NCBI RefSeq assembly: GCF_019565455.1
Contig: NZ_CP067377.1
Location: 1,488,001-1,552,000, forward strand
Reading direction: 5' to 3'
From: Flavobacterium oreochromis
GTDB lineage: Bacteria > Bacteroidota > Bacteroidia > Flavobacteriales > Flavobacteriaceae
Length of the DNA stretch: 64,000 nt
The notes beneath the pieces are model-generated. The model did no database searches. It saw nothing but the letters and a program-made list of their open reading frames with translations, and was not told where the DNA came from. Positions 1-64,000 of the stretch are shown here, piece by piece; the stretch's first letter is position 1, and each line of letters opens with the position of its first letter. A program made the translations under genes and the position numbers.

Positions 1-246
1 GATCCAACTTGTAAACCATAATTGAGGAATATAATTTTCTAAAATAATAGCTATTACTAATAAAATAAATGAGATGATAGAAGGGAAAAACATTTTAAAA
101 GGGCTTGTACTAATATGATGATCATGATCAGAATGAATTTCTTGATTCGTACAACATCCCGATTTTTTATCGGAATGTTGATGTTTTTCTTCTATAGAGC
201 AACAAAGGTTTTTTTTGTTTACATTATGTTTATCTTGAGTTTTCAT
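1..246 (-). CDS. Heavy-metal P-type ATPase, N-terminal part (runs off the window)
   Basis: The reverse strand from the ATG at 246 reads a Cys/His-rich start (LCCSIEEKHQHSDKKSGCC, then HSDHDHH), followed by a hydrophobic segment ending near ENYIPQLWF at the window edge. A metal-binding Cys/His head before the first membrane helix is typical of CadA/ZntA-type Zn/Cd/Pb-exporting P-type ATPases. Only about 82 residues are present, so the DKTGT phosphorylation site cannot be seen. It lies 11 bases downstream of the efflux adaptor gene on the same strand and is probably the last gene of that operon. The family call rests on the head and the context. Confidence 0.6.
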   Translation of the reverse strand, partial: MKTQDKHNVNKKNLCCSIEEKHQHSDKKSGCCTNQEIHSDHDHHISTSPFKMFFPSIISFILLVIAIILENYIPQLWFTSWI

Positions 247-257
247 TTTACTAGATT

Positions 258-1462
258 TTAATGTTCGTGTTCACCTCCACCTTTAGATTGCGATAATAAA
301 TAAAAAGCTCCTTTTATAACAACTTTAGAATTAGAAGGAATAGATTCTACTAATTTTATTTCTGTATAGCCTAAGTCTGTAGTGCCCGGTACGACCTCTA
401 TTGCTTTAAAGTGAATTTCATTTTTTTCTTCTTCTTCTTTGTTTTGGTGTGTTGCATTTGGGTTTTCTAGATGAGAATCTTCTATGATATAGATATAGTA
501 TTTTTCTCCATTTCTAACTACTGCATCTTTTGGTAAAGCCTGAACAGTTTGATTCGTAACATTAATATTTGCCGTAACATACATTCCTGTAATCAAATCT
601 TTACTATCATTAGGGTTAATTTTAGCGTGTACCGCAACTGTCTTACTTTCATTAGAAAAAGATTTATTAATTCCAAAAATCCTTCCTTTAATGATTCGGT
701 TTGATTGATTTGTTAAGATGAAATCTACTTCTTGTCCTACAGCAATTTTATCTAAATCTTTTTCATATACATTAAGATCTAGGTGCATTTCGCTATTATT
801 AACAACCTCAAATAAAGCAAGTCCAGTATCAGCAAAAGCACCTTTCGTAATATTTATTTTTCCTACATAACCACTAATAGGAGCTAGAATAGGAATTAGT
901 GAAGTACTTCCTTTTAAACTTATATTTAAAGCCTGTAATTTATTTTTTGCACTTTGTGCTTTTGCTTTTCGATAGCTAGTTTTGATTTTACTTCTTGAAA
1001 CGTTTTTTTGGGATTAACATCTTCATCACTCAAGGTTTTTTGACGATTGTATTCTAATTGAAGAAACTCAATATTAGCCATTGCAGTCTGATAATCTTCT
1101 TGAATTTTAGTTACTTCTAGGTTTTGAATAGTTGCTAATACTTTTCCTTTAGATACATAGGTTCCTTCAAGAACATAAATATCTTTTATTACACCGCTTA
1201 TTAAGGTAGAAACATCTGCTTTGTTTTGTGGAGGTACGGTTGTGTAGCCACTTGCTTTTATTGAGCTATTAAGATTTTTATTTTCTATATTACCTGTTTG
1301 AATGCCTATAGTTTTGTATTGCATTTTAGTAAGAGCTATTTCATTCTCAGGAATTTCTTCTTGAGATTCTTCCTTTTTATTGTCCTTACAAGAAGAAAGA
1401 AGAATTAGAAAAAATGTATTAAGAAGTAAAAATTTTTTAAATTGTGATTGTATATTGTTCAT
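258..1462 (-). CDS. RND efflux periplasmic adaptor (CusB/CzcB-like), one frameshift
   Basis: This is the membrane-fusion subunit that links an inner-membrane RND pump to an outer-membrane channel for metal export. The N-terminus is a lipoprotein signal (FFLILLSSCKD), followed by a lipoyl/barrel-sandwich part (VSTLISGVIKDIYVLEGTYVSKGKVLATI), a coiled hairpin, and a C-terminal beta-barrel part (ALPKDAVVRNGEKYYIYII). Reading moves from one frame to another near 955-965, and the missing link (SLIPILAPISGYVGKINITKGAF) reads cleanly, so I join the two halves into a protein of about 400 residues. The C-terminal stretch GGGEHEH is a possible metal-binding tail. It lies 11 bp downstream of the pump gene. 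Confidence 0.85.
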
Positions 1463-1473
1463 TTTAATATCAA

Positions 1474-4400
1474 TTAGTTGTTAGGTATTGATGGATATTG
1501 TAAAGAAATGGCACTTTGATTATAAGTGTTTGTTACTTCTATATTTTGTTTTTTAATATCAATAGCTTGATTTAAAAAATTAATATATGACCAGTAACTT
1601 AAATCGCCATTAGCATAACTTTTTTGTGCGGCTACTATGATTTGATCGGCATATTGTAAGCCTTCACTTTGATAATATTGTAAACTTTTTTTCTGCTTTT
1701 CATAGGTTTCTACTAATTCTTGATTTTGTAACTGAATTAAAAGTTTGTTTTTATTCAATAATAATTCTGATTGGGCAGTGTTAATTTCAGAAGCTTTAGC
1801 TTTTGAATTGTTTACGTTTCCAAATAATGGAATTTGTAAACCTGCTGTAAAACCTTGAAAAGGAGATTGCAACTGAATCGTTTGAAAAAAATAGCCAATA
1901 CCTACTTTAGGAACTCTGAGCGCTTTGTATACAGCTGTTTCTTTTTGATTTACTAATATTTGTTGAGTATAATAGTCTCTAACTAAATTTTCTATTTTAT
2001 TTTTCCCCTCTGAAATTAATTTATATTCTAAAGGAATAAGGCTGTTAGGTAGAACATCTTCTTTTGTTTGTAAGAAAAATTGAAATTGTTTTTGATAAAT
2101 ACTTAAATCGTGTATGATTTGTTTCTTTTGTGTTTCAATTTCTTTTACTTTGGCTTTAGCACTAATAACTTCTATACTGCCAGTTTCACCTGTTTTGTGT
2201 CTTAATTCTGCATTTTTTAGAAAATTAGAGTAAATATCATTTAGGTCAGTATTTAATTTTTGAACCGCAATTCCATATAAATATTGATAAAACGCTAATG
2301 TAACCGCTTTTTCCAATTCATATTCTGTAATTGCTTTACGCTTTTCTGCTAATTTAATTAATTCATCTTGTAATTGTTTGTTTGCTTTAGTAATCCCTCC
2401 AATCGGAAAATATTGTTGAATAGTAATATTATGGTCAAACTCTTTAGCATTAAATTGACCTCCTTGATATTGGATTTGTATCGGATCAGGTTGAAAAGCA
2501 GCCTTTTTTAGAGCGTTTTGTTTCTGAATTTCTTGGTCTGTTATTTTTAATTCATGATTGTTTTTTTTAGCTAATTCAATTGCTTCAGAAAGCGTAATCA
2601 TTTTTGTATTTTGTCCAAAACTCAGAGAACTAAAAAATAATACAATAATAGAAAGTAAAGAAGTATTGGTTTTTGTATTGTGTTTCATTCCTTTCTCAAA
2701 TACTAAATAAAGAATAGGTAAGACAATTAAGGTTAGTAAGGTAGCAGAAATTAAACCTCCTATAACTACTGTTGCTAGTGGTTTTTGTACTTCTGCACCT
2801 CCACTAGTAGAGAGTGCCATTGGCATAAAGCCTAAAGAAGCCACTGCTGCAGTCATTAATACAGGACGTAGCCTTGTTTTAGTTCCTAAAAACACACGCT
2901 TTATAGGGTCGCTAATACCTTCTGTTTCAAGTTGATTAAAGTAAGAAATAAGAACTATTCCGTTTAGAACAGCTATACCAAATAAAGCTATAAAACCAAT
3001 ACCAGCAGAAATACTAAAAGGCATTCCTCGTAGCCATAGAGCAAAAACACCACCAATGGCAGAAAGAGGAATGGCTGTAAAAATTAATAAAGATTGTTTT
3101 ATACTATTAAAAGTAAAATAGAGTAAAACCATAATTAAAGCAAGCGCAATAGGTAATGCAACTGATAATCGTTTGTTTGCCTCCACTAGATTTTCAAATT
3201 GTCCACCATATGTTATAAAATAGCCAGGAGGAAGTTTAAAATCCTTGTTTAATTTTAACTGAATTTCTTCTACTACGCTTTTAATATCACGTCCTCTTAC
3301 ATTTAGACCAACTGTAATTCTTCTTTTACCATTTTCTCTAGAAACCTGTACTGGACCTTGTTCGTATGTAATAGAAGCAACTTGTGAAAGGGGTACTTGT
3401 TGCCCACTATTTAATGGAATAAATAAATTATTCACATCGGTTATATCTGTTCTAAAATTTTTGTCTAGTCTTACTACAACATCAAATCGTTTGCTGTTTT
3501 CATAAATTTTACCAGCACTTTCACCAGCAAAAGAAGAGCGTATGATTTTATTAATATCTGTTATGTTTAAACCGTATAAAGCAATCTTATTATAGTCATA
3601 CTTTATTGTTATTTGAGGTAAACCACTAACTCGTTCTGCTTTTAAATCGCCAATTCCATCAATAGTATTAATTTTAGAAATGAGTTCTTTTGCCCTTACA
3701 TCTAATACTTCTAAATCGTCACCAAAAATTTTAATAGCAATATCGCTACGGCTTCCGGTCATTAATTCGTTAAAACGCATTTGAATAGGTTGTGATATTT
3801 CAATATTTGCTCCAGGAATAGTTTCCATTTCTTTCTTCATCATATTAGCTAGATCTTCCCAATTATCAGCGGTTACCCATTCACTTTTATCTTTTAGTAC
3901 AATAATTAAGTCGCCACTTTCAATAGGCATTGGGTCAGTAGGTATTTCTCCACTTCCTATTTTTGTTACGATTGTTTTAATTTCGGGGAATTTAGCTTTT
4001 AATATTTGTTCATATTTTGTTGTTGTTTCTACCATTTGAGATAATGAACTTCCGGTCATAATAGTAGCATTTATTGCTAAGTCTCCTTCTTCTATTGTGG
4101 GTATAAATTCACCTCCCATATTTTGAAACGTAAATAAGGCTAAGGCTAAAAGACTAATAGCGATACCTAAAATTGTTTTTCTGAAAGTTAATGCTTTCTC
4201 TAGTAGTGGAGTATATTTACTTTCGAGCCAAGCCATCATTCGATCACTAAAATTTTCTTTATGTTCTGTGTTTTTTGATAAAAACAAAGCAGACATCATT
4301 GGCACATATGTAAGTGATAAAGTAAAAGCTCCAATAACCGCAAACCCAACGGTCATAGCCATGGGTCTAAACATTTTACCTTCAGTTCCTACTAAAGCAA

Positions 4401-5788
4401 GAATGGGTAAATAAACAATTAAGATGATTATTTCACCAAAAGCGGCACTACTCCTAATTTTAGATGCTGATTGATATACTTCTTCATCCATTTCGGATTG
4501 GGTAAGAGGAGCTTTTCGTTTGATAAAAAATAAATGATGCATAGTGGCTTCTACAATAATTACAGCTCCATCTACAATAATTCCAAAGTCAATAGCTCCT
4601 AAACTCATTAAGTTGCCACTTATTCCAAAATAATTCATTAGTATCACAGCAAATAACATTGATAAAGGAATGACAGATGCCACGATGAGTCCTGCACGTA
4701 GGTTACCTAAAAATAAAATCAATACGAAAATAACAATTAGAGCTCCTTCTATTAGATTTTTAGTAATTGTTCCAATAGCATTATCAACTAATTTACCCCG
4801 GTCAATAAAAGCTTCGGCTACTACACCTTCAGGAAGAGTTGTATTAATTTGCTCTATTTTTTTCTTTTACACGATTTACTACTGCACTAGAATTTTCTCC
4901 TTTTAGCATTAGAGCTAATCCACTAACGATCTCACCTTTTCCATCTTTTGTAGAGGCTCCGTATCGTAATGCAATACCTTCCCGTACTGTGGCCACATCT
5001 CGAATTAAGACAGGAGCTCCATTTCTATTTTTTACTACTACATTTTGTAAATCTTGAATTCCTGTAGCCATTCCTACACCACGAATAAAATAGGCATATT
5101 GATCTTTTTCAATATAAGCACCTCCTGTATTTTGGTTGTTTTTTTCCAGAGCTTGAAAAATTTCAGAAATAGTAACACCTAAACTGTTCAGAGTATTTGG
5201 ATTAACAGCTATTTCATATTGTTTTAATTTTCCTCCCCATGTGCTAACTTCAGCTACACCTTCTATACCTTGTAGTTGAGGTACAATGATCCAATCTTGA
5301 ATAGTTCGCAGTTTTACTGCATCATATTGGTCTTCATAACCTTTTTTAGCGTACACATCATATTGATAAATTTCGCCAAGTCCAGTAGAAATAGGAGCTA
5401 ATCCAGGAGATCCTGCATAATCAGGAATATTTTCTTGAGCTTCTTTTAAGCGTTGAAAAATTTGTTCACGAGCCCAATAAATGTCAACATCATCTTTAAA
5501 AACAACCGTAACAACTGATAAACCAAATCGAGAAATACTTCGTAATTCAACAATTTTTGGAATTGTTTTTACAGATCGTTCTAAAGGATAAGTAATTAGT
5601 TGTTCTACCTCTTGACTAGCAAGGGTAGGAGCGGTGGTAATAATTTGTACTTGATTATTGGTTACATCTGGTAAAGCATCAAGTGGGAGTTGTTTTACTG
5701 AGTAGCTTCCCCAAGCCACTAATATAATAGTAAAAAGCAGTATAAGAAACTTGTTCTTTATACTGAATTGTATAATCTTATCTAACAT
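1474..5788 (-). CDS. CusA/CzcA heavy-metal RND pump fused to a TolC-type outer-membrane channel, one frameshift
   Basis: This is a proton-driven heavy-metal exporter. The N-terminal half starts MLDKIIQFSIKNKFLILLF and contains the porter signature LPLDALPDVTNNQVQI. The middle carries the second RND half (GGEFIPTIEEGDLAINA) and many membrane helices. After about residue 1020 a new hydrophobic segment (SLLSIIVLFFSSLSFGQ) leads into an outer-membrane-factor domain (SEAIELAKKNNHELKITDQEIQ). A CzcA-TolC fusion of about 1440 residues is a known Bacteroidota architecture and the summed length fits. The frame changes near 4855-4865 in a T-rich stretch, probably a sequence error. Neighbours are the adaptor and a P-type ATPase. 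Confidence 0.88.
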
Positions 5789-5884
5789 TGAAATAATATA
5801 ATAAATTAACGATGAGCAAATACGATATTTGCTGTTAAAGAAGATACTGTCTAGTGTGTAACTTCGTTGATAGTATATAATTTA

Positions 5885-6211
5885 TTATGCGATTTTGGGC
5901 GGTTGCCAAATATTGTTGTAGAAATTAGTATAAAAAACAGATTTGTATAAAGATTCTTTTCTTTCTGTAATTATTGTAGGAAGATTTTCAAAATCGTATG
6001 AAATAATTGATTGATAGACTAATACTTGAGTACCGCAACAATTACAGGTGCAAAAAGGAGAACATAAATCATCTGTATGAGTATGTCCTTTATGAGAATG
6101 GTCTGATGTTGCAGATTTAGCTATAGATCGTTCATGCTCTATAGTGTCTAGGCAAGGTAACCCTGACAATATTAAGAAATAAACAGATAATATAATGTAT
6201 AGCAATCTCAT
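5885..6211 (-). CDS. Small secreted His/Cys-rich protein (DUF6660-like) heading the metal operon
   Basis: This is a 108-residue protein with an N-terminal hydrophobic signal (MRLLYIILSVYFLILSGLPC) followed by a His-rich stretch (DHSHKGHTHTDD) and a Cys cluster (CSPFCTCNCC). It resembles small proteins annotated DUF6660 that precede CusA-type pumps in Flavobacteriaceae. A role in periplasmic metal binding is inferred from the His/Cys content and from its position about 100 bp upstream of the pump gene on the same strand. The exact function is unknown. Confidence 0.65.
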   Translation of the reverse strand: MRLLYIILSVYFLILSGLPCLDTIEHERSIAKSATSDHSHKGHTHTDDLCSPFCTCNCCGTQVLVYQSIISYDFENLPTIITERKESLYKSVFYTNFYNNIWQPPKIA

Positions 6212-7148
6212 CTGCTACAAATAAATAAAAAAAATAACTACAAACAAAGAAGATTTTTTAGTTTAAAGAAGTTAATAGGTAAAAGAACCTAATTTATTTC
6301 CAGACTAATTAAGGTCTAATATTTTTGTTGGCCTTTTTGTATAAAAAATATTTGATTTCGTGATAAAATATCATAATTCTAAACGTATTATAACACAAAC
6401 TTTTTATATTTCATGTGTTGAGTAGTTATTATAAATAAAGAAGATTTAGTGTTGAAAATCCTTTTGACAAGATCAGCATACCAGAAAGCCTTTTACATGT
6501 GTCGTAAGGAAAAATAAAAAGCTATTTACAATAAATATAGAACGTGTTGATACAGCACAAACAAAACAAGTAACCAAGTTAGGATTAGAATATTTTCCTT
6601 AAAAAAGCAAATTTAAATGAGGCTATGTTTTTTAATTTTTGGAAGGGAAATGAGAATGAATTAACGATTTTTTGCCTTCCTTTTAGAAATTAGAAGAAAA
6701 ATTTATACTACAATTTAATTAAAAAACTACAGGGAAAAATTAGAAAATACACGAAAACAAATGATCATTCCTAACTGATGAAGCGGTTCTGAAATTCGTA
6801 TATTAGGCTCTTAGATAAGCAACCCAAAAAGGGTCAATGCCAATACCTAATTGAGGGCTAATCCTTAATCAACTCTTATGCTATATTTAAAAAGGGGTTT
6901 AAGTTTAATTAAAAAGTCAAACCCCATTATTATAACTTACACACTTTTTAGGATAGTGTCACCTCTAGCTCATCCATATAATCTGTGTAACATCCGCCCA
7001 CATCTGATTATCATTAATACACAGGTACAACTACCGTTTTATGAGGTATGTTTTCAGGGTATTGACTAGGCGCTTTATATATTTCTTGGTCTTTAATATA
7101 GAATGTCAAATATATTGGTTTACATAGTGAATATTTTCTGGTGAATCA
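6212..7148. other. Intergenic region without a recognisable gene
   Basis: About 940 bp of AT-rich DNA separates the metal operon from the type VI island. Short open stretches exist (for example one ending LGLEYFP near 6600) but none has a plausible start and length. An inverted repeat (GGGGTTT at 6895-6901, AAACCCC at 6918-6924) read on the minus strand is followed by a T run and could terminate the immunity-gene operon. The rest may be decayed gene remnants. Confidence 0.5.
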
Positions 7149-8057
7149 TTACGAACGTTTATCATAAACCTCAGTTGGCGCTATAGTTTGTACTAAATAT
7201 TCTTGATCCCTTTGTAGGATATACAGCCCTGTTTTTTGAGCGGTATGCTTAAAGAGGAATTGAAACGCTACGTTTTTATCTATTTTTTTAATAACCTCAA
7301 ATAATTGAGGTTCGTTAACCTCTATATCTACTGCCTTGGCTTTTTTGTCAGGTGTTAACCATTCCAAATAAAATGCTCTAGGTAAACCTCTAGGTTTTTC
7401 TTTATCGTTTTTTAACAAATCGTCCACTAAGATTTCCATTTCGCCGTTGAGTAAATCAGCTAGCTTGCATAACAATTGAGATGCTTTATTCTCTAAAGCA
7501 ATGTCTATTTTCCAATGGTATTTTTCTCTATAAGCAGTACTCCAAATGCCAAAAGGGATTCCGTTTTTATTAAAATTGTTAATAATTTTTTTGTCATAGG
7601 CATCGTTTGGATCAAACCGATTAAAGAACTCCTCTTCCGTAATTTCGGGATTTCCAGGCACCATATCTTTCATAGAAACGGTTGTAGGCTGGGCTCTAAA
7701 ATGAGCAATCTCTATTCTTGACATTGTTCCATTCATCCATACTGATACAGCGCCACCTGGCGCTAAACCCACTACTATTTCTTCATAAGTTTCCTTTTTC
7801 TCAGTTCTATCATTAATAAAACCCTCTTCAAAGAGTTTGAGCATTTTATCATAGGGTAAATCCCAACTTCCTGTATAAAACTTTTTTTCTAAAAAGGATG
7901 CCCAAGTTACTTCGAGTTTTACGGGCACTGGTTTAAAATCTTCGCCCACCACGTGCATAGAACCACTATTGCCCCAACCGGTATGCGATGTAGATGAACA
8001 AGGGATATAAATAGAGGTACTGTCCTTAAAAATTAAATACCCTTTATAAATTTCCAT
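7149..8057 (-). CDS. DUF2931-like protein, candidate type VI immunity protein, copy 1
   Basis: This is a 302-residue protein. It has conserved segments shared with the copy at 9135-10042: YKGYLIFKDSTSIYIPC near the start, VTWASFLEKKFYTGSWDLPY, GLAPGGAVSVWMNG, MVPGNPEITEEEFFNRFDP and PFGIWSTAYREKYHWKIDI. It looks like the DUF2931 family, often found as lipoproteins beside type VI effectors in Bacteroidota. No lipobox is seen from the start used. The nearby upstream sequence (8095-8125) resembles a remnant of a lipoprotein N-terminus. Together with the gene at 8246-9078 it forms one half of a 1.99-kb tandem duplication. Confidence 0.6.
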   Translation of the reverse strand: MEIYKGYLIFKDSTSIYIPCSSTSHTGWGNSGSMHVVGEDFKPVPVKLEVTWASFLEKKFYTGSWDLPYDKMLKLFEEGFINDRTEKKETYEEIVVGLAPGGAVSVWMNGTMSRIEIAHFRAQPTTVSMKDMVPGNPEITEEEFFNRFDPNDAYDKKIINNFNKNGIPFGIWSTAYREKYHWKIDIALENKASQLLCKLADLLNGEMEILVDDLLKNDKEKPRGLPRAFYLEWLTPDKKAKAVDIEVNEPQLFEVIKKIDKNVAFQFLFKHTAQKTGLYILQRDQEYLVQTIAPTEVYDKRS

Positions 8058-8245
8058 TGGATATAATGCGGGCGAACTCTCGGTAGGAAGCCATTCAAAT
8101 TTTTTTTTCGTTCATATTCTGACAACTCGCTAAATTTGTCAAAATTATGATTACAAATAATTTAATTATTACAAATCGAATGCAATTAATAGGCATAAAT
8201 CTATATTTAAAAATGTAGATTAGTTTTTACTAATCATATTATAAA

Positions 8246-9078
8246 TTAACGAAAAATATTTATTTCTGTAACTGTGTTGATTTCACCAACTTTTTCAACT
8301 GAATATCCTTCTCCATTACTAATACTATTATTATGACGAAATATTTCTATAGTTAAATTATCTTCTGTAATAATTCTAGACCATTTTTTAGAATCTCCTG
8401 GAGGGTCATATTGCTCCCCTTCTATTTTTAATTCTTTGATAGTTTTAAACCAATTATCATATCCCATTTTACTAAAATCAACCGTATGACCATCATAAGT
8501 AAACATCCCTTTATACTCCCCATTAGGAGTATTATTATAAATCAAATGAGGATCTTGTATTTGCTCTTTAGAAACAACGTTTATTTTATTAGGATGGAAA
8601 ATATTGATATAAATACTTTTTAAAAAATTTTCTTGATTTGTATAAGCATAAAAACCTAATTTATCCCATATATAATATTTACGTACATTAAGAGGTTGTT
8701 TTTCCTCTTTGTACTCATCATATTTACCATATTTTTTAATTACTTCTTCTATGGAATTGTATTCTAGATATTCTCCTTCTTTTAATCTGAAAATAATTTT
8801 TTTTCATCATTATAAGCAGAAAATCCTTTTGACCACTTCCAAGTTTTATTGGTATTTCCTCCTAACGAATCCGTTACTATTCTGTCGGGTTTGCCCGCAA
8901 TTTTTACAAAATTAGCAATAGGCTCCCCTACATTTATTCTTTTTGCATTGTAATACAATAAGGTATCTTGAATACAAAAGCCTTGTTCAGGGCAATTATT
9001 ACTTTTTTCATTCATATTCTGACAACTGCTTAATAATGACATCATTAAAAAGGCCATAAAAAGGATTGTTTTTTTCAT
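8246..9078 (-). CDS. Lipoprotein, candidate type VI immunity protein (paralogue 1), one frameshift
   Basis: The start MKKTILFMAFLMMSLLSSCQN is a lipoprotein signal with a cysteine at the lipobox. The N-terminal third (PEQGFCIQDTLLYYN to KIAGKPDRIVTDSLGG) is nearly identical to the paralogues at 10231-11064 and 11057-11962. The middle differs, and the C-terminal half (YKGMFTYDGHTVDFSKMGY, DPPGDSKKWSRI) is again shared. The frame changes near 8790-8800 within a T8 run, and the joined protein is about 275 residues. The domain resembles families annotated DUF7738, which I hold with low certainty. The position downstream of VgrG and a Het-C toxin suggests an immunity role. Confidence 0.6.
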
Positions 9079-9134
9079 ACATCTAAAATCATGTGTAATA
9101 AGCCCTATATCAAATACTATTTTCTGGTGAATCA

Positions 9135-10042
9135 TTACGAACGTTTATCATAAACCTCAGTTGGCGCTATAGTTTGCACTAAATATTCTTGATCCCTTTG
9201 TAGGATATACAGCCCTGTTTTTTGAGCGGTATGCTTAAAGAGGAATTGAAACGCTACATTTTTATCTATTTTTTTAATAACCTCAAATAATTGAGGTTCG
9301 TTAACCTCTATATCTACTGCCTTGGCTTTTTTGTCAGGTGTTAACCATTCCAAATGAAATACTCTAGGTAAACCTCTAGGTTTTTCTTTATCGTTTTTTA
9401 ACAAATCTTCTACTAAAATTTCAATTTCGCCGTTGAGTAAATTAGCTTGTTTGTAGATTAATTGAGATGCTTTATTCTCTAAAGCAATGTCTATTTTCCA
9501 ATGGTATTTTTCTCTATAAGCAGTACTCCAAATACCAAAAGGGATTCCGTTTTTATTAAAATTGTCAATAATTTTTTTGTCATAGGCATCGTTTGGATCA
9601 AACCGATTAAAGAACTCCTCTTCCGTAATTTCGGGATTTCCAGGCACCATATCTTTCATAGAAACCGTTGTAGGCTGGGCTCTAAAATGGGCTATTTCTA
9701 TTGTTGACTTTGAACCACCTATCCATACTGATACGGCTCCGCCCGGTGCTAAGCCCACTATTATCTCATTGTAAGTTTCCCTTTTTTAGTATCATAATTA
9801 ATATAACCCTCTTCAAAGAGTTTGAGCATTTTGTCATAGGGTAAATCCCAACTTCCTGTATAAAACTTGTTTTCTAAAAACGATGCCCAAGTTACTTCAA
9901 GTTTTACGGGCACTGGTTTAAAATCTTCGCCCACTACGTGCATAGAACCACTATTGCCCCAGCCGGTATGTGATCTAAATGAACAAGGGATATAAATAGA
10001 GGTACTGTCCTTAAAAATTAAATACCCTTTATAAATAGTCAT
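9135..10042 (-). CDS. DUF2931-like protein, candidate type VI immunity protein, copy 2, one frameshift
   Basis: This is the second member of the tandem duplication. It aligns along its whole length with the 302-residue protein at 7149-8057 at an offset of about 1,986 bp. The frame changes near 9778-9786 in a T6 run (N-terminal part to KGKLTMR, then GLAPGGAVSVWIGG), so the joined gene is probably intact. Differences from copy 1 cluster in two places: the GSKSTIEIAHF region, and the LIYKQANLLNGEIEILVEDL helix. This is the pattern expected if the copies are diverging toward different effectors. Confidence 0.6.
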
Positions 10043-10230
10043 AGGGTATAATGCGGGCGAACTCTCGGTAGGAAGCCATTCAAATTTTTTTTTCGTTCAT
10101 ATTCTGACAACTCGCTAAATTTGACAAAATTATGATTACAAATAATTTAATTATTACATATCGAATGCAATTAATAGGCATAAATCTATATTTAAAAATG
10201 TAGATTAGTTTTTACTAATCATATTATAAA

Positions 10231-11064
10231 TTAACGAAAAATATTTATTTCTGTAACTGTGTTGATTTCACCAACTTTTTCAACTGAATATCCTTCTCCA
10301 TTACTAATACTATTATTATGACGAAATATTTCTATAGTTAAATTATCTTCTGTAATAATTCTAGACCATTTTTTAGAATCTCCAGGAGGGTCATATTGCT
10401 CCCCTTCTATTTTTAATTCTTTGATAGTTTTAAACCAATTATCATATCCCATTTTACTAAAATCAACCGTATGACCATCATAAGTAAACATCCCTTTATA
10501 CTCCCCATTAGGAGTATTATTATAAATCAAATGAGGATCTTGTATTTGCTCTTTAGAAACAACGTTTATTTTATTAGGATGGAAAATATTGATATAAATA
10601 CTTTTTAAAAAATTTTCTTGATTTGTATAAGCATAAAAACCTAATTTATCCCATATATAATATTTACGTACATTAAGAGGTTGTTTTTCCTCCTTGTACT
10701 CATCATATTTACCATATTTTTTAATTACTTCTTCTATGGAATTAAATACTTTGCTTTCTTCTGTACTATTTGAATTAAAAACTTTAATCTTATTATTTTC
10801 AGCCAAATAAGCTTCATCTCCTGTTTTATGCCACTTCCAAGTTTTATTGGTATTTCCTCCTAACGAATCCGTTACTATTCTGTCGGGTTTGCCCGCAATT
10901 TTTACAAAATTAGCAATAGGCTCCCCTACATTTATTCTTTTTGCATTGTAATACAATAGGGTATCTTGAATACAAAAGCCTTGTGGATTAATTTCTTTAT
11001 TTTGTCCTTTGCTTTGACATGAAGTGATTAATAAAAACAAAAGTGCAACGATGTTACTATTCAT
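10231..11064 (-). CDS. Lipoprotein, candidate type VI immunity protein (paralogue 2)
   Basis: This is a 277-residue intact lipoprotein (MNSNIVALLFLLITSCQSK, lipobox Cys). It is identical or nearly so to the joined gene at 8246-9078, except for the signal peptide and a central block (DEAYLAENNKIKVFNSNSTEE), so the central block has been exchanged between copies. It starts inside the last codons of the upstream paralogue (stop at 11057), which points to translational coupling in an operon running from vgrG. An ATG six bases further upstream at 11070 is also possible. Confidence 0.65.
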   Translation of the reverse strand: MNSNIVALLFLLITSCQSKGQNKEINPQGFCIQDTLLYYNAKRINVGEPIANFVKIAGKPDRIVTDSLGGNTNKTWKWHKTGDEAYLAENNKIKVFNSNSTEESKVFNSIEEVIKKYGKYDEYKEEKQPLNVRKYYIWDKLGFYAYTNQENFLKSIYINIFHPNKINVVSKEQIQDPHLIYNNTPNGEYKGMFTYDGHTVDFSKMGYDNWFKTIKELKIEGEQYDPPGDSKKWSRIITEDNLTIEIFRHNNSISNGEGYSVEKVGEINTVTEINIFR

Positions 11065-11962
11065 TACCATCTGCTTTAACTGACCATATTTCTATACTTT
11101 TTATCCCATCTATTTTTCCATTGTCTTGAACTCTTAATCCTTCTTGGTATTCTTCTTCGTTTGTATATCTATTTATTGAAACATATAAATCATCTGTTTT
11201 CTTTATCCATCTAGACATTGTTTTTGAATCTCCTGGTGGGTCAAAATCTACACCATTTATTTTTAACCCGTCTACAAATTTTTCCCATCCTGTATATCCT
11301 ACTTTTGATAAATTCACTGTACGATGATTATAAGTAAAATTACCCTTGTATTCTTTTAAAGGATGACGCTTAAAAACTGCATTATCATCTTCCTTAGTCA
11401 TATCATAGAAATAGGTTTTTGAACTCAAAATGGGATAAATATTAATTTGACCTATTTTGTCTAATGATTTGATCCACACACTTATTCCTAAATTGTCCCA
11501 AACATAAAACTTACTTATTGTTAAATCTACCTTATCCTCCTTGTACTCATCATATTTACCATATTTTTTAATTACTTCTTCTATGGAATTGTATTCTATA
11601 AGGTCTTGACTTGTATCATCTACTATCTCACCATTACTAGTTATCTTCTGCTTTGATAGTAAACAATAATTATTTGAGTAATGTTTATTAACTCTAATCA
11701 TTTTTTCCTTCCAAATATAATCTATTATTGTACCGCCTCCTAAAGAATCGGTAACAATTCTGTCGGGTTTGCCCGCAATTTTTACAAAATTAGCAATAGG
11801 TTCCCCTACATTTATTCTTTTTGTATTGTAATACAATAGGGTATCTTGAATACAAAAGCCTTGTTCAGGGCAATTATTACTTTTTTGTTTCGTATTTTGA
11901 CAACTCGCTAAATTTGACATAATAATTATTGTTATTATTAGTGTTACTACTTTATTTACCAT
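11057..11962 (-). CDS. Lipoprotein, candidate type VI immunity protein (paralogue 3, most divergent)
   Basis: This is a protein of about 301 residues starting MVNKVVTLIITIIIMSNLASC, a lipoprotein signal. I prefer this start over the one at 12004 because the upstream residues are lysine-rich and overlap the preceding gene. The N-terminal block PEQGFCIQDTLLYYN to IVTDSLGG matches the two downstream paralogues almost exactly, while the rest is clearly diverged but keeps FTYNHRTVNLSKVGYTGW and DPPGDSKTMSRW. The near-identical N-terminus beside a diverged C-terminus suggests recombination or gene conversion within the array. Confidence 0.6.
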   Translation of the reverse strand: MVNKVVTLIITIIIMSNLASCQNTKQKSNNCPEQGFCIQDTLLYYNTKRINVGEPIANFVKIAGKPDRIVTDSLGGGTIIDYIWKEKMIRVNKHYSNNYCLLSKQKITSNGEIVDDTSQDLIEYNSIEEVIKKYGKYDEYKEDKVDLTISKFYVWDNLGISVWIKSLDKIGQINIYPILSSKTYFYDMTKEDDNAVFKRHPLKEYKGNFTYNHRTVNLSKVGYTGWEKFVDGLKINGVDFDPPGDSKTMSRWIKKTDDLYVSINRYTNEEEYQEGLRVQDNGKIDGIKSIEIWSVKADGNE

Positions 11963-12281
11963 AACCGCTTTCTTTTTTCTTTTCATCATAAGCTTTTTTT
12001 CCATCGCCTGGGGTTATCTTGCTCAACCCCTGTTTTTTTCGCAATTCGTTTAATCTATTAAAACCGTTTTGCCAGCGCGTTTTCATATTGGCTATGGCAG
12101 ATTCTAAAACTTTATTTTCGTCTTTTGTTAATTCAAAATCTCTAATTAATTGAATTTCACGAGAAAGTTCAGAAATTTCTTGATAAGAATGTAAAAGACC
12201 GTATAAAACAATGCTGGCTTGATGAGCTAGTTTTACTCTACTCTTATTTTGTTGACACCAGTTTATAACCTCTTCATCCAT
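11952..12281 (-). CDS. Small helical protein between effector and immunity genes
   Basis: This is a 109-residue charged protein predicted to be mostly helical (NKSRVKLAHQASIVLYGLLHSYQEISELSREIQLIRDFELTKDE in parts, then a Lys-rich tail KKAYDEKKKESGYGK). I do not recognise a family. It begins 5 bp downstream of the Het-C-like effector and overlaps the start of the next lipoprotein gene, so it belongs to the effector operon. It may be a chaperone, a co-effector or a cognate immunity partner. The sequence gives no motif to choose between these. Confidence 0.55.
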   Translation of the reverse strand: MDEEVINWCQQNKSRVKLAHQASIVLYGLLHSYQEISELSREIQLIRDFELTKDENKVLESAIANMKTRWQNGFNRLNELRKKQGLSKITPGDGKKAYDEKKKESGYGK

Positions 12282-12285
12282 ATAA

Positions 12286-14993
12286 TCAGTATATATAGGG
12301 TGTAAAAAAAAGTTTTTCAGCTAATTTTCTTATCCCTGTTAAATCATTCTTCTCAAACAATGCGCCAACGGCATTTACGGCTTTAGCAGCAAGCGTTACG
12401 GCGAGGTGGTGCAAAGGTTGTATGCCGTTATCTTTTGCTAATTGTGTATGAGTGGGTCCATACGGGTTTACTTTCCAAGTACCGTTTTCTAATGCGGTAA
12501 TATCTTGTTCTAATTGTGTTTGAAGATCATCAATTAAATTGATAAGAAATAAAGTTAAAAAATGATTGCGGACATTGCGTATTACACTAATGTATTGTTT
12601 GATGAAATCAAAAATACCAAAAGCATTGGTAACATCTTTAAAAGAATAGCCTAATACCCTTTCTTTTACCATAAAATCTCTAAAATCAAGATATTTTAAA
12701 AAGGCTTCAGAATATGAATTATCGTTTGTTCCTTTATAGGCAGTATTTTTTTCTTTGGTGTCATTACTTTGAGCGTTTGTTACATCTTTTAGCATTTCGT
12801 ATATCCATGCATCCTTAAAAGTTCGCTCTCCTTCTTTAAGCCCTTCTTGTTCTTCTATATCAATAGAAAATGCTTTATTATTCATTTTTGGTGCAATACT
12901 CGCTATGGTGTCAAGCATTCCAAAACTACCTGTTTGTACCATGGCACATTCTGCTTGTGCATAATATAAGCCTTTATTGCTAGTTGTGTTACTACCTAGA
13001 GTTGTATAATAATCGGAAGCTTTTTTACCAGGATTTGTTTTAAGGTATTGTTTTACTGCGTTGCTATGTAAATCTGGATTAGTAATAGTGTTAAATTTTA
13101 TTTTGCTTCGATCTATGACACTATTTTTAATAAAGCTATTTGAACTACTATCTGCCTTATATTTTTTTAGTTCTTCTTGTGGTACTGTATGGGTAATATT
13201 GTCCCATGGAAACACTTCGGGGTCATACACTTTAATTACTGCCAGTTCACAAAAATTACTATGTGCATAAAAATCTTCTAAGATATGCAAAGCAGCCCCA
13301 AAATTGATACGTCCTTGTACCGTATTAGGGTTTGATTTGTTTAAAAAATTGATAAAACAATCGTAGGCACTTTCAAACGGTTCTGTGCTATTGCCACGTA
13401 TATAATTTTTAGTACCCGTAGCAGTGTTAACATTCCATTGTGCATCTATAGGGTCTTTTACAAAATCAGGATCTAGTTGATGATTAAGGTTGGGCGGAGG
13501 ACATTCCTTGCCCTTTTTCTTATTGGCTTCACAAATAAATTTAGGGTGCAAAGCAAGAGGATTGTCTATATGCTCTTGAGGTTTATACACCCCAAGTAAG
13601 TCGGTAGTTACCGCTGCAAAACTATTTCTAAAATCGGTTAAGTATTTCATATAGTTTTGAGGTCTTCCTTGAGCATTATCAGCTTTTACTTTTAATTTCC
13701 CAAACTCTTTGACTCCCATTAACTCTACGAGTGAGGTAACTCCTTCACGGCTTAGCTTTACAGGGGAGAGCGTGGTAGACTTCCAAACTAAATGAGCTTC
13801 CCAATTTTTTAATGAAAAGGTATAATCTACAGGGTAATTGTAGGTGCGCTCATCGGTATACGTTACTCTATTTTCGTCTAATATATTTTTTAAATCTTTT
13901 ATAACACTTTTGTCCTCTTTAGCATTGGTATATTGCGCTTTATACTCTTCACTTAGCATATCAAGAGCATTTGCCATAGGGCGAATAATCATTGGATCTA
14001 TAAACTGTGAAAAATCACGTAACCAGTTACCAAAATAAACTTGAGATCTATTTATATTTTCTTTTCCCGCAAAAAGTTTTAAGCCACTTAAAGCCCTATC
14101 TTCAATCGATTGATGCCCTAAGCCGTGCAAATCGTCTCCTAATCCTGCACCAAAAAACTCAAAACCTGCATATTTATTTGTATCGTCTTCTTGTGCTCTA
14201 GAATCAACATATTCGTTAAGCTTTTCGTGCAAATCGGTAAAATCCCATATTAATTTTTTTTCTTGCCCCTTGATGATAGCTGTTGCATAATGCTGGTCCT
14301 TGTTTTTAAAAGGATCTATGGCATATTTTTTATACTTTGTATTCATTTTAGAAGTATAAACTGCTCCTTCATCATTTTTTGCATCTCCTTTTGTACTCGA
14401 ATATTCGTTACGCAACAAATAATCTAGATGATGTCCAAATTCTTCTACTAAAGCAATCATTAGTAGCTTATGATAGCCTTTATTCTCTAAAGCCCCCTCA
14501 ATAAACCCTTGAGAAATGATGATGTGGTTTTTGTATTTAGGTTGCTCATTACCGCTATAATAGGCAGCACCAAAACCAGGAAGGTCAAGTGCTACTGTTA
14601 TCTTAGGATTTATATCTTCTTTTTATCACTCGCATTTTGATATAACTTTTCATAGGCTTTAAGAGGGATATCGGCACCAAAAATTTCTGCCATCCAAAAA
14701 CAAAACATTGCTTTACTATCTTTCTTGGCAAAGCTAAAGAGTTGTTCTAAAGCAAATCTACTTTCTAATTTGTATTCGCTCTCTTCAATTTTTAATTCAG
14801 GGGGAGAATATTTATCGTATTTTACCCCATCATCACCTGTCATTTGAACTTTTTTATTACTAGTTAAAGTAAGGTTTTCTTTCATAGATTCAATATTGAC
14901 CTGCTCAGAAATCTCACTAATATTACCTGCTCTTATAAGGTAATTTTCTTTTACTTTAATAGTAATTTTGCCTGCTTGTTTAAAAATGCCCAT
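12286..14993 (-). CDS. Type VI secretion effector with Het-C-like domain, one frameshift
   Basis: The joined protein has about 900 residues. The first 125 (MGIFKQAGKITIKVKENYLIRAG onward, with LTSNKKVQMTGDDGVKYD) look like a VgrG-docking region. After a frame change near 14620 comes a segment with VEEFGHHLDYLL, a possible zinc-binding helix. Then follows a Het-C-type region with GLGHQSIEDRALSGLKLF and ALHILEDFYAHSNFCELA, the phospholipase-like His/Asp motifs of HET-C-related toxins. The gene begins 3 bp after vgrG, so it is almost certainly delivered by that spike. The target is inferred to be membrane lipid or another cell-envelope component. The frameshift lies in a short T run and may be an error. 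Confidence 0.72.
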
Positions 14994-14995
14994 CT

Positions 14996-16906
14996 TTAAA
15001 ATAAATTTGTTTTTTCTGCACTATTATTTTGAATGGTTTTTCCACTTTTAAGCGTCATGCTTTCTTTCTCGCTAAAAACATCAATTTTTTCAGCGAGTGT
15101 ATTACTGCTTTTAGAGTTTCTATATATTTCATTTTCAGAAATCTCTTTTCTTTCGTTTGAAGTTTCTAAAATCTCTCCAGTCGCTGTTTGCTTTATATTA
15201 TTTCCTGCACTTTGAGTTATATCATTTATAGCTGAATTAGTCATGTTTTTTCCTGCGCTAATAGAAACATTTTTACCTGCGGTTATCGAGACATTGTCTC
15301 CTGCATTTACAGTAAAATTCTTTGGTGCATTTACATTGATATTTCCTTGCCCGTCCATTGTCCAAGTATTGCCGCTTGGGTCTTCTATAAAAACGGAACC
15401 TTGGGCATCGTTTAGGATTATTTTTGTGCCAGATCGGGTATGAATGACTTTTTGATCATTTCCTGGGGTATGGTACCCACTGGTTTCGCTTCCGTTGTAA
15501 TGAGTCCCTAATACAAACGGTTTTTCGGCATTGCCGTTTTCAAATCCTACAAGGACTTCTTCGCCTATTTCAGGGATGAAATGAAAGCCTTTGCCAGCTC
15601 CTGAGTGGGGTTGTATCAAGCGAATCCACGGGGTTTTTTGATTCTTTTTTTCTTGCCAAGGAAATTGTACGCGTACTCTACCCATTCCCATAGGGTCGTT
15701 GTTATCTACTACGCGTGCGGTTTGTTCTTCGCAGTTAGAATGGATGTTGTCGTCAAAATAAGGTGGGGTCCACATATCAGGGATTCCTACAAATTCGTTG
15801 TAATAATCCTTTCCGTTATGAAAATGATTGATTTCTATGATGCGGTAGGTTTCCATGGGTCTGTCGTTAATGTCAATCAGCTTGGTTAGAACGCCTTGTT
15901 TGAGTTCGGGATCTTTGCTTTTGCCTTTTACGATCATCAGGTTTTCTCTGTGTTCTTTTTGTTTTCGTACGGCCTCTTGTAGTTCTCTGTCTGTTTTATT
16001 ATTAATACCCGTTGAGTTGTAGTGTTTATTGGGTTTTTTATGAAATACGTCTTTTGAGGCGTTTATTGCGGTTACTTGGTAGGGGTTGAATTTGTTTTGT
16101 AATTGAGCTGAGGCGCTATCTCTTTGTAGGGTGCTGCCTGATTCTACATCGTAGGAGGTGTAGGTAAATTGCTGGGGTTTTACAGATATTTCAAAGGATG
16201 CGTGTACTAGGTCTGCGCCTTCTTCTAGTTGGATGATTTTAGGGCCTACTTTGTTGCCTAATACTAGGCTTTGTCCGTTGTAATAGAGGTATTCGCCATA
16301 GCGTATGGCCAGTTGTTTTAAAAATTGGTAATCTGTTTGATTGTATTGTACGGTGTAGGGCAACACGTGTTGGGTGTTGTTATTTTGGGTAATGAGGTTG
16401 AGTGTCTTGGGGTAATCTGTTGCTATTTGTTGGGCTATTTCTCCTAGGGTTTTGTTTTCAAAGCTTTGGGATTCAAGGCCTTGTTCTAGCATAATCGTTG
16501 GGGCGTGTCCTGTTATGTAAAGTCTGCCGTAACCGTCTTTTTTTAAGAGGTTTAGGTGGGTTATAATTCCTGTAAAGGTTTGTTTTATTTCCCCAAATCG
16601 GTGTAGGTGGATCTGTAGGGTTTTGCCTAGATAGCTTTTAGAATTTTCCATGATGTACGCCTCTTCGTTGTCTAGAGAATCAGCACGGGTATCTAGGGTA
16701 AAGCTGTCGTGGTCGTTAGTCTTTTGATGGAATGCTAGGTTAAAATGGGATTTTTCTAAAAAGTCTTTGCCTTCTATACTTAGGGTGCAGTACACTAAGA
16801 AATCAGATTTGTCTGTTAGGTAGTCTTTAAAGGTGCGTAATTTAGCGTATTTGGCTAGGTCATCTGGGTGGTTGAGCCTTCCATAATCACTGTTGTAGTT
16901 TTCCAT
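14996..16906 (-). CDS. vgrG: Type VI secretion VgrG spike protein
   Basis: This is a 636-residue protein. The N-terminal gp27-like part (RTFKDYLTDKSDFLVYCTLSIEGKDF, later FLKQLAIRYGEYLYYNG) is followed by a gp5-type OB fold (RVQFPWQEKKNQKTPWIRL, IPEIGEEVLVGFENGN). After that comes a repetitive beta-helix needle (NAGDNVSITAGKNVSISAGKN). The C-terminus ends in a polar tail. It is the first gene of the effector-immunity operon. No other type VI structural genes are in the window, so this is an orphan vgrG island. The coding sequence is visibly richer in G and C than its neighbours between about 15.5 and 16.8 kb. Confidence 0.93.
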   Translation of the reverse strand: MENYNSDYGRLNHPDDLAKYAKLRTFKDYLTDKSDFLVYCTLSIEGKDFLEKSHFNLAFHQKTNDHDSFTLDTRADSLDNEEAYIMENSKSYLGKTLQIHLHRFGEIKQTFTGIITHLNLLKKDGYGRLYITGHAPTIMLEQGLESQSFENKTLGEIAQQIATDYPKTLNLITQNNNTQHVLPYTVQYNQTDYQFLKQLAIRYGEYLYYNGQSLVLGNKVGPKIIQLEEGADLVHASFEISVKPQQFTYTSYDVESGSTLQRDSASAQLQNKFNPYQVTAINASKDVFHKKPNKHYNSTGINNKTDRELQEAVRKQKEHRENLMIVKGKSKDPELKQGVLTKLIDINDRPMETYRIIEINHFHNGKDYYNEFVGIPDMWTPPYFDDNIHSNCEEQTARVVDNNDPMGMGRVRVQFPWQEKKNQKTPWIRLIQPHSGAGKGFHFIPEIGEEVLVGFENGNAEKPFVLGTHYNGSETSGYHTPGNDQKVIHTRSGTKIILNDAQGSVFIEDPSGNTWTMDGQGNINVNAPKNFTVNAGDNVSITAGKNVSISAGKNMTNSAINDITQSAGNNIKQTATGEILETSNERKEISENEIYRNSKSSNTLAEKIDVFSEKESMTLKSGKTIQNNSAEKTNLF

Positions 16907-17299
16907 AGTTTGTTTATTTTTTTAGTTCTTGTTTTTTTATTTAAAAATAGCGGTTATTATAACACAACGCATTGTTTTATTTTACGATGGCTTAAAAATA
17001 CAATATTTTGTATTAAAACCAAGATTAGTTAATGGCTTTGTTTGGGGTTTTAATAAAATTAATTCAAAACGTTAAACCTCGTATATAGGTGTTGGAAATT
17101 TATTATTGTTAAAAGGGCTTTGAATCGAAAAAAAACACTCCATTTTTTGTCTTCAATGGAGTAAAACTAGAACTACGGGAAAAATTGCGGTTCATATTCC
17201 TCTTTTGGCTCTTTTGTTCTGCATTGCAAAGTCTGTTGCCTAATTTGGGTTCAGTCTATTGATGGGGCAATGTTTTTGTATGCTTACTGAATTTTTTTG

Positions 17300-17500
17300 T
17301 GTGGAATTTTTTTTCACAAAAAAAAACTACACAAAGTTGTGTGGAAAAAAAATTTTCAAAAAAACTACACAACTTTGTGCGGAAAAAATATTTTTTAAAA
17401 AAACTACACAAAGTTGTGTGGAAAAAAAATTTTAAAAAAACTACACAACTTTGTGCGGAAAAAATATTTTAAAAAAAATCCACACAGATTATACGGAGTG
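17300..17500. repeat. Alternating tandem repeat of about 38-40 bp units
   Basis: Four to five units of the form ACTACACAAAGTTGTGTGG or ACTACACAACTTTGTGCGG are separated by runs of A and T. The two versions alternate, giving a higher period of about 77 bp. Each core is itself palindromic (ACACAA-AG-TTGTGT), so the transcript or single strand could fold into a row of short hairpins. The last unit (TCCACACAGATTATACGG) is degenerate. It is not a CRISPR: the spacers are low-complexity A/T runs, not unique sequence. Confidence 0.8.
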
Positions 17501-17652
17501 TTAATCTATTTAATTATAAAGATTGTGTCTTGTATTTTCTAAGAGGGGGATTATGGAAAGGGATAGGAAAATAATGTGAGCTCCTGCTTTTCTTGTTTGT
17601 GTTTTTGTTTTTAAAATGAGGGCTAAGGGGTTGACAAGAGTTGATTTAAAAA

Positions 17653-17783
17653 AAGTGTGTCCCAAAAGTAAAAAACCAACACACAGTTTGTCTCTCCAAC
17701 GGAAAGAGGAGTTTTATAAACAGTATTATGTGATTTTTATCTCTCAATAGGATTGTTTGTAGTCTTTTGGGACACACTTTAAC
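17653..17783. repeat. Long inverted-repeat intergenic element, copy 1
   Basis: The arms AAGTGTGTCCCAAAAG and CTTTTGGGACACACTTT bracket about 95 bp that include a CTCTCCAACGGAAAGAGGAG sub-hairpin. Related elements lie at 27771-27903 and 30962-31153. All sit just after stop codons, so they may be MITE-like repeats that double as terminators. Confidence 0.7.
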
Positions 17784-17835
17784 TTATACGCTTTGTGGAA
17801 TGATGCGTTCTTTACAAAGCTTTTTACTTTTAAAA

Positions 17836-19109
17836 TTATATTGTTTTTAAATATGCTGTGTATTCTTTTTCAATGCGTTCTTGATGAGTAGGGTGTGCAA
17901 TTTTTACCATTTCAGCGACACGCTGTTTGAGTGTTTTGCCATATAAATCAGCTATTCCATTTTCTGTAATAATATATTGAACATGGGAACGGGTAGTTAC
18001 CACACCAGCACCTTGTTTTAAGAAAGGAACAATTCGGCTTTCACCTTTTTTGGTAATAGAAGGTAGAGCAATAATTGCTTTTCCTCCTTCACTAAGAGAA
18101 GCTCCGCGAATAAAATCCATTTGTCCTCCTACTCCTGAATACATTTTCATTCCTATAGAATCAGCGCAGACTTGTCCTGTAAGATCTACCTCAATAGCAG
18201 AATTAATAGCAACCATTCTTTTGTTTTTTCGTATTCGAGCAGTATCGTTTACAAATGAAGATTCTTTCATTTCAATAAAAGGATTATCATTTACGAAATC
18301 ATATAGTCGCTGTGAACCTATTAAAAAAGTAGCTAATGCCCGCCCTTGTAATATTCCTTTGTAATTACAGTTAATAATATCTTTTTCAATAAGATCAATT
18401 ACTCCATCGCTAAACATTTCAGTGTGTAGTCCTAAATCCTTATGATTTGTGAGTTTTGATAGTACAGCATTTGGGATTGAGCCAATCCCCATTTGTAAGG
18501 TACTTTTATTTTCGATTAAACTGGCTACATAGCTTCCAATTTTTTCTTCCTCTAGAGAAATAGGAGCTACTTCATGACTAAAAATAGGCTGATTTACCTC
18601 AACCATATAATCAATTTCGGTTTCATGTAGGATGCCATCGCCAAAAGTTCTTGGCATTTGAGGGTTTACTTGAGCAATAACCGTTTTTGCATTTTCTATA
18701 GCTGCTAAAGTAGCTTCTACAGAAGTGCCTAATGAGCAATAACCATGTTTGTCTGGGGGTGATACATGAATAAAAACAACATCTAGTAAAACTACTTTTT
18801 TGCGGAATAGATTAGGTAACTCACTTAAAAAAACGGGAGTATAAGAACCATTTCCTTCCTTTAAAGTATGGCGTACATTAGCACCTATAAAAAGGAATTA
18901 ACATGAAAACTTCCTGCAAGAGCAGGATCCGCATATGGTGCATCTCCTTCAGTATGTAAATGACAGATTTCTACATTTTTTAATTCAGAGGCTCTTTCAG
19001 ATAAAGCCTTTGTTAGTATGCTTGGTGCTGCAGCTGCAGCTTGTATATAAACTCGATCACCAGATTTAACGATTTTTACAGCTGCTGCTGCTGATACATA
19101 TTTACTCAT
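17836..19109 (-). CDS. Acetyl-CoA hydrolase/transferase family protein, one frameshift
   Basis: This CoA-transferase-fold enzyme hydrolyses acetyl-CoA or moves CoA between acetate and another acyl group. The N-terminus reads MSKYVSAAAAVKIVKSGDRVYIQ. The middle, in the shifted frame, includes VVLLDVVFIHVSPPDKHGYCSLGTS. The C-terminal part contains GVGGQMDFIRGASLSEGGKAI and a final TENGIADLYGKTLKQR, all family hallmarks. The joined length of about 424 residues is usual. The frame changes near 18885-18895 at an A run and is probably an error. It is divergent from map. The stop is followed by the inverted-repeat element. Confidence 0.87.
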
Positions 19110-19230
19110 AACCTAAAATTTTAGACCAAATCTAGTTATTTAATAAGGATCGTAATATGATAAATCTCATGCTTAAAATTAGATCGTTTATTAAACTATT
19201 ATTGTATTTTTGCAGACTTACTTTGAAGAA

Positions 19231-20055
19231 ATGAGTAAAATAATATTAAAAACAAGAGAAGAGATAGAATTAATGCGAGAAAGTGCTTTAATTGTATCCA
19301 AAACGTTAGGAATGTTAGCTTCAGAAATTAAACCTGGAGTGAGTACTTTATATTTAGATAAATTAGCAGAAACTTTTATTCGTGATCATGGAGCCACTCC
19401 TGCTTTCTTAGGAATGTATGGATTTCCTAATTCACTTTGTATGAGTCCTAATTCACAAGTAGTTCATGGTATCCCAACAGATAAACCGTTAGAAGAAGGA
19501 GATATTATTTCGGTAGATTGCGGGGCTTTAAAAAATGGTTTTTATGGAGATCATGCTTATACTTTTGAAGTAGGAGAGGTTTCCTTAGCAACCAAAATGT
19601 TGTTAAAGACTACTAAAGAATCTCTTTATGTAGGAATTCGTGAGCTAAAAGCAGGTAATCGTACAGAGGATGTGGGACATGCTATTCAAAAATATTGTGA
19701 AAGCCATGGTTATGGAGTCGTTCGTGAATTAGTGGGGCATGGAATAGGACAAACCATGCACGAAGCTCCTGAAATGCCTAATTATGGTAAAAAAGGACGC
19801 GGTAAATTATTACAAGAAGGAATGGTACTGGCCATAGAACCTATGATTAATATGGGAACTAAAAATATTAAACAGCATAAAGATGGTTGGACTATCACAA
19901 CTGCTGATGGTAAACCTTCTGCTCACTTTGAACATGATGTAGCTATAATAGATGGTAAACCTGAATTACTTTCTACCTTTGCTTATATTTATAAAGCATT
20001 AGGTATTACCAGTAATGAGGAAGATGAATTTAGACAACAACCTTTTACCGTTTAA
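19231..20055 (+). CDS. map: Type I methionine aminopeptidase
   Basis: Removes the initiator methionine from nascent proteins in the cytosol. The metal ligands are visible in order: the aspartates in SVDCGALKNGFYGDHAYTF, the histidine in VGHGIGQTMHEAPEMP, and the glutamates in AIEPMINMG and FEHDVAII. The length is 274 residues from the ATG at 19231. A TATTTTTG promoter box lies at 19205-19212, so the ORF start at 19210 would lie on the promoter and I reject it. The C-terminal tail after the last ligand is a little longer than in E. coli. Confidence 0.95.
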   Translation: MSKIILKTREEIELMRESALIVSKTLGMLASEIKPGVSTLYLDKLAETFIRDHGATPAFLGMYGFPNSLCMSPNSQVVHGIPTDKPLEEGDIISVDCGALKNGFYGDHAYTFEVGEVSLATKMLLKTTKESLYVGIRELKAGNRTEDVGHAIQKYCESHGYGVVRELVGHGIGQTMHEAPEMPNYGKKGRGKLLQEGMVLAIEPMINMGTKNIKQHKDGWTITTADGKPSAHFEHDVAIIDGKPELLSTFAYIYKALGITSNEEDEFRQQPFTV

Positions 20056-20474
20056 TAACATACAGTTACTCAAAGCAAATACTACCCTTTACAAAAATCA
20101 AGTGAAGTGATCTGAGCTATTATGTAATTGTTTGTATAAAAAAAATAAACCTTAATTCTTTGCAATAAAATAATGAAAAGGATTTTTTTTTTTTTTTTTG
20201 AATTTATAGTATAACGTTTATTAGTGAACAATAATTACCTACTGATCATTAGATTAGATGGAATAGAAGGGAGGATTTAGTGCCTAAAAGAAAGTAAGTA
20301 ACTCAACTTAAATCATTGAAAGTTTTACATCTTATGATATTTGAAAACTTAACTGGTTTAAGATTTAACTCAATACATTCATTAGGATCAATTGATTTTA
20401 AAATATAAATAAAAAGATTTATAAATAAGGTTCTACGAAACTTTGAGTTTTTTGTGAATCTTTACGAGCTAGAA
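20056..20474. other. Intergenic region without recognisable gene
   Basis: About 420 bp of AT-rich sequence containing a run of 17 T at about 20184-20200. No ORF with a credible start and no clear hairpin-plus-T-run terminator was found. It presumably carries the promoter of the methyltransferase gene. I see no operator-like repeat. Confidence 0.4.
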
Positions 20475-21245
20475 ATGAAAAAAATATTCAAATTCTTTTT
20501 AAATGTAGTGCCAAGGCCTATTCTTATACGAGTTAGTATTGTTATTCGCCCAATCTTGGCATTTTTACTACGTGGAACTAAATTTACGGATCCTATTGAT
20601 GGAAAAAGTTTTAGAATGTTTCTTCCGTACGGTTATGGAAATCAAAGAAACAATGTGCTTTCACCTAGTACACTTTCTTTAGAAAGACATCGTTTATTAT
20701 GGCTATATCTACAAAATGAAACTGATTTTTTTACGGCCAGAGAAAAAAAGAAAGTATTGCATTTTGCTCCTGAGCAAGAGTTTTATAAACGCTTTAAAAA
20801 ACAAGCAAATATAGAATATACAACTACCGATTTATTTTCACCGTTGGCTGATGTAAAAGCAGATATTTGTAACCTCCCTTTTGAAGATAATTCGTATGAT
20901 ATTATTTTTTGCAATCATGTATTAGAGCATATTCCAGATGATACAAAAGCCATGCAAGAATTGTATCGTGTTTTGAAGCCCGGCGGAATGGGCATTTTTC
21001 AGATTCCGCAAGATTATTCGCGTCAAACAACTTTTGCAGATGATACGATAACAGATCCTAAAGAACGTGCAAAAATATTCGGACAATATGATCATGTGCG
21101 CGTATATGGATTAGATTATTTTGATAAATTAAGAAGTATAGGATTTCTTGTTAAAGAAATAGATTATACTAAAAAATTAGGAAATCCATTAGTTGAAAAA
21201 TATTGTTTGGCAAAAGGAGAAATTATTCCCGTTTGTTTTAAATAA
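20475..21245 (+). CDS. Class I SAM-dependent methyltransferase
   Basis: This is a 256-residue protein from the ATG at 20475 (MKKIFKFFLNVVPRPI). A basic, hydrophobic N-terminal segment precedes a Rossmann methyltransferase: KVLHFAPEQEFYKRF as the first glycine-poor motif, TTDLF after the second strand, then DNSYDIIFCNHVLEHIPDD and LYRVLKPGGMGIFQIP. The substrate is unknown. It is monocistronic, followed by a strong terminator at 21271. The alternative start at 20454 adds seven residues and lacks support. Confidence 0.85.
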   Translation: MKKIFKFFLNVVPRPILIRVSIVIRPILAFLLRGTKFTDPIDGKSFRMFLPYGYGNQRNNVLSPSTLSLERHRLLWLYLQNETDFFTAREKKKVLHFAPEQEFYKRFKKQANIEYTTTDLFSPLADVKADICNLPFEDNSYDIIFCNHVLEHIPDDTKAMQELYRVLKPGGMGIFQIPQDYSRQTTFADDTITDPKERAKIFGQYDHVRVYGLDYFDKLRSIGFLVKEIDYTKKLGNPLVEKYCLAKGEIIPVCFK

Positions 21246-21270
21246 AAAGGATATAGCTAAATAACTAAGA

Positions 21271-21309
21271 AGAGGAACCTGATTAAATTAAAAGAGGTTC
21301 CTCTTTTTT
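21271..21309 (+). terminator. Rho-independent terminator after the methyltransferase gene
   Basis: The arms AGAGGAACCT and AGGTTCCTCT enclose about 16 nt and are followed by TTTTTT. The stem is perfect over 10 bp. Confidence 0.9.
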
Positions 21310-21347
21310 ATAGGATAATAGTAATAATTCTAAATAAGTAAAAAAAA

Positions 21348-24228
21348 ATGTCTTTTTCGTTAGCACTCGATTTATCATGGAATCAGCTAGAAGATCGTTG
21401 GGTTCCATTTTTATATTTGATTAATACAAGTCAACTTCCTTTGTATGTATTTAAAAATGCCAATGAAGAAACTTTAAAAAGTATTTCAAAAGAATTAACG
21501 CCAGAAGAAAAGAAATTATGGCTTTTAGTGTTGGATTTAAAAACAGAAAATATACTTAAAAAACTTACCAAGAATAAAAAGATTACTTCATTAAGTTTGC
21601 TAAAAGAAGATCGAACACTTAAAACAATCTTACAAGAATACCTAAATAGGAAACTAGGAGCTATTTTAGATAGTATAAAAAAAATAGAAATACCACTTAG
21701 CGTAAATTTAAATTCAAAAAAGAATTTTATTTACATCAGGTTTATCTAACTGATAAAATAATGCCTGCTCAATTGCATTTTTCTAAAAATGAAGAAGGGG
21801 TTGTTTATACTCTCACATTACTTGATAATGGAAAAAAATACATCCGCAACAACATAATATAAACATATTAAATCAGTTTCCTTGCTGGATAGTTTTTAAT
21901 AAAGAGCTAACGTTAATTCCAGATATAGATGGGCTAAAGTTAAAACCTTTTTAAAAAATCAATCAGTACACATTCCCAAACGAATGGAAATAGAGTATTT
22001 TAAAAAATTTATTAATGATATTGTAAAAAAAGTAAGTGTAGAAACGGAAGGTTTTACGATTCATACTTTTGATCAAATAGCCTCTTATAATGTAAAAGCG
22101 AGCCATGATTTTTTAAGTAAACAATTTTTTGTGCAAATACTTTTTGATTACAATGGATATGTTTTTTCATCTAATACTGATAAAAAACAACATTCCTTTA
22201 TAGCGTTTGAAACAGATGATACTGTAAAAGTAATTCAGTTTAAAAGAAACCTTTCAGAAGAATCAGTAATTGAAAAAAAACTAGTTGATTTTGGATTTGA
22301 AAAAAATAGAGAAGGTAATTTTTATTTACCTAATTCATCTGACGAATTAGCCAGTGTAGAATTTATTTTGCACCATTTAGAAGCTATGCAAACAGCTGGT
22401 TTTGTATTAGACGATTTTTTTGTAGATCATAAAAAAGTTCAACTTCAAAAAAGTGTACTTTCTTTACAAAGTACAGAGCAAGCAGATTGGTTTGATTTAA
22501 AAATTACAATTTCTTGTGGGAATCACGCTTTCCCATTTTCAGATATTATATCTAATATAAAAAGTGGTAATCAATGGTTTTTATTATCAGATAATACTTA
22601 TTTTATTATTCCAGCTGAATGGATGAAGCGCTATAGTAATTTAGTTCAATTTGGGACAAAGCAAGCAGATGGAAGCATTGCTTTACCTAAAAGTCATTTT
22701 CAGAATTTAAACCTAGACCATGTTGTTTTAGAAACAGAAAAAAATATAAAAAAAACACTACAATATACCTCCTCATCTTTATTAAAAGCTACTTTACGTC
22801 CCTATCAGATACAAGGGGTACAATGGTTACTTAATCATTATGCTAATGGAGTAGGGGCTTGTTTAGCAGATGATATGGGATTAGGAAAAACCTTGCAGAC
22901 TTTAGCTTTACTTATTGCAGTTCAAGAAAATGAACAATTTCAAGAGTCTTCTCAAACCTCTGAATTAGATTTGTTTAGTAATTCTAAACTAGAAGCGTCA
23001 GAATCACTAAAAGCATTAGTTGTTGTACCCTCTTCATTAGTGTTTAACTGGTATAATGAAGCTAAAAAATTTGCTCCTCATTTTAAATGTATAAAATATA
23101 TAGGAACAGAGAGGAAATTGTTGACAAAAAAAATAAGCCGTTATGATCTTATTTTTACTAGTTTTTCTGTTTTAAGTAGAGATAGCGCACTGTTAGAGAA
23201 AATACCTTTTCATTATTTGATAGTAGATGAAAGTCAGCAAATTAAAAATCGGAATTCTAAAATATTCAAAGTCTTAACCAGTCTACAAGCAGAACATAAA
23301 GTTTCGTTAAGTGGTACGCCTATTGAAAATTCATTAGCTGATTTATGGTCACAAATGCAATTTATTAATCCCTCTATATTAGGAGAATTTCCTTTTTTTG
23401 ATCAATATTTTAAAAAACCAATTGAAAAATATAAAGACGAGAGTAAAATAAATGAATTAAAAAACATTATCAATCCATATATTTTAAGAAGAACCAAGAC
23501 AGAAGTACTAAAAAGACTTGCCTGATTTAATTGAACAAGTAGTTTATTGTCAAATGGATGAAGAGCAAGAAAAGCAGTATGAAGAAGAAAAATCAAAAGC
23601 TCGTAATTATCTTCTTAAGCTAGAAGATACCCCTTCTATATTACACGTATTAAATGTATTAATGAAATTGCGTCAATGGAGTAATCATCCTAAGTTAGTC
23701 GATCCCAGTTTACAAATGACTTCGGGAAAATTTTATGATGTAACAGGGTATTTAGATACCTTAACTAAAGCGAAAAGTAAAACCTTAATTTTTAGCTCAT
23801 TTGTTAGTCATTTAAGTATTTATGAAGATTGGTGTACTCAAAATAATATTCGTTTTTGTTCATTAACAGGTAGTACATCTACGGAAGAAAGAGAAAATAG
23901 TGTAAAACAGTTTCAAACAGATCAAGATACCTTATTCTTTTTTATTTCTTTAAAAGCAGGAGGAGTAGGGCTTAATTTAACTAAAGCATCCTATATTATT
24001 TTACTTGATCCTTGGTGGAATCCTTTTGCAGAAAAACAAGCCATTGCCAGAGCTCATAGGATTGGACAAGAGAATAAAGTAAACGTAGTTCGTTTTATTA
24101 CGCAAAATACAATTGAAGAAAAAATTTTACAGTTACAACAAAATAAAAAAGAATTATCTGATAGTATTATTGATGAAAGTACCATCCCTGAATCAGTAGC
24201 TCAAAATTTAGCATATTTATTGCAATAA
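21348..24228 (+). CDS. SNF2-family DEAD/DEAH helicase, several frameshifts
   Basis: The joined protein of about 960 residues is a Swi2/Snf2-type ATP-dependent DNA translocase. The N-terminal regulatory part (SLALDLSWNQLEDRWVPFLY) leads into a helicase core. That core has Walker A DDMGLGKTLQTLALL, the DESQ Walker B box, motif III SLSGTPIENSLADLWSQMQF, motif V GGVGLNLTKASYIILLDPWWNP and motif VI ARAHRIGQ. Frame changes occur near 21740, near 21830-21840 and near 23515, each in or beside an A or T run. Reading continues in family sequence across all of them, so the gene is likely intact in the cell. Confidence 0.88.
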
Positions 24229-24308
24229 ATACAGTAAAAATAGGTTTAAAATAGTAATTTAGTTTATAATATATCAATTAAAAATAGTTTAAACAAAACT
24301 AGTAAGTC

Positions 24309-25556
24309 ATGAAATCAACTTATATCGTTATACTATTTCTTTTTAGTCATTTTACTTGGTCTCAATTAAATGAAAATATTCCACCTTTTAATATTAAAAC
24401 AATAGCATTTAAACAAGCCAATAATGTAGTATTTCCTTTTTTTAAATTAGGCGAAACTTTTGAGTTTAGTTTTGATGATTTATATGGTAATGAAGAGGAT
24501 TATTATTTTACAATAACTCACTGTAATTATGATTGGACTGTGTCCGATTTAACTAGGAATGAGTATTTAAACGGTAATGATAATCAACGAATACAAGATT
24601 ATCAAAACTCTTTTAATACCTTACAAGGATACTCCCATTACAGATTAAATTTTCCCAATAATTTTTGTCAAATAATTAAAACAGGAAATTATGTGCTTTC
24701 TATTTTTAATAAAAATAAAGAACTGATTTTCTTAAAAAAATTTATGATTTATGAAGATCAAATTGAAGTTCCTGTTCAAATCAAGCGTTCTAGAAATTTA
24801 AGTGATATTAATGAAAAACAAAATGTAGAGTTAGCTGTAAAATCTAAAAATATATTGTTTCAAAATCCATTGCAAAATGTAAAAATTGCAATTTTTCAAA
24901 ATGGACGATGGGATACTGCTAAATATAATATTAAACCACAATATACAATTGGTAATGATTTAATTTATCGTTATAATACAGAAACACAATTCTGGGCAGG
25001 CAATGAATATTATTACTATGATAATAAAGATATAAAAATACCTACTAATAGTATTGCAAGAGTAGATTCTAGTTCAGGATTATACAATACTTTATTATAT
25101 CCTAATGAGGCTAGGAAGAATAAGGGATATACTTTTTTTCCAGATGTAGATGGAATATTTCAAAATAGAAACGTTTTTGCGCGAGATAATAATGATGTCG
25201 AAACGGATTATAGCTGGGTTTATTTCTCCTTATTTGCTCCTAATTACCCAAAAGAATCAGCTATTTACGTAACAGGTTTGTTTAACAATTATTTACGGAC
25301 AGATGAAAATAAAATGGATTACAATGCAAATAAAGGTATGTATGAAAAAGCAATTATGATCAAACAAGGATTTATTAACTATAATTATACCTTAGTCAAT
25401 TCAAAAAATCAAATAGATTATCAAAATGCCATTGATGGAAATTACTATCAAACTGAAAATAAATACCAAGTTTTTGTGTACTACAGAGCTAATGGAGAGC
25501 GTTTTGATCGTATAATAGGTATGGGAGAAGCAAGTTCATTAAATATTACTAATTAA
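24309..25556 (+). CDS. Type IX secretion system plug protein (DUF5103)
   Basis: This is a 415-residue exported protein with a Sec signal (MKSTYIVILFLFSHFTWSQ). The body matches the DUF5103 family, now known as the plug protein of the Bacteroidota type IX secretion translocon: ENIPPFNIKTIAFKQAN at the start, YYFTITHCNYDWTVSDLTRNEYLNG in the first domain, FFPDVDGIFQNRN and WVYFSLFAPNYP in the second. It is expected to close the periplasmic side of the SprA channel. It lies between the helicase and apaG with no shared operon evident. Confidence 0.88.
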   Translation: MKSTYIVILFLFSHFTWSQLNENIPPFNIKTIAFKQANNVVFPFFKLGETFEFSFDDLYGNEEDYYFTITHCNYDWTVSDLTRNEYLNGNDNQRIQDYQNSFNTLQGYSHYRLNFPNNFCQIIKTGNYVLSIFNKNKELIFLKKFMIYEDQIEVPVQIKRSRNLSDINEKQNVELAVKSKNILFQNPLQNVKIAIFQNGRWDTAKYNIKPQYTIGNDLIYRYNTETQFWAGNEYYYYDNKDIKIPTNSIARVDSSSGLYNTLLYPNEARKNKGYTFFPDVDGIFQNRNVFARDNNDVETDYSWVYFSLFAPNYPKESAIYVTGLFNNYLRTDENKMDYNANKGMYEKAIMIKQGFINYNYTLVNSKNQIDYQNAIDGNYYQTENKYQVFVYYRANGERFDRIIGMGEASSLNITN

Positions 25557-25625
25557 ATTTAACAAATATTAAGGCAAAAGATATTTTTATTTTTTGTTAA
25601 ATTTGTACTTACAACAGAAGGTAAA

Positions 25626-26012
25626 ATGGTTACTCAAGTTACAAAAGGAATCAAAATTTCAGTGCAGACAATTTTTGAAGGAACTTACTTTAAAAATCAG
25701 TCTGTGCATTTTGCATTTTCATATCATATTACCATTGAAAATCATAGTAAAGATCAGGTGCAGCTTTTATCGCGTCATTGGGATATATATGATGCGCTCA
25801 ATTATCAAGAAACAGTTGAGGGAGAGGGAGTTGTTGGAGAAAAGCCCATTTTAAAATCAGGGGAGGTATATACCTATAGTTCAGGGTGTTTACTTTCTTC
25901 TCCTCATGGTAGTATGACAGGATATTTTACAATGATTAATTTTGCTACTACTAAAAAATTTGATGTTGCAATACCTATTTTCTATTTAAATGCCCCTTTT
26001 GCACTTAGTTAG
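25626..26012 (+). CDS. apaG: ApaG-domain protein
   Basis: This is a 128-residue single-domain protein. The ApaG fibronectin-like fold is recognised from VTKGIKISVQTIFEG, the central FSYHITIENHSKDQVQLLSRHWDIYDAL and the GxGVVGEKPILKSGEVYTYSSG region followed by GSMTGYF. ApaG proteins have been linked to Co/Mg homeostasis and bind phosphorylated ligands. The true role here is unknown. The ATG at 25626 is preferred over an upstream frame that runs out of phase. Confidence 0.93.
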   Translation: MVTQVTKGIKISVQTIFEGTYFKNQSVHFAFSYHITIENHSKDQVQLLSRHWDIYDALNYQETVEGEGVVGEKPILKSGEVYTYSSGCLLSSPHGSMTGYFTMINFATTKKFDVAIPIFYLNAPFALS

Positions 26013-26134
26013 GTATTTGCTATTTATTTTATGAAAATCAAAAACTTTCTTAGACAATCCCTTTTTTAGAAAGGCATTTTGTACTTTTGTTAGAGTTAAA
26101 TAAAATGAACGTATAATTTAAATATAACAATACA

Positions 26135-27759
26135 ATGCTTAAAGGATTTTTTAACGTACCAAAAGCGGTTAATGAACCAGTAAAATCGTACGCTCCAAAT
26201 TCTCCAGAAAGAGCAGCTGTGTTAGCTGCTTATCAAGAAATGTGGAATTCAAAAGTAGATGTTCCTCTATATATCGGTAGCGAAGAAATTCGTACAGGTA
26301 ACACACGTACTATGTCTGCGCCACACGATCATCAACATGTGGTAGGAACCTACCATTTAGCTGAAAAGGTGCATGTAGAACAAGCTATTGCAAATGCTTT
26401 AGAAAGCCGCACAAAATGGGCTAACATGGCATGGGAACAAAGAGCCGCTATCTTTTTAAAAGCAGCAGAATTAATTGCAGGTCCTTACCGTGCTAAAATT
26501 AATGCTGCTACTATGATTGCACAATCTAAAACAATTCATCAAGCTGAAATTGACGCGGCATGTGAATTAATAGATTTCCTACGTTATAACGTAGAGTTTA
26601 TGACGCAAATTTATCAAGATCAACCGGCATCTGATTCTTCTGTATGGAATAGAGTAGAGTACCGTCCGCTAGAAGGTTTTGTATATGCCATTACACCATT
26701 TAACTTTACAGCTATTGCTGCTAACTTACCTGCAAGTGCTGCTTTAATGGGGAATGTGGTGGTTTGGAAACCATCTGATAGTCAGGTTTTTTCAGCTAAA
26801 GTAATTATTGATGTTTTCAAAGAAGCAGGCGTTCCTGATGGAGTAATTAATGTGGTCTTTGGTGATCCTGTAATGGTAACGGATACCGTGTTAGCTTCAC
26901 CTGATTTTGCAGGTATTCATTACACAGGTTCTACTTTTATTTTTAAAGAGTTGTGGAAAAAAATAGGTGAAAATATCCATACATACAAAACATATCCAAG
27001 AATTGTAGGAGAAACAGGGGGAAAGATTTCGTTTTAGTACACCCAACGGCTAATGTAAAACAAGTAGTTGCTAACACATTACGTGGTGCCTTTGAGTTCC
27101 AAGGACAAAAATGTTCAGCGGCTTCAAGAGCTTATTTTCCAGCTTCTTTATGGCCTGCTATAAAAGAGGAAATGGCTAAAGAATTAGCTACTTTTAAACA
27201 AGGTTCTCCAGAAGACTTCTCAAACTTTGTGACAGCAGTAATTCACGAAGGTTCTTTTGATAAACTAGCTAGGTATATTGATCAAGCTAAAGCAGATACT
27301 GACGCAGAAATTATTTTTGGTGGTGGTTATGACAAGTCAAAAGGTTACTTTGTAGAACCAACGGTTATCTTGACAACGAACCCTAAGTATGCTACAATGG
27401 AAACAGAATTATTCGGTCCTGTATTAACGGTTTATGTATATGAAGATAAAGATTGGGCAACTACATTAAAGTTAGTAGATGCTACTTCAGAATATGCTTT
27501 AACAGGAGCCGTATTTAGTGGATGCCGTTATGCAATAGAAGAGGCAACAGTTGCTTTACAAAATTGTGCAGGGAACTTCTATATTAACGATAAGCCTACA
27601 GGTGCAGTGGTAGGGATGCAACCATTTGGTGGAGCTAGAGCTTCAGGAACTAACGATAAAGCAGGTTCTGCACAAAACTTATTACGTTGGGTTTCACCAA
27701 GAACGATTAAAGAAACGTTTGTAACTCCAGTAGATTATAGATATCCTTTCTTAGGGTAA
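26135..27759 (+). CDS. pruA: L-glutamate gamma-semialdehyde dehydrogenase, one frameshift
   Basis: Oxidises glutamate-5-semialdehyde (from proline) to glutamate with NAD. It contains the family start MLKGFFNVPKAVNEPVKSY, the cofactor region YAITPFNFTAIAANLPA, the GETGGKDF-type strand interrupted by the frameshift, the catalytic cysteine in FQGQKCSAASRAYFP, and a C-terminal GARASGTNDKAGS. The frame changes near 27020-27030 in a GGGGGAAAG stretch. The joined length of about 541 residues is normal. A TACTTTTG promoter box lies at 26082-26089. Confidence 0.92.
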
Positions 27760-27770
27760 TACAATAAAAA

Positions 27771-27903
27771 GAGGGTGTCCTAAAAGTAAAAAGTAACGTA
27801 TCGTTTCTCTCTCTAACGTAAAGAGGAGTCTCATAATCCGTATTATGCGGTTGTTGCCTCAGTTAAAAAATGATAAACATACTGACTTTTAGGACAGTCT
27901 CTC
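27771..27903. repeat. Long inverted-repeat intergenic element, copy 2
   Basis: The arms GAGGGTGTCCTAAAAGT and ACTTTTAGGACAGTCTCTC flank about 100 bp with the same internal TCTCTCTCTAACG-AAAGAGGAG motif as copy 1. It sits exactly between the convergent pruA and rsmG genes and may terminate both. Confidence 0.75.
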
Positions 27904-27905
27904 CT

Positions 27906-28526
27906 TTATAAAGGTAAGTACACTACTTTTTTTGTTTCAAAAAAATCTTCGGTAAAAAAATCCGCTATATTGTATAGAATGGCTTCAGGGTAATCTTTTA
28001 ATTCTTCGCTTAAATCACCTCCTTTTAAATAAAGAATGCCATTATTTCTTTCAGGATGTTTATGACTTTTCATTGTTTTCCCTTTTACCCATTCTACAAA
28101 ATCAGGCATGTTAGTTACCGCACGACTTACGATGAAATCAAATTTTTCATTTACAGTATGTGCACGTTTTTGTTCGGCTTTTAAATTCGTAAGACCTATT
28201 CCTTCTGCTACAGCATTTACTACTTTTATTTTTTTAGCAATAACATCTATTAGATAAAATTGTGTTTCAGGAAATAAAATGGCTAAAGGGATTCCAGGAA
28301 AACCACCTCCTGTTCCAACATCCATTACCGTACTTCCTGGTTTGAATTCCTGTATTTTAGCTATAGCCATAGAATGCAAAATATGTTTTTCATACAGTTC
28401 ATCAATATCTTTCCTTGATATAACATTAATTTTAGCATTCCAGTCCTTGTATAATGCTTCTAATTCCTTGAATTGTTTGATTTGTAACTCAGATAAGTTA
28501 GGGAAATACCTAAGGATTTGCTCCAT
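27906..28526 (-). CDS. rsmG: 16S rRNA (guanine527-N7)-methyltransferase
   Basis: This is a 206-residue protein with the GidB/RsmG fold. It has N-terminal helices (LQIKQFKELEALYKDWNAKINVISR), the SAM loop VMDVGTGGGFPGIPLAIL, the motif FYLIDVIAKKIKVV, and the SRAVTNMPDFVEWV segment. It methylates G527 in the 530 loop of 16S rRNA. The start ATG at 28526 gives the usual family length. The gene is convergent with pruA. Confidence 0.95.
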   Translation of the reverse strand: MEQILRYFPNLSELQIKQFKELEALYKDWNAKINVISRKDIDELYEKHILHSMAIAKIQEFKPGSTVMDVGTGGGFPGIPLAILFPETQFYLIDVIAKKIKVVNAVAEGIGLTNLKAEQKRAHTVNEKFDFIVSRAVTNMPDFVEWVKGKTMKSHKHPERNNGILYLKGGDLSEELKDYPEAILYNIADFFTEDFFETKKVVYLPL

Positions 28527-28634
28527 CTTTATTTTTTTTTGACAAAATTAAACAATTTAATCTTTAAAAATTATCCCTTTTCGTTACCAATTCAATTTAT
28601 TAATAATTAAATTTGAGCACATTTATTAATAATT

Positions 28635-29729
28635 ATGCAAACAAAAGAGCCAATTTTCTCTAGAACGGATTCGATGAAGTTCTTTAGAACCTTAAACACA
28701 AGAGTGAATAACTATTTTAAGGAAAATAATATACAAAAAACGGGAAACTGGAAACTATATCTAAAAACGATTGTAATGTTTTCTATTTTCCTTACACCTT
28801 ACTTCTTCCTAATCGGTATGGAAATGCCGTTTTGGGCATACCTATTGTTAAACGTTGTTATTGGAATAGGAATGGCTGGTGTAGGGATGAATGTAATGCA
28901 CGATGGTAACCATGGATCATATTCTTCAAAACAGTGGTTAAATAAAATTATGGGAGGAAGTATTTATATACTAGCTGGAAACGTATACAATTGGCAAGTA
29001 CAACACAATGTATTACATCATACTTATACTAATATCCCAGGGCATGATGAAGATTTAGAAGCAGGACGTATTTTGCGTTTTAGTAAACAAGCAAAATGGC
29101 ATCGTTTTCATAAATTTCAACATTATTATTCTATTTTTTTATACGGTTTATTAACCTTTAACTGGGCTATTACAACTGATTTTCTTCAAATGAAACGTTA
29201 TTTAAAACGTAAATTATCGTATGGAGAATTTATTAATCCTGCTATTCGTTGGACTACCTTAATCATAACAAAAATTATTTATTTTTCTATTTGGTTAGTG
29301 GTTCCAATCGTTTTAGGAATTACTTGGTGGAAAGTCGTTTTAGGTTTTGTTGTAATGCACTATACAGCAGGATTAATCTTAAGTGTAATTTTTCAATTAG
29401 CACACGTGATAGAAGATACTGAAACCCCTGTGCCTAATGTAGAAGGAGAAATGGAAAATACTTGGGCTATTCATCAGTTGTTTACTACCGTAAATTTTGC
29501 TCCTAAAAATTGGTTAATCAATTGGTATACTGGAGGATTAAATCATCAAATAGAACATCATATTTTTCCTAATATTAGTCATATTCATTACGGTAAAATA
29601 GCTGAAATCGTAAAACAAACAGCTAAAGAATGCAACCTGCCTTATCATGAATATAAAACTACTAGAGCAGCTATAGTTTCTCATTTTAGACATTTAAGAG
29701 AGTTAGGACAAAAACCACAATTAGCATAA
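28635..29729 (+). CDS. Fatty acid (acyl-CoA/acyl-lipid) desaturase
   Basis: This is a 364-residue membrane di-iron desaturase. The three histidine boxes are present: HDGNHGSYS, HNVLHHTYTN and, near the C-terminus, HQIEHHIFPN. Hydrophobic pairs (IVMFSIFLTPYFFLIGM and neighbours, and the region 210-260) anchor it in the inner membrane. It introduces a double bond into fatty acyl chains. The exact position is not predictable from sequence. It reads in the same direction as the aminotransferase gene 21 bp downstream. Confidence 0.9.
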   Translation: MQTKEPIFSRTDSMKFFRTLNTRVNNYFKENNIQKTGNWKLYLKTIVMFSIFLTPYFFLIGMEMPFWAYLLLNVVIGIGMAGVGMNVMHDGNHGSYSSKQWLNKIMGGSIYILAGNVYNWQVQHNVLHHTYTNIPGHDEDLEAGRILRFSKQAKWHRFHKFQHYYSIFLYGLLTFNWAITTDFLQMKRYLKRKLSYGEFINPAIRWTTLIITKIIYFSIWLVVPIVLGITWWKVVLGFVVMHYTAGLILSVIFQLAHVIEDTETPVPNVEGEMENTWAIHQLFTTVNFAPKNWLINWYTGGLNHQIEHHIFPNISHIHYGKIAEIVKQTAKECNLPYHEYKTTRAAIVSHFRHLRELGQKPQLA

Positions 29730-29750
29730 AACAACACATATATAGTTACC

Positions 29751-30938
29751 ATGAACCATATCTTATCAGATAGAATTAATAGCCTAGCCGTTTCACAAAC
29801 GTTGGCTATGGCAGCTTTAGCAAGAGAATTAAAAGCACAAGGGAAAGACATCATCAGTTTAAGTTTAGGAGAGCCTGATTTTAATACGCCTGACTTTATA
29901 AAAGAAGCCGCTAAACAAGCTATTGATGATAATTATTCAGCTTATCCGCCAGTAGAAGGATATTTAGATTTAAAAGAAGCAATCTGCGCTAAGTTTAAAA
30001 GAGATAATAATTTAAATTATACTCCAGCTCAAATTGTAGTTTCTACAGGAGCTAAACAATCCTTATATAATATTGCACAAGTCATGTTAAATGATGGTGA
30101 TGAGGTAATTTTGCCAGCACCTTACTGGGTTTCTTATTTTGAAATCATAAAACTATCTGGAGGAGTACCAGTAGAAGTGCCTACATCTGTAGAGTCTAAT
30201 TTTAAAATTACTCCAGATCAATTAGAAGCTGCTATTACACCTAAGACTAAAATGATGTGGTTTAGTTCTCCTTGTAATCCTTCGGGCTCTGTTTATAGTC
30301 AAGAAGAATTAGTCGCTCTAGCAGAAGTGTTAAAAAAACACCCAAATATTTATGTGGTTTCAGACGAAATCTATGAGCATATTAATTATACTGGCGACTA
30401 TTGTAGCATCGGTTCAATTGCAGGTATGGAAAATAATGTAATTACGGTAAATGGTGTGGCAAAAGCATTTGCTATGACAGGATGGCGAATAGGTTATATA
30501 GGAGCACCAGAATTTATTGCAAAAGCATGTACAAAAATGCAAGGTCAGGTAACCAGTGGGGCTAATACTATTGCACAACGCGCTACTAAAGCAGCTGTAG
30601 AAGCTAATCCATCAGCTATTAAATATATGGTAGATTCATTTAAGAACCGCAGAGGTATTGTATATCAATTATTATCTGAAATTCCAGGTTTTAAATTAAC
30701 CATGCCAGAAGGAGCTTTTTATTTCTTTCCAGATGTTTCTGCTTATTTTGGAAAAACTTTAAGAGGAAAAGAAATTAAAGACGCTAATGATTTTGCCATG
30801 TATCTTTTAGCCGAAGCAAATGTGGCAACAGTTACAGGTGACGCTTTTGGTAACCCAAATTGTATTCGATTATCTTATGCAACCAGCGAAGAACTATTAA
30901 GAGAAGCAATGAAACGTATTAAAGAAGCTTTAGTTTAA
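29751..30938 (+). CDS. PLP-dependent aminotransferase, aspartate aminotransferase type
   Basis: This is a 395-residue class I aminotransferase of the AAT-I beta group. Visible features are SLGEPDFNTPDFIKEAA near the N-terminus, VVSTGAKQSLYN, the PYWVSYFE segment, SPCNPSGSVYS, VVSDEIYEHINY with the PLP-pairing aspartate, and the Schiff-base lysine in GVAKAFAMTGWRIGYIG. The C-terminal YFFPDVSAYFGKT and the substrate-carboxylate arginine in CIRLSYA are present. It probably converts aspartate and 2-oxoglutarate. Related prephenate aminotransferases cannot be excluded. Confidence 0.9.
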   Translation: MNHILSDRINSLAVSQTLAMAALARELKAQGKDIISLSLGEPDFNTPDFIKEAAKQAIDDNYSAYPPVEGYLDLKEAICAKFKRDNNLNYTPAQIVVSTGAKQSLYNIAQVMLNDGDEVILPAPYWVSYFEIIKLSGGVPVEVPTSVESNFKITPDQLEAAITPKTKMMWFSSPCNPSGSVYSQEELVALAEVLKKHPNIYVVSDEIYEHINYTGDYCSIGSIAGMENNVITVNGVAKAFAMTGWRIGYIGAPEFIAKACTKMQGQVTSGANTIAQRATKAAVEANPSAIKYMVDSFKNRRGIVYQLLSEIPGFKLTMPEGAFYFFPDVSAYFGKTLRGKEIKDANDFAMYLLAEANVATVTGDAFGNPNCIRLSYATSEELLREAMKRIKEALV

Positions 30939-31410
30939 AAAAACTTACTAAAATTCTATAAACGAGGCTGTCCAAAAAGTCCGCAATCTTGTCATTTGAC
31001 TTCGTCCAGTCGCTTTGCTCTAGTCGACCAAAGGGAGACCTGAGAGCTCTGCTTGAACAGGCAAAGCAAATTGCATAGCACTGATTATGAGATTCCTCCT
31101 TACGTAGGAGTGACAAACTGTGTGTTGATTTTTTACTTTTAGGACAGCCTCTATATTTTGCCATAAAGAAGAAAGAGCAAAAAGATAAAAATGTACAGAA
31201 GTTTTTTCCTATATCTAGAACAAAAAATAGAGTACTCTTTTAGATTTAAAGTCATTTTATCTATGATAAATCTGATATAGACCACTGCTTAATTATTCTA
31301 ATCAAGATCTTTACAAACTTTAGGAGTTGTAATGATGCGATATCAATCCTAATATAAATAGTAGAATGAACTAAGAAAATAGTTGTGGAAAGATACATGA
31401 ATCATCATTT
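30939..31410. other. Intergenic region at the left edge of the RNA-repair island
   Basis: This interval holds an inverted-repeat element (30962-31153) and then about 250 bp with no gene. The WYL regulator gene ends at 31411 on the other strand, so the region lies between convergent genes. Confidence 0.6.
30962..31153. repeat. Long inverted-repeat intergenic element, copy 3
   Basis: The arms GAGGCTGTCC and GGACAGCCTC surround about 170 bp. The internal sequence differs from copies 1 and 2 on the left side but keeps TTTTTACTTTTAGGACAG on the right. A TTCCTCCTTACGTAGGAGTGAC motif there resembles the TCGTTCCTTGGAGTGACAAA stretch near 57430. Confidence 0.7.
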
Positions 31411-32427
31411 TTAAATGCTTTGATAGTTTTTTAAAGCTTTTTCTAAAAGGTATTGCATTCTTTTGCGTAAATGTTCTGGTTTTAAAATTTCAATACCATT
31501 TCCAAAACCTAAAATGATGCGTTCAAATTCAAAGTTTTCTATTAAAAATAAGTGTATAATAGCACTTCCATCTTGATTTCTTTGTATCAAAGATTGCGAT
31601 TGATGCAATGGTTTAGTCATGACATAAGGGGCGTGTTCAGCGTTTACTTTCAATTCTATTTTTTGCGGTTGTAATCCGTTATTTACTGTAACTCCTACCG
31701 TATATTTATAATAAGCATCAGCATTAAACTCTTCGTCTAAATAAGGTGTTTGAAAATCATAATCAATTGAAATAATTCGATCTAATGCTAAATTGGTAAT
31801 AGGTTGGCTTTCTTTCTTTTTTCCAATAACAAACCAGCGATTGTTATATTCTTTGAGTATAAAAGGATGAAACAAAAAATTATTTTCATTTCTTGATTTA
31901 AATGATTTGTAACAGATTTTTAAAACTACTTTTTTAACAATGGCTTGATAAATTTCATCTAAAAAATGCAACCCTTTTAAATTTTCATTTTTATCTAAAT
32001 GAATGATGGGTTGTGTATGCGTTTTTTCGGCATAGATTTTATCTTCCAAACGTTGTAAAATATCCGAAACATCATTAAAAAGGGAGAAATCTTTAAATTG
32101 TTTTAACATCGAAACCGTTTCTGTTAATACATTAATATCGGTTTCAGTTAACGGAATATCGGTGATAGAAAAGTCTTCTTCAGTATAATGATAGTATTTT
32201 TTATCATAAACCTCAATGGGAGCATTATAGCCTAGTTTATCACTGCGCATCATTTGGATATCTAACTGTACCGTTCGTTTACTTACAGAGGTTTCTTTAC
32301 CTTCATATTCGTATAAAGCATTTGAGCATGCTTCTATTAAATCGTCTAAGGTCCATTGACGGTATTTGTTTTGTAAACATTTATCAATCGTTTTATAGCG
32401 GATAAGTGCGTTTTTATTTTGAGCCAT
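31411..32427 (-). CDS. WYL-domain transcriptional regulator
   Basis: This is a 338-residue protein. Residues 1-75 form a winged-helix DNA-binding unit (YKTIDKCLQNKYRQWTLDDLIEACSNAL, then SVSKRTVQLDIQMMRSDK). From about residue 145 comes a WYL domain (EIYQAIVKKVVLKICYKSF, then KEYNNRWFVIGKK), followed by the usual C-terminal extension (IHLFLIENFEFERIILGFGNGIEILKPEHLRKRM). WYL domains are ligand sensors, often tied to nucleic-acid stress and defence. It is in an operon with the HD hydrolase and divergent from the Ro60 gene. It is my best candidate to bind the ten 19-bp operators. That assignment is inference. Confidence 0.9.
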   Translation of the reverse strand: MAQNKNALIRYKTIDKCLQNKYRQWTLDDLIEACSNALYEYEGKETSVSKRTVQLDIQMMRSDKLGYNAPIEVYDKKYYHYTEEDFSITDIPLTETDINVLTETVSMLKQFKDFSLFNDVSDILQRLEDKIYAEKTHTQPIIHLDKNENLKGLHFLDEIYQAIVKKVVLKICYKSFKSRNENNFLFHPFILKEYNNRWFVIGKKKESQPITNLALDRIISIDYDFQTPYLDEEFNADAYYKYTVGVTVNNGLQPQKIELKVNAEHAPYVMTKPLHQSQSLIQRNQDGSAIIHLFLIENFEFERIILGFGNGIEILKPEHLRKRMQYLLEKALKNYQSI

Positions 32428-32461
32428 TTTATTTTAGTGTTCAGTTTTTAGTGTTCCGTAA

Positions 32462-33070
32462 TCAAAGTAGTGCTATTTCTTTTAGAATATTTTCTCTCGC
32501 TTGGTTTTCAAACAAATCCCTAAAAATAGAAGTTTGGTAAATAACTTCTTTTTCTAAAAAATGCTGTAATGCTTTTTTTCTACCTGGATTATACATGAAG
32601 TTGGGATACATTCGATATTCTTTTCTGATTTGTTTATAATACATTTCATAAATTTCCCAATTCTTGCCTAGGATTTGTAAATCAAAATCAACCAACCATT
32701 TTTCATCATTCGTTTTCGCTTCATGACTTTTAGTGCATAAAATCAAATCATAAATGATTTTAGTATTAATTTGGGTAGCTTTTTGTAATGCTGCTACTGC
32801 AAGTTCGGCACTTTTTAATTCATTGTTTTTACTTGTGCTTACATAAATGACATCGTGATAATAAATGGCTAAAAGTACTTCAACTGGATTTTCTAATTGT
32901 TTTTTATAGTCCGACCAACTCTTTATCATTGCTTCAATATGAAACCAATTATGATAGTAGCGATTTTTTTTAGAATAGTTTTTATGAAGTAATTCCCATT
33001 TTATATTGGTTTCTATATCGCTAAAGCCAAGTGTAGAAAGGGTTTCTAAAAATAATTTCTGGTGATTCAT
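32462..33070 (-). CDS. HD-domain metal-dependent phosphohydrolase
   Basis: This is a 202-residue protein of the predicted HD superfamily type. The metal-site residues are visible in order: H40 and H44 in YYHNWFHIEAM, H72-D73 in AIYYHDVIY, the histidine in LCTKSHEAK and the aspartates in WLVDFDLQILG. Members remove phosphates or cleave phosphodiesters of nucleotides. The position at the head of an RNA-repair regulon suggests a nucleotide or RNA-end substrate such as a 2',3'-cyclic phosphate, but that is inference. It lies 34 bp upstream of the WYL gene on the same strand and is probably cotranscribed with it. Confidence 0.82.
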   Translation of the reverse strand: MNHQKLFLETLSTLGFSDIETNIKWELLHKNYSKKNRYYHNWFHIEAMIKSWSDYKKQLENPVEVLLAIYYHDVIYVSTSKNNELKSAELAVAALQKATQINTKIIYDLILCTKSHEAKTNDEKWLVDFDLQILGKNWEIYEMYYKQIRKEYRMYPNFMYNPGRKKALQHFLEKEVIYQTSIFRDLFENQARENILKEIALL

Positions 33071-33107
33071 CAGAATAGTTTTTCGTAAAAATAAAAAGAA
33101 TTATTTT

Positions 33108-33128
33108 CTACGCAAAATAATTACGTAG
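33108..33128 (+). promoter_or_regulatory. Operator 1 of the island regulon, upstream of the Ro60 gene
   Basis: CTACGCAAAATAATTACGTAG is a near-palindrome with 5-bp arms. A TTTG promoter element follows at 33142-33145, 14 bp after the CGTA arm. It lies between the divergent HD and Ro60 genes and could act on both. It is one of ten matching sites. Confidence 0.85.
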
Positions 33129-33187
33129 TGTGTTTTGAATCTTTGTCTTGTCAATGAGTGACACGTTAATCTAAAATTATAGAAACC

Positions 33188-34705
33188 ATGAAATTTAATT
33201 TTCTTAACAAACAGACAAAAGTGACTTCTAATTATGAAGGAGCAAAAGCCTATAAAATGAATCCTGAAATGGAATTATATACAGCCGTGGTAACTACAGG
33301 ATTAAATGATGTTACTTATGAAAAAAGCAATGATCGCTTACAACGTATTCAACAATTGATAACTAAGTGTAATCCAGAATTTACAGCAAAATTAGCCATT
33401 TATGTTCGTAACCAAATGTATATGCGTTCTATACCAATGGTGCTTACTGTAGAATTAGCAAAGCAGTCACAAGGGACTAGTATTGTGAAAAATACAGTGC
33501 AAGGTGTGGTAAAACGTGCTGATGAAATCACAGAACTATTGGCATATTACCAAATGGCAAATGAACGTAAGGGTACCAAAAAGTTGAATCGTTTGTCTAA
33601 ACAAATTCAAAAAGGTTTGGCGGAATCATTCAATACTTTTGATGAATATCAATTTGCTAAATATAACCGAAGCGGTGAAGTAAAATTGCGTGATGCATTA
33701 TTTTTAGTACATCCCAAAGCAAAAGATGAAAGCCAACAAGCAATCTTTGATAAAATTGCCTCTGATACTCTTGAAACACCTTATACTTGGGAAACAGAAT
33801 TATCAGAATTAGGTAAACAAAAATATGAAAGCGACCAAGCAAAAAAAGAAGCTGTTAAGCAAAAATGGGAAGAATTGATTGATAGTAACCGTTTAGGTTA
33901 TATGGCAACGATGCGTAACTTGAGAAATATAGTACAAGCTGAAGTATCTTTTGAGTATATAGATAAAGCATGCAAATATTTATCTAACGAAAAAGCGATT
34001 GCCAATTCGAAGCAATTGCCTTTTAGATTTTTAGCGGCATATCGTGAAATCAAAGAGCTGAAATCAAAATTTACGGCTATGATTCTTGAAGCTCTTGAAG
34101 AAGCAGTAATTCTAAGTTCTAAAAACATCAAAGGTTTTGATGGTACTACTTCCGTAGTAATTGCTTGTGACGTTTCGGGATCAATGCAACAACCTATTTC
34201 AGCTAAAAGTAAAGTATTGCTTTATGATATAGGTTTGATGTTGGGTATGCTAATGCAATCGAGATGTAAGAATGTGGTTAGCGGTATGTTTGGTGATAAA
34301 TGGAAAATTATCAATATGTCACCACGAAATGTATTGGCGAATGTTCAAGAATTTTACCGTAGAGAAGGTGAGGTGGGATATTCTACTAATGGTTATCTAG
34401 TTATCGAAGATTTGATACAGCGTAAAGAAATTGTAGATAAAGTAATGTTGTTTACGGATGTTCAAATGTGGAATAGTAACCAAACACAGCATACATTTGA
34501 AAACTCTTGGAATCGTTACAAACAAATAGCGCCAAAAGCTAAATTGTATTTGTTCGACTTGGCAGGTTATGGTCAAGTGCCATTAGATATCAAACGAAAT
34601 GATGTTCATTTGATAGCGGGTTGGTCAGATAAAATATTTGACGTTCTTGATGCTATTGAAAATGGTGAAAATGCATTAACAAGAATTAAAGAAATAACAC
34701 TTTAA
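33188..34705 (+). CDS. rsr: Ro60-family protein (TROVE plus vWA)
   Basis: This is a 505-residue protein. Residues 10-320 form the alpha-helical TROVE ring (MNPEMELYTAVVTTGLND, then YMRSIPMVLTVELAKQ, then LRNIVQ) that binds Y RNAs outside and misfolded RNA ends in its cavity. Residues 320-505 form a von Willebrand A domain with a MIDAS motif (D328-V-S330-G-S332, then FTD at 422-424). Bacterial Ro proteins work with Y RNA and polynucleotide phosphorylase in rRNA maturation and decay. The gene carries operator 1. The array of Y-RNA-like genes starts only 46 bp after its stop, which strongly supports the assignment. No RtcB gene is present in the window. Confidence 0.95.
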   Translation: MKFNFLNKQTKVTSNYEGAKAYKMNPEMELYTAVVTTGLNDVTYEKSNDRLQRIQQLITKCNPEFTAKLAIYVRNQMYMRSIPMVLTVELAKQSQGTSIVKNTVQGVVKRADEITELLAYYQMANERKGTKKLNRLSKQIQKGLAESFNTFDEYQFAKYNRSGEVKLRDALFLVHPKAKDESQQAIFDKIASDTLETPYTWETELSELGKQKYESDQAKKEAVKQKWEELIDSNRLGYMATMRNLRNIVQAEVSFEYIDKACKYLSNEKAIANSKQLPFRFLAAYREIKELKSKFTAMILEALEEAVILSSKNIKGFDGTTSVVIACDVSGSMQQPISAKSKVLLYDIGLMLGMLMQSRCKNVVSGMFGDKWKIINMSPRNVLANVQEFYRREGEVGYSTNGYLVIEDLIQRKEIVDKVMLFTDVQMWNSNQTQHTFENSWNRYKQIAPKAKLYLFDLAGYGQVPLDIKRNDVHLIAGWSDKIFDVLDAIENGENALTRIKEITL

Positions 34706-34750
34706 TTTAGAAATATAATAGCCCTGTCTTTTGCAGGCAGGGCATTAAAG

Positions 34751-34902
34751 AAAAACAAGTGTCGTAGATAAGTGTTACTTCGCTGTTAACGACGTGGTCG
34801 CGGGTTCGAATCCCGTCTCTTCCGCAAAAGAATAAGTATTTGGGAGAGTAGCTCAGTGGTAGAGCACGATATATTTCATTTATCGATTTTTACCTTGTTT
34901 TT
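34751..34902 (+). ncRNA. Y-RNA-like RNA 1 with a circularly permuted tRNA in its loop
   Basis: The ends pair (AAAAACAAG with CTTGTTTTT). Next come the conserved GTGTCGTA, the inner stem GATAAGTG paired with CATTTATC, and TTACTTCG. The loop then reads CTGTTAA (an Asn GUU anticodon loop), variable region, T arm GCGGG-TTCGAAT-CCCGT, the acceptor 3' strand CTCTTCC, a linker of about 19 nt, the acceptor 5' strand GGGAGAG (34842-34848), and the D arm GCTC-AGTGGTA-GAGC. The order 3' half then 5' half is that of a permuted tRNA. It lies in the 3' region of the Ro60 transcript with no promoter of its own. Confidence 0.8.
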
Positions 34903-34907
34903 ATACC

Positions 34908-34943
34908 AACGAAAAATAATTGCGTAGTAAAAAAATAAATTTG
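34908..34943 (+). promoter_or_regulatory. Operator 2 with a TAAATTTG promoter box, start of Y RNA 2
   Basis: AACGAAAAATAATTGCGTAG (34908-34927) is followed 13 bp after its CGTA by the TTTG of a full TAAATTTG box (34936-34943). The transcript should begin near 34950, at the 5' arm of Y RNA 2, and needs no protein-coding ORF. Confidence 0.82.
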
Positions 34944-34950
34944 TCAAGAA

Positions 34951-35041
34951 AATATAAAATGCCGTTTTAAAAGTGTTCCATCGTTCCAAGATAGTGAAAT
35001 AGAAATATTTAAAACACTTTTAGTCCATTGCTTTTATATAT
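34951..35041 (+). ncRNA. Y-RNA-like RNA 2 with a minimal loop
   Basis: The outer arms TATAAAA and TTTTATA, the conserved ATGCCGT, the inner stem TAAAAGTGTT paired with AACACTTTTA, and the post-stem motif CCATCG are all present. The loop is short (about 28 nt) and contains no tRNA or rRNA signature. The inner stem sequence differs completely from its neighbours while pairing is kept, which is covariation. Confidence 0.68.
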
Positions 35042-35115
35042 ACAAAGAGTGCCGTTGTAAAAAGTTACTTCGATTCCAACAAAGCCCAACTTTTTATAGT
35101 AATCGCCTCTTTTTT
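35042..35115 (+). ncRNA. Y-RNA-like RNA 3 with a minimal loop
   Basis: The outer arms AAAGAG and CTCTTT, the conserved GTGCCGTTG, the inner stem AAAAAGTT paired with AACTTTTT, then TTACTTCG and a loop of only about 15 nt. The spacing after Y RNA 2 is nearly zero, so RNAs 2 and 3 probably share the promoter at 34936 and are separated by processing. Confidence 0.65.
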
Positions 35116-35119
35116 AAAC

Positions 35120-35155
35120 AATGAAAAATAATTGCGTAGTGATAAAATAAATTTG
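35120..35155 (+). promoter_or_regulatory. Operator 3 with a TAAATTTG promoter box, start of Y RNAs 4 to 8
   Basis: ATGAAAAATAATTGCGTAG within 35120-35139 is followed by TAAATTTG at 35148-35155, at the same spacing as operator 2. It should drive transcription into Y RNA 4 and probably the rest of the array. Confidence 0.82.
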
Positions 35156-35174
35156 TTCCTTGAAAAAGCTAAAA

Positions 35175-35338
35175 ATATTTAAAAAGAAAAGATGTCGTAA
35201 AGAAGAGATACTTCGAAAATTAGTAAGAACCGTAGGTTCGATTCCTACACTTGTTTAAGTTATCAGGGATAATACTCAAGATAGCTCAATGGTAAGAGCA
35301 CTCCTGGACTTTTCTTGCTTTTTACTCTTAGGTTTTTA
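35175..35338 (+). ncRNA. Y-RNA-like RNA 4 with permuted tRNA pieces
   Basis: The conserved ATGTCGTAA, the inner stem AAGAAGAG paired with CTTTTCTT (one G-U), and TACTTCG are present. The loop carries a T arm GTAGG-TTCGATT-CCTAC (35232-35248), a linker hairpin TTATC-AGG-GATAA, then CTCAAG and a D arm AGCTCAATGGTAAGAGC (35283-35299). A short acceptor-like pairing CTTG/CAAG joins the two halves. As in RNA 1 the T arm precedes the D arm. The outer stem is A/T-only and weaker than in the other copies. Confidence 0.72.
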
Positions 35339-35348
35339 AAAATAAAAC

Positions 35349-35479
35349 AATCAAGTGCCGTAAAAGAGAGTTACTTCGCCTTTCCCGCTAGAGATATAAG
35401 TAAAACCTTATATAGATTGAGAAATCTATTAGTTTAATAAAAATACTATTATAGTCTCTCTTTGCATTTTGCCTTGATT
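35349..35479 (+). ncRNA. Y-RNA-like RNA 5 with a three-hairpin loop
   Basis: The outer arms AATCAAG and CTTGATT, the conserved GTGCCGTAA, the inner stem AAAGAGAG paired with CTCTCTTT, then TTACTTCG. The loop of about 75 nt contains ATATAAG/CTTATAT and TAGATT/AATCTA hairpins and an AGT/ACT pair. There is no TTCGA T-loop or D-arm signature. If it mimics another RNA I do not recognise which. Confidence 0.7.
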
Positions 35480-35488
35480 TAAAAATAA

Positions 35489-35618
35489 ATATTCAAGTGT
35501 CGTAAAAAGAATTGCTTCGATTTAGGTTCCGGTATTTCAGGTTCGAGTCCTGACTCCGAGAGGAGTAGTGTAATGGTAACACCCTGTATAAGTTTCTTTT
35601 TGACTGTAACCTTGATTT
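35489..35618 (+). ncRNA. Y-RNA-like RNA 6 with a permuted tRNA closed by a GAGA tetraloop
   Basis: The outer arms TCAAG and CTTGA, the conserved GTGTCGTAA, the inner stem AAAAAGAA paired with TTCTTTTT, then TTGCTTCG. The loop holds a T arm TCAGG-TTCGAGT-CCTGA, an acceptor-like stem ACTCC (35553-35557) closed by GAGA onto GGAGT (35562-35566), and a D arm GTGT-AATGGTA-ACAC. The acceptor ends that would be free in a normal tRNA are fused by a tetraloop. Confidence 0.78.
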
Positions 35619-35660
35619 TAAAAATAAAACAATATGATAAAACACACCCTAAAAGACACG

Positions 35661-35685
35661 TTCTATTAAGTTTAACTTAATAGAA
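35661..35685 (+). promoter_or_regulatory. Perfect hairpin in front of the small ORF at 35691
   Basis: TTCTATTAAGTT and AACTTAATAGAA form a 12-bp stem with a single-base centre, ending 5 bases before the ATG. It could regulate translation of the small protein or separate it from Y RNA 6. Confidence 0.55.
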
Positions 35686-35690
35686 AACGT

Positions 35691-35942
35691 ATGAAAAATT
35701 GTAAAAAACTAAAAGATGCTTTTGGTTTAAATGAATTAGGAATTATAGCTATTCCAAAAAAAATGTCGGGTACTGGTTTTTCAAGAATTTTATATGGAAA
35801 TTTTATGGGATGTTCCAGATGTTTTCCACACGGGTATGAAACCATTAATTCAAAGGAAAATAAGTACCAACGCAATTGGAAAAAATACAGAAAAACACAA
35901 TGGAAAACTAGTGTCGTAAAAAAGTCATACATCGCTGGTTAA
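35691..35942 (+). CDS. Small basic protein with a CSRCFPHG motif, embedded in the RNA array
   Basis: This is an 83-residue ORF. The middle GNFMGCSRCFPHGYETINSK followed by RNWKKYRKTQWK is a coherent, strongly basic motif that looks like a real small-protein family rather than random translation. The last dozen residues are encoded by the start of Y RNA 7 and may be accidental. A second small basic protein at 55218 also has an RKW-rich segment. The role is unknown. An RNA-binding accessory to the Y RNAs is a reasonable guess. The ORF lies between Y RNAs 6 and 7 in the same direction. Confidence 0.55.
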   Translation: MKNCKKLKDAFGLNELGIIAIPKKMSGTGFSRILYGNFMGCSRCFPHGYETINSKENKYQRNWKKYRKTQWKTSVVKKSYIAG

Positions 35943-36016
35943 TTTTGGTTCGAGTCCAAACTCTTGAAAAAGAGAAAATGACTTTTTGCTTATTACCTAG
36001 TAAACATTGGTTGTTG
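35894..36016 (+). ncRNA. Y-RNA-like RNA 7 with a T arm and acceptor-like hairpin
   Basis: The outer arms ACTAG and CTAGT extend into CAATG/CATTG. The conserved GTGTCGTAA, the inner stem AAAAAGTCAT paired with ATGACTTTTT, then ACATCG. The loop carries a T arm TTTGG-TTCGAGT-CCAAA (35944-35960) and a hairpin CTCTT-gaaa-AAGAG in the place of the acceptor. The D arm is absent. The change of the outer stem from CAAG to CTAG on both sides is covariation. Confidence 0.74.
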
Positions 36017-36023
36017 TAAATTA

Positions 36024-36259
36024 AAAACAATCAAGTGTCGTAAAGAAGAGTTACTTCGTACTATAACGGCCCTAAGGTTGCGTAGTTCGGGCGACCGAAT
36101 GAGCGAAGTTGGGTTAAAAACCAACAGGGTAAAAGTTTTCGCAAGAAAATGGAAGTCTCTCGTAGATGTAGAATTACCGGTTCACTGTCCGTACAACGGA
36201 TAAGAACGGCTGCTCTTTTAAGAGCAATAGCTCTTCTTGCTTTTTACCTTGATTGTTTT
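36024..36259 (+). ncRNA. Y-RNA-like RNA 8 with a 23S rRNA helix 69-71 mimic
   Basis: This is the longest member. The outer arms AAAACAATCAAG and CTTGATTGTTTT pair over 12 bp, and the inner stem AAGAAGAG pairs with CTCTTCTT, preceded by GTGTCGTA and followed by TTACTTCG. The loop starts at 36061 with 22 nt matching the 23S rRNA segment around E. coli position 1914-1935 at 20 positions (CTATAACGG-C-CCTAAGGT-T-GCG). It continues through several hairpins and includes ACAACGGATAA (36193-36203), resembling 23S near 2430. The Ro60-binding ends are kept, so this looks like a Y RNA displaying an rRNA piece. Confidence 0.78.
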
Positions 36260-36295
36260 AATAAATTACTTAAAAAGTGTTTAAAAATTAGTTTG

Positions 36296-37023
36296 ATGAA
36301 TAGCTTAAATTATCAAATTTTTGGTTCACAAGATTCACAAGATGTAGATGTGGTTTTCTTTATCGATAAAATGCCTGAAACCATTCAGGAAAAATTGAAT
36401 TTATCAAAAGAATACAGTGCAATTTTACAACCCGAATTTCCAACAAAAAATATTAATCCTAATTTGGCTGTTCTAGAAAATGGTATAGTCAAACACGTTT
36501 ATAAAGGCACGGTCGACGAATTGAATAATGCGTTATACTATACCTATGGTTTACATAATCAAAAGTTTGATAACCAAATTATAAAATCTTTACCAAGAGA
36601 TATTGATTTGAAGTTCTTAAGAAGCAGCCGAATAATCCTTTCTTTTTGAGCAAAACAAAATATAGAACAAGTATAAAAGACGCACTGCGAAATAATTTGC
36701 ATCACAAAATTCAAGTTCTGAAAGAGATTGATTTGGCAACTTTAGCCAATTTTGGAAAGTCAAAAAATGAGATAACTATTCTCAAAAGTATTGCTTTTCA
36801 AATAGGGCAAAGTATGGCACTTCATAATGGTAAGGAATGCTATACCAAAAGTCAAATTGCCGACTGTTTTCCTGAATTAAGAAGTTACCTCGTAAGGGAA
36901 ATCAATTCTGATTTGAGTAATTTGCAATTTTGGTTAATTAAGTATGTAGAAATACTTGAAATTAGAGCCACAAAAATGAACTATTTAGAGGAGTATGAGT
37001 ATATAAATACTTACGTAAAATAA
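36296..37023 (+). CDS. Minimal nucleotidyltransferase, paralogue 1, one frameshift
   Basis: The ATG at 36296 starts MNSLNYQIFGSQDSQDVDVVFFID, the GSx...DxD active site of the polymerase-beta-type nucleotidyltransferase superfamily. Upstream in-frame codons lie inside Y RNA 8, so the longer ORF start is rejected. The frame changes at 36640-36646 in TTTCTTTTTG (SRIILSF then LSKTKYRTSIKD). The rest is helical (FQIGQSMALHNGKECYTKSQIADCFPELRSYLVREI). The joined length is about 242 residues. A role in adding nucleotides to RNA ends, or as an RNA-repair sensor, is inferred from the neighbourhood. Confidence 0.75.
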
Positions 37024-37078
37024 TCGCATACTTAATATTAAACGTTGTTTTTTCTAATTTTTTTAATTAAGATATTAA

Positions 37079-37848
37079 ATGAAAACAGATTTTCCTTATC
37101 CTTATTATATTTATGGTTCATCCGATTCTACTGATACTGATGTTGTCATAGTGATATCTAAAAATGAAATGCCAGCAACCCAAGAACAGCGTAAAAATTT
37201 TGTTCTAGATTTGAAAAATATATACGAGTTTAATTGGAATGCGACCTTGGCAGTTATTGAAAATGGAATGATGATTGATACTATTTATACAAAATCTTGG
37301 ATCGATTCACTTAATAATGCGTTACTAAAAACATACTGCCATCATAGTCAGGTATATCCTTTACTGATAAATCATAAGATAAAACGGAATAAAGTATTGG
37401 CTATTTATAAAGCTGTTCGAACAGTTTTAACTATGTTAACACGTACTAGCTATAGATCTGAAATTCGTCCCATTTTAAAAGGAATCCATGATTTCAATTT
37501 AAAAGTAGAAGTGTTAAAAAAATAGACTTTGAAAATATTGAAACATTCAATCAAAAAAATACTTCGGATGCAGATGTTTGGAAGATTATTGCTTTTTATG
37601 TAGGACAGAACATCGCTTTAATTAAAGAGGATGAAGAAATATACACTAAAGCCGATTTAATAGTAAAATTTCCTGAAATGCTTCCTTTTGTGTACAGACA
37701 AAATATAACCATTGCTGATAAAATAATTTTGCAAAGATTTATAAGTCAATGGATAGCTTTGATTCAAAATTTTGGTGTTTTTAAATCAGAAAATGGTTTT
37801 TTGTATTGTAATGATGAATATGCGGATATGCTAAATGAAAAGTATTGA
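37079..37848 (+). CDS. Minimal nucleotidyltransferase, paralogue 2, one frameshift
   Basis: This is a tandem paralogue of the preceding gene. MKTDFPYPYYIYGSSDSTDTDVVIVIS carries the same GS-DxD site, and the two share NWNATLAVIENGM, SLNNALLKTYCHHSQ and the FYVGQNIALIKEDEEIYTKADLIVKFPEM block. The frame changes near 37512-37520 in an A run. The joined protein has about 255 residues. A stop at 37846 is followed 8 bp later by operator 4, so the two transferases are probably the distal part of the Ro60/Y-RNA transcription unit. Confidence 0.75.
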
Positions 37849-37856
37849 TTTTTACT

Positions 37857-37875
37857 TACGCAAAATAATTACGTA
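37857..37875 (+). promoter_or_regulatory. Operator 4, upstream of the bpX-type operon
   Basis: TACGCAAAATAATTACGTA, with the TTTG element at 37890-37893, 14 bp downstream. It drives the gene cluster 37959-44619. Confidence 0.85.
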
Positions 37876-37958
37876 CTTATTTTTGAATCTTTGTTTAGAA
37901 AAAAAACTCTATAAATGATTAGAGTTATAAAATATATTTGCATTATTGATAGTTACTA

Positions 37959-38573
37959 ATGAAAAATAATTTTTTAAACACCCTATATCACCTTAGAACA
38001 GTAGAGCATCTTATTCTTTACGAAGAAATTTTTAAAATTCCTTCTGAGGATTGTGATGAAGTGATTGATTTTTTAGAAGATGAATACCATCGAGAATCAA
38101 TAGATTATCCCTATCAAGTGCCACCTTTTGACAAAGAAGCAGCATTATGGGCCGCAAAAACGGTATATCTAACCACACAATTTTTACTTTGTAGAGCGAA
38201 TACTATTGACCAACTTAAAAATTCCTGGATAGGGTTCGATAAAAAAATAACTCCTGGAGCTATGCTTTCGGCTGATTTATGTCTGCGCTTTTTACCTCAA
38301 TTATTTTTAAAGTTGGAAGAAATTGATAGCGGTGATATATTGGTTGATTTATTAAAAATAGAATTGCAAAAATTCTATTATTCATCTGTTGGTTTTAGAA
38401 TAGAGAATCTAAAAATTGAACCCCAGTTACTCGATGATCCCTGTATGAAACAAATGTTGCTAGATCGCATTTATGAACGAAATGACAGTACACTCGGTCG
38501 ACATAGTTTATTTAAAGAAGGATTAGAAGAGAATTTTGGAGATTATAAAGAAAAATTTTGGAAAGAATTATAA
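37959..38573 (+). CDS. Helical component of a MoxR-vWA-beta-propeller (bpX) ternary system
   Basis: This is a 204-residue, mostly helical protein. It includes PFDKEAALWAAKTVYLTTQFLLCR and a central SADLCLRFLPQLFLKLEEI segment. The position as the first gene of the operon, 2 bp before the MoxR gene, and the wording of the DKEAALWAAK segment suggest one of the bpX accessory families. I cannot tell which number. It contains no catalytic motif that I can see. It is probably a structural adaptor of the complex. Confidence 0.6.
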   Translation: MKNNFLNTLYHLRTVEHLILYEEIFKIPSEDCDEVIDFLEDEYHRESIDYPYQVPPFDKEAALWAAKTVYLTTQFLLCRANTIDQLKNSWIGFDKKITPGAMLSADLCLRFLPQLFLKLEEIDSGDILVDLLKIELQKFYYSSVGFRIENLKIEPQLLDDPCMKQMLLDRIYERNDSTLGRHSLFKEGLEENFGDYKEKFWKEL

Positions 38574-38575
38574 GA

Positions 38576-39715
38576 ATGAAAAATGTTGAAAATTTAAATA
38601 ATGTATTACTACAAGTAAAAAAAGTATTTGTAGGTAAAAATGAGATCGTTGACTTATTAGGAATTGCGCTTGTGGCGCGAGAAAATGCTTTTCTTTTTGG
38701 TCCTCCAGGCACAGCAAAAAGTGCTATAGTACGCGAACTTTCAAACCGTATTAGCGGAGGTAAAAATTTTGAATATTTACTAACACGTTTTACAGAACCC
38801 AATGAGATATTTGGACCATTTGATATTAGAAAATTAAAAGAAGGCGAGTTAATGACCAATACTGAAGGTATGTTACCAGAAGCTTCGGTTGTTTTTTTAG
38901 ATGAAATATTCAATGCAAACTCAGCGATATTAAATAGTTTACTGATGGCATTGAATGAAAAAATCTTCAAACGAGGTAAAGAAACAAAAAAACTCCCAGC
39001 CTTAATGTTTGTGGGAGCCAGTAATGCTTTGCCCGAAGATGAAGCATTAGCTGCCTTATTAGACCGTTTCTTAATTCGGGTTAAATGCGATTATGTAAAT
39101 CCAGATTTACTATTAGAAGTATTATTAGCGGGTTGGAATCAGCAAAATCAAAATGTAAGCGAAAAAGTAACTATTTCGGTCGATACCATACAAGAATTAC
39201 AAGCACTATGTAAGCAAGTAGATCTTACAGGGATTAGACAAGCTTTTATTGAAGTGATTCACGTGTTACGTAACACAGGCATCAAAGTATCCGATCGTAG
39301 AGCAGTTAAATTGCAAAACTTAATTGCTGCAAGTGCGGTTTTATGTGGCAGAGATAAGGCCATAATTTCTGATTTATGGGTTTTAAAGTTTATTTGGGAT
39401 AATGAAGAACAAATCGAATTATTAGAAACGATAGTTAAGGAAACTTTAGAAAAAAATAAAAACGAAAGTGAGACTTTAATAAATCACCCCCAAGCCTTTC
39501 AAAATCATATAGCTAATGCTGAAGAATTAATGAAAGATCTAGTTTCATTAAAGCAAAAATGGGAATCAAAAGCCGTAAACTTAAATGAGCAAAGTGTACT
39601 AAAAGACAAGCTTAGATACTTGCAAACCAGATGCGATTGGGTTAAAAATGATGAACAAAAAGAGTATTTATTAAACGAAGTAAATTCCATTTGGAAACTC
39701 GTTTTAGAAAACTAA
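38576..39715 (+). CDS. MoxR-type AAA+ ATPase
   Basis: This is a 379-residue AAA+ protein of the MoxR/RavA branch. Walker A is FGPPGTAKSAIVREL, Walker B is EASVVFLDEIFNANSAILNSLL, sensor 1 is FVGASNALPED, and the arginine-finger region is LLDRFLIRVKC. MoxR ATPases act as chaperones that remodel partners through a vWA protein. Here the vWA partner is encoded two genes downstream. The ATG at 38576 is preferred because the longer ORF start overlaps the preceding gene. The C-terminal third is coiled helical. Confidence 0.9.
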   Translation: MKNVENLNNVLLQVKKVFVGKNEIVDLLGIALVARENAFLFGPPGTAKSAIVRELSNRISGGKNFEYLLTRFTEPNEIFGPFDIRKLKEGELMTNTEGMLPEASVVFLDEIFNANSAILNSLLMALNEKIFKRGKETKKLPALMFVGASNALPEDEALAALLDRFLIRVKCDYVNPDLLLEVLLAGWNQQNQNVSEKVTISVDTIQELQALCKQVDLTGIRQAFIEVIHVLRNTGIKVSDRRAVKLQNLIAASAVLCGRDKAIISDLWVLKFIWDNEEQIELLETIVKETLEKNKNESETLINHPQAFQNHIANAEELMKDLVSLKQKWESKAVNLNEQSVLKDKLRYLQTRCDWVKNDEQKEYLLNEVNSIWKLVLEN

Positions 39716-39735
39716 CGGAAAAGGAAGACCAGAAT

Positions 39736-40446
39736 ATGAATTGGTTAATCGAAATAGAAAATAATTACATAGATTCCATTTATAACCTCCGTGGGTGGGA
39801 GGAAATTACTATTGCTTTTGCCTCAGAAAGTGTATTTTTAAAAGGATTTACTTTTGACCAAATAAATAGTCCTCAAATTGCAAAAAATCCATTCGTGGTG
39901 ATTTGGGAAATCAAAGATGGTTTCTTATTCAAAAAAAATGCGCTACTTCCACAAAAAAAGTGGGTAGATATATTTCAATGGCAACCTATTCAAACAGGAC
40001 TTAGTATAACATTACCTAAACTAAATTTCAATTTTTTTGGTATTCAAGACAAAATCATTCCAAATCTAGTGCCTTCAAAAGAAGTACGCGAACCTTTAGT
40101 CTTAAAAGTACCTATACAGTTACTAGAAGACTATATTACAAAGGCCTCTTTGGTACGTTTACAACGATTAAGTTGGGTAATTATAGAAAAAGAAGCTTTT
40201 ATTTTTGGTGAACCTTTGTTGCCTATACAAGGACAAACCTACTGGATAACCCATAGTTTTGTGATACCCACAGGCTATGAATTACCCCATAATTTTATAG
40301 TTAAACCACTACAACAGAAGATTAATCCGGCACAGGATAACTTTTACGTGCTTGATCAAGGATCAAGTTTTATAAAAATAGAAAAAGGCAATTTGAGACC
40401 ACTTTCAATAAGCTCCTTTAGATTGACAGTACAAAATGGAAAATGA
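39736..40446 (+). CDS. bpX-type accessory protein of the ternary system
   Basis: This is a 236-residue protein starting MNWLIEIENNYIDSIYNLRGWEEITIAFASESVFLKGF, followed by beta-strand-rich sequence with a YWITHSFVIPTGYELP segment near the C-terminus. The WEEITIAFASESVFLKGF wording and the MoxR neighbour match the bpX domains of MoxR-vWA-beta-propeller systems. The start lies 21 bp after the MoxR stop and the stop overlaps the next gene by 11 bp, so translation is coupled. The function in the complex is not known. Confidence 0.62.
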   Translation: MNWLIEIENNYIDSIYNLRGWEEITIAFASESVFLKGFTFDQINSPQIAKNPFVVIWEIKDGFLFKKNALLPQKKWVDIFQWQPIQTGLSITLPKLNFNFFGIQDKIIPNLVPSKEVREPLVLKVPIQLLEDYITKASLVRLQRLSWVIIEKEAFIFGEPLLPIQGQTYWITHSFVIPTGYELPHNFIVKPLQQKINPAQDNFYVLDQGSSFIKIEKGNLRPLSISSFRLTVQNGK

Positions 40447-42856
40447 AGCATTAAAATATTTAAATATTTATGAACATAATTTTTGGAATATCAGTGAAGA
40501 AAATTATACTGATCCACCCCAATATGTGTTTGAGTTAACAAACCAAGTGACAATTGCCTATCATAACTATATCAAAGAAGTTATTGAATTTATTGCAGAT
40601 TCTGGTTGTCCTTCTTTAGGAGCATTGCTTCTCGTGATAATTGCTACTAATCCAGACTGTAAAGATGATATTGAATTTGTTAAAAATAATTTCCAAGAAA
40701 ACAAACAAAGATTTGTTTTGAAAGAAGACTTTTTCCGCTATCAATCGGCGATTGATTTTTTATATCTTTTAAAATCATTACCTGAAGAATACAAACAGGG
40801 TGAAAATAGAAAATTATTGATAAGACGTTTATTCCAAAACGGGCATAATACTATTGGAGGGAAGAAAGCAAAAAAAAGTACTTCAGGATTTTGAGATATC
40901 TTTAGATAAATTAACTTCAACCGAAAAAGAACGTTTTAATAAGGCTGTTTTTATAAACGACTTTAGAACAATAGCCTTATTAAAAAAAGCGTTTCCGTTA
41001 AAAGAATCCATTATCAACGCTTTTCATAATGTTACTGATGTAAACTTTCAATCCTCTTTAAAAGAAGAGCTGGTAGCTAATGAAAAAGAAACTTCCTTGC
41101 TTGGTGCTAATTTTGATACCATTCTAATAAATGATGCAGCGACTTTTCATATAGGTAGTTTAATTAAAAACATTTGGGCAGGTTTGTCTGTCCCTATGCA
41201 TCATAATTTTGCAGGACTTCAGCCTTTAGGAGGGGTTACTGATTTGACCAATAAAGGAGATTTTGACAAGCTTCTAATCTCTGAATTTGCTTATGATGAT
41301 GATATTTTTATGTCGCGTTTGGCAAACAATGAAGCGTTATTTATAGAAAGGGAAATTCCGCCACAAAAAAATACTTTTGTTCGCTATATTCTTTTGGACA
41401 CTTCCATATACAACTGGGGGATTCCTAAAAAAATTGCGTTTGCCTTAGCACTAGCGATTGCAAAACATCCTAAAAGTGATGTGTCAACCAAAATAATTTT
41501 AGTAGGGGAAAAGGCAGAAGAAATGGCTTTTGCCTCGGTTACAGATATTATTACGGCAACTAAAAATATTTCTGGAAAATTAGATTGTGCATCGGGTATC
41601 GTTTCTTTTTTCAACGAAAACACTATAGTTCCTAATCAAGCGGAAGTATTTTTTATAGCATCAGAATCTGTTTTTGGTATAGAAAAGTTTCAAAAAGTGA
41701 TGTACGACCATTTTAACCAAATTAATTATGCTTTTTCAATTTCGTTAGAAGGTTTTGTACAGGTTTTTAAACATCAAACAAAAGCAAAAATCTGTTTGCA
41801 AACCATTAGTTTACCCCTTGAAGACTTGTGGAAAAAGAACAACACAAACAAGAAATACCCAACTTTTCAAGCGATGGGAATTCTCCTGTTTTATATCACG
41901 TTGTTCCTGAATTTAATAAAATGTTTGTGTTCGAAAACGATTTTTATTTCGTTAAAAACTTCTGTTTGTTTAAATTCCATAAACCCGATTTAAAAAAAGG
42001 GGTAGCGTTAGTTTTTGCAAATTTGCCAGTAACAAGTGGTCAATTCTTTCTTAAAAAAAATAATAAAGGTCATTTGGTTTTAACTTGTAAAAGTGAAAAA
42101 AACATACTATATAGAGCTAATATTACAACTAAAGAATTTGGTAGATTAGATAGAGAGATAGAATTTCCTAGTGATGTCATAGAAGATAATAACCAAACTT
42201 TCTTACAACTCCAAAAAAGCGGTTATTTAAAAATAACGGTAAAACAAACTTTAGATAGTGCTTTTATTGTAGAAAATTCATTATTTATCAATGGATTCGA
42301 ATTTGATAATTTTTATTTTAAAAGAGATGGTTTTGCTCATCGTGGTTTGGATAAATTCACTAGAAATAACAGAGTTCAATTCAGTCAAAAAGCCAATTTA
42401 TATTTTAAAAAAAATAGGAGTGGAGCTAATCTTGAGATAATAAAATGTATAACCACTAATTCTAATAAAACACTTAAAGAAGCGACTAGTATAATTAACA
42501 CCTCTGGTGGACTAATTCTTGAAGATGTATATTTAGTAGAAGTAGAAGCATTAAAGAAAAAGTTAGAAGACTTAGGTGCGGTGTGTTATTTTAAAATTTC
42601 TAGTTTATATACTGCCGATGGTAGAAGAATTACCATTGATAACGGAACTTTAAAATTAGAAGACGGCTCTACTAATCTATGTATTTATATACCTTTTTTA
42701 TTGAAAAGTCACACCGTGGCAGCTACTCACGAGTATTATGCTGGTAATGATTTTTATATCCCTGAGAATTCCAATCTAAAAAAAATTACAGAAGAAGAAT
42801 TCAAAACTAGATTTTTAAATTTATTCATTCATAAATCCATACCCAATGCAACTTAA
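40436..42856 (+). CDS. vWA plus beta-propeller protein of the ternary system, two frameshifts
   Basis: The joined protein has about 806 residues. Residues 1-145 are helical. A vWA-like domain follows (residues 315-465) with YILLDTSIYNWGIPKKIAFALALAIA, a degenerate MIDAS (D-T-S without the second Ser). From about 470 there is strand-rich sequence with repeating hydrophobic pairs, consistent with a beta-propeller (PVLYHVVPEFNKMF onward). Frame changes occur at 40871-40879 (A8 run) and near 41832. The inner ORF would need a TTG start, which argues that the frameshifts are errors. This is the partner expected for MoxR. Confidence 0.68.
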
Positions 42857-44619
42857 ATTAGAACTTTCATCACAAAGCAATTATCCTATACAAGGACTAC
42901 TAGTGCGTGGCGAAACCGTTTCGCAATGGCTCGTTGCATTTGATCAGTTAGGGATACAGGAACAAAACCTACGTTTTTATGCCATTCCTAGTCGGGAGGC
43001 TAATGTGCTTTATGGCTGTTTAGTTATAGGAAATATAACCGAAAAAATGAAAGACAATTTAGGAGTGCACCAATTGTTACAAGGTATCGAGAATACACTT
43101 TTTATACCTGAGTTTACAACTGTGTCACCTACTATGTCACAGACCGATTTTTCAACATTATTTGAAGAAGGCATTTTTCTGATGCATCCAGAAGTTGGCT
43201 TTTACCAACTTGAAGCGCCTATCGACTGGAGTGTACTACTTGATTTTTTTTTACAGAAAAAGAAGTTACCGTAGTTACTCCCTTCAAACAGGTGTATATT
43301 CCTTCGATGATTAGAAGCATTTTTGTTGAAAAAAAGGAGGAAGACATCGAAAAGAAAATGCTCGAAATGATTCAGGGCGATGGAGCCACCGCCGAGGATT
43401 CCCCTTTTAATTTAGATAAGTTAATGAAAGGGAATGCAAAAGAAATGGATAAGTTTCTAGCTTGTTTGGAGAAAAACCCAGACCTAGCTTTAAAATTTGC
43501 CTTGCCTTTAGATACCATAGGAAGCTCCCGTGGGAATTTACTCGGGAAATATGAGTTTAGAGGTTCAAACGTTATATCTAACCTTGGTAAAGGTTTAAGC
43601 GAAGAAATTGGAAAAATAGGAACTAAAATAAAAGGAATAAATTCTATTTCAGGAATTTTCATAGCTATTTTTATTAGTTGTTTACTGATGTCGATGTCGA
43701 AAGGAATGATAGGAAGCCTTGTTTCTGGTTTAGCTTTTGTAGTAGTCTTAGTAGTTCTATTATTTTTACTTTCATTTCTATTTTTACGATCTTCTGAAAA
43801 TTTTTCGGGATATAGTTCAGGTAATGGAGGTTCGTCAGTACTCTTAGAAAATAAAAAATTTGAAGCCCTTAGAAAGCAATATGAAAAACTAGCTGAAGAC
43901 TATATTCAAAAGGGCAATATCATAAAGCTAGTCATATTTATTTAAAATTGCTAAAAGATACTAACAAGGCAGGAAAAGCATTAGAAACAGGTAAATTTTA
44001 TAATGATGCGGCAAGCATTTATGAAAAAGAAAATTATTTACGAATAGAAGCAGCTCGTTGTTATGAATTAGGTCATTCCTATCAAAAAGCTATTGCGATT
44101 TACCAAACCTATAAAAATTATGAAGAAAAAATTGCCGATTTATATCGTTTATTAGCCAATGAAGAAGAAGCATTGAAATATTATACCATTGCTTTAGACA
44201 GACTTAAATCTGAACATAAATATGTACAAGCCTCTGATTTATTAATCTATAAATTAGATCGGTTCGAAGAAGGACAAAAGTGGCTTCTTGAAGGTTGGCA
44301 TAACAGTAAACACAAACATCAGTGTTTAACTAAATATATCAACAATATAGAAGAAGATGAATCTAAAATTATAGCTATTCATTCACTCTATACAAATGTA
44401 GTTACTGATGCAAATTCAAATCAATTTCTTGATGTTTTAAAAACGCTTTTTAATTCTGTTCCCAATTTACAAAATTGTATTACTCCTTTAGCTTTTGAAG
44501 TTATTACCAATAGGATGGAAAAACATCCTAGTATAATTAATACATTAGTGCACTTTGTTCCTGAAAATTATTTATTAAGGGATGATATAAGTATATATAA
44601 CCTTAAGAAAAAAAGATAG
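42846..44619 (+). CDS. bpX-type membrane protein with TPR domain, two frameshifts
   Basis: The joined protein has about 591 residues. It has a cytoplasmic N-terminal domain (MQLKLELSSQSNYPIQGLLVRGE), a hydrophobic hairpin at residues about 270-318 (SGIFIAIFISCLLMSMS, then VSGLAFVVVLVVLLFLLSFLF), and a TPR region (KFYNDAASIYEKENYLRIEAARCYE, then SYQKAIAIYQTYKNYEEKIADLYRLL). Frame changes lie near 43255-43262 (T8 run) and near 43917. The domain order fits the membrane-anchored bpX/TPR components of MoxR-vWA systems. It ends the operon 32 bp before operator 5. Confidence 0.65.
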
Positions 44620-44650
44620 TTAAAGTATGTTTTTTTAATTCTTTTTAATT

Positions 44651-44669
44651 TACGCAAAATAACTGCGCA
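44651..44669 (+). promoter_or_regulatory. Operator 5, upstream of the Rnl1-like ligase
   Basis: TACGCAAAATAACTGCGCA, the most degenerate copy, with TTTG at 44683-44686, 13 bp downstream. Confidence 0.78.
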
Positions 44670-44703
44670 CTGCCTTTAAACCTTTGCAGCAAAGAAATTA
44701 AAA

Positions 44704-45729
44704 ATGGATTTACAACTTTTACAGCAAATGATTGCGCAAGACTACATTAAGGTCAATAAACACCCTAATGCCGAATTGTATATCTATAATTACACCCAAT
44801 TTACCCAATTTGATCGTATTTGGAATGAAGTTACTTTAGCTTGTAGAGGATTAATTTTAGATGATGAACAGAAAATTATAGCAAGACCTTTCCCGAAGTT
44901 TTTCAATTTAGGCGAACCAGAAGCCAAAGAATTGCCTGCTTCATCGTTTCAAGTTTTTGACAAATTGGATGGATCGTTAGGGATTTTATACTGGTTAGAG
45001 GATAAACCTTTTATAGCGAGTCGGGGTTCGTTTTCGAGCGAGCAATCAGATAAAGCCAACGAATTGTTGTATAAAAAGTATGGGGATGTGATTCCGTATC
45101 TTAATCCGAGTAATACCTATTTATTTGAAATCATTTACCCTGAAAATAGGGTAGTGGTCGATTATGGAAACGAAGAGAAATTGGTACTTATCGGCATTAT
45201 AGAAACAAAAACAGGAATCGAATTGCCTCTTGTCGATATAGGTTTTCCATTAGTGAAAGAGTATAATCATTTTTCTAAAATTGAAGAGTTAACGCAACAG
45301 CAATGGGATAATCACGAAGGTTTTGTGATTCGTTTTGAAAATGGATTTAGAGTGAAAGTTAAATTTGAAGAATATGTGCGTTTGCACCGAATTCTAACCC
45401 AATTTTCCACGGTAGATATTTGGGAATGTGTATCGGGTGAGTCTTCTTTACAGGTATTGCTAGAGAATGTACCCGATGAGTTTTTTGAATGGGTTAAAAA
45501 AGTGGAATCTGATTTAAAAAAGCAATTCCAAGCAATTGAGGAAGATTGTAAGAATTATTATAAAGTACTAGAAACCAGAAAAGAGACTGCTTTTTATTTT
45601 TTAGCACATCCACATAAAGATGTTTTGTTTAATATGCTAAACGAAAAGGATTATACTAAAACCATTTGGAGAAAAATAAAACCTAAATTTGAAAAGCCAT
45701 TCGGCACCTGTCAGGTTTCCAAAACCTGA
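44704..45729 (+). CDS. T4 Rnl1-like RNA ligase
   Basis: This is a 341-residue ATP-dependent RNA ligase. Motif I is F-D-K87-L-D-G-S, the lysine that carries AMP. A conserved arginine upstream sits in ACRGLIL (R48). Motif III-like FEIIYPENRVVVDYG, motif IV EGFVIRF and motif V RVKVKFEEYVRLH are all present. T4 Rnl1 repairs tRNA cut in the anticodon loop. The gene is the first of an operon with the Hen1 fusion and a C39-like protein, and operator 5 precedes it. The C-terminal part (about 245-341) is an Rnl1-type helical extension that may recognise tRNA. Confidence 0.9.
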   Translation: MDLQLLQQMIAQDYIKVNKHPNAELYIYNYTQFTQFDRIWNEVTLACRGLILDDEQKIIARPFPKFFNLGEPEAKELPASSFQVFDKLDGSLGILYWLEDKPFIASRGSFSSEQSDKANELLYKKYGDVIPYLNPSNTYLFEIIYPENRVVVDYGNEEKLVLIGIIETKTGIELPLVDIGFPLVKEYNHFSKIEELTQQQWDNHEGFVIRFENGFRVKVKFEEYVRLHRILTQFSTVDIWECVSGESSLQVLLENVPDEFFEWVKKVESDLKKQFQAIEEDCKNYYKVLETRKETAFYFLAHPHKDVLFNMLNEKDYTKTIWRKIKPKFEKPFGTCQVSKT

Positions 45730-45734
45730 CAGGA
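45702..45734. repeat. Short palindromic repeat CCTGTCAGG, copy 1
   Basis: ACCTGTCAGG-TTTCCAAAA-CCTGACAGGA forms a stem-loop overlapping the end of the ligase gene. The same unit occurs at 48274-48303, and a looser version near 61567-61594. It is a REP-like element and may terminate or stabilise messages. Confidence 0.7.
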
Positions 45735-45753
45735 ATAAAGAAAATAAATAAAA

Positions 45754-48270
45754 ATGATACTAAAAATAAAATCTGAAAATCCGTATTTACTGGATATTCT
45801 GCATAAAAACCCCAACACAGATTTTGGGTTATATGCCAAAAATTTAAAAAATGGTGTAGTCATAGGTAATTGTGTTTCACCAAATGAGTATGAAATCACT
45901 TTTCAAGACAGTAAATACAGTTATTTGCCTGAAGATAGTAATGCTATCGATTTTCAAAGTTATGTGAGTCCGTTAGTGGTGCTACATATCAGCAATGATT
46001 TTTTGGGTACTTTGTTAAAACCTCGTGAGGACTATTTTTCTAGTTCAATTAAATGGTTAGCTAAAAGCTATCAAGAAATAGATAATCAGTCTTGTACGAT
46101 TGACGTATTATCCTTTTACATCAATTCCAGTTGGATCAAAGGGAATGAGTTTTTACTCTCTCGTTATTTTCCAAAGGTTAGTGTCCAACATAAAGTAGGG
46201 CGAAATTACCATTTGACCATTGAGGGTAAAACCGTTTTTGAAGCAGTGAATTTGCTCAATTTGATTTCGGTCTTTGTGCATATTACCAACAATTATGGAC
46301 CATTCACTTTTATTGATGATAGTTTTGCTGAAAAATATACCCGATTATTAACCAATCTTGAGGAGGTTCCTTATTTTGTGTTCTATCTGTATATTAAAAA
46401 AGCCATCAAAACACATAAACAGTTTGAGTTGTTAAAGCCAAAGTTGGAAGACTATTTTGCCAAACAAGGAATTGTAGCCAATTTTAGTTATGGTTTCAAC
46501 CATCAGGAACGAGTGAATTATATTGCTGACAAACTCAGTTTGACCAATGAGATTTTGGATGTGGGCTGTGGCGAATTTATCTATTTTAGAAAATTGGTAA
46601 AAATGGGGTATGAAATGCCGTATTATGCTATCGATGAAGAGGAGAAATTCGAGGCTTTGGGTGAACAAATACAACAAAAATTAAATGTCGATAATTTATG
46701 TTTTTTCAATTCGTTGGAAGCTTTTGATGGTGTGTACCAACAACAAAAATTAGATATTTTATTGACTGAGGTAATTGAACATAATTCGGAAGAAGAGGCT
46801 AAACTTTTAATTGAAAAGCTGCTAAAGTATAACTTTAACCAAATTGTCATAACTACACCAAATAAAGACTTTAATAAGTATTATTTTGAGGATGAAGACA
46901 GTAAGCGACACGACGATCACGATTTTGAAATGACTGGAAATGAATTCCACCAATTTATGTATCAGTTTCAGAATGATACCTTCGAATTGGTGTTTGACCA
47001 AATAGGGGATTCATTAGATAACGTGTCACCAACACAAGTTTGTATCATCACTAAAAAGAACAGTATGATTAATTTACCTATAGAAGAAGTAACCAAAATA
47101 AAATATCGAATTGACAAATTTTGTGAATTCAAAATCAACGCCTTTTCACCTACCATTTCACCAGCACCCAAATCGTTGGAACGTAATGAAATTGAAAGTA
47201 TCGAAAAAGGCATCGAATATTACATCAGTAAAGGAATTACTAAGTTGGTTTTTCAAAAGAAATATATGGGGTCGTATTGCGATATTTATCTGAATAAAAA
47301 TTTAGAAGAAAGCTATTTGGTTAGCCGTAACGGTTATAAAATAGCTTCGTTAGATAAAGACCAAGTAATCAAAAAGTTGAAAATAATTCACGAGAAGTTT
47401 GATTGGCAAAATGAAAATTTGGAATTAGTTATTATTCAAAGTGAGTTATTACCCTGGAACGCTTTAGGAAAAGGACTTGTCGAAAATGATTTCAAAGGCT
47501 ATTTAGACGCCCATCAAACACATTTTGACCATTTAAAACAATCTAGTTTGTATGCTAAAATCGAAAAGGTAAAGCAATCAGAAGCTTATCAAAACTATCA
47601 AAGTGATCAAAAAACGCTTTCAAATTCCGATTTTAAGAAAAAATACGCCAGTCATATCATTCGTCAATACGATGCTATAGAAGCATTTAAGCTAAAGGAT
47701 TTTACAATTTACGAAAAAGGCTTAACCGATTATCGTTCACAAATTGAGCATTTTGGTCGCGAGGGTGAAATCGAATTCAAACCCTTCAATATTTTGAAGA
47801 AAGTATTTTCTGATGGTACAGAAGTAATACCTAATGATAATACGTCTTTCAGTTGGGTAAATGACGATGAAATGTTAGTACTCGATTTTACGGATGAAAG
47901 TACTAGAAATGAAACGATACATAAAGTTTATCAATGGTTTGAAAGCCTTACCAGCGAAATGGAAGAAGGCATTATGATCAAACCTGTACAAAGTTTTATT
48001 GCTAATATGCCACCTGCGTTTAAGGTTCGAAACAATCATTATTTAACGATGATCTACGGTATAGATTTTATGGAAAATTTCAAGCCAAATATTGGAAAAC
48101 GAAAAATAGATTCCAAATTAAAATGCTCGATCAATGATTGGATGATTAATTGGAAATTGATACAAATTCCGTATCAAGAAATCCATTCCGAAAATTACAA
48201 GCTCAAGAATTTGGTTTTAGACCGAATTTTAGGAGAAAGCATTGAAAATAAGTTGGATATGAGGTTGTAG
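45754..48270 (+). CDS. hen1: Hen1 3'-terminal RNA 2'-O-methyltransferase fused to a Pnkp-ligase-like domain
   Basis: This is an 838-residue protein. Residues 1-240 resemble the bacterial Hen1 N-terminal domain. Residues 260-400 are the methyltransferase, with SAM loop ILDVGCGEF and metal ligands in TEVIEHN (E339, E342, H343) and RHDDHDFEMT (H386 or H389). Residues 450-838 form an adenylyltransferase-like domain: K503-Y-M-G motif I, EEGIMIKP motif IV (E738 on), FKVRN motif V. In the usual Pnkp/Hen1 system the ligase domain sits on Pnkp; here it is on Hen1. Hen1 marks the 3' end at a break before sealing, so the repaired RNA resists re-cleavage. Confidence 0.85.
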   Translation: MILKIKSENPYLLDILHKNPNTDFGLYAKNLKNGVVIGNCVSPNEYEITFQDSKYSYLPEDSNAIDFQSYVSPLVVLHISNDFLGTLLKPREDYFSSSIKWLAKSYQEIDNQSCTIDVLSFYINSSWIKGNEFLLSRYFPKVSVQHKVGRNYHLTIEGKTVFEAVNLLNLISVFVHITNNYGPFTFIDDSFAEKYTRLLTNLEEVPYFVFYLYIKKAIKTHKQFELLKPKLEDYFAKQGIVANFSYGFNHQERVNYIADKLSLTNEILDVGCGEFIYFRKLVKMGYEMPYYAIDEEEKFEALGEQIQQKLNVDNLCFFNSLEAFDGVYQQQKLDILLTEVIEHNSEEEAKLLIEKLLKYNFNQIVITTPNKDFNKYYFEDEDSKRHDDHDFEMTGNEFHQFMYQFQNDTFELVFDQIGDSLDNVSPTQVCIITKKNSMINLPIEEVTKIKYRIDKFCEFKINAFSPTISPAPKSLERNEIESIEKGIEYYISKGITKLVFQKKYMGSYCDIYLNKNLEESYLVSRNGYKIASLDKDQVIKKLKIIHEKFDWQNENLELVIIQSELLPWNALGKGLVENDFKGYLDAHQTHFDHLKQSSLYAKIEKVKQSEAYQNYQSDQKTLSNSDFKKKYASHIIRQYDAIEAFKLKDFTIYEKGLTDYRSQIEHFGREGEIEFKPFNILKKVFSDGTEVIPNDNTSFSWVNDDEMLVLDFTDESTRNETIHKVYQWFESLTSEMEEGIMIKPVQSFIANMPPAFKVRNNHYLTMIYGIDFMENFKPNIGKRKIDSKLKCSINDWMINWKLIQIPYQEIHSENYKLKNLVLDRILGESIENKLDMRL

Positions 48271-48273
48271 TTA

Positions 48274-48303
48274 TACCTGACAGGTTTTATAAACCTGTCA
48301 GGT
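48274..48303. repeat. Short palindromic repeat CCTGACAGG, copy 2
   Basis: ACCTGACAGG-TTTTATAA-ACCTGTCAGGT, a perfect stem-loop just after the Hen1 stop. It is the same repeat family as 45702-45734. Confidence 0.75.
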
Positions 48304-48340
48304 ATAAACAATCTTAAATAAATTTTTAAAACAATATATT

Positions 48341-48814
48341 ATGTTTAAATCTTTTTTTAATAAAATATTCAAACCAACTCATCATTCAATTCCAGATTTT
48401 CCAATTATTATTCAAAGTCAGGAGAGTGAATGTGGACCTGTATGCATAAAAATGATTTGTGATTATTATAAAATTGAGACTTCTTTAGATGAAATAAAAA
48501 CACATTCAAAATGGGATGAAGAGTATGGTACCAACCTTTTAGGAGTTGAGGAATGTTTAAAACAGTTTAATTTTAGAACATTGGGTGTTAAATTAGATAT
48601 ATTAGCTCTACATCAAGCTCCTTTACCATTGCTCTTGCATTGGGATGATTCAAAGTTTATTTTATTGTATTGGATACATAATAATCGATTTTACATAGCT
48701 GATCCTGAATTAGGAAAATTTGATATTGATTTAAATTTGTTTAAAAATTATTGGATAAAAGATGATGAGGGTAAAGAAGAAGGAATTGCATTATTATTTG
48801 AAAAGTTAAAATGA
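48341..48814 (+). CDS. C39-like papain-fold protein without the catalytic histidine
   Basis: This is a 157-residue stand-alone domain. QSQESECGPVCIKMI gives the oxyanion glutamine (Q25) and nucleophile (C31) of the C39 peptidase family, and YIADPELGKFDI gives the aspartate. The histidine expected in the HFVVL-like strand is replaced by lysine (DDSKFILLYW). It may be a binding-only C39-like domain, or use another residue. It is not fused to an ABC transporter, as bacteriocin C39 domains usually are. Its place directly after Hen1 in a repair operon is unusual. Confidence 0.7.
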   Translation: MFKSFFNKIFKPTHHSIPDFPIIIQSQESECGPVCIKMICDYYKIETSLDEIKTHSKWDEEYGTNLLGVEECLKQFNFRTLGVKLDILALHQAPLPLLLHWDDSKFILLYWIHNNRFYIADPELGKFDIDLNLFKNYWIKDDEGKEEGIALLFEKLK

Positions 48815-48871
48815 CTATCATAATTTTTTAGTTTATTATTAGCACATAATTATTTTGTGTGATTTAAAAAC

Positions 48872-48890
48872 AACGCAAGATAATTGCGTA
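48872..48890 (+). promoter_or_regulatory. Operator 6, upstream of the kinase-phosphatase
   Basis: AACGCAAGATAATTGCGTA, with TTTG at 48905-48908, 14 bp downstream. Confidence 0.82.
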
Positions 48891-48925
48891 TATTTTTTCA
48901 AACCTTTGTAAAAAGAAAATAAGAA

Positions 48926-49836
48926 ATGAAAACACCCGAAATAAAAATATTGATAGGCGCAACAGGAGCAGGGAAATCAACTTTTGCTGAATATTGGTTA
49001 CGAACTGAGCCTAACTGGATGCGTGTGAGTCGAGACGATTTTAGAATGATGAATTTTAGTAACACGAACTTAGCACCAGAAGACGAGTCAAAAATCACCG
49101 AGATGGTCGATGGATCTATTACGGCATTGATTAACAAAGGGGTGAATGTATTAGTTGATGCTACGCATTGTCGTGCAGAGTACATCAATACGTATATTGA
49201 TAAATATATAGAAAAAGCACATATTAGTTTCAAGGTTTTTGATGTAGAGTTAGAGGAGTTAAAGAAGCGATGTAAAAAAGGTTTGAAGAAACAGGTCGGT
49301 TTATTCCAGAAAAAGTCACTGAAAAGTACTTTAAAGAATTGCAATTCTTGAAATCCAATTTCGATTTTTCCACCCGAAAAAGACAGCCATTGGATAACAT
49401 ACTTATCGCGCAAAATGAAGCATTGCCTAAAGCTATTATCTGTGATTTAGACGGAACATTAGCCTTAATGAATGGGAGAAACCCCTTTGATGCGAGCAAA
49501 TGTGATGAAGATTTGTTGAATGTCCCTGTGGCCAATGTGTTGAAAAATTACCACCAATTAGGATATAAGATATTATTGGTTTCGGGTAGAGAAGATAAAT
49601 TCCAAGCACCTACGTTGCGTTTTTTTGGAAAAACACCAAATCCCATTTGATGAATTGTTAATGCGAAAAACAAAAGACAGCCGTAAAGATTCGATCATCA
49701 AAAAGAAATTTACAAAGAGCATATTGTAGAAAAATACTTCGTTGAATTTGTATTGGACGATAGAAATCAGGTCGTAGATACGTGGCGAAAAGAATTGCAT
49801 TTGCCTTGTTTTCAGGTTTTTTATGGGGATTTTTAA
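48926..49836 (+). CDS. T4 Pnkp-type 5'-kinase/3'-phosphatase, several frameshifts
   Basis: The joined protein has about 300 residues, the size of T4 polynucleotide kinase. The P-loop is GATGAGKSTFA, with the kinase arginine-aspartate strand in MRVSRDDFRM. The phosphatase part has DLDGTLALMNGRNPFD, KILLVSGREDKF, and VLDDRNQVVDTWRKELHLPCFQVFYGDF at the end, a close parallel to T4 Pnkp. Frame changes near 49310, 49640 and 49705 interrupt it, each in an A or G run. It heals ends (5'-OH to phosphate, 3'-phosphate or cyclic phosphate to OH) for the ligases in this island. It has no ligase domain of its own. Confidence 0.88.
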
Positions 49837-49847
49837 CAATTTAAGAG

Positions 49848-49912
49848 ATACTAGTTCGAATCCATTCTGCACAACAAGATAAGACGCGGTAGTTTAAATG
49901 GATAAAACACTT
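49848..49912 (+). ncRNA. Possible permuted tRNA-like RNA, degenerate
   Basis: The order is a T-loop TTCGAAT with a poorly pairing stem, CTGC, a linker of about 15 nt, GCGG pairing with CTGC (one G-U), then a D-like arm GTTT-AAATGGATA-AAAC. Again the T side comes first. The T stem does not pair well and there is no Y-RNA stem, so this is weaker than the examples at 34.8-36.2 and 63.7 kb. Confidence 0.4.
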
Positions 49913-49975
49913 AATTTTAAAATATAATCTGTGGCATTTATAAAAAAATGATTCTTAGTAAAAGTTAAAATACAA

Positions 49976-50680
49976 ATGACAAAACAAACCAATAGAGGCA
50001 AAGAAGCAAAAGATGATCTCTTTTTTAATCAAGAAGCAAAATCCATTTTCAAAGAAGCTTTACAAGATTTGAATTATCTTTTAACAAGAGCTTATAGTCC
50101 TAAAAATGCCTTGCATACAGTTGGTACTCGATATCGATTGAGCCAACGCCAAATCAAAGCTTTGCAGGGAATGGGAGCTTCAGAGCAATATCTGGATAAA
50201 GTAAAAATTACTCAGTGCGATATAGACCAGTTACAAGCAAATACAATTGTGATAGACGGGTTTAATGTTTTGATTCTATTAGAAAGTTTGTTTTCTGGCG
50301 CTTATTTGTTTCAGGGAGCTGATGGTTGTTATCGAGATTTATCCAGTGTGCACGGAACTTATAAAAAAGTATCGCAAACGCCTATAGCAATTCAAACAAT
50401 TGTCGATTTTCATAAAGTAGTTGGAATAAAGGAAATAATTTGGATTTTCGATAAACCTGTTTCTAATAGCGGTCGAATCAAGAAAATGCTAGAAGAAACC
50501 GCTAGTCAAGAAAATTTGACTTGGACAATCCGCTTGGAGGATAAAGCTGATGATACTATTATAAAGCAAACAGGAATAATCATTTCGTCTGATGCCTATA
50601 TTCTTGAAAATGCTGCCAAATGGTTTAATTTAATCGCGTTTTTAATTGAAAGTAAAGGATTTAAGGCGAATGTGTTTTAG
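49976..50680 (+). CDS. DUF434-family protein with PIN-like C-terminal domain
   Basis: This is a 234-residue protein. The N-terminal part (AKSIFKEALQDLNYLLTRAYSPKNALHTVGTRYRLSQRQIKAL) matches DUF434. The C-terminal part starts with VIDGFNVLILLESLFSG, where the aspartate followed by a strand suggests a PIN or NYN-like fold. Other acidic residues in WIFDKPVSNSGR and DKADDTIIKQ could complete a metal site. PIN domains are often RNases. A trimming or sensing role in the repair island is inference. It shares an operon-like arrangement with the primase-fold gene 126 bp downstream. Confidence 0.72.
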   Translation: MTKQTNRGKEAKDDLFFNQEAKSIFKEALQDLNYLLTRAYSPKNALHTVGTRYRLSQRQIKALQGMGASEQYLDKVKITQCDIDQLQANTIVIDGFNVLILLESLFSGAYLFQGADGCYRDLSSVHGTYKKVSQTPIAIQTIVDFHKVVGIKEIIWIFDKPVSNSGRIKKMLEETASQENLTWTIRLEDKADDTIIKQTGIIISSDAYILENAAKWFNLIAFLIESKGFKANVF

Positions 50681-50805
50681 AATCAATGTAACACAACGTC
50701 ACACAAAGTTTAGTACAATGTTACTCAATGTGTAAAGATTTATAGTACTTTGTGAAACTTCGTGTTGAACTTTGAGTAACATTGTGAACCTTAATATTAA
50801 ATAAT

Positions 50806-51519
50806 ATGTCAACCTATAAAATAATCAAAAACGAAGAAAAACTAAAGGAATTCATCAATTGGCTTCCTGATTTATTGCCTAATGAACAATATTATATAAC
50901 GCTTTTAGCTCGAAAGAAATACTATCCAGAATCAGGATTAAAAGCCGATAAAGGACAGCTGAAAAGAACCACAGCCACTAAAGAGCGTATTTTAGGTAAA
51001 CTGAAACAAATGGAAGTAAAGTTGGGTTCTTATGAATCGGATGGTTTGCCCGTTCAACAAGAAAATTTGGTGGTTTATATTACTCCTAATCCAAGAGATT
51101 TGTATCAGGCTGGATTAAAAACGATTAAGGAAATTACGGATAAGATTATCCAAAAAGATCATCGATACAATCCGCAAGTACTAGCCTTGAATGCTATTCA
51201 GACTACTACTACTAGAAAACTATTTTTCGATTTGGATATTGATTTTAATTCAACCGATTTTGAAGAAACGATACTTCGTTTCAAAGAAGATGTCAGTAAA
51301 GTTATTAATCCAGATTGTTTGACATTTATTAGAACCCATGGAGGTTTGCATTGTTTAATAAAATTAGAACAAATACAGACAGAGTATGCTAAAAGTTGGT
51401 ATCAAGACATAGCCAAGTTAACCTGTGAGGCGTATCAAGTAACGATGAATGGCGATAACGTCTTGCCTATGGTTGGTTGTGTACAAGGAATTGATTTTTC
51501 GCCTTATTTTTTGATGTAA
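50806..51519 (+). CDS. Archaeo-eukaryotic primase (AEP)-fold protein
   Basis: This is a 237-residue protein. The AEP catalytic signs are visible: the acidic pair in KLFFDLDIDFN (FDLDID), the basic/His strand RTHGGLHCLIKL (the sxH motif), and a final VGCVQGIDFSPYF. The first 100 residues are helical (KLKEFINWLPDLLPNEQYYITLLARKKYYP), and may bind nucleic acid. AEP proteins synthesise short RNA or DNA. In this setting it could fill or extend RNA ends, but no substrate can be read from the sequence. It ends before a bidirectional terminator. Confidence 0.7.
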   Translation: MSTYKIIKNEEKLKEFINWLPDLLPNEQYYITLLARKKYYPESGLKADKGQLKRTTATKERILGKLKQMEVKLGSYESDGLPVQQENLVVYITPNPRDLYQAGLKTIKEITDKIIQKDHRYNPQVLALNAIQTTTTRKLFFDLDIDFNSTDFEETILRFKEDVSKVINPDCLTFIRTHGGLHCLIKLEQIQTEYAKSWYQDIAKLTCEAYQVTMNGDNVLPMVGCVQGIDFSPYFLM

Positions 51520-51550
51520 ACTTGTATACGACATATTCTACCAAATTAAA

Positions 51551-51581
51551 AACCGCTATAAACTTCTTATTTATAGCGGCT
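51551..51581. terminator. Bidirectional terminator between convergent genes
   Basis: The hairpin arms ACCGCTATAAA and TTATAGCGG(CT) enclose about 8 nt, with A-rich sequence on the left and T-rich on the right. It separates the AEP gene from the Met/Gln-rich gene. Confidence 0.85.
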
Positions 51582-51591
51582 ATCTAATTTT

Positions 51592-52148
51592 TTATTTTTC
51601 AGCCTTTTCTTCTTTTTCTTGTTTTTTCTCAGCTTCTTTTTTTGCTTTTTCAGCTTCATATTTAGCTTTACTTTCAGCAGCTAATTTATTATTTTCAGCA
51701 ATTTCTGATTTTAATTGAGTAGCATCTTCATTTTTTGAGTTTAGTTTCTCTTTATATTTTTGAAGCTTCTTTTGTAATTTATTTATTTTTTTTCAGCTTC
51801 ATCTTTACTTTTTTCATCAGTAGCATTTTCCTTTTTTTGCTCGTTTTCAGCAATTTCAGCTTTCTTATCTTCAATGTTTTTATTCAGTTTTTCAATGCTT
51901 TTTTGAACTTGAGCCAACTTCTCTTCTTTGGTAACTACTGATTGCATTTGCATTCTCATCATATTTTGCATTTGCATTTGTATATGCATCTGGTTTATTT
52001 GCTGCTGCTGCTGCATACGCATTTGATTATTGATTTGAACTTGTTGCTGCATCTGATTCCTATACAAATTATTGTTAAAGCTATAATTTTGACAATAAAT
52101 AAGTGAAGAGATAAAAAAGAATAAGACTAATAATGATTTTGATTTCAT
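51592..52148 (-). CDS. Secreted Met/Gln-rich, coiled-coil protein, one frameshift
   Basis: The N-terminus MKSKSLLVLFFFISSLIYCQN is a signal peptide. A low-complexity stretch of M and Q (MQQQVQINNQMRMQQQQQ) follows, then a Lys/Glu-rich coiled coil to the C-terminus (EKLAQVQKSIEKLNKNIEDK, and KAKYEAEKAKKEAEKKQEK after the frame change). The frame changes near 51787-51793 in a T7 run. It is the only minus-strand gene in the central island and may be unrelated to RNA repair. The function is not known. Confidence 0.6.
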
Positions 52149-52279
52149 TATAATGAGAATTTTGGAATGAATTATTAAAAATTAAATCGCAAAATTACTG
52201 AAAATAGTTACTTATTGATAAGAGTAAATTATTTTCAATCAGCTTGTTTTTCTATTTTTGCCAAAGGTTAGTTAAAAAT

Positions 52280-52951
52280 ATGCTCAATTACTACATTCAA
52301 ACATCTATTAATCAAATTAATCCCGACTGGAAAGAAAAATACCATCGTTTCCTGCATCCCGAAATCCTAACACAATTTTGCCATAACCTCGATTACTATT
52401 TTGAAAATGATGTTCATTTAGATAGACTTCCTCAATACAAGGAAGAAATCAAAATTGATTTTTCGGAAACCGTACACGAGTTCAAAATGGTATTTGAATT
52501 AACCGAAGATAAAGAAGAGTTATGTCTCAAAATCGCTCAATTACTAGAAGTAACACCATTTCAAAATCTGTTGCTCATTTTAGGTCAGCGACTTACCTCG
52601 GCGAGCGTGAATGATGAAAACGGTATTCCGCCGCTCAAAGAAACACTTTTAGCGAGTTGTCAATTGCCTTTTAACCACGAAATTAGTTGCGCCCGACGGG
52701 CTTGGGAGAAACATTTAAGTCGAGGTTATACTGATTTTTGGGGTACGATGAAAGGGAACAATCAGGAAAAGGAAGCACTAGTAGTTCAAAAAATAAACCA
52801 CGTGATCAAGAATGCTTCTTGGTGGAATATTTTTGGTCATTACAAACACGGTTATGTGTATGAAATACGAATCGAAAATGGTAATGGTATTCGCTGGAAT
52901 CAAGAGGGAACAAAATTAATTGGGTTTTTAGAACCTTTTTTGGATGAATAA
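52280..52951 (+). CDS. Conserved hypothetical protein, possibly RNA-repair associated
   Basis: This is a protein of about 223 residues from the ATG at 52280 (MLNYYIQTSINQINPDWKEKYHRFL). It has a helical N-terminal half and a C-terminal part with SCARRAWEKHLSRGYTDFWGTMKGNN and WWNIFGHYKHGYVYEIRIENGNGIRWN. The conserved tryptophans and basic residues suggest nucleic-acid or protein binding, but I do not recognise the family. The ORF start at 52244 would use poorly conserved residues (MFFYFCQRLVKN), so I use the internal ATG. It is followed 12 bp later by the SUKH-like gene. Confidence 0.55.
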   Translation: MLNYYIQTSINQINPDWKEKYHRFLHPEILTQFCHNLDYYFENDVHLDRLPQYKEEIKIDFSETVHEFKMVFELTEDKEELCLKIAQLLEVTPFQNLLLILGQRLTSASVNDENGIPPLKETLLASCQLPFNHEISCARRAWEKHLSRGYTDFWGTMKGNNQEKEALVVQKINHVIKNASWWNIFGHYKHGYVYEIRIENGNGIRWNQEGTKLIGFLEPFLDE

Positions 52952-52963
52952 ACGAATTGTGAT

Positions 52964-53410
52964 ATGAATTTTAATGAAAAAATAAAAACTTCTTTTATAA
53001 AAGCAGGATGGTATCCAAATCGGAATGTCAAAAATCGCTATTCGAAAGTAAAAGGAATAAATAAGTTACCTGAAAAAATTAAAGAATTTCTATTTGAATA
53101 CGGAGATTTGGTTCTAGAACCTTATCAAAACCTTTATTCTGATGAATATGACTTTTCAGTTAGGCTATTAAAAAATAAAAAAATACTATTTAGCGAATGA
53201 TGTGATGTTACATTATATAAAATTGGCGAGTGGCAAGAAGAAAATAATTTAATTCTATGTGACGAAAATTTAATCATTTATATCTACGATGAAACACTAA
53301 CCAAACTAGGCAATTCTTTTAAACAGGGGATAGAATGCTTATTAGAAATAAATTTTGATAATCAATCATGGTGGGATTTTCATAATAAACAGTGGATTAA
53401 GTGTGATTAA
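52964..53410 (+). CDS. SUKH-3-like immunity protein with an in-frame TGA
   Basis: The first part reads IKTSFIKAGWYPNRNV, then KLPEKIKEFLFEYGDLVLEP, the pattern of SUKH-3 immunity domains. A TGA at 53198-53200 lies in the same frame as the continuing sequence, which goes on DVTLYKIGEWQEENNLIL, YDETLTKLGNSFKQGIECLLEINF and ends at 53408. This is a single nonsense codon, not a frameshift. It may be an inactivating mutation, a sequence error or readthrough. SUKH proteins protect against toxins, often nucleases. No cognate toxin is evident nearby. Confidence 0.62.
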
Positions 53411-53427
53411 TTATAGAGAATTTTTTT

Positions 53428-53446
53428 TATGTAAAATAATTGCGTA
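53428..53446 (+). promoter_or_regulatory. Operator 7, upstream of the zinc-ribbon SDR
   Basis: TATGTAAAATAATTGCGTA, with a TACTTTTG promoter box at 53456-53463. The TTTG starts 13 bp after the operator. Confidence 0.82.
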
Positions 53447-53490
53447 GTTCTAATTTACTTTTGCATTATAAATAAGTCCAAAAAATAATT

Positions 53491-54849
53491 ATGGATCATA
53501 AATTTACGAACAAGGAATGGGAAATTTGTCTTAAAGTACTCACAGCACTTAAAGACAATCCATTTGATAATCCTGATAACAAATTGTTTTCGGGACTTAT
53601 CACTAAGATTCATACTACTGCAAAAAAATTAAATAAAAAGGCTATTGCCTCTGATAAAAAAGATAATGATTTAAACATTACTAAAGAAACAGTAATTGTT
53701 AATCACGCATTAAATGGTAAAACATTATATTATGATGACCAACAAAAGCAGCACGAATTTTCAACTTTAACTACTTCTAAGCATTGTTATTGCTGTAATT
53801 TAGTGTTTAATTTGAATCATTTTTTTTATCCTCGTCTTTGTCCTAATTGCGCTATTGAAAATTACGATAAACGTTTTCAAACTATTGATCTTTCAGGACG
53901 AAAAGTGCTACTTACTGGAGGAAGAGTAAAAGTAGGTTTTGCCACTGCTTTAAAACTACTTCGTGCTAAAGCGACCGTTGTACTTACAACGCGTTTTCCT
54001 GCGTTGGCATTAGAACAACTACGACAGGAGGAAGATTATGACAATTGGAAAGATAATTTAATTATTTATGGTTTAGATTTGCGAAACTTAAATGCGATAC
54101 ATGAGTTTTTGGCATTTTATAAAAGTAAATTTTCATCAATTGATATATTGATTAATAATGCAGCTCAAACGATTAAATATGATGAAAAATATTATGCCTC
54201 ATTAATCGCAAAAGAACATAAACTATTACAAATTGGAAGTAGAGAAACGTTACTTATTCCTAACTCAACAGATGTTATACCAAATATCAAAAAGTTAGAT
54301 TTTGGTGAAACTTCATTCAATGACATTCGTTTAAGTCGGTTTGGATTACCTGTTGATGAAAGAGAAAAAAACAGTTGGAATTCCAGATTAGATGAAATAG
54401 GATTACCAGAGTTATTAGAAGTGAATTTAATTAATCATATCGCACCTTATATTTTGATTAAGGAATTAAAATCGTTATTTTTGAATTCGGAGTTTACAGA
54501 AAGATTTATAGTGAATGTAACTTCCTCTGAAGGAATGTTTAGTTATACGAATAAAACCGAGTGTCATCCCCATACAAATATGACCAAAGCAGCTTTGAAT
54601 ATGATGACCTTGACTTCAGGAAAAGATTTTGTTAATGATAATATCTTTATGACGAGCGTTGATGTAGGTTGGATTTCTACTGGTGCCAATGAGGCCTTGA
54701 GGGAAAAACAGTTTAAAGCGGGTTATATTCCGCCACTTGATTCAGTAGATGGAGCCTCTCGAATTATGGATCCTATTATTCAAGGCATACAAGGGAGTAA
54801 CTATTGGTACGGTGTTTTATTAAAAAATTATAAAGTTACTAATTGGTAA
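53491..54849 (+). CDS. Zinc-ribbon plus short-chain dehydrogenase fusion
   Basis: This is a 452-residue protein. Residues about 95-120 hold two CxxC pairs (CYCCNLVF and LCPNC), a zinc ribbon. From about 130 comes an SDR Rossmann fold with KVLLTGGRVKVGFATALKLL (in place of TGxxxGxG), DILINNAAQ and a C-terminal TKAALNMMTLTSGKDF. The catalytic Tyr of YxxxK is not seen: the residue four before the lysine is Thr in HTNMTK. It carries operator 7, so it belongs to the regulon. A redox or RNA-binding role is possible. Confidence 0.82.
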   Translation: MDHKFTNKEWEICLKVLTALKDNPFDNPDNKLFSGLITKIHTTAKKLNKKAIASDKKDNDLNITKETVIVNHALNGKTLYYDDQQKQHEFSTLTTSKHCYCCNLVFNLNHFFYPRLCPNCAIENYDKRFQTIDLSGRKVLLTGGRVKVGFATALKLLRAKATVVLTTRFPALALEQLRQEEDYDNWKDNLIIYGLDLRNLNAIHEFLAFYKSKFSSIDILINNAAQTIKYDEKYYASLIAKEHKLLQIGSRETLLIPNSTDVIPNIKKLDFGETSFNDIRLSRFGLPVDEREKNSWNSRLDEIGLPELLEVNLINHIAPYILIKELKSLFLNSEFTERFIVNVTSSEGMFSYTNKTECHPHTNMTKAALNMMTLTSGKDFVNDNIFMTSVDVGWISTGANEALREKQFKAGYIPPLDSVDGASRIMDPIIQGIQGSNYWYGVLLKNYKVTNW

Positions 54850-54852
54850 TAT

Positions 54853-54927
54853 GCAAATAGTAGTTTAAATTTGGAAAAATACTATTCAACCAGATGGAGT
54901 TTTAGGTTTGAATCCCAACAATTTCCC
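54853..54927 (+). ncRNA. tRNA-like cloverleaf 1 (degenerate)
   Basis: The order is that of a normal tRNA. A D-like arm TAGTTTAAATTTGGAAAAAT is followed by CTATT-CAACCA-GATGG, a six-base anticodon-like loop with two G-T pairs. Next is a T-like arm TTAGG-TTTGAAT-CCCAA with one mismatch. The acceptor pairs at only about five of seven positions. It is closely related to the next two copies. I regard it as a tRNA-like RNA, not a functional tRNA. Confidence 0.5.
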
Positions 54928-54947
54928 TAAAGCAAAAAACAATAAAA

Positions 54948-55023
54948 GGAAGTAATAGTTTAATTTTGGAAAAATGTCCGATCGCTAATCGGGAGATTTA
55001 GGTTCGAATCCTAATAGCTTCCA
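54948..55023 (+). ncRNA. tRNA-like cloverleaf 2, anticodon GCT with C33
   Basis: The acceptor GGAAGT pairs with GCTTCC (one T-G). The anticodon arm TCCGA-TCGCTAA-TCGGG has loop T32-C33-G34-C35-T36. The T arm TTAGG-TTCGAAT-CCTAA is perfect. C33 instead of U33, a weak D stem, and the absence of the long variable arm required for a serine GCU tRNA suggest it does not decode serine normally. It lies downstream of the SDR gene. Confidence 0.6.
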
Positions 55024-55032
55024 ATCATATAA

Positions 55033-55105
55033 GAAGGCGTTAGTTTAATTGAAAGAATACTAGCCAGTCAAGCTAGAGTTTTGGGTTTGAGTCCCAAACG
55101 CCTTC
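55033..55105 (+). ncRNA. tRNA-like cloverleaf 3, anticodon GTC with A33
   Basis: The acceptor GAAGGCG pairs perfectly with CGCCTTC. The anticodon arm is CTAGC-CAGTCAA-GCTAG, a perfect 5-bp stem with loop C32-A33-G34-T35-C36. The T arm TTGGG-TTTGAGT-CCCAA carries T56 instead of C56. The structure is strong, but the invariant U33 and C56 are both changed. A run of T follows and could end transcription. Confidence 0.65.
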
Positions 55106-55148
55106 TTTTTGAACTTTACAAGTTTTTCAAAATCTATTATTACAATAC

Positions 55149-55167
55149 TACGTAAAATAATTTCGTA
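55149..55167 (+). promoter_or_regulatory. Operator 8, upstream of a small basic protein
   Basis: TACGTAAAATAATTTCGTA, with TTTG at 55181-55184, 13 bp downstream. The ORF start at 55182 would lie on the promoter, so the ATG at 55218 is used. Confidence 0.8.
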
Positions 55168-55217
55168 TTACTAGTTCATCTTTGCACCTAAAAGATAAAT
55201 TTTTAGACTTCTTAAAA

Positions 55218-55433
55218 ATGACAAATAGAAATCTATACAATAAAGGAACTTATAGAAGTTATGAATATGGGAAAATACCACCTTACATGAAAAAGTTAGG
55301 TAATAGGAAATGGAGGTCAAATACTCAAAAAGAGCTGGAAAAAGAACTTTCCTTAAAAACTGTAGCTTGTGTACATTTACAAAAAAGAAATCTAAAAGGA
55401 ACCAGCGTACAAACGTTAAAATTACCCTTTTAG
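55218..55433 (+). CDS. Small basic protein under operator 8
   Basis: This is a 71-residue protein (MTNRNLYNKGTYRSYEYGKIPPYMKK, then LGNRKWRSNTQKELEKELSL). It is strongly basic, with a Tyr-rich start and a C-terminal QKRNLKGTSVQTLKL. No known family is recognised. The RKW-rich middle recalls the RNWKKYRKTQWK stretch in the small protein at 35691. Its own operator shows that it is expressed with the repair system. It may bind RNA. Whether the last 15 residues are functional cannot be judged. Confidence 0.55.
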   Translation: MTNRNLYNKGTYRSYEYGKIPPYMKKLGNRKWRSNTQKELEKELSLKTVACVHLQKRNLKGTSVQTLKLPF

Positions 55434-55582
55434 ATCAAAGTAACAAATAATCCTGTTATTGTACTTATTCAAGTGAGAAAAACTGAATGATAGTATAAAA
55501 AGAAATAATGTAATAAATGTAGTTTTTAAATAACCCCAAAACCTCAAACTTTAAACTTTAAATTTCAAACAAATAATAAATA

Positions 55583-56407
55583 ATGATCACGTACATTGAC
55601 ATAGGTATAAACCTAACCAATCGTCAGTTTGAAGATGAAATTGACGAAATTGTTCAAAATGCACACGATGCTGATGTTGAACAAATAATTCTTACAGGAA
55701 CTAGCGTAAAAAACAGCATTGAATCAGATAAAATTGTTGCCGATTTTCCACACACCTTATATAGTACCGCAGGAATACATCCGCATGAAGCTAAGAGTAT
55801 GAACGAACAAAGTATTCCTACATTGCGAAAGCTTTTGCAGAAAAAGCACGTGGTTTCGGTAGGGGAGTGTGGACTTGATTTTGACCGAGATTTTTCTCCC
55901 AGACCAGTTCAAGAAAAATGTTTCAGAGCCCAACTCGAACTGGCTATCGAAGTTAAAAAACCATTGTTTTTACACGAACGAGAGGCATTTGACCGATTTA
56001 CAGTCATCTGTAAAGAATACCAATCGAAGTTACCACCAGCGGTAGTTCATTGTTTTACGGGAACTTTACAGCAAGCTAAATATTACCTTGATAATGGATT
56101 TTACCTTGGTTTTACTGGAGCTATATCAGATGCGAATCGGTTTGCTCATTTAAAAGAAGTGATACAATATGTACCTTTGAACCGAATGATGATTGAAACC
56201 GATGCGCCTTTTATGCTTCCTAAAAATGTTCCCCGTAGCCAATTAACCCAATTTAACGAACGCCGTAACGAACCCGCTTTTTTACCTTTTGTAGCCCAAA
56301 CTATCGCACAGGTTAAAAAGGTTTCCCTTCACGAAGTAGCCGAAACAACTACTGATGTGGCAAGAGATTTTTTGGGATTTAAACTTTTAATTAAAGGCAC
56401 CATCTAA
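55583..56407 (+). CDS. tatD: TatD-family metal-dependent nuclease
   Basis: This is a 274-residue TIM-barrel hydrolase. It begins IDIGINLTNRQFEDEID, the start of TatD itself rather than of YcfH-like relatives. The metal-binding residues are in TAGIHPHEAKS, VGECGLDFDRDFSP, PLFLHEREAF, AVVHCFTGTL and MIETDAPFMLPKNVP. TatD has 3'-5' exonuclease activity on DNA and RNA, and a role in RNA quality control has been proposed. No operator lies directly upstream. It is separated by about 150 bp from the small protein. Confidence 0.9.
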   Translation: MITYIDIGINLTNRQFEDEIDEIVQNAHDADVEQIILTGTSVKNSIESDKIVADFPHTLYSTAGIHPHEAKSMNEQSIPTLRKLLQKKHVVSVGECGLDFDRDFSPRPVQEKCFRAQLELAIEVKKPLFLHEREAFDRFTVICKEYQSKLPPAVVHCFTGTLQQAKYYLDNGFYLGFTGAISDANRFAHLKEVIQYVPLNRMMIETDAPFMLPKNVPRSQLTQFNERRNEPAFLPFVAQTIAQVKKVSLHEVAETTTDVARDFLGFKLLIKGTI

Positions 56408-56553
56408 AATTTTTAAACCCAGATTTTTGAAATTCCAATAATTATCTTAATCTGCATTTCCTACTTTTATTTTGAAACACAGATTCTTGAAATTTTAATA
56501 ATTATTCTAATCCGTGTTTCTCTATTCTAAAAGCTAATTAAGTTGGCTTTTTC

Positions 56554-57236
56554 TCATCTAAACCAATTCCCAATTCTATGAAATATCCTTCCCATAAAGG
56601 TTTTCTTTCTATTTATTACACCTATTTCACCTAAAAGTGTATTGTCATCATTTAATACTACATTAATTACACTAGATTCACCTACATTTTTTGTAGCTTC
56701 TTCCATACCCATAAAAGTATAAACTAATACATCACCTTCTTTTACATTTATTGTATATTTTCCTTCAAAATTAGTAGTAGTGAAAGTTTCTGTTCCTTTA
56801 ATCTTTACAATTGCTCCAGGTATAGAGCCATTTTTATCACTCACTACTCCAGTTACAATTTTAGGAGCAACAATAGTATCGCCTGTTACTTTTAACTGAG
56901 CTTTTTGGTAGCCTCAGTGATAACAGTTTTTCTAGGTTCGCCCTGTGCTTGTGCTTTAAAGTTGGTTAAACTGATACATCCAAAAAATAAAGAGGCTAAC
57001 CAAAACGATTTTCGTTCGTTTTGTACAACCAAATCCCTATCCAATTGCGAGGTCAAAAACCTTCCGCACAATTGCGGTGTTGTTGCAAATGTCTCCGCAA
57101 TTTGCTTATCGGTAGATTTTGTAAAATCAATTACTGTTTTTTGACAAACCGCACAAAACCTACCTTTTTCCGCTGGAGTCATTTCATTCCAGTTTTCGTG
57201 ACAAGGCTGCGGTATCGTGATTTTTATATTTTTCAT
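56554..57236 (-). CDS. Membrane protein with CarboxypepD_reg-like domain, one frameshift
   Basis: The N-terminal soluble part contains a Cys pair (GRFCAVCQKTVIDFTKSTDKQIAETF), then a membrane segment (SFWLASLFFGCISLTNFKA). After the frame change near 56890 comes a beta-sandwich IVTGVVSDKNGSIPGAIVKIKGT-type domain found in Bacteroidota outer-membrane and energy-transduction proteins. The C-terminus ends MGRIFHRIGNWFR. The start MKNIKITIPQPCHENWNEMTPAEKGRF is a common flavobacterial wording. It probably has no direct link to RNA repair. Confidence 0.78.
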
Positions 57237-57604
57237 TTTGATGTATTTTTTCTTTTATTCTTTATTAAGCACATAGCTGACATTAAATCACAAAGTAGGT
57301 AAAATTACAAGTAATATTTTTTTTCATCTTCCTGCTTCTAACTTTTATAGAAGAGGTCTTTTTTTATGAAAAGATTGGGATAGGAAGGGATTTAGAAATT
57401 AGAAGTTATAAAAAAGATTATGAGACTCCTCGTTCCTTGGAGTGACAAACTGTGCGGAGCAACTTTGCGAACGTAGCGTAAAACCTAGCGTTCTTTATGG
57501 TTAGAAACTTTGAGTAACTTTGAGTCATACTTTGTGAAACGTTGTGTTACTTAAAAAAATGGCATAGTCTCCCACAGTTTTTAGGACATTCGCTGCTATT
57601 GACT

Positions 57605-57680
57605 ATCGCTAGTATAGAATTGCAATCTGCTAGTATAGAATTGACAACTGCTGGTATATAATAACGACCCTCTAGCATAA
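57605..57680. repeat. Imperfect tandem repeat with a 21-bp period
   Basis: CTAGTATAGAATTGCAATCTG, CTAGTATAGAATTGACAACTG and CTGGTATATAATAACGACCCT follow each other, then a degenerate CTAGCATAAATGAAGC. The units share the CTxGTATAxAAT core. No function is evident. Confidence 0.7.
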
Positions 57681-57755
57681 ATGAAGCTACATAATACTCT
57701 TAAATAATTCGGTTGCAAAAAGGTAGTTCAACTGCGATTAAAAAATAAACACCAC

Positions 57756-57774
57756 TCCGTAAAATAATTACGTA
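57756..57774 (+). promoter_or_regulatory. Operator 9, upstream of the RlaP-type transferase
   Basis: TCCGTAAAATAATTACGTA, with TTTG at 57788-57791, 13 bp downstream. The ORF start at 57789 is inside the promoter, so the ATG at 57810 is chosen. Confidence 0.8.
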
Positions 57775-57809
57775 CTTTAGAGTCAGCTTTGTCACTTAAA
57801 ATACGCATT

Positions 57810-58865
57810 ATGACGATACAAGACCTTAAATCGCAAAATCTAATCCTTTTCGAAGTGATTTCGGGAAGTAAGTCCTTTGGGTTAGATACTCCAACATCAG
57901 ATACTGATATAAAAGGTGTATTTTACATGCCTAAAGATAAATTTTATGGTTTAGAATATATTCCACAAATTAGCAATGAAACGAATGATATTGTATATTA
58001 TGAATTAGGTCGTTTTGTGGAATTGTTATTAAAAAATAATCCAAATATTTTAGAGGTTTTAGCTTCTCCAGAAGATTGTATTTTATACAAGCATCCTTTA
58101 ATGAATCAATTAAAAATTGAAGACTTTCTTTCTAAACTTTGCAAAGATACTTTTGCAGGTTATGCCATAACTCAAATCAAAAAAGCAAGAGGATTAAAAA
58201 AGAAAATTGTGAATCCAATGAGTAAAGAACGTAAAAGTTTGTTAGACTTTTGTTCTGTTTTGCAAGGTTATGATTCTATTTCACTAGCCAATTGGTTATT
58301 TAAATATCAATTAAAGCAAGAACAATGCGGTTTGATTAATATTCCTAATGCTAAAGGAATATATGCACTATTTTATGATGAACATAAAAAGTTAGGGTAT
58401 AAAGGCGTTATAAAAAATGAACTTTCTAATGAAGTATCCGTTTCCTCTATTCCAAAAGGAGCAAAAGAACTGGGCTATCTATCATGTAATTTAGAAGGCT
58501 ATTCCAAATATTGTAAAGAATATGCAACGTATTGGGATTGGATTGAAAAACGTAATGAAGAGCGTTACGAAACCAATCAGCTACACGGAAAAAATTATGA
58601 CAGCAAAAATATGATGCACACCATACGTTTACTCCAAACAGCTCAACAAATTTTAGAGACACAAAGATTGAATATCCGTGTTACAAATCGTGAAGAATTA
58701 TTGACTATCAAATCAGGGGCAATGGAATATGATACGTTATTACAAAAAGCAGATGATTTAATTACTTCTATTGAAAAATTAACTGAATCATCACTATTAC
58801 CCGAATTACCCAATAATAGAGCAATAGCGATTTTAATAAACATACGAAAACAACTTTATAATTGA
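57810..58865 (+). CDS. RlaP/YcgL-family nucleotidyltransferase (COG3541)
   Basis: This is a protein of about 351 residues from the ATG at 57810 (MTIQDLKSQNLILFEVISGSKSFG). The active site is GSKSFGLDTPTSDTDIKGVFYMP, the GSx10DxD of the polymerase-beta fold. ELGRFVELLLKNNPNILEVL and the following helices match the RlaP family, named as an RNA-repair polymerase-beta-type protein. It probably adds or transfers a nucleotide at damaged RNA ends. It is unrelated in sequence to the two minimal transferases at 36.3-37.8 kb apart from the catalytic pattern, so the island has at least three polymerase-beta-fold enzymes. Confidence 0.85.
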   Translation: MTIQDLKSQNLILFEVISGSKSFGLDTPTSDTDIKGVFYMPKDKFYGLEYIPQISNETNDIVYYELGRFVELLLKNNPNILEVLASPEDCILYKHPLMNQLKIEDFLSKLCKDTFAGYAITQIKKARGLKKKIVNPMSKERKSLLDFCSVLQGYDSISLANWLFKYQLKQEQCGLINIPNAKGIYALFYDEHKKLGYKGVIKNELSNEVSVSSIPKGAKELGYLSCNLEGYSKYCKEYATYWDWIEKRNEERYETNQLHGKNYDSKNMMHTIRLLQTAQQILETQRLNIRVTNREELLTIKSGAMEYDTLLQKADDLITSIEKLTESSLLPELPNNRAIAILINIRKQLYN

Positions 58866-58918
58866 TTAATAAAAAGGTATGATTTTTGGAGGTGTTTGTA
58901 AATTAAAGGCCAAAAGTT

Positions 58919-59467
58919 ATGAGCGAGACAAGAAATCAATTCGGAAGAAAATCAATTACCCAAAAGTCAAAAAAGTTACCAGTTCGATTGGATCTATCCG
59001 CGATGGTAAGCATCGCTTTTTTATTAATGGTGTTTTTTATGTTAACATCTTATATGTCTAGACCCCAGATAATGGATTTAGGAATGCCTGAAGGAAGAGG
59101 TTGTGTAGATTATATTGGGTGTTTTGATTTATCTGATTTAAGAACTATGACAATTTTAATTGGCGAAAATGATAAAATAATAAGTTACCACGGAAATTTT
59201 GAATCACCCATTGAATCACCTAAGCTTTTAACTTACAATAAAGAATCGTTAAGAAAGGAATTGGTAGAAAAGTCGAAATTAATACTAAGTCAAACAGCTG
59301 ATCCTAAAAAAGGATTAATTGTTAAGATTAAACCGAGTAAAAAAGCTACTTATAAAAATCTAGTGGATGTGCTAGATGAAATGGCAATCGTAAAAATTCC
59401 TGTTTATACTGTTCTGGACATCACACCGGAAGAAAACCAGTTGCTGAGGTCGTTTGAAACCCATTAA
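58919..59467 (+). CDS. ExbD-like biopolymer transport protein
   Basis: This is a 182-residue protein. It has a basic N-terminus, then RLDLSAMVSIAFLLMVFFMLTSYMS, the single membrane helix of ExbD/TolR, and a periplasmic domain ending KIKPSKKATYKNLVDVLDEMAIVKIPVYTVLDI. ExbD converts proton flow to energy for TonB-dependent transport, with ExbB and TonB partners that are absent here. The helix aspartate typical of ExbD is D25, at its start. It lies 53 bp after the RlaP gene in the same direction. A link with RNA repair is not evident. Confidence 0.88.
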   Translation: MSETRNQFGRKSITQKSKKLPVRLDLSAMVSIAFLLMVFFMLTSYMSRPQIMDLGMPEGRGCVDYIGCFDLSDLRTMTILIGENDKIISYHGNFESPIESPKLLTYNKESLRKELVEKSKLILSQTADPKKGLIVKIKPSKKATYKNLVDVLDEMAIVKIPVYTVLDITPEENQLLRSFETH

Positions 59468-59562
59468 CCAATTTAAACAGTGTTTACAAGCAGATTTTTT
59501 GAATTGATGGTGGATTTTTTAGGAAATAATCTTTTCAAAATCAGAGATTTTAAAAATTATCT

Positions 59563-59744
59563 TACATTTGTGCCGATGAAAACAACAAAACAACCTATTC
59601 GTTTAAACGCAATGATACTAGAATTAGTGTCAAAGGATCGTTTTTACATAGTATTTTCAGGATGTTTTGAATGATAGTGTATTAGAAGTAAGTTTTTAAA
59701 CTAAAAAATAGATCAAGCGTCCTTCCAAAAGGGACGCTTTTTTT
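59563..59744 (+). ncRNA. Candidate small RNA or leaderless small ORF with terminator
   Basis: A TACATTTG promoter box (59563-59570) is followed almost at once by an ATG at 59576 and an ORF of 32 codons (MKTTKQPIRLNAMILELVSK...). A clean terminator follows (arms AAGCGTCC and GGGACGCTT, then T7, 59715-59744). The predicted start site falls at the ATG itself, so either the message is leaderless or the unit makes a small RNA of about 165 nt. Two similar cassettes follow. Confidence 0.5.
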
Positions 59745-60015
59745 GTTCCCAATTTTGAAACATACTAAGAAATAAAGGAATGTTGAACAATAAAGAAAAG
59801 TTTTTCAAAAAAAAGATGAAAAAATGTTACATGTTTAAACAAAATATAAAATAAATACGATTGAAAGTTAATCAAGTGAGAGACAGTCATTTGGCTATTT
59901 TGAGTTCATCTGCAAGTTTGCGGACAGGAATTTTTATGTTTAAAAGTAAGTATAACTAATTGAAAATCAATCTAATATGTTTAAAAAATATTTGGAAGTT
60001 ACATTTTTTTGACTT

Positions 60016-60023
60016 TATCTTTG
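60016..60023 (+). promoter_or_regulatory. TATCTTTG promoter box of the small ORF at 60072
   Basis: TATCTTTG at 60016-60023 is preceded by TTTTTTGAC at a short distance. It is the classic Bacteroidota minus-7 element. No 19-bp operator is present. Confidence 0.7.
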
Positions 60024-60071
60024 CCCCAGAAAAAAAGAAATAATAAATCATTTCTAATAACGTAAAATAAA

Positions 60072-60200
60072 ATGAAAACAATAGATATACATATGATAAG
60101 TTCACAAAAAAATCTACAATTAGGACCCCAAGAAGTTCGCATTGAATGTATTGAAGATTTTGATTTAGAAGTCATGGATGTAAAAAAATATACCTATTAG
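60072..60200 (+). CDS. Small ORF (42 residues) with its own promoter and terminator
   Basis: MKTIDIHMISSQKNLQLGPQEVRIEC followed by IEDFDLEVMDVKKYTY. It is too short for family assignment. The promoter at 60016, the 48-nt leader and the terminator 20 bp after the stop make it a complete small transcription unit. It may encode a peptide or be the coding part of a regulatory RNA. Confidence 0.5.
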   Translation: MKTIDIHMISSQKNLQLGPQEVRIECIEDFDLEVMDVKKYTY

Positions 60201-60217
60201 TGAAAATAATAGATATA

Positions 60218-60248
60218 AGAAAAGCATCCTATTTAGGGTGCTTTTTTA
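60218..60248 (+). terminator. Terminator after the 42-residue ORF
   Basis: The arms AAGCATCC and GGGTGCTT (one G-T pair) are followed by T6. Confidence 0.85.
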
Positions 60249-60325
60249 TATTCCTAAATGAGAGTAAGCTTTTAAATTTTAATTAGTTTGTTAATAATCT
60301 TCTTCAATCTGCTTACTCTCTTACT

Positions 60326-60399
60326 GGTTTCATAGCTCAATAGGATAGAGCGTTCGCCTACGAAGCGAAAGGGTTCAGGTTCGACTCCTGATGAAATCA
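60326..60399 (+). tRNA. tRNA-Arg (anticodon ACG)
   Basis: The acceptor GGTTTCA pairs with TGAAATC. The D arm is GCTC-AATAGGATA-GAGC, the anticodon arm TTCGC-CTACGAA-GCGAA with U33 and ACG at 34-36, and the T arm TCAGG-TTCGACT-CCTGA. All invariant bases are in place, so this looks like a functional tRNA. Confidence 0.9.
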
Positions 60400-60428
60400 C
60401 AAAAGCGTTCTTTAGAAAGGGAACAACA

Positions 60429-60513
60429 GGCTCAATTTCCTCGAAGTTTCGAGATTTCCTGACAATCTCTCAGGACCATCACACTCCCAATATTCATTGG
60501 GAGTGTGGGAGCC
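60429..60513 (+). ncRNA. Cloverleaf-like RNA without a T loop, downstream of tRNA-Arg
   Basis: The outer stem GGCTC/GAGCC encloses three arms: TCGAA-GT-TTCGA, CCTGA-CAATCTC-TCAGG (5-bp stem, 7-base loop, like an anticodon arm), and a long hairpin CACTCCCAAT-ATTC-ATTGGGAGTG. The middle arm matches the anticodon arm of the Asp-like RNA at 60797 except in the loop. TTCGA T-loop and D-loop signatures are absent. It may be a processed tRNA-like RNA or a structured 3' trailer. Confidence 0.55.
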
Positions 60514-60557
60514 CTAAAAGAAAATAAATGGTTAATAAATAATAATTTTAAAGATAT

Positions 60558-60650
60558 ATGTTACATACAATAGAAAATAAATTTCAATATCAACCGGTTG
60601 CATTTAGCGATGCGCTACCATTCAAATACAAAACACAAAGGTGTGATTAA
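60558..60650 (+). CDS. Small ORF (30 residues) with terminator
   Basis: MLHTIENKFQYQPVAFSDAL, followed by PFKYKTQRCD. A strong terminator (60681-60707) ends the unit. It is similar in layout, not in sequence, to the 60072 ORF. The evidence for coding is only the arrangement. Confidence 0.35.
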   Translation: MLHTIENKFQYQPVAFSDALPFKYKTQRCD

Positions 60651-60680
60651 ATAGCTATATATAAATAGTTTTCAATCTTG

Positions 60681-60707
60681 AGCACCTTATTTAAGGTGCT
60701 TTTTTTA
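60681..60707 (+). terminator. Terminator after the 30-residue ORF
   Basis: AGCACCTTA-TT-TAAGGTGCT followed by T6. Confidence 0.9.
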
Positions 60708-60796
60708 TGAATAATAGACCTTATAGTTTAAAAATAGAATAGCTGACTTCTATTCAGCAGGTGCAAGTGAAAGTCTTGCTAAGGTTAAAAAAATAC

Positions 60797-60870
60797 GGGC
60801 TCATTGTGGTAAAGGTTATCCTACCTGACTGTCTCTCAGGTGATACGAGTTCGACTCTCGTATGAGCCGC
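60797..60870 (+). tRNA. tRNA-Asp-like (anticodon GTC), imperfect
   Basis: The acceptor GGCTCA pairs with TGAGCC over 6 bp, with a G-G mismatch or a bulged G at the end. The anticodon arm is CCTGA-CTGTCTC-TCAGG with U33 and GTC. The T arm ACGAG-TTCGACT-CTCGT is perfect. Position 37 is T instead of a purine and the D stem is weak. It may be a functional accessory tRNA or a mimic. Confidence 0.6.
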
Positions 60871-60875
60871 TAAAG

Positions 60876-60948
60876 TGATTTGTGATGTAATGGGTTAGCA
60901 TAAGAGACTTTGACTCTCTTTGTTCTGGTTCGAATCCAGACAAATCAA
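60876..60948 (+). tRNA. tRNA-Gln (anticodon TTG)
   Basis: The acceptor TGATTTG pairs with CAAATCA. The D arm ATGT/GCAT has one T-G pair, the anticodon arm is AGAGA-CTTTGAC-TCTCT with U33 and TTG, and the T arm TCTGG-TTCGAAT-CCAGA. Overall it looks like a functional tRNA. It lies 6 bp after the Asp-like RNA. Confidence 0.82.
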
Positions 60949-60953
60949 CAAAA

Positions 60954-61026
60954 CTAGGAAGATAACGATTGGTTGTTTACCTGCATTGGAAGCAGGAGGT
61001 TGCAGGTTCGAGTCCTGCTTCCTAGA
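60954..61026 (+). tRNA. tRNA-Pro (anticodon TGG)
   Basis: The acceptor CTAGGAA pairs perfectly with TTCCTAG. The anticodon arm CCTGC-ATTGGAA-GCAGG has U33 and TGG, and the T arm is GCAGG-TTCGAGT-CCTGC. The D arm (AACGATTGGTTGTT) has a short stem, but D-loop GG is present. Confidence 0.82.
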
Positions 61027-61033
61027 CAAAAAA

Positions 61034-61108
61034 TGGATTAGTGGTGTACACGGTGTGCACGCCTGTCTGAAGAACAGGAGGTATTCGTTCGAGTCGAATC
61101 TGGTCCAC
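61034..61108 (+). tRNA. tRNA-Phe (anticodon GAA)
   Basis: The acceptor TGGATTA pairs with TGGTCCA (two T-G pairs). The anticodon arm is CCTGT-CTGAAGA-ACAGG with U33 and GAA, and the T arm is ATTCG-TTCGAGT-CGAAT. The U1 start and C at the discriminator are unusual for a phenylalanine tRNA, so it may be charged poorly or differently. Confidence 0.7.
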
Positions 61109-61139
61109 TAAATGAAGTTTAATTTTAAATTAAGTAATT

Positions 61140-61214
61140 ATGAGACCAGACATTTTAAAAAGGTTTTTAACAAATACCGATGAAACAGGAAGACTCATTA
61201 TGAAATCGCTATAA
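61140..61214 (+). pseudogene. Possible detached N-terminus of the next gene
   Basis: MRPDILKRFLTNTDETGRLIMKSL then a stop. It reads like the start of a protein continuing into the one at 61291 (MKSRITGITYFVEPI). The 76 bp between could be an insertion or error. It may also be a stand-alone small ORF. Confidence 0.35.
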
Positions 61215-61290
61215 ATGACTCGTTTGCTTGCAAACACCAATAAATAAAAGCGATAACATATATGACCGCTAAAAAATAAATTTTACATAT

Positions 61291-61554
61291 ATGAAATCTC
61301 GAATAACAGGTATCACTTATTTTGTTGAGCCAATTTACAATGGTAAAGCACCTGCCTGGGGCGATGTAGATCCCGCCACAAAAAAGTTAACAGGTAATTA
61401 TGGCTCAAAATATACGGGTGCAGTGACTAAAAAAGAATCGCTCATTACCGAAGAAAATGGTTTCCAGAATATAGGCTATTTTAAAGGAAGCCCTTTTGGA
61501 GCCATAGATGTTAGAGATAAAGAACATCAGCGAAGACTTGGAATAATTGAATAA
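61291..61554 (+). CDS. Small conserved hypothetical protein
   Basis: This is an 87-residue protein (MKSRITGITYFVEPIYNGKAPAWGDVDPATKK, then TEENGFQNIGYFKGSPF). I do not recognise a family. It lies between the tRNA cluster and the ATP-grasp gene, 55 bp upstream of the latter, in an apparent operon with it and the Rnl2 ligase. The PxWGDVDP and EENGFxNIG words look conserved. A role in RNA-end processing is only inferred from position. There is no operator directly upstream. Confidence 0.6.
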   Translation: MKSRITGITYFVEPIYNGKAPAWGDVDPATKKLTGNYGSKYTGAVTKKESLITEENGFQNIGYFKGSPFGAIDVRDKEHQRRLGIIE

Positions 61555-61609
61555 TCAAAAATAAACCTGTTGAGGGATACAACTTGACAGGTTTACAAAA
61601 TAAAGAATT

Positions 61610-62392
61610 ATGATACACAATAGAATTGCCTTAATAGGCATAGAAACAGAAGAATATCAAGCCATAAAACAAAATTTTGACGGACATATCATTTGGCATC
61701 AAGCCATACCTAAAATACTGGTAAAAGAAGGTACGCTATTTATGGAAAAACAAAATGGAGTAGGAATGCTTCCTGTTGATAAAGTGATCTATTACGGAAT
61801 TTATGATAATGATTTTGATTTTATTACAGGTTTAGCCTTGTGGAATGGAGCTTGTTTTCCTAACCCATTGGCAATGCTTGAATGCCGACTAAAAATTCCG
61901 TGTTTGATCAAAGCAATGCAGCTAACTAAATTTCCACACCAAAGAGGTTTTATATCCGCTCATACAGAAGTGCATTTGGCTACAGAAACTGTAGCAAAAT
62001 GGGGAAATTGGCATTGTGGCGAAAACAAAGAAAAGTTTCAAGGCGAATGGACAAGTTCATTTACATCGACTTTAGAACCTTATTTTGAAGGAGATGCCGT
62101 CCGAATAATGAATATAGGAAATACGTATTGGCAAATTAAGTTAGAAGGTAACGATTGGTTAAAATCAATTCATCCAGATAATGCCTGTTTGATGGAAATC
62201 GATGATGAATTATTAGCAGATACCAAGCATATCAAGCAGCATTTAGGGATGGATATGATTGGCAACGATTATATTGTGATGCCTAATGGTGATAAAAAAT
62301 TATTAGAAGTGAATCATATTCCGAATATCACTCGATTTGAAGAAGTTAGACAAGTGTATTTGGAAACGGTTATAGAATGGATTAATAAATAA
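61610..62392 (+). CDS. ATP-grasp-like protein
   Basis: This is a 260-residue protein. The C-terminal NDYIVMPNGDKKLLEVNHIPNITRF contains the metal-binding E-x-N of ATP-grasp enzymes. KIPCLIKAMQLTKFPHQRGF would be the N-terminal ATP-lid region. ATP-grasp proteins ligate a carboxylate to an amine or thiol. In an RNA-repair setting, one might modify a protein or an RNA terminus, but no substrate can be read. It lies 55 bp after the small hypothetical gene and about 90 bp before the Rnl2 gene. Confidence 0.72.
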   Translation: MIHNRIALIGIETEEYQAIKQNFDGHIIWHQAIPKILVKEGTLFMEKQNGVGMLPVDKVIYYGIYDNDFDFITGLALWNGACFPNPLAMLECRLKIPCLIKAMQLTKFPHQRGFISAHTEVHLATETVAKWGNWHCGENKEKFQGEWTSSFTSTLEPYFEGDAVRIMNIGNTYWQIKLEGNDWLKSIHPDNACLMEIDDELLADTKHIKQHLGMDMIGNDYIVMPNGDKKLLEVNHIPNITRFEEVRQVYLETVIEWINK

Positions 62393-62483
62393 TTACATAA
62401 AGTTTCACAAAGAGGTTGAAATTAAACTTCGTGTGACCTCGTGAAAACTTAGTGAGACTTTGTGTAACTACAAAAAACAAAAA

Positions 62484-63494
62484 ATGGAATTTAGAAAATA
62501 CAACTCAATAGAAAATACGTACCAAAAAACAGTTTTGGAACAAATTATCAAACACGAATTTGATACAGTCGACTATGTAGTACAAGAAAAAGTGCACGGG
62601 GCAAACTTTGCGTTTTATACTAATGGTATCCAAGTTAAAATTACAAAACGTTCTGATTTTATCGAAGAGAATGATACGTTTTACAATGCTCATAAAGTGG
62701 CTGAAAAATACCATACTAAAGTGAAGTCATTATTTTTTGAAATAAAAGAATTATTCCCAAATACACAGTTTATTACCGTGTTTGGTGAATTATTTGGTGG
62801 TCATTACAATCATCCCGAAGTTCCCACGGTACAAGGTGCTATCAAGGTTCAAAAGGGTATTGATTACAGTCCAGAAAATGATTTTTATGCTTTCGATATT
62901 AAAGTGGATAATTCACACTATATGAATGTTGAATTAGCGAACAAATTGTTTGAGAAAATAGGATTCTTCTATGCAAAGACTTTATTTAAAGGAAGTTTAA
63001 CGGATTGTTTGAAATACCCAAATGACTTTACTAGTTTAATTCCTGAATGGTTAGGCTTACCCACTTTGGAAAGCAACATAGTAGAAGGGGTGATTATACG
63101 TCCTGTGGATACTTTATTCTTTGGAAACGGAAGCCGTGTTTTATTAAAAAATAAAAACGAAAAATGGTCGGAAAGAGGAAAAAATGAGAAACCTAAAAAA
63201 GAACATCAAATGGTTGATTTTCCTCCAGAAGTACAAAGTATTTGGTCAAAAATTACGGACTATGTAACGGTAAACCGTATCTACAATGTATTGAGCAAAG
63301 AAGGGGAATTTCACCCCAAAATCTTTGGGAAATTAACAGGTTGGATGAGTCAAGACGTGATGACCGACTTTCAAAAGGATCATCCTACCGAGTGGGATAG
63401 TTTAGAAAAAGAACATCAAAAAACAATCAACAAACGCTTAAACACTTTGATTGTTAAAGAGATTAAAGAAGAATTTATGACTTTTAAAGTATAA
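62484..63494 (+). CDS. T4 Rnl2-family RNA ligase
   Basis: This is a protein of about 336 residues. The ATG at 62484 (MEFRKYNSIENTYQKTVLEQI) gives the same start as T4 Rnl2. Motif I is E-K36-V-H-G39-A-N-F, followed by KITKRSDFI, motif III VFGELFGGHY, YAFDIKV, motif IV EGVIIRP and motif V LLKNKNEK. Rnl2 seals 3'-OH/5'-phosphate nicks in double-stranded RNA. With the Rnl1-like enzyme and the Hen1-linked ligase domain, the island encodes three adenylyltransferases. The start at 62460 is rejected as non-homologous. Confidence 0.93.
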   Translation: MEFRKYNSIENTYQKTVLEQIIKHEFDTVDYVVQEKVHGANFAFYTNGIQVKITKRSDFIEENDTFYNAHKVAEKYHTKVKSLFFEIKELFPNTQFITVFGELFGGHYNHPEVPTVQGAIKVQKGIDYSPENDFYAFDIKVDNSHYMNVELANKLFEKIGFFYAKTLFKGSLTDCLKYPNDFTSLIPEWLGLPTLESNIVEGVIIRPVDTLFFGNGSRVLLKNKNEKWSERGKNEKPKKEHQMVDFPPEVQSIWSKITDYVTVNRIYNVLSKEGEFHPKIFGKLTGWMSQDVMTDFQKDHPTEWDSLEKEHQKTINKRLNTLIVKEIKEEFMTFKV

Positions 63495-63503
63495 TCAAAA
63501 AGC

Positions 63504-63540
63504 TGCGCAAAATAATTGCGTAGCTTATTTTGAATCTTTG
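63504..63540 (+). promoter_or_regulatory. Operator 10, upstream of the right-end permuted tRNAs
   Basis: TGCGCAAAATAATTGCGTA (63504-63522), with TTTG at 63537-63540, 14 bp downstream. No protein-coding ORF follows, so the product is a non-coding RNA. Confidence 0.84.
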
Positions 63541-63549
63541 TTAAAGGAA

Positions 63550-63942
63550 AATAAGTTCATTGAATTATAAAAATATCAAACAAGTCCTGTTGGGTGTTTC
63601 GGTATAGCACTAATGTGGTGAGGGTTACGCGTGAGGCGTGTTACAACTTACTATGCAACTTGATTTGAAGGTTTTAGTATTTACCATAAAATACAATGAT
63701 TTGTAGGTTCGATTCCTACTTCTTCGTAAAAGAAGAATGGCGAAAATGGCAGACGCACTGAAATAGGGTTTCAGCAATCAAAGCATCGGTTCGAGTCCGA
63801 TATGCAATTTCCACTTGCATTAGCTCAGTTGGATAGAGCACTACACTTAAAATGTAGCTTTTTTGAAAGAGTGGAATCTCTCGTTAAAAAGATTCACCAA
63901 AAAAGATTGAAAAACGTAAAGAACTTGTCAAGTTTTTTATTT
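63550..63942 (+). ncRNA. Non-coding RNA with two tandem circularly permuted tRNAs
   Basis: After a structured leader (63575-63675, including ACGC-GTGAG-GCGT) come two units in the order T arm, acceptor hairpin, D arm, anticodon arm. Unit A: T arm GTAGG-TTCGATT-CCTAC (63703-63719), acceptor CTTCTT-cgtaa-AAGAAG, D arm with GGCGAAAATGGCAGACGC, anticodon arm CTGAA-ATAGGGT-TTCAG. Unit B: T arm ATCGG-TTCGAGT-CCGAT, acceptor ATGCAA-tttccac-TTGCAT, D arm AGCTCAGTTGGATAGAGC, anticodon arm CTACA-CTTAAAA-TGTAG (UAA, leucine). An AACTTG-CAAGTT hairpin with T6 ends it near 63942. Confidence 0.75.
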
Positions 63943-64000
63943 TAAGTAATCATTTTAGTTCCGACTATTTGAAAGCTTTACATAAGAAACACTTTTGACA

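What the first reader, a model, noticed from the sequence alone, without database searches (positions are those of the whole stretch)
34751..36259. An array of eight Y-RNA-like RNAs directly behind the Ro60 gene, with exchangeable loops
Eight tandem units share the frame GUGYCGUA - inner stem - UACUUCG - variable loop - inner stem - GCUUUUUACC - outer stem. The inner stems differ in every copy yet pair each time: GATAAGTG/CATTTATC, AAAGAGAG/CTCTCTTT, AAAAAGTCAT/ATGACTTTTT, AAGAAGAG/CTCTTCTT and others. The outer stems covary too (CAAG/CTTG, CTAG/CTAG). This is strong evidence for conserved structure. Known bacterial Y RNAs number a few per genome and may carry a tRNA-like domain (YrlA). A row of eight with loops of different identity looks like a library of client or adaptor modules for one Ro60 protein.
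Basis: partly seen in the sequence, partly recalled or inferred. Interest (0 to 1): 0.95.

Follow-up and report, generated by a model that had tools for sequence, protein, structure and literature searches.

The report
Ro60 RNA array mimicking tRNAs, rRNA
Behind the gene for the RNA-binding protein Ro60, this bacterium carries eight predicted small RNAs that share one stem but end in different heads, three of which read as tRNA bodies with their two halves swapped and one of which copies a core piece of ribosomal RNA; they likely serve as interchangeable adaptors that would steer Ro60 to tRNA and ribosome repair.

Summary
Eight units (34754-36255) follow a Ro60 gene, sharing a bulged outer stem, a compensating inner stem and an ACUUCG-type loop. 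Such units follow Ro60 in 47 of 48 related loci (median 5, up to 12; the 48th ends at the gene). A pair the scan did not select for is kept in 232 of 234 distinct units (19 as U-G) and in 95 of 95 further ones. The loops are not arbitrary: ARAGORN calls a tRNA in 71 of 87 mid-sized heads (40 of 47 further ones) once their halves are swapped, 0 in shuffles. Unit 8 copies 23S rRNA around helix 69/70; its module is found strongly in 6 of 395 genomes of the order, each time just behind Ro60. The permuted tRNA head is the known YrlA design, though these units score below Rfam's YrlA cut-off; the many-headed array, the rRNA head and a GGGGAGG head look new to me, but key papers were not readable. 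Here the array lies in an RNA-repair island whose promoter-linked palindrome, in exact form, occurs nowhere else in the genome. Likely function: a set of Ro60 adaptors for damaged tRNA and 23S rRNA. Expression, Ro60 binding and partners are untested.

The parts
33188..34705 (+). Ro60 gene (TROVE plus vWA domain, 505 aa)
   Evidence: Pfam TROVE 98.2 bits, cut-off 23; D328-x-S330-x-S332 and D424 invariant in 17 homologues
34754..34901 (+). Unit 1: head 34783-34876 is a circularly permuted tRNA body (T-arm, acceptor hairpin, D-arm)
   Evidence: Model hit E 2.7e-10; Rfam YrlA 36.8 bits over the head, below the cut-off of 69; ARAGORN calls a tRNA after swapping halves
34954..35039 (+). Unit 2: short A/U-rich head, loop CCAUCG
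   Evidence: Model hit E 5.1e-10; fold z -3.1; missed by the motif scan
35044..35114 (+). Unit 3: bare 15-nt loop, no head
   Evidence: Model hit E 1.1e-14, but it is one of the model's own sequences
35187..35333 (+). Unit 4: permuted tRNA head 35216-35308
   Evidence: Scan; model hit 23.4 bits, E 0.003, over 35187-35258 only; ARAGORN after swapping halves; Rfam YrlA 21.1 bits, E 0.17; fold alone not significant
35350..35480 (+). Unit 5: A/U-rich, degenerate tRNA-like head 35379-35455
   Evidence: Model hit E 4.2e-10; not called a tRNA itself, its orthologue in L001 is; its D-arm half is closest to the island tRNA-Asp
35492..35618 (+). Unit 6: permuted tRNA head 35520-35593, closest to tRNA-Gln
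   Evidence: Model hit E 2.3e-6; Rfam YrlA 27.9 bits, E 0.002; ARAGORN after swapping; halves match tRNA-Gln(ttg) best or tied best; fold alone not significant
35691..35942 (+). Small conserved reading frame inside the array, function unknown
   Evidence: 74 homologues; also behind Ro60 in L001, L003, L104, L105, L109
35906..36004 (+). Unit 7: T-arm hairpin plus a second hairpin as head
   Evidence: Model hit E 5.6e-8; fold
36030..36255 (+). Unit 8: 170-nt head 36059-36228 beginning with a 23S rRNA helix-69/70 copy (36060-36088)
   Evidence: 25 of 29 bases identical to own 23S, 0 of 300 shuffles as good; predicted mini-hairpin CGU(ACUAUA)ACG; module strongly found in 6 of 395 genomes of the order, each behind Ro60
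33111..33125 (+). Palindromic element 77 nt upstream of Ro60, followed by an ANNTTTG promoter-like box
34910..34924 (+). Same element before unit 2
35122..35136 (+). Same element (one mismatch) before unit 4
37859..37873 (+). Same element before the bpX4/MoxR genes
44653..44667 (+). Same element (one mismatch) before the T4 Rnl1-like ligase gene
48874..48888 (+). Same element (one mismatch) before the polynucleotide kinase frame
53430..53444 (+). Same element (one mismatch) before an SDR-like gene that precedes the tRNA-Ser/Asp pair
55151..55165 (+). Same element after the tRNA-Ser/Asp pair
57758..57772 (+). Same element before the RlaP gene
63506..63520 (+). Same element behind the Rnl2 gene, near the window's end
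31411..32427 (-). WYL-domain regulator, candidate (inferred) regulator of the palindrome regulon
   Evidence: Pfam WYL and WCX; homologue upstream of Ro60 in 31 of 48 loci
44704..45729 (+). T4 Rnl1-like RNA ligase
   Evidence: Pfam RNA_lig_T4_1 66.8 bits
45754..48270 (+). Hen1 N-domain fused to PNKP ligase domain
   Evidence: Pfam
48926..49650 (+). Polynucleotide kinase-like and PNKP phosphatase reading frames (two frames)
   Evidence: Pfam AAA_33 and HAD_PNKP
57789..58865 (+). RlaP nucleotidyltransferase (RNA repair family)
   Evidence: Pfam RlaP 83.9 bits
62460..63494 (+). Rnl2-type RNA ligase
   Evidence: Pfam RNA_ligase and T4_Rnl2_C
54948..55106 (+). Island tRNA-Ser(gct) and tRNA-Asp(gtc)
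60326..61108 (+). Island tRNA group: Arg(acg), Asp(gtc), Gln(ttg), Phe(gaa) by ARAGORN and two more by Rfam only

Best explanation
This is an array of eight predicted noncoding RNAs that share one stem, likely the Ro60-binding stem, and carry different heads (permuted tRNA bodies, a T-arm hairpin, bare or short loops and one copy of 23S rRNA helix 69/70), and it likely works as a set of interchangeable adaptors that would steer a single Ro60 protein to different tRNA- and rRNA-handling partners when cellular RNA is damaged. Shown: the common stem and its covariation, what the heads resemble, the place behind Ro60, and a palindrome with a promoter-like box shared by Ro60, the array and RNA-repair genes. 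Inferred: the units are transcribed and processed; Ro60 holds the bulged lower stem; the head, tied to the stem where a tRNA's anticodon arm would be, is recognised by proteins that normally hold the tRNA elbow and acceptor (modification enzymes, PNPase, or the island's ligases and kinase), the 23S head by proteins that handle helix 69/70, and bare units leave Ro60 without a partner. A WYL-family activator would switch the set on together with ligases, kinase and spare tRNAs.
For: Scaffold: covariation, model hits limited to the array but for one at E 0.92 elsewhere in the genome. Place: units downstream of Ro60 in 47 of 48 loci (the 48th, L046, ends at the gene) and in 36 of 47 further loci with only ~1.5 kb of flank; 14 of 15 genomes with model hits have Ro60, within 2 kb, same strand. 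Heads: 71 of 87 and 40 of 47 called tRNA after swapping halves, 0 in shuffles; T-arms in 140 of 159; 23S copy with 0 of 300 shuffles as good for each of six modules, behind Ro60 in 6 of 6 strong genome hits. Context: RNA-repair genes, RtcB behind the array in 29 of 48 loci, exact palindrome 6 times in the genome, all in this island, the ten sites with up to one mismatch each followed 26-27 nt on by an ANNTTTG box. Prior knowledge: the YrlA tRNA-like domain is a substrate of DusA and TruB and the Y RNA tethers Rsr to PNPase (passages, PMC8394870); Ro60 RNPs with Y RNAs were precipitated from Bacteroides thetaiotaomicron (passage, PMC11277228).
Against: No expression, Ro60-binding or partner data. 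No single host tRNA is copied: unit 1's halves are closest to different tRNAs, so head identity may be drift around a common elbow shape rather than distinct addresses. Many units (74 of 249 by regex class) have no head. Of 24 Ro60 genomes in the phylum sample, 10 give no model hit; the scan finds units in four of these (L104, L108, L115, L119) and none in six. Eleven of 47 further Ro60 loci show no unit by the scan (the flanks are short). One genome with a weak model hit has no Ro60 (G084). The 23S module beyond its first ~32 nt resembles nothing in 23S, and only 6 of 36 Ro60 genomes of the order have it. RtcB is not in this island but about 1 Mb away.
Confidence: 0.55

Rival explanations
1. 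Decoys: the heads are likely competitive inhibitors that soak up ribotoxins or anticodon nucleases by offering tRNA elbows and 23S helix 69/70 that cannot be cut usefully.
For: The repair-island setting; in the permuted heads the Y stem takes the place of the anticodon arm; the idea is raised for YrlA in PMC7790460 (passage); the 23S piece spans a functional centre (recalled).
Against: A decoy would not obviously need Ro60 or a conserved shared stem; bare units have nothing to offer; one gene copy per head would give low dosage unless strongly expressed (inference).
Confidence: 0.2
2. Ordinary YrlA tethers in many copies: all heads do the same job (hold PNPase or cover the Ro60 opening) and their diversity is drift without separate partners.
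For: T-arm in most heads; the order T-arm, acceptor, D-arm equals the Rfam YrlA model; PNPase tethering is known for Deinococcus (passage).
Against: Distinct module classes are conserved separately across genera (GGGGAGG unit, 23S unit); the 23S heads have no T-arm by the pattern used.
Confidence: 0.2
3. Debris: tRNA and rRNA gene fragments captured behind Ro60, without function.
For: tRNA genes lie beside some arrays (L035, L044).
Against: Compensating changes in the stems, the same permuted order in heads of many loci, the fixed place; debris would not be permuted in one way.
Confidence: 0.03

Closest known systems
YrlA bacterial Y RNAs (Rfam RF02553; Salmonella rsr-yrlBA-rtcBA operon)
   Same: Next to Ro60; head with T-arm, closed acceptor hairpin and D-arm in permuted order inside the Y stem (model structure line); link to RNA repair genes
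   Different: Below the family cut-off (best 36.8 bits in the window, 43.6 in five scanned relatives, cut-off 69); up to 12 units per locus; several head classes including a 23S copy; a WYL regulator nearby (RtcR was not searched for)
Deinococcus Y RNA / RYPER (Rsr, Y RNA, PNPase; passages)
   Same: One Ro60 protein, RNA as a tether with a separable head
   Different: Many heads; partners unknown; tethering not tested here
Permuted tRNA genes and permuted tmRNA
   Same: 3' half precedes 5' half with a linker at the acceptor end
   Different: No anticodon arm; embedded in a Y stem; only weak matches to tmRNA models
MoxR-vWA-beta-propeller (bpX) ternary systems
   Same: bpMoxR, bpX4, bpX2 and bpX1 genes lie behind the array
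   Different: A neighbour preceded by the same palindrome, not part of the RNA array

Membership tests
YrlA (RF02553) | Score at or above Rfam's gathering cut-off (69 bits) | tested here: not met
   36.8, 27.9 and 21.1 bits for units 1, 6, 4; up to 43.6 in five scanned relatives
YrlA (RF02553) | tRNA-like domain with T-arm, acceptor hairpin, D-arm in permuted order | tested here: met
   Units 1, 4, 6 of 8; 71 of 87 distinct 58-125 nt heads other than GGGGAGG, 40 of 47 further ones
Bacterial Y RNA | Encoded next to a Ro60 gene | tested here: met
   47 of 48 loci; 14 of 15 genomes with model hits
Bacterial Y RNA | Bound by Ro60 through a conserved bulged lower stem | not testable with these tools
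   A stem with one bulged U and a covarying Y-R step exists; binding not measured; the comparison with animal Y RNAs is recalled
Bacterial Y RNA | Head is a substrate for TruB and DusA | not testable with these tools
   Known for YrlA (passage)
Ro60 | TROVE domain | tested here: met
   98.2 bits, cut-off 23
Ro60 | Ro60-type vWA domain above Pfam's cut-off | tested here: not met
   24.4 bits, cut-off 27.7; DxSxS motif nevertheless invariant in 17 homologues
Rsr equivalog (NF041674) | Score above NCBIfam cut-off (900) | tested here: not met
   30.1 bits
tRNA | Recognised as tRNA in native order | tested here: not met
   None in the window's array; 0 of 87 and 0 of 47 heads with an anticodon arm put in at native order. 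Against: on raw sequence of 25 loci ARAGORN does call three tRNAs that overlap units (one in L006, two in L041)
rsr-yrlBA-rtcBA RNA repair operon | RtcB ligase gene beside the array | tested here: inconclusive
   Not in this window (own RtcB about 1 Mb away) but behind the array in 29 of 48 loci

The most novel reading that the evidence does not exclude
Ro60 in Bacteroidota is an RNA-programmed hub: one protein, a genomic cassette of up to a dozen Y RNAs, each with a distinct mimic of a translation RNA (several tRNA bodies, a minimal T-arm, the GGGGAGG fold, 23S helix 69/70) as an address tag, induced as one regulon with an RNA-repair and tRNA-replacement kit. The 23S-tagged unit would be a Y RNA that mimics ribosomal RNA, a kind I know of nowhere else.
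Probability: 0.35. Interest if true: 0.92.

Novelty: new variant of a known kind. Interest (0 to 1): 0.8.

Why it matters
In the passages I could read, work on bacterial Y RNAs rests on one or two RNAs in a few species. An array in which one stem is kept and the head varies, across Flavobacterium, Chryseobacterium and relatives, turns the tether idea into a direct experiment: pull down each head and see who comes. The rRNA head and the shared promoter element would also tie Ro60 to damaged tRNA and 23S rRNA at once, which bears on the old question of what Ro60, a human autoantigen, surveys.

Tried and rejected
Single-sequence folding does not support units 4 and 6. The GGGGAGG module (37 of 249 units by regex) is not a permuted tRNA by the ARAGORN test (0 of 34); in the five loci scanned against Rfam the best overlap with it was one chance-level YrlA match (L035, 24.7 bits, E 0.66); RNAalifold shifted its T-arm, so I claim no full structure for it. 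Beyond its first ~32 nt the 23S-like module matches nothing in 23S, and six sequences are too alike for a covariation verdict. Among ten island proteins PADLOC finds only the WYL regulator (WYL and Cas3c models) and a marginal RtcR-type AAA match to the MoxR protein. Ro60 relatives occur in 95 of 50,697 phage records, all under 60% identity; I did not look for arrays beside them. The class counts come from regular expressions; one listed unit (L017 at 1874, 147-nt head, score 9.3) is probably spurious. The scan demands paired stems, so stem counts are biased; the Y-R pair and the further loci are the fairer tests, though those loci are partly from the same genera. Two T-loop variants and the promoter-box pattern were widened after looking at the data. 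ARAGORN was given many cuts and trims of each head, and the same for its shuffle. A Ro60 structure prediction had not finished at seven collecting calls and is not used. Papers: only search listings and term passages were seen; Chen 2014, Sim and Wolin 2018, Wang 2018, Burroughs and Aravind 2016, Sim 2020 and Greiling 2018 are not held, so earlier reports of such arrays cannot be excluded.
Full report
What is there. Directly behind a Ro60 gene (33188-34705; Pfam TROVE 98.2 bits) lie eight units between 34754 and 36255. Each has an outer stem, one bulged U, a G-C and a Y-R step, an inner stem, an ACUUCG-type loop and then a loop or head of 15 to 170 nt. A covariance model made from 31 head-less units of several species finds seven of the eight in the window and nothing else there; in the whole 3.54 Mb genome its only match outside the array at E <= 1 is at E = 0.92.

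More than chance. A search with this Ro60 protein gave 48 loci. A motif-and-stem scan finds units behind Ro60 in 47 of them and in the window, 249 in all; 45 of the 48 loci have three or more, two have one, the most is 12; L046 ends right after the gene. The scan finds none in the window outside 34600-36400 on either strand, and none upstream of Ro60 or on the opposite strand downstream in 24 further loci. Stems covary, but since the scan selects pairing the fairer test is the Y-R step: 117 U-A, 96 C-G, 19 U-G, 1 C-A and 1 A-G in 234 distinct units, and 60 C-G, 32 U-A and 3 U-G in 95 further distinct units. In Bacteroidota genomes drawn evenly, 24 of 296 have Ro60 and 15 of 296 have model hits; 14 of the 15 have Ro60, and in these 14 the hits lie on the same strand within 2 kb downstream. 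The fifteenth (G084, E = 0.002) has no Ro60. Of the ten Ro60 genomes without a model hit, four show units by the scan and six do not.

What the heads are. Rfam's YrlA model matches units 1, 6 and 4 below its cut-off (36.8, 27.9, 21.1 bits; cut-off 69), and its structure line has the order T-arm, acceptor hairpin, D-arm. I therefore swapped the two halves of every distinct 58-125 nt head outside the GGGGAGG class, put a generic anticodon arm between them and ran ARAGORN: 71 of 87 became tRNAs, 0 of 87 dinucleotide shuffles, 0 of 87 joined in native order. In further loci: 40 of 47, 0, 0 (four GGGG heads set aside). Units 1, 4 and 6 of the window pass, unit 5 does not. On raw sequence ARAGORN does call three tRNAs overlapping units in 25 loci (L006, L041). 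A T-arm is present in 140 of 159 distinct heads longer than 22 nt, against a mean of 2.15 in shuffles. The GGGGAGG class (0 of 34 in the swap test) is a separate conserved module with a T-arm; it is not in this window. Heads do not copy one host tRNA: unit 6 is closest to tRNA-Gln, unit 1's halves to Thr/Asp/Gly and to Lys.

The rRNA head. Unit 8's head starts with 25 of 29 bases of the genome's own 23S rRNA; in a relative the match is 29 of 32, its first two bases coming from the scaffold loop (L134). For six modules none of 300 shuffles each scored as well, while the rest of each module was unremarkable. By recalled E. coli numbering this is about 1910-1941, the loop and 3' strand of helix 69 and helix 70; the predicted fold closes CGU(ACUAUA)ACG, using the CG of the scaffold loop. 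A model of this module hits 7 of 395 genomes of the order (Flavobacteriales, inferred from the named relatives); the six strong hits (E 5e-25 or better) lie 0.7-2.8 kb behind Ro60 on the same strand, the seventh (E = 0.006) is 2.4 Mb away and is taken as chance. Ro60 itself is in 36 of the 395.

Surroundings. The 30 kb behind Ro60 hold a T4 Rnl1-like ligase, a Hen1-PNKP-ligase fusion, polynucleotide kinase and phosphatase frames, RlaP, an Rnl2 ligase, bpX/MoxR genes and eight tRNA genes (six by ARAGORN, two more by Rfam). Five of their isoacceptors (Ser gct, Asp gtc, Arg acg, Gln ttg, Phe gaa) also exist elsewhere in the genome. A palindrome CGNAAAATAATTNCG occurs ten times in the window with at most one mismatch, all on the + strand (0.34 expected); the exact form occurs six times in the genome, all in this island (near-matches elsewhere were not sought). 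Each of the ten is followed 26-27 nt on by an ANNTTTG box. The exact form occurs on the + strand of 29 of 48 loci, in 25 of them 77-86 nt upstream of Ro60. A WYL regulator is upstream in 31 and RtcB downstream in 29 of 48 loci, some of which have short flanks. I infer one damage-induced regulon; no induction data were seen.

Mechanism. From PMC8394870 and PMC7790460 (passages): YrlA's tRNA-like domain is modified by DusA and TruB, Y RNA tethers Rsr to PNPase in Deinococcus, and a decoy role has been suggested. From PMC11277228 (passage): Y RNAs were precipitated with Ro60 from Bacteroides thetaiotaomicron. With one stem and many heads, the adaptor reading is the simplest: the stem would hold Ro60, the head choose the partner. 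In slot 1 the scaffold stays while the head changes (47 of 84 pairs), in the GGGGAGG slot it does not (0 of 199); drift under weak head constraint could also do this.

Novelty. The permuted tRNA head is the known YrlA design. The array of many heads, the 23S head and the GGGGAGG head were not in any listing or passage that I saw, but the central papers are not held, so this is not proof of novelty. I rate it a new variant of a known kind.

Noticed in passing
35691-35942: Conserved ~75-aa reading frame inside the array with a GC..CFPHG motif; 74 homologues, many in Chryseobacterium under an implausible transporter name; also behind Ro60 in L001, L003, L104, L105, L109.
   Followed up: partly
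36283-37023 and 37079-37848: Two tandem genes behind the array that look nucleotidyltransferase-like by eye (Pfam finds nothing), each appearing as two reading frames in different frames.
   Followed up: no
54948-55106 and 60326-61108: Island tRNAs that are divergent second copies of Ser, Asp (twice), Arg, Gln and Phe isoacceptors; L035 and L044 also carry tRNA genes beside their arrays.
   Followed up: partly
L002:9000-9220: By eye, tRNA-like ends (D-arm, T-arm, acceptor) with a ~130-nt insert at the anticodon position, directly before rtcB.
   Followed up: no
L022:7578-7660 and L038:7581-7671, minus strand: Rfam Flavo-1 RNA directly behind Ro60, antisense, before the array.
   Followed up: no
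G000:C1:1668900-1669897: A partial 23S rRNA (about its first thousand positions, in pieces) beside full rRNA genes in the window's genome.
   Followed up: no
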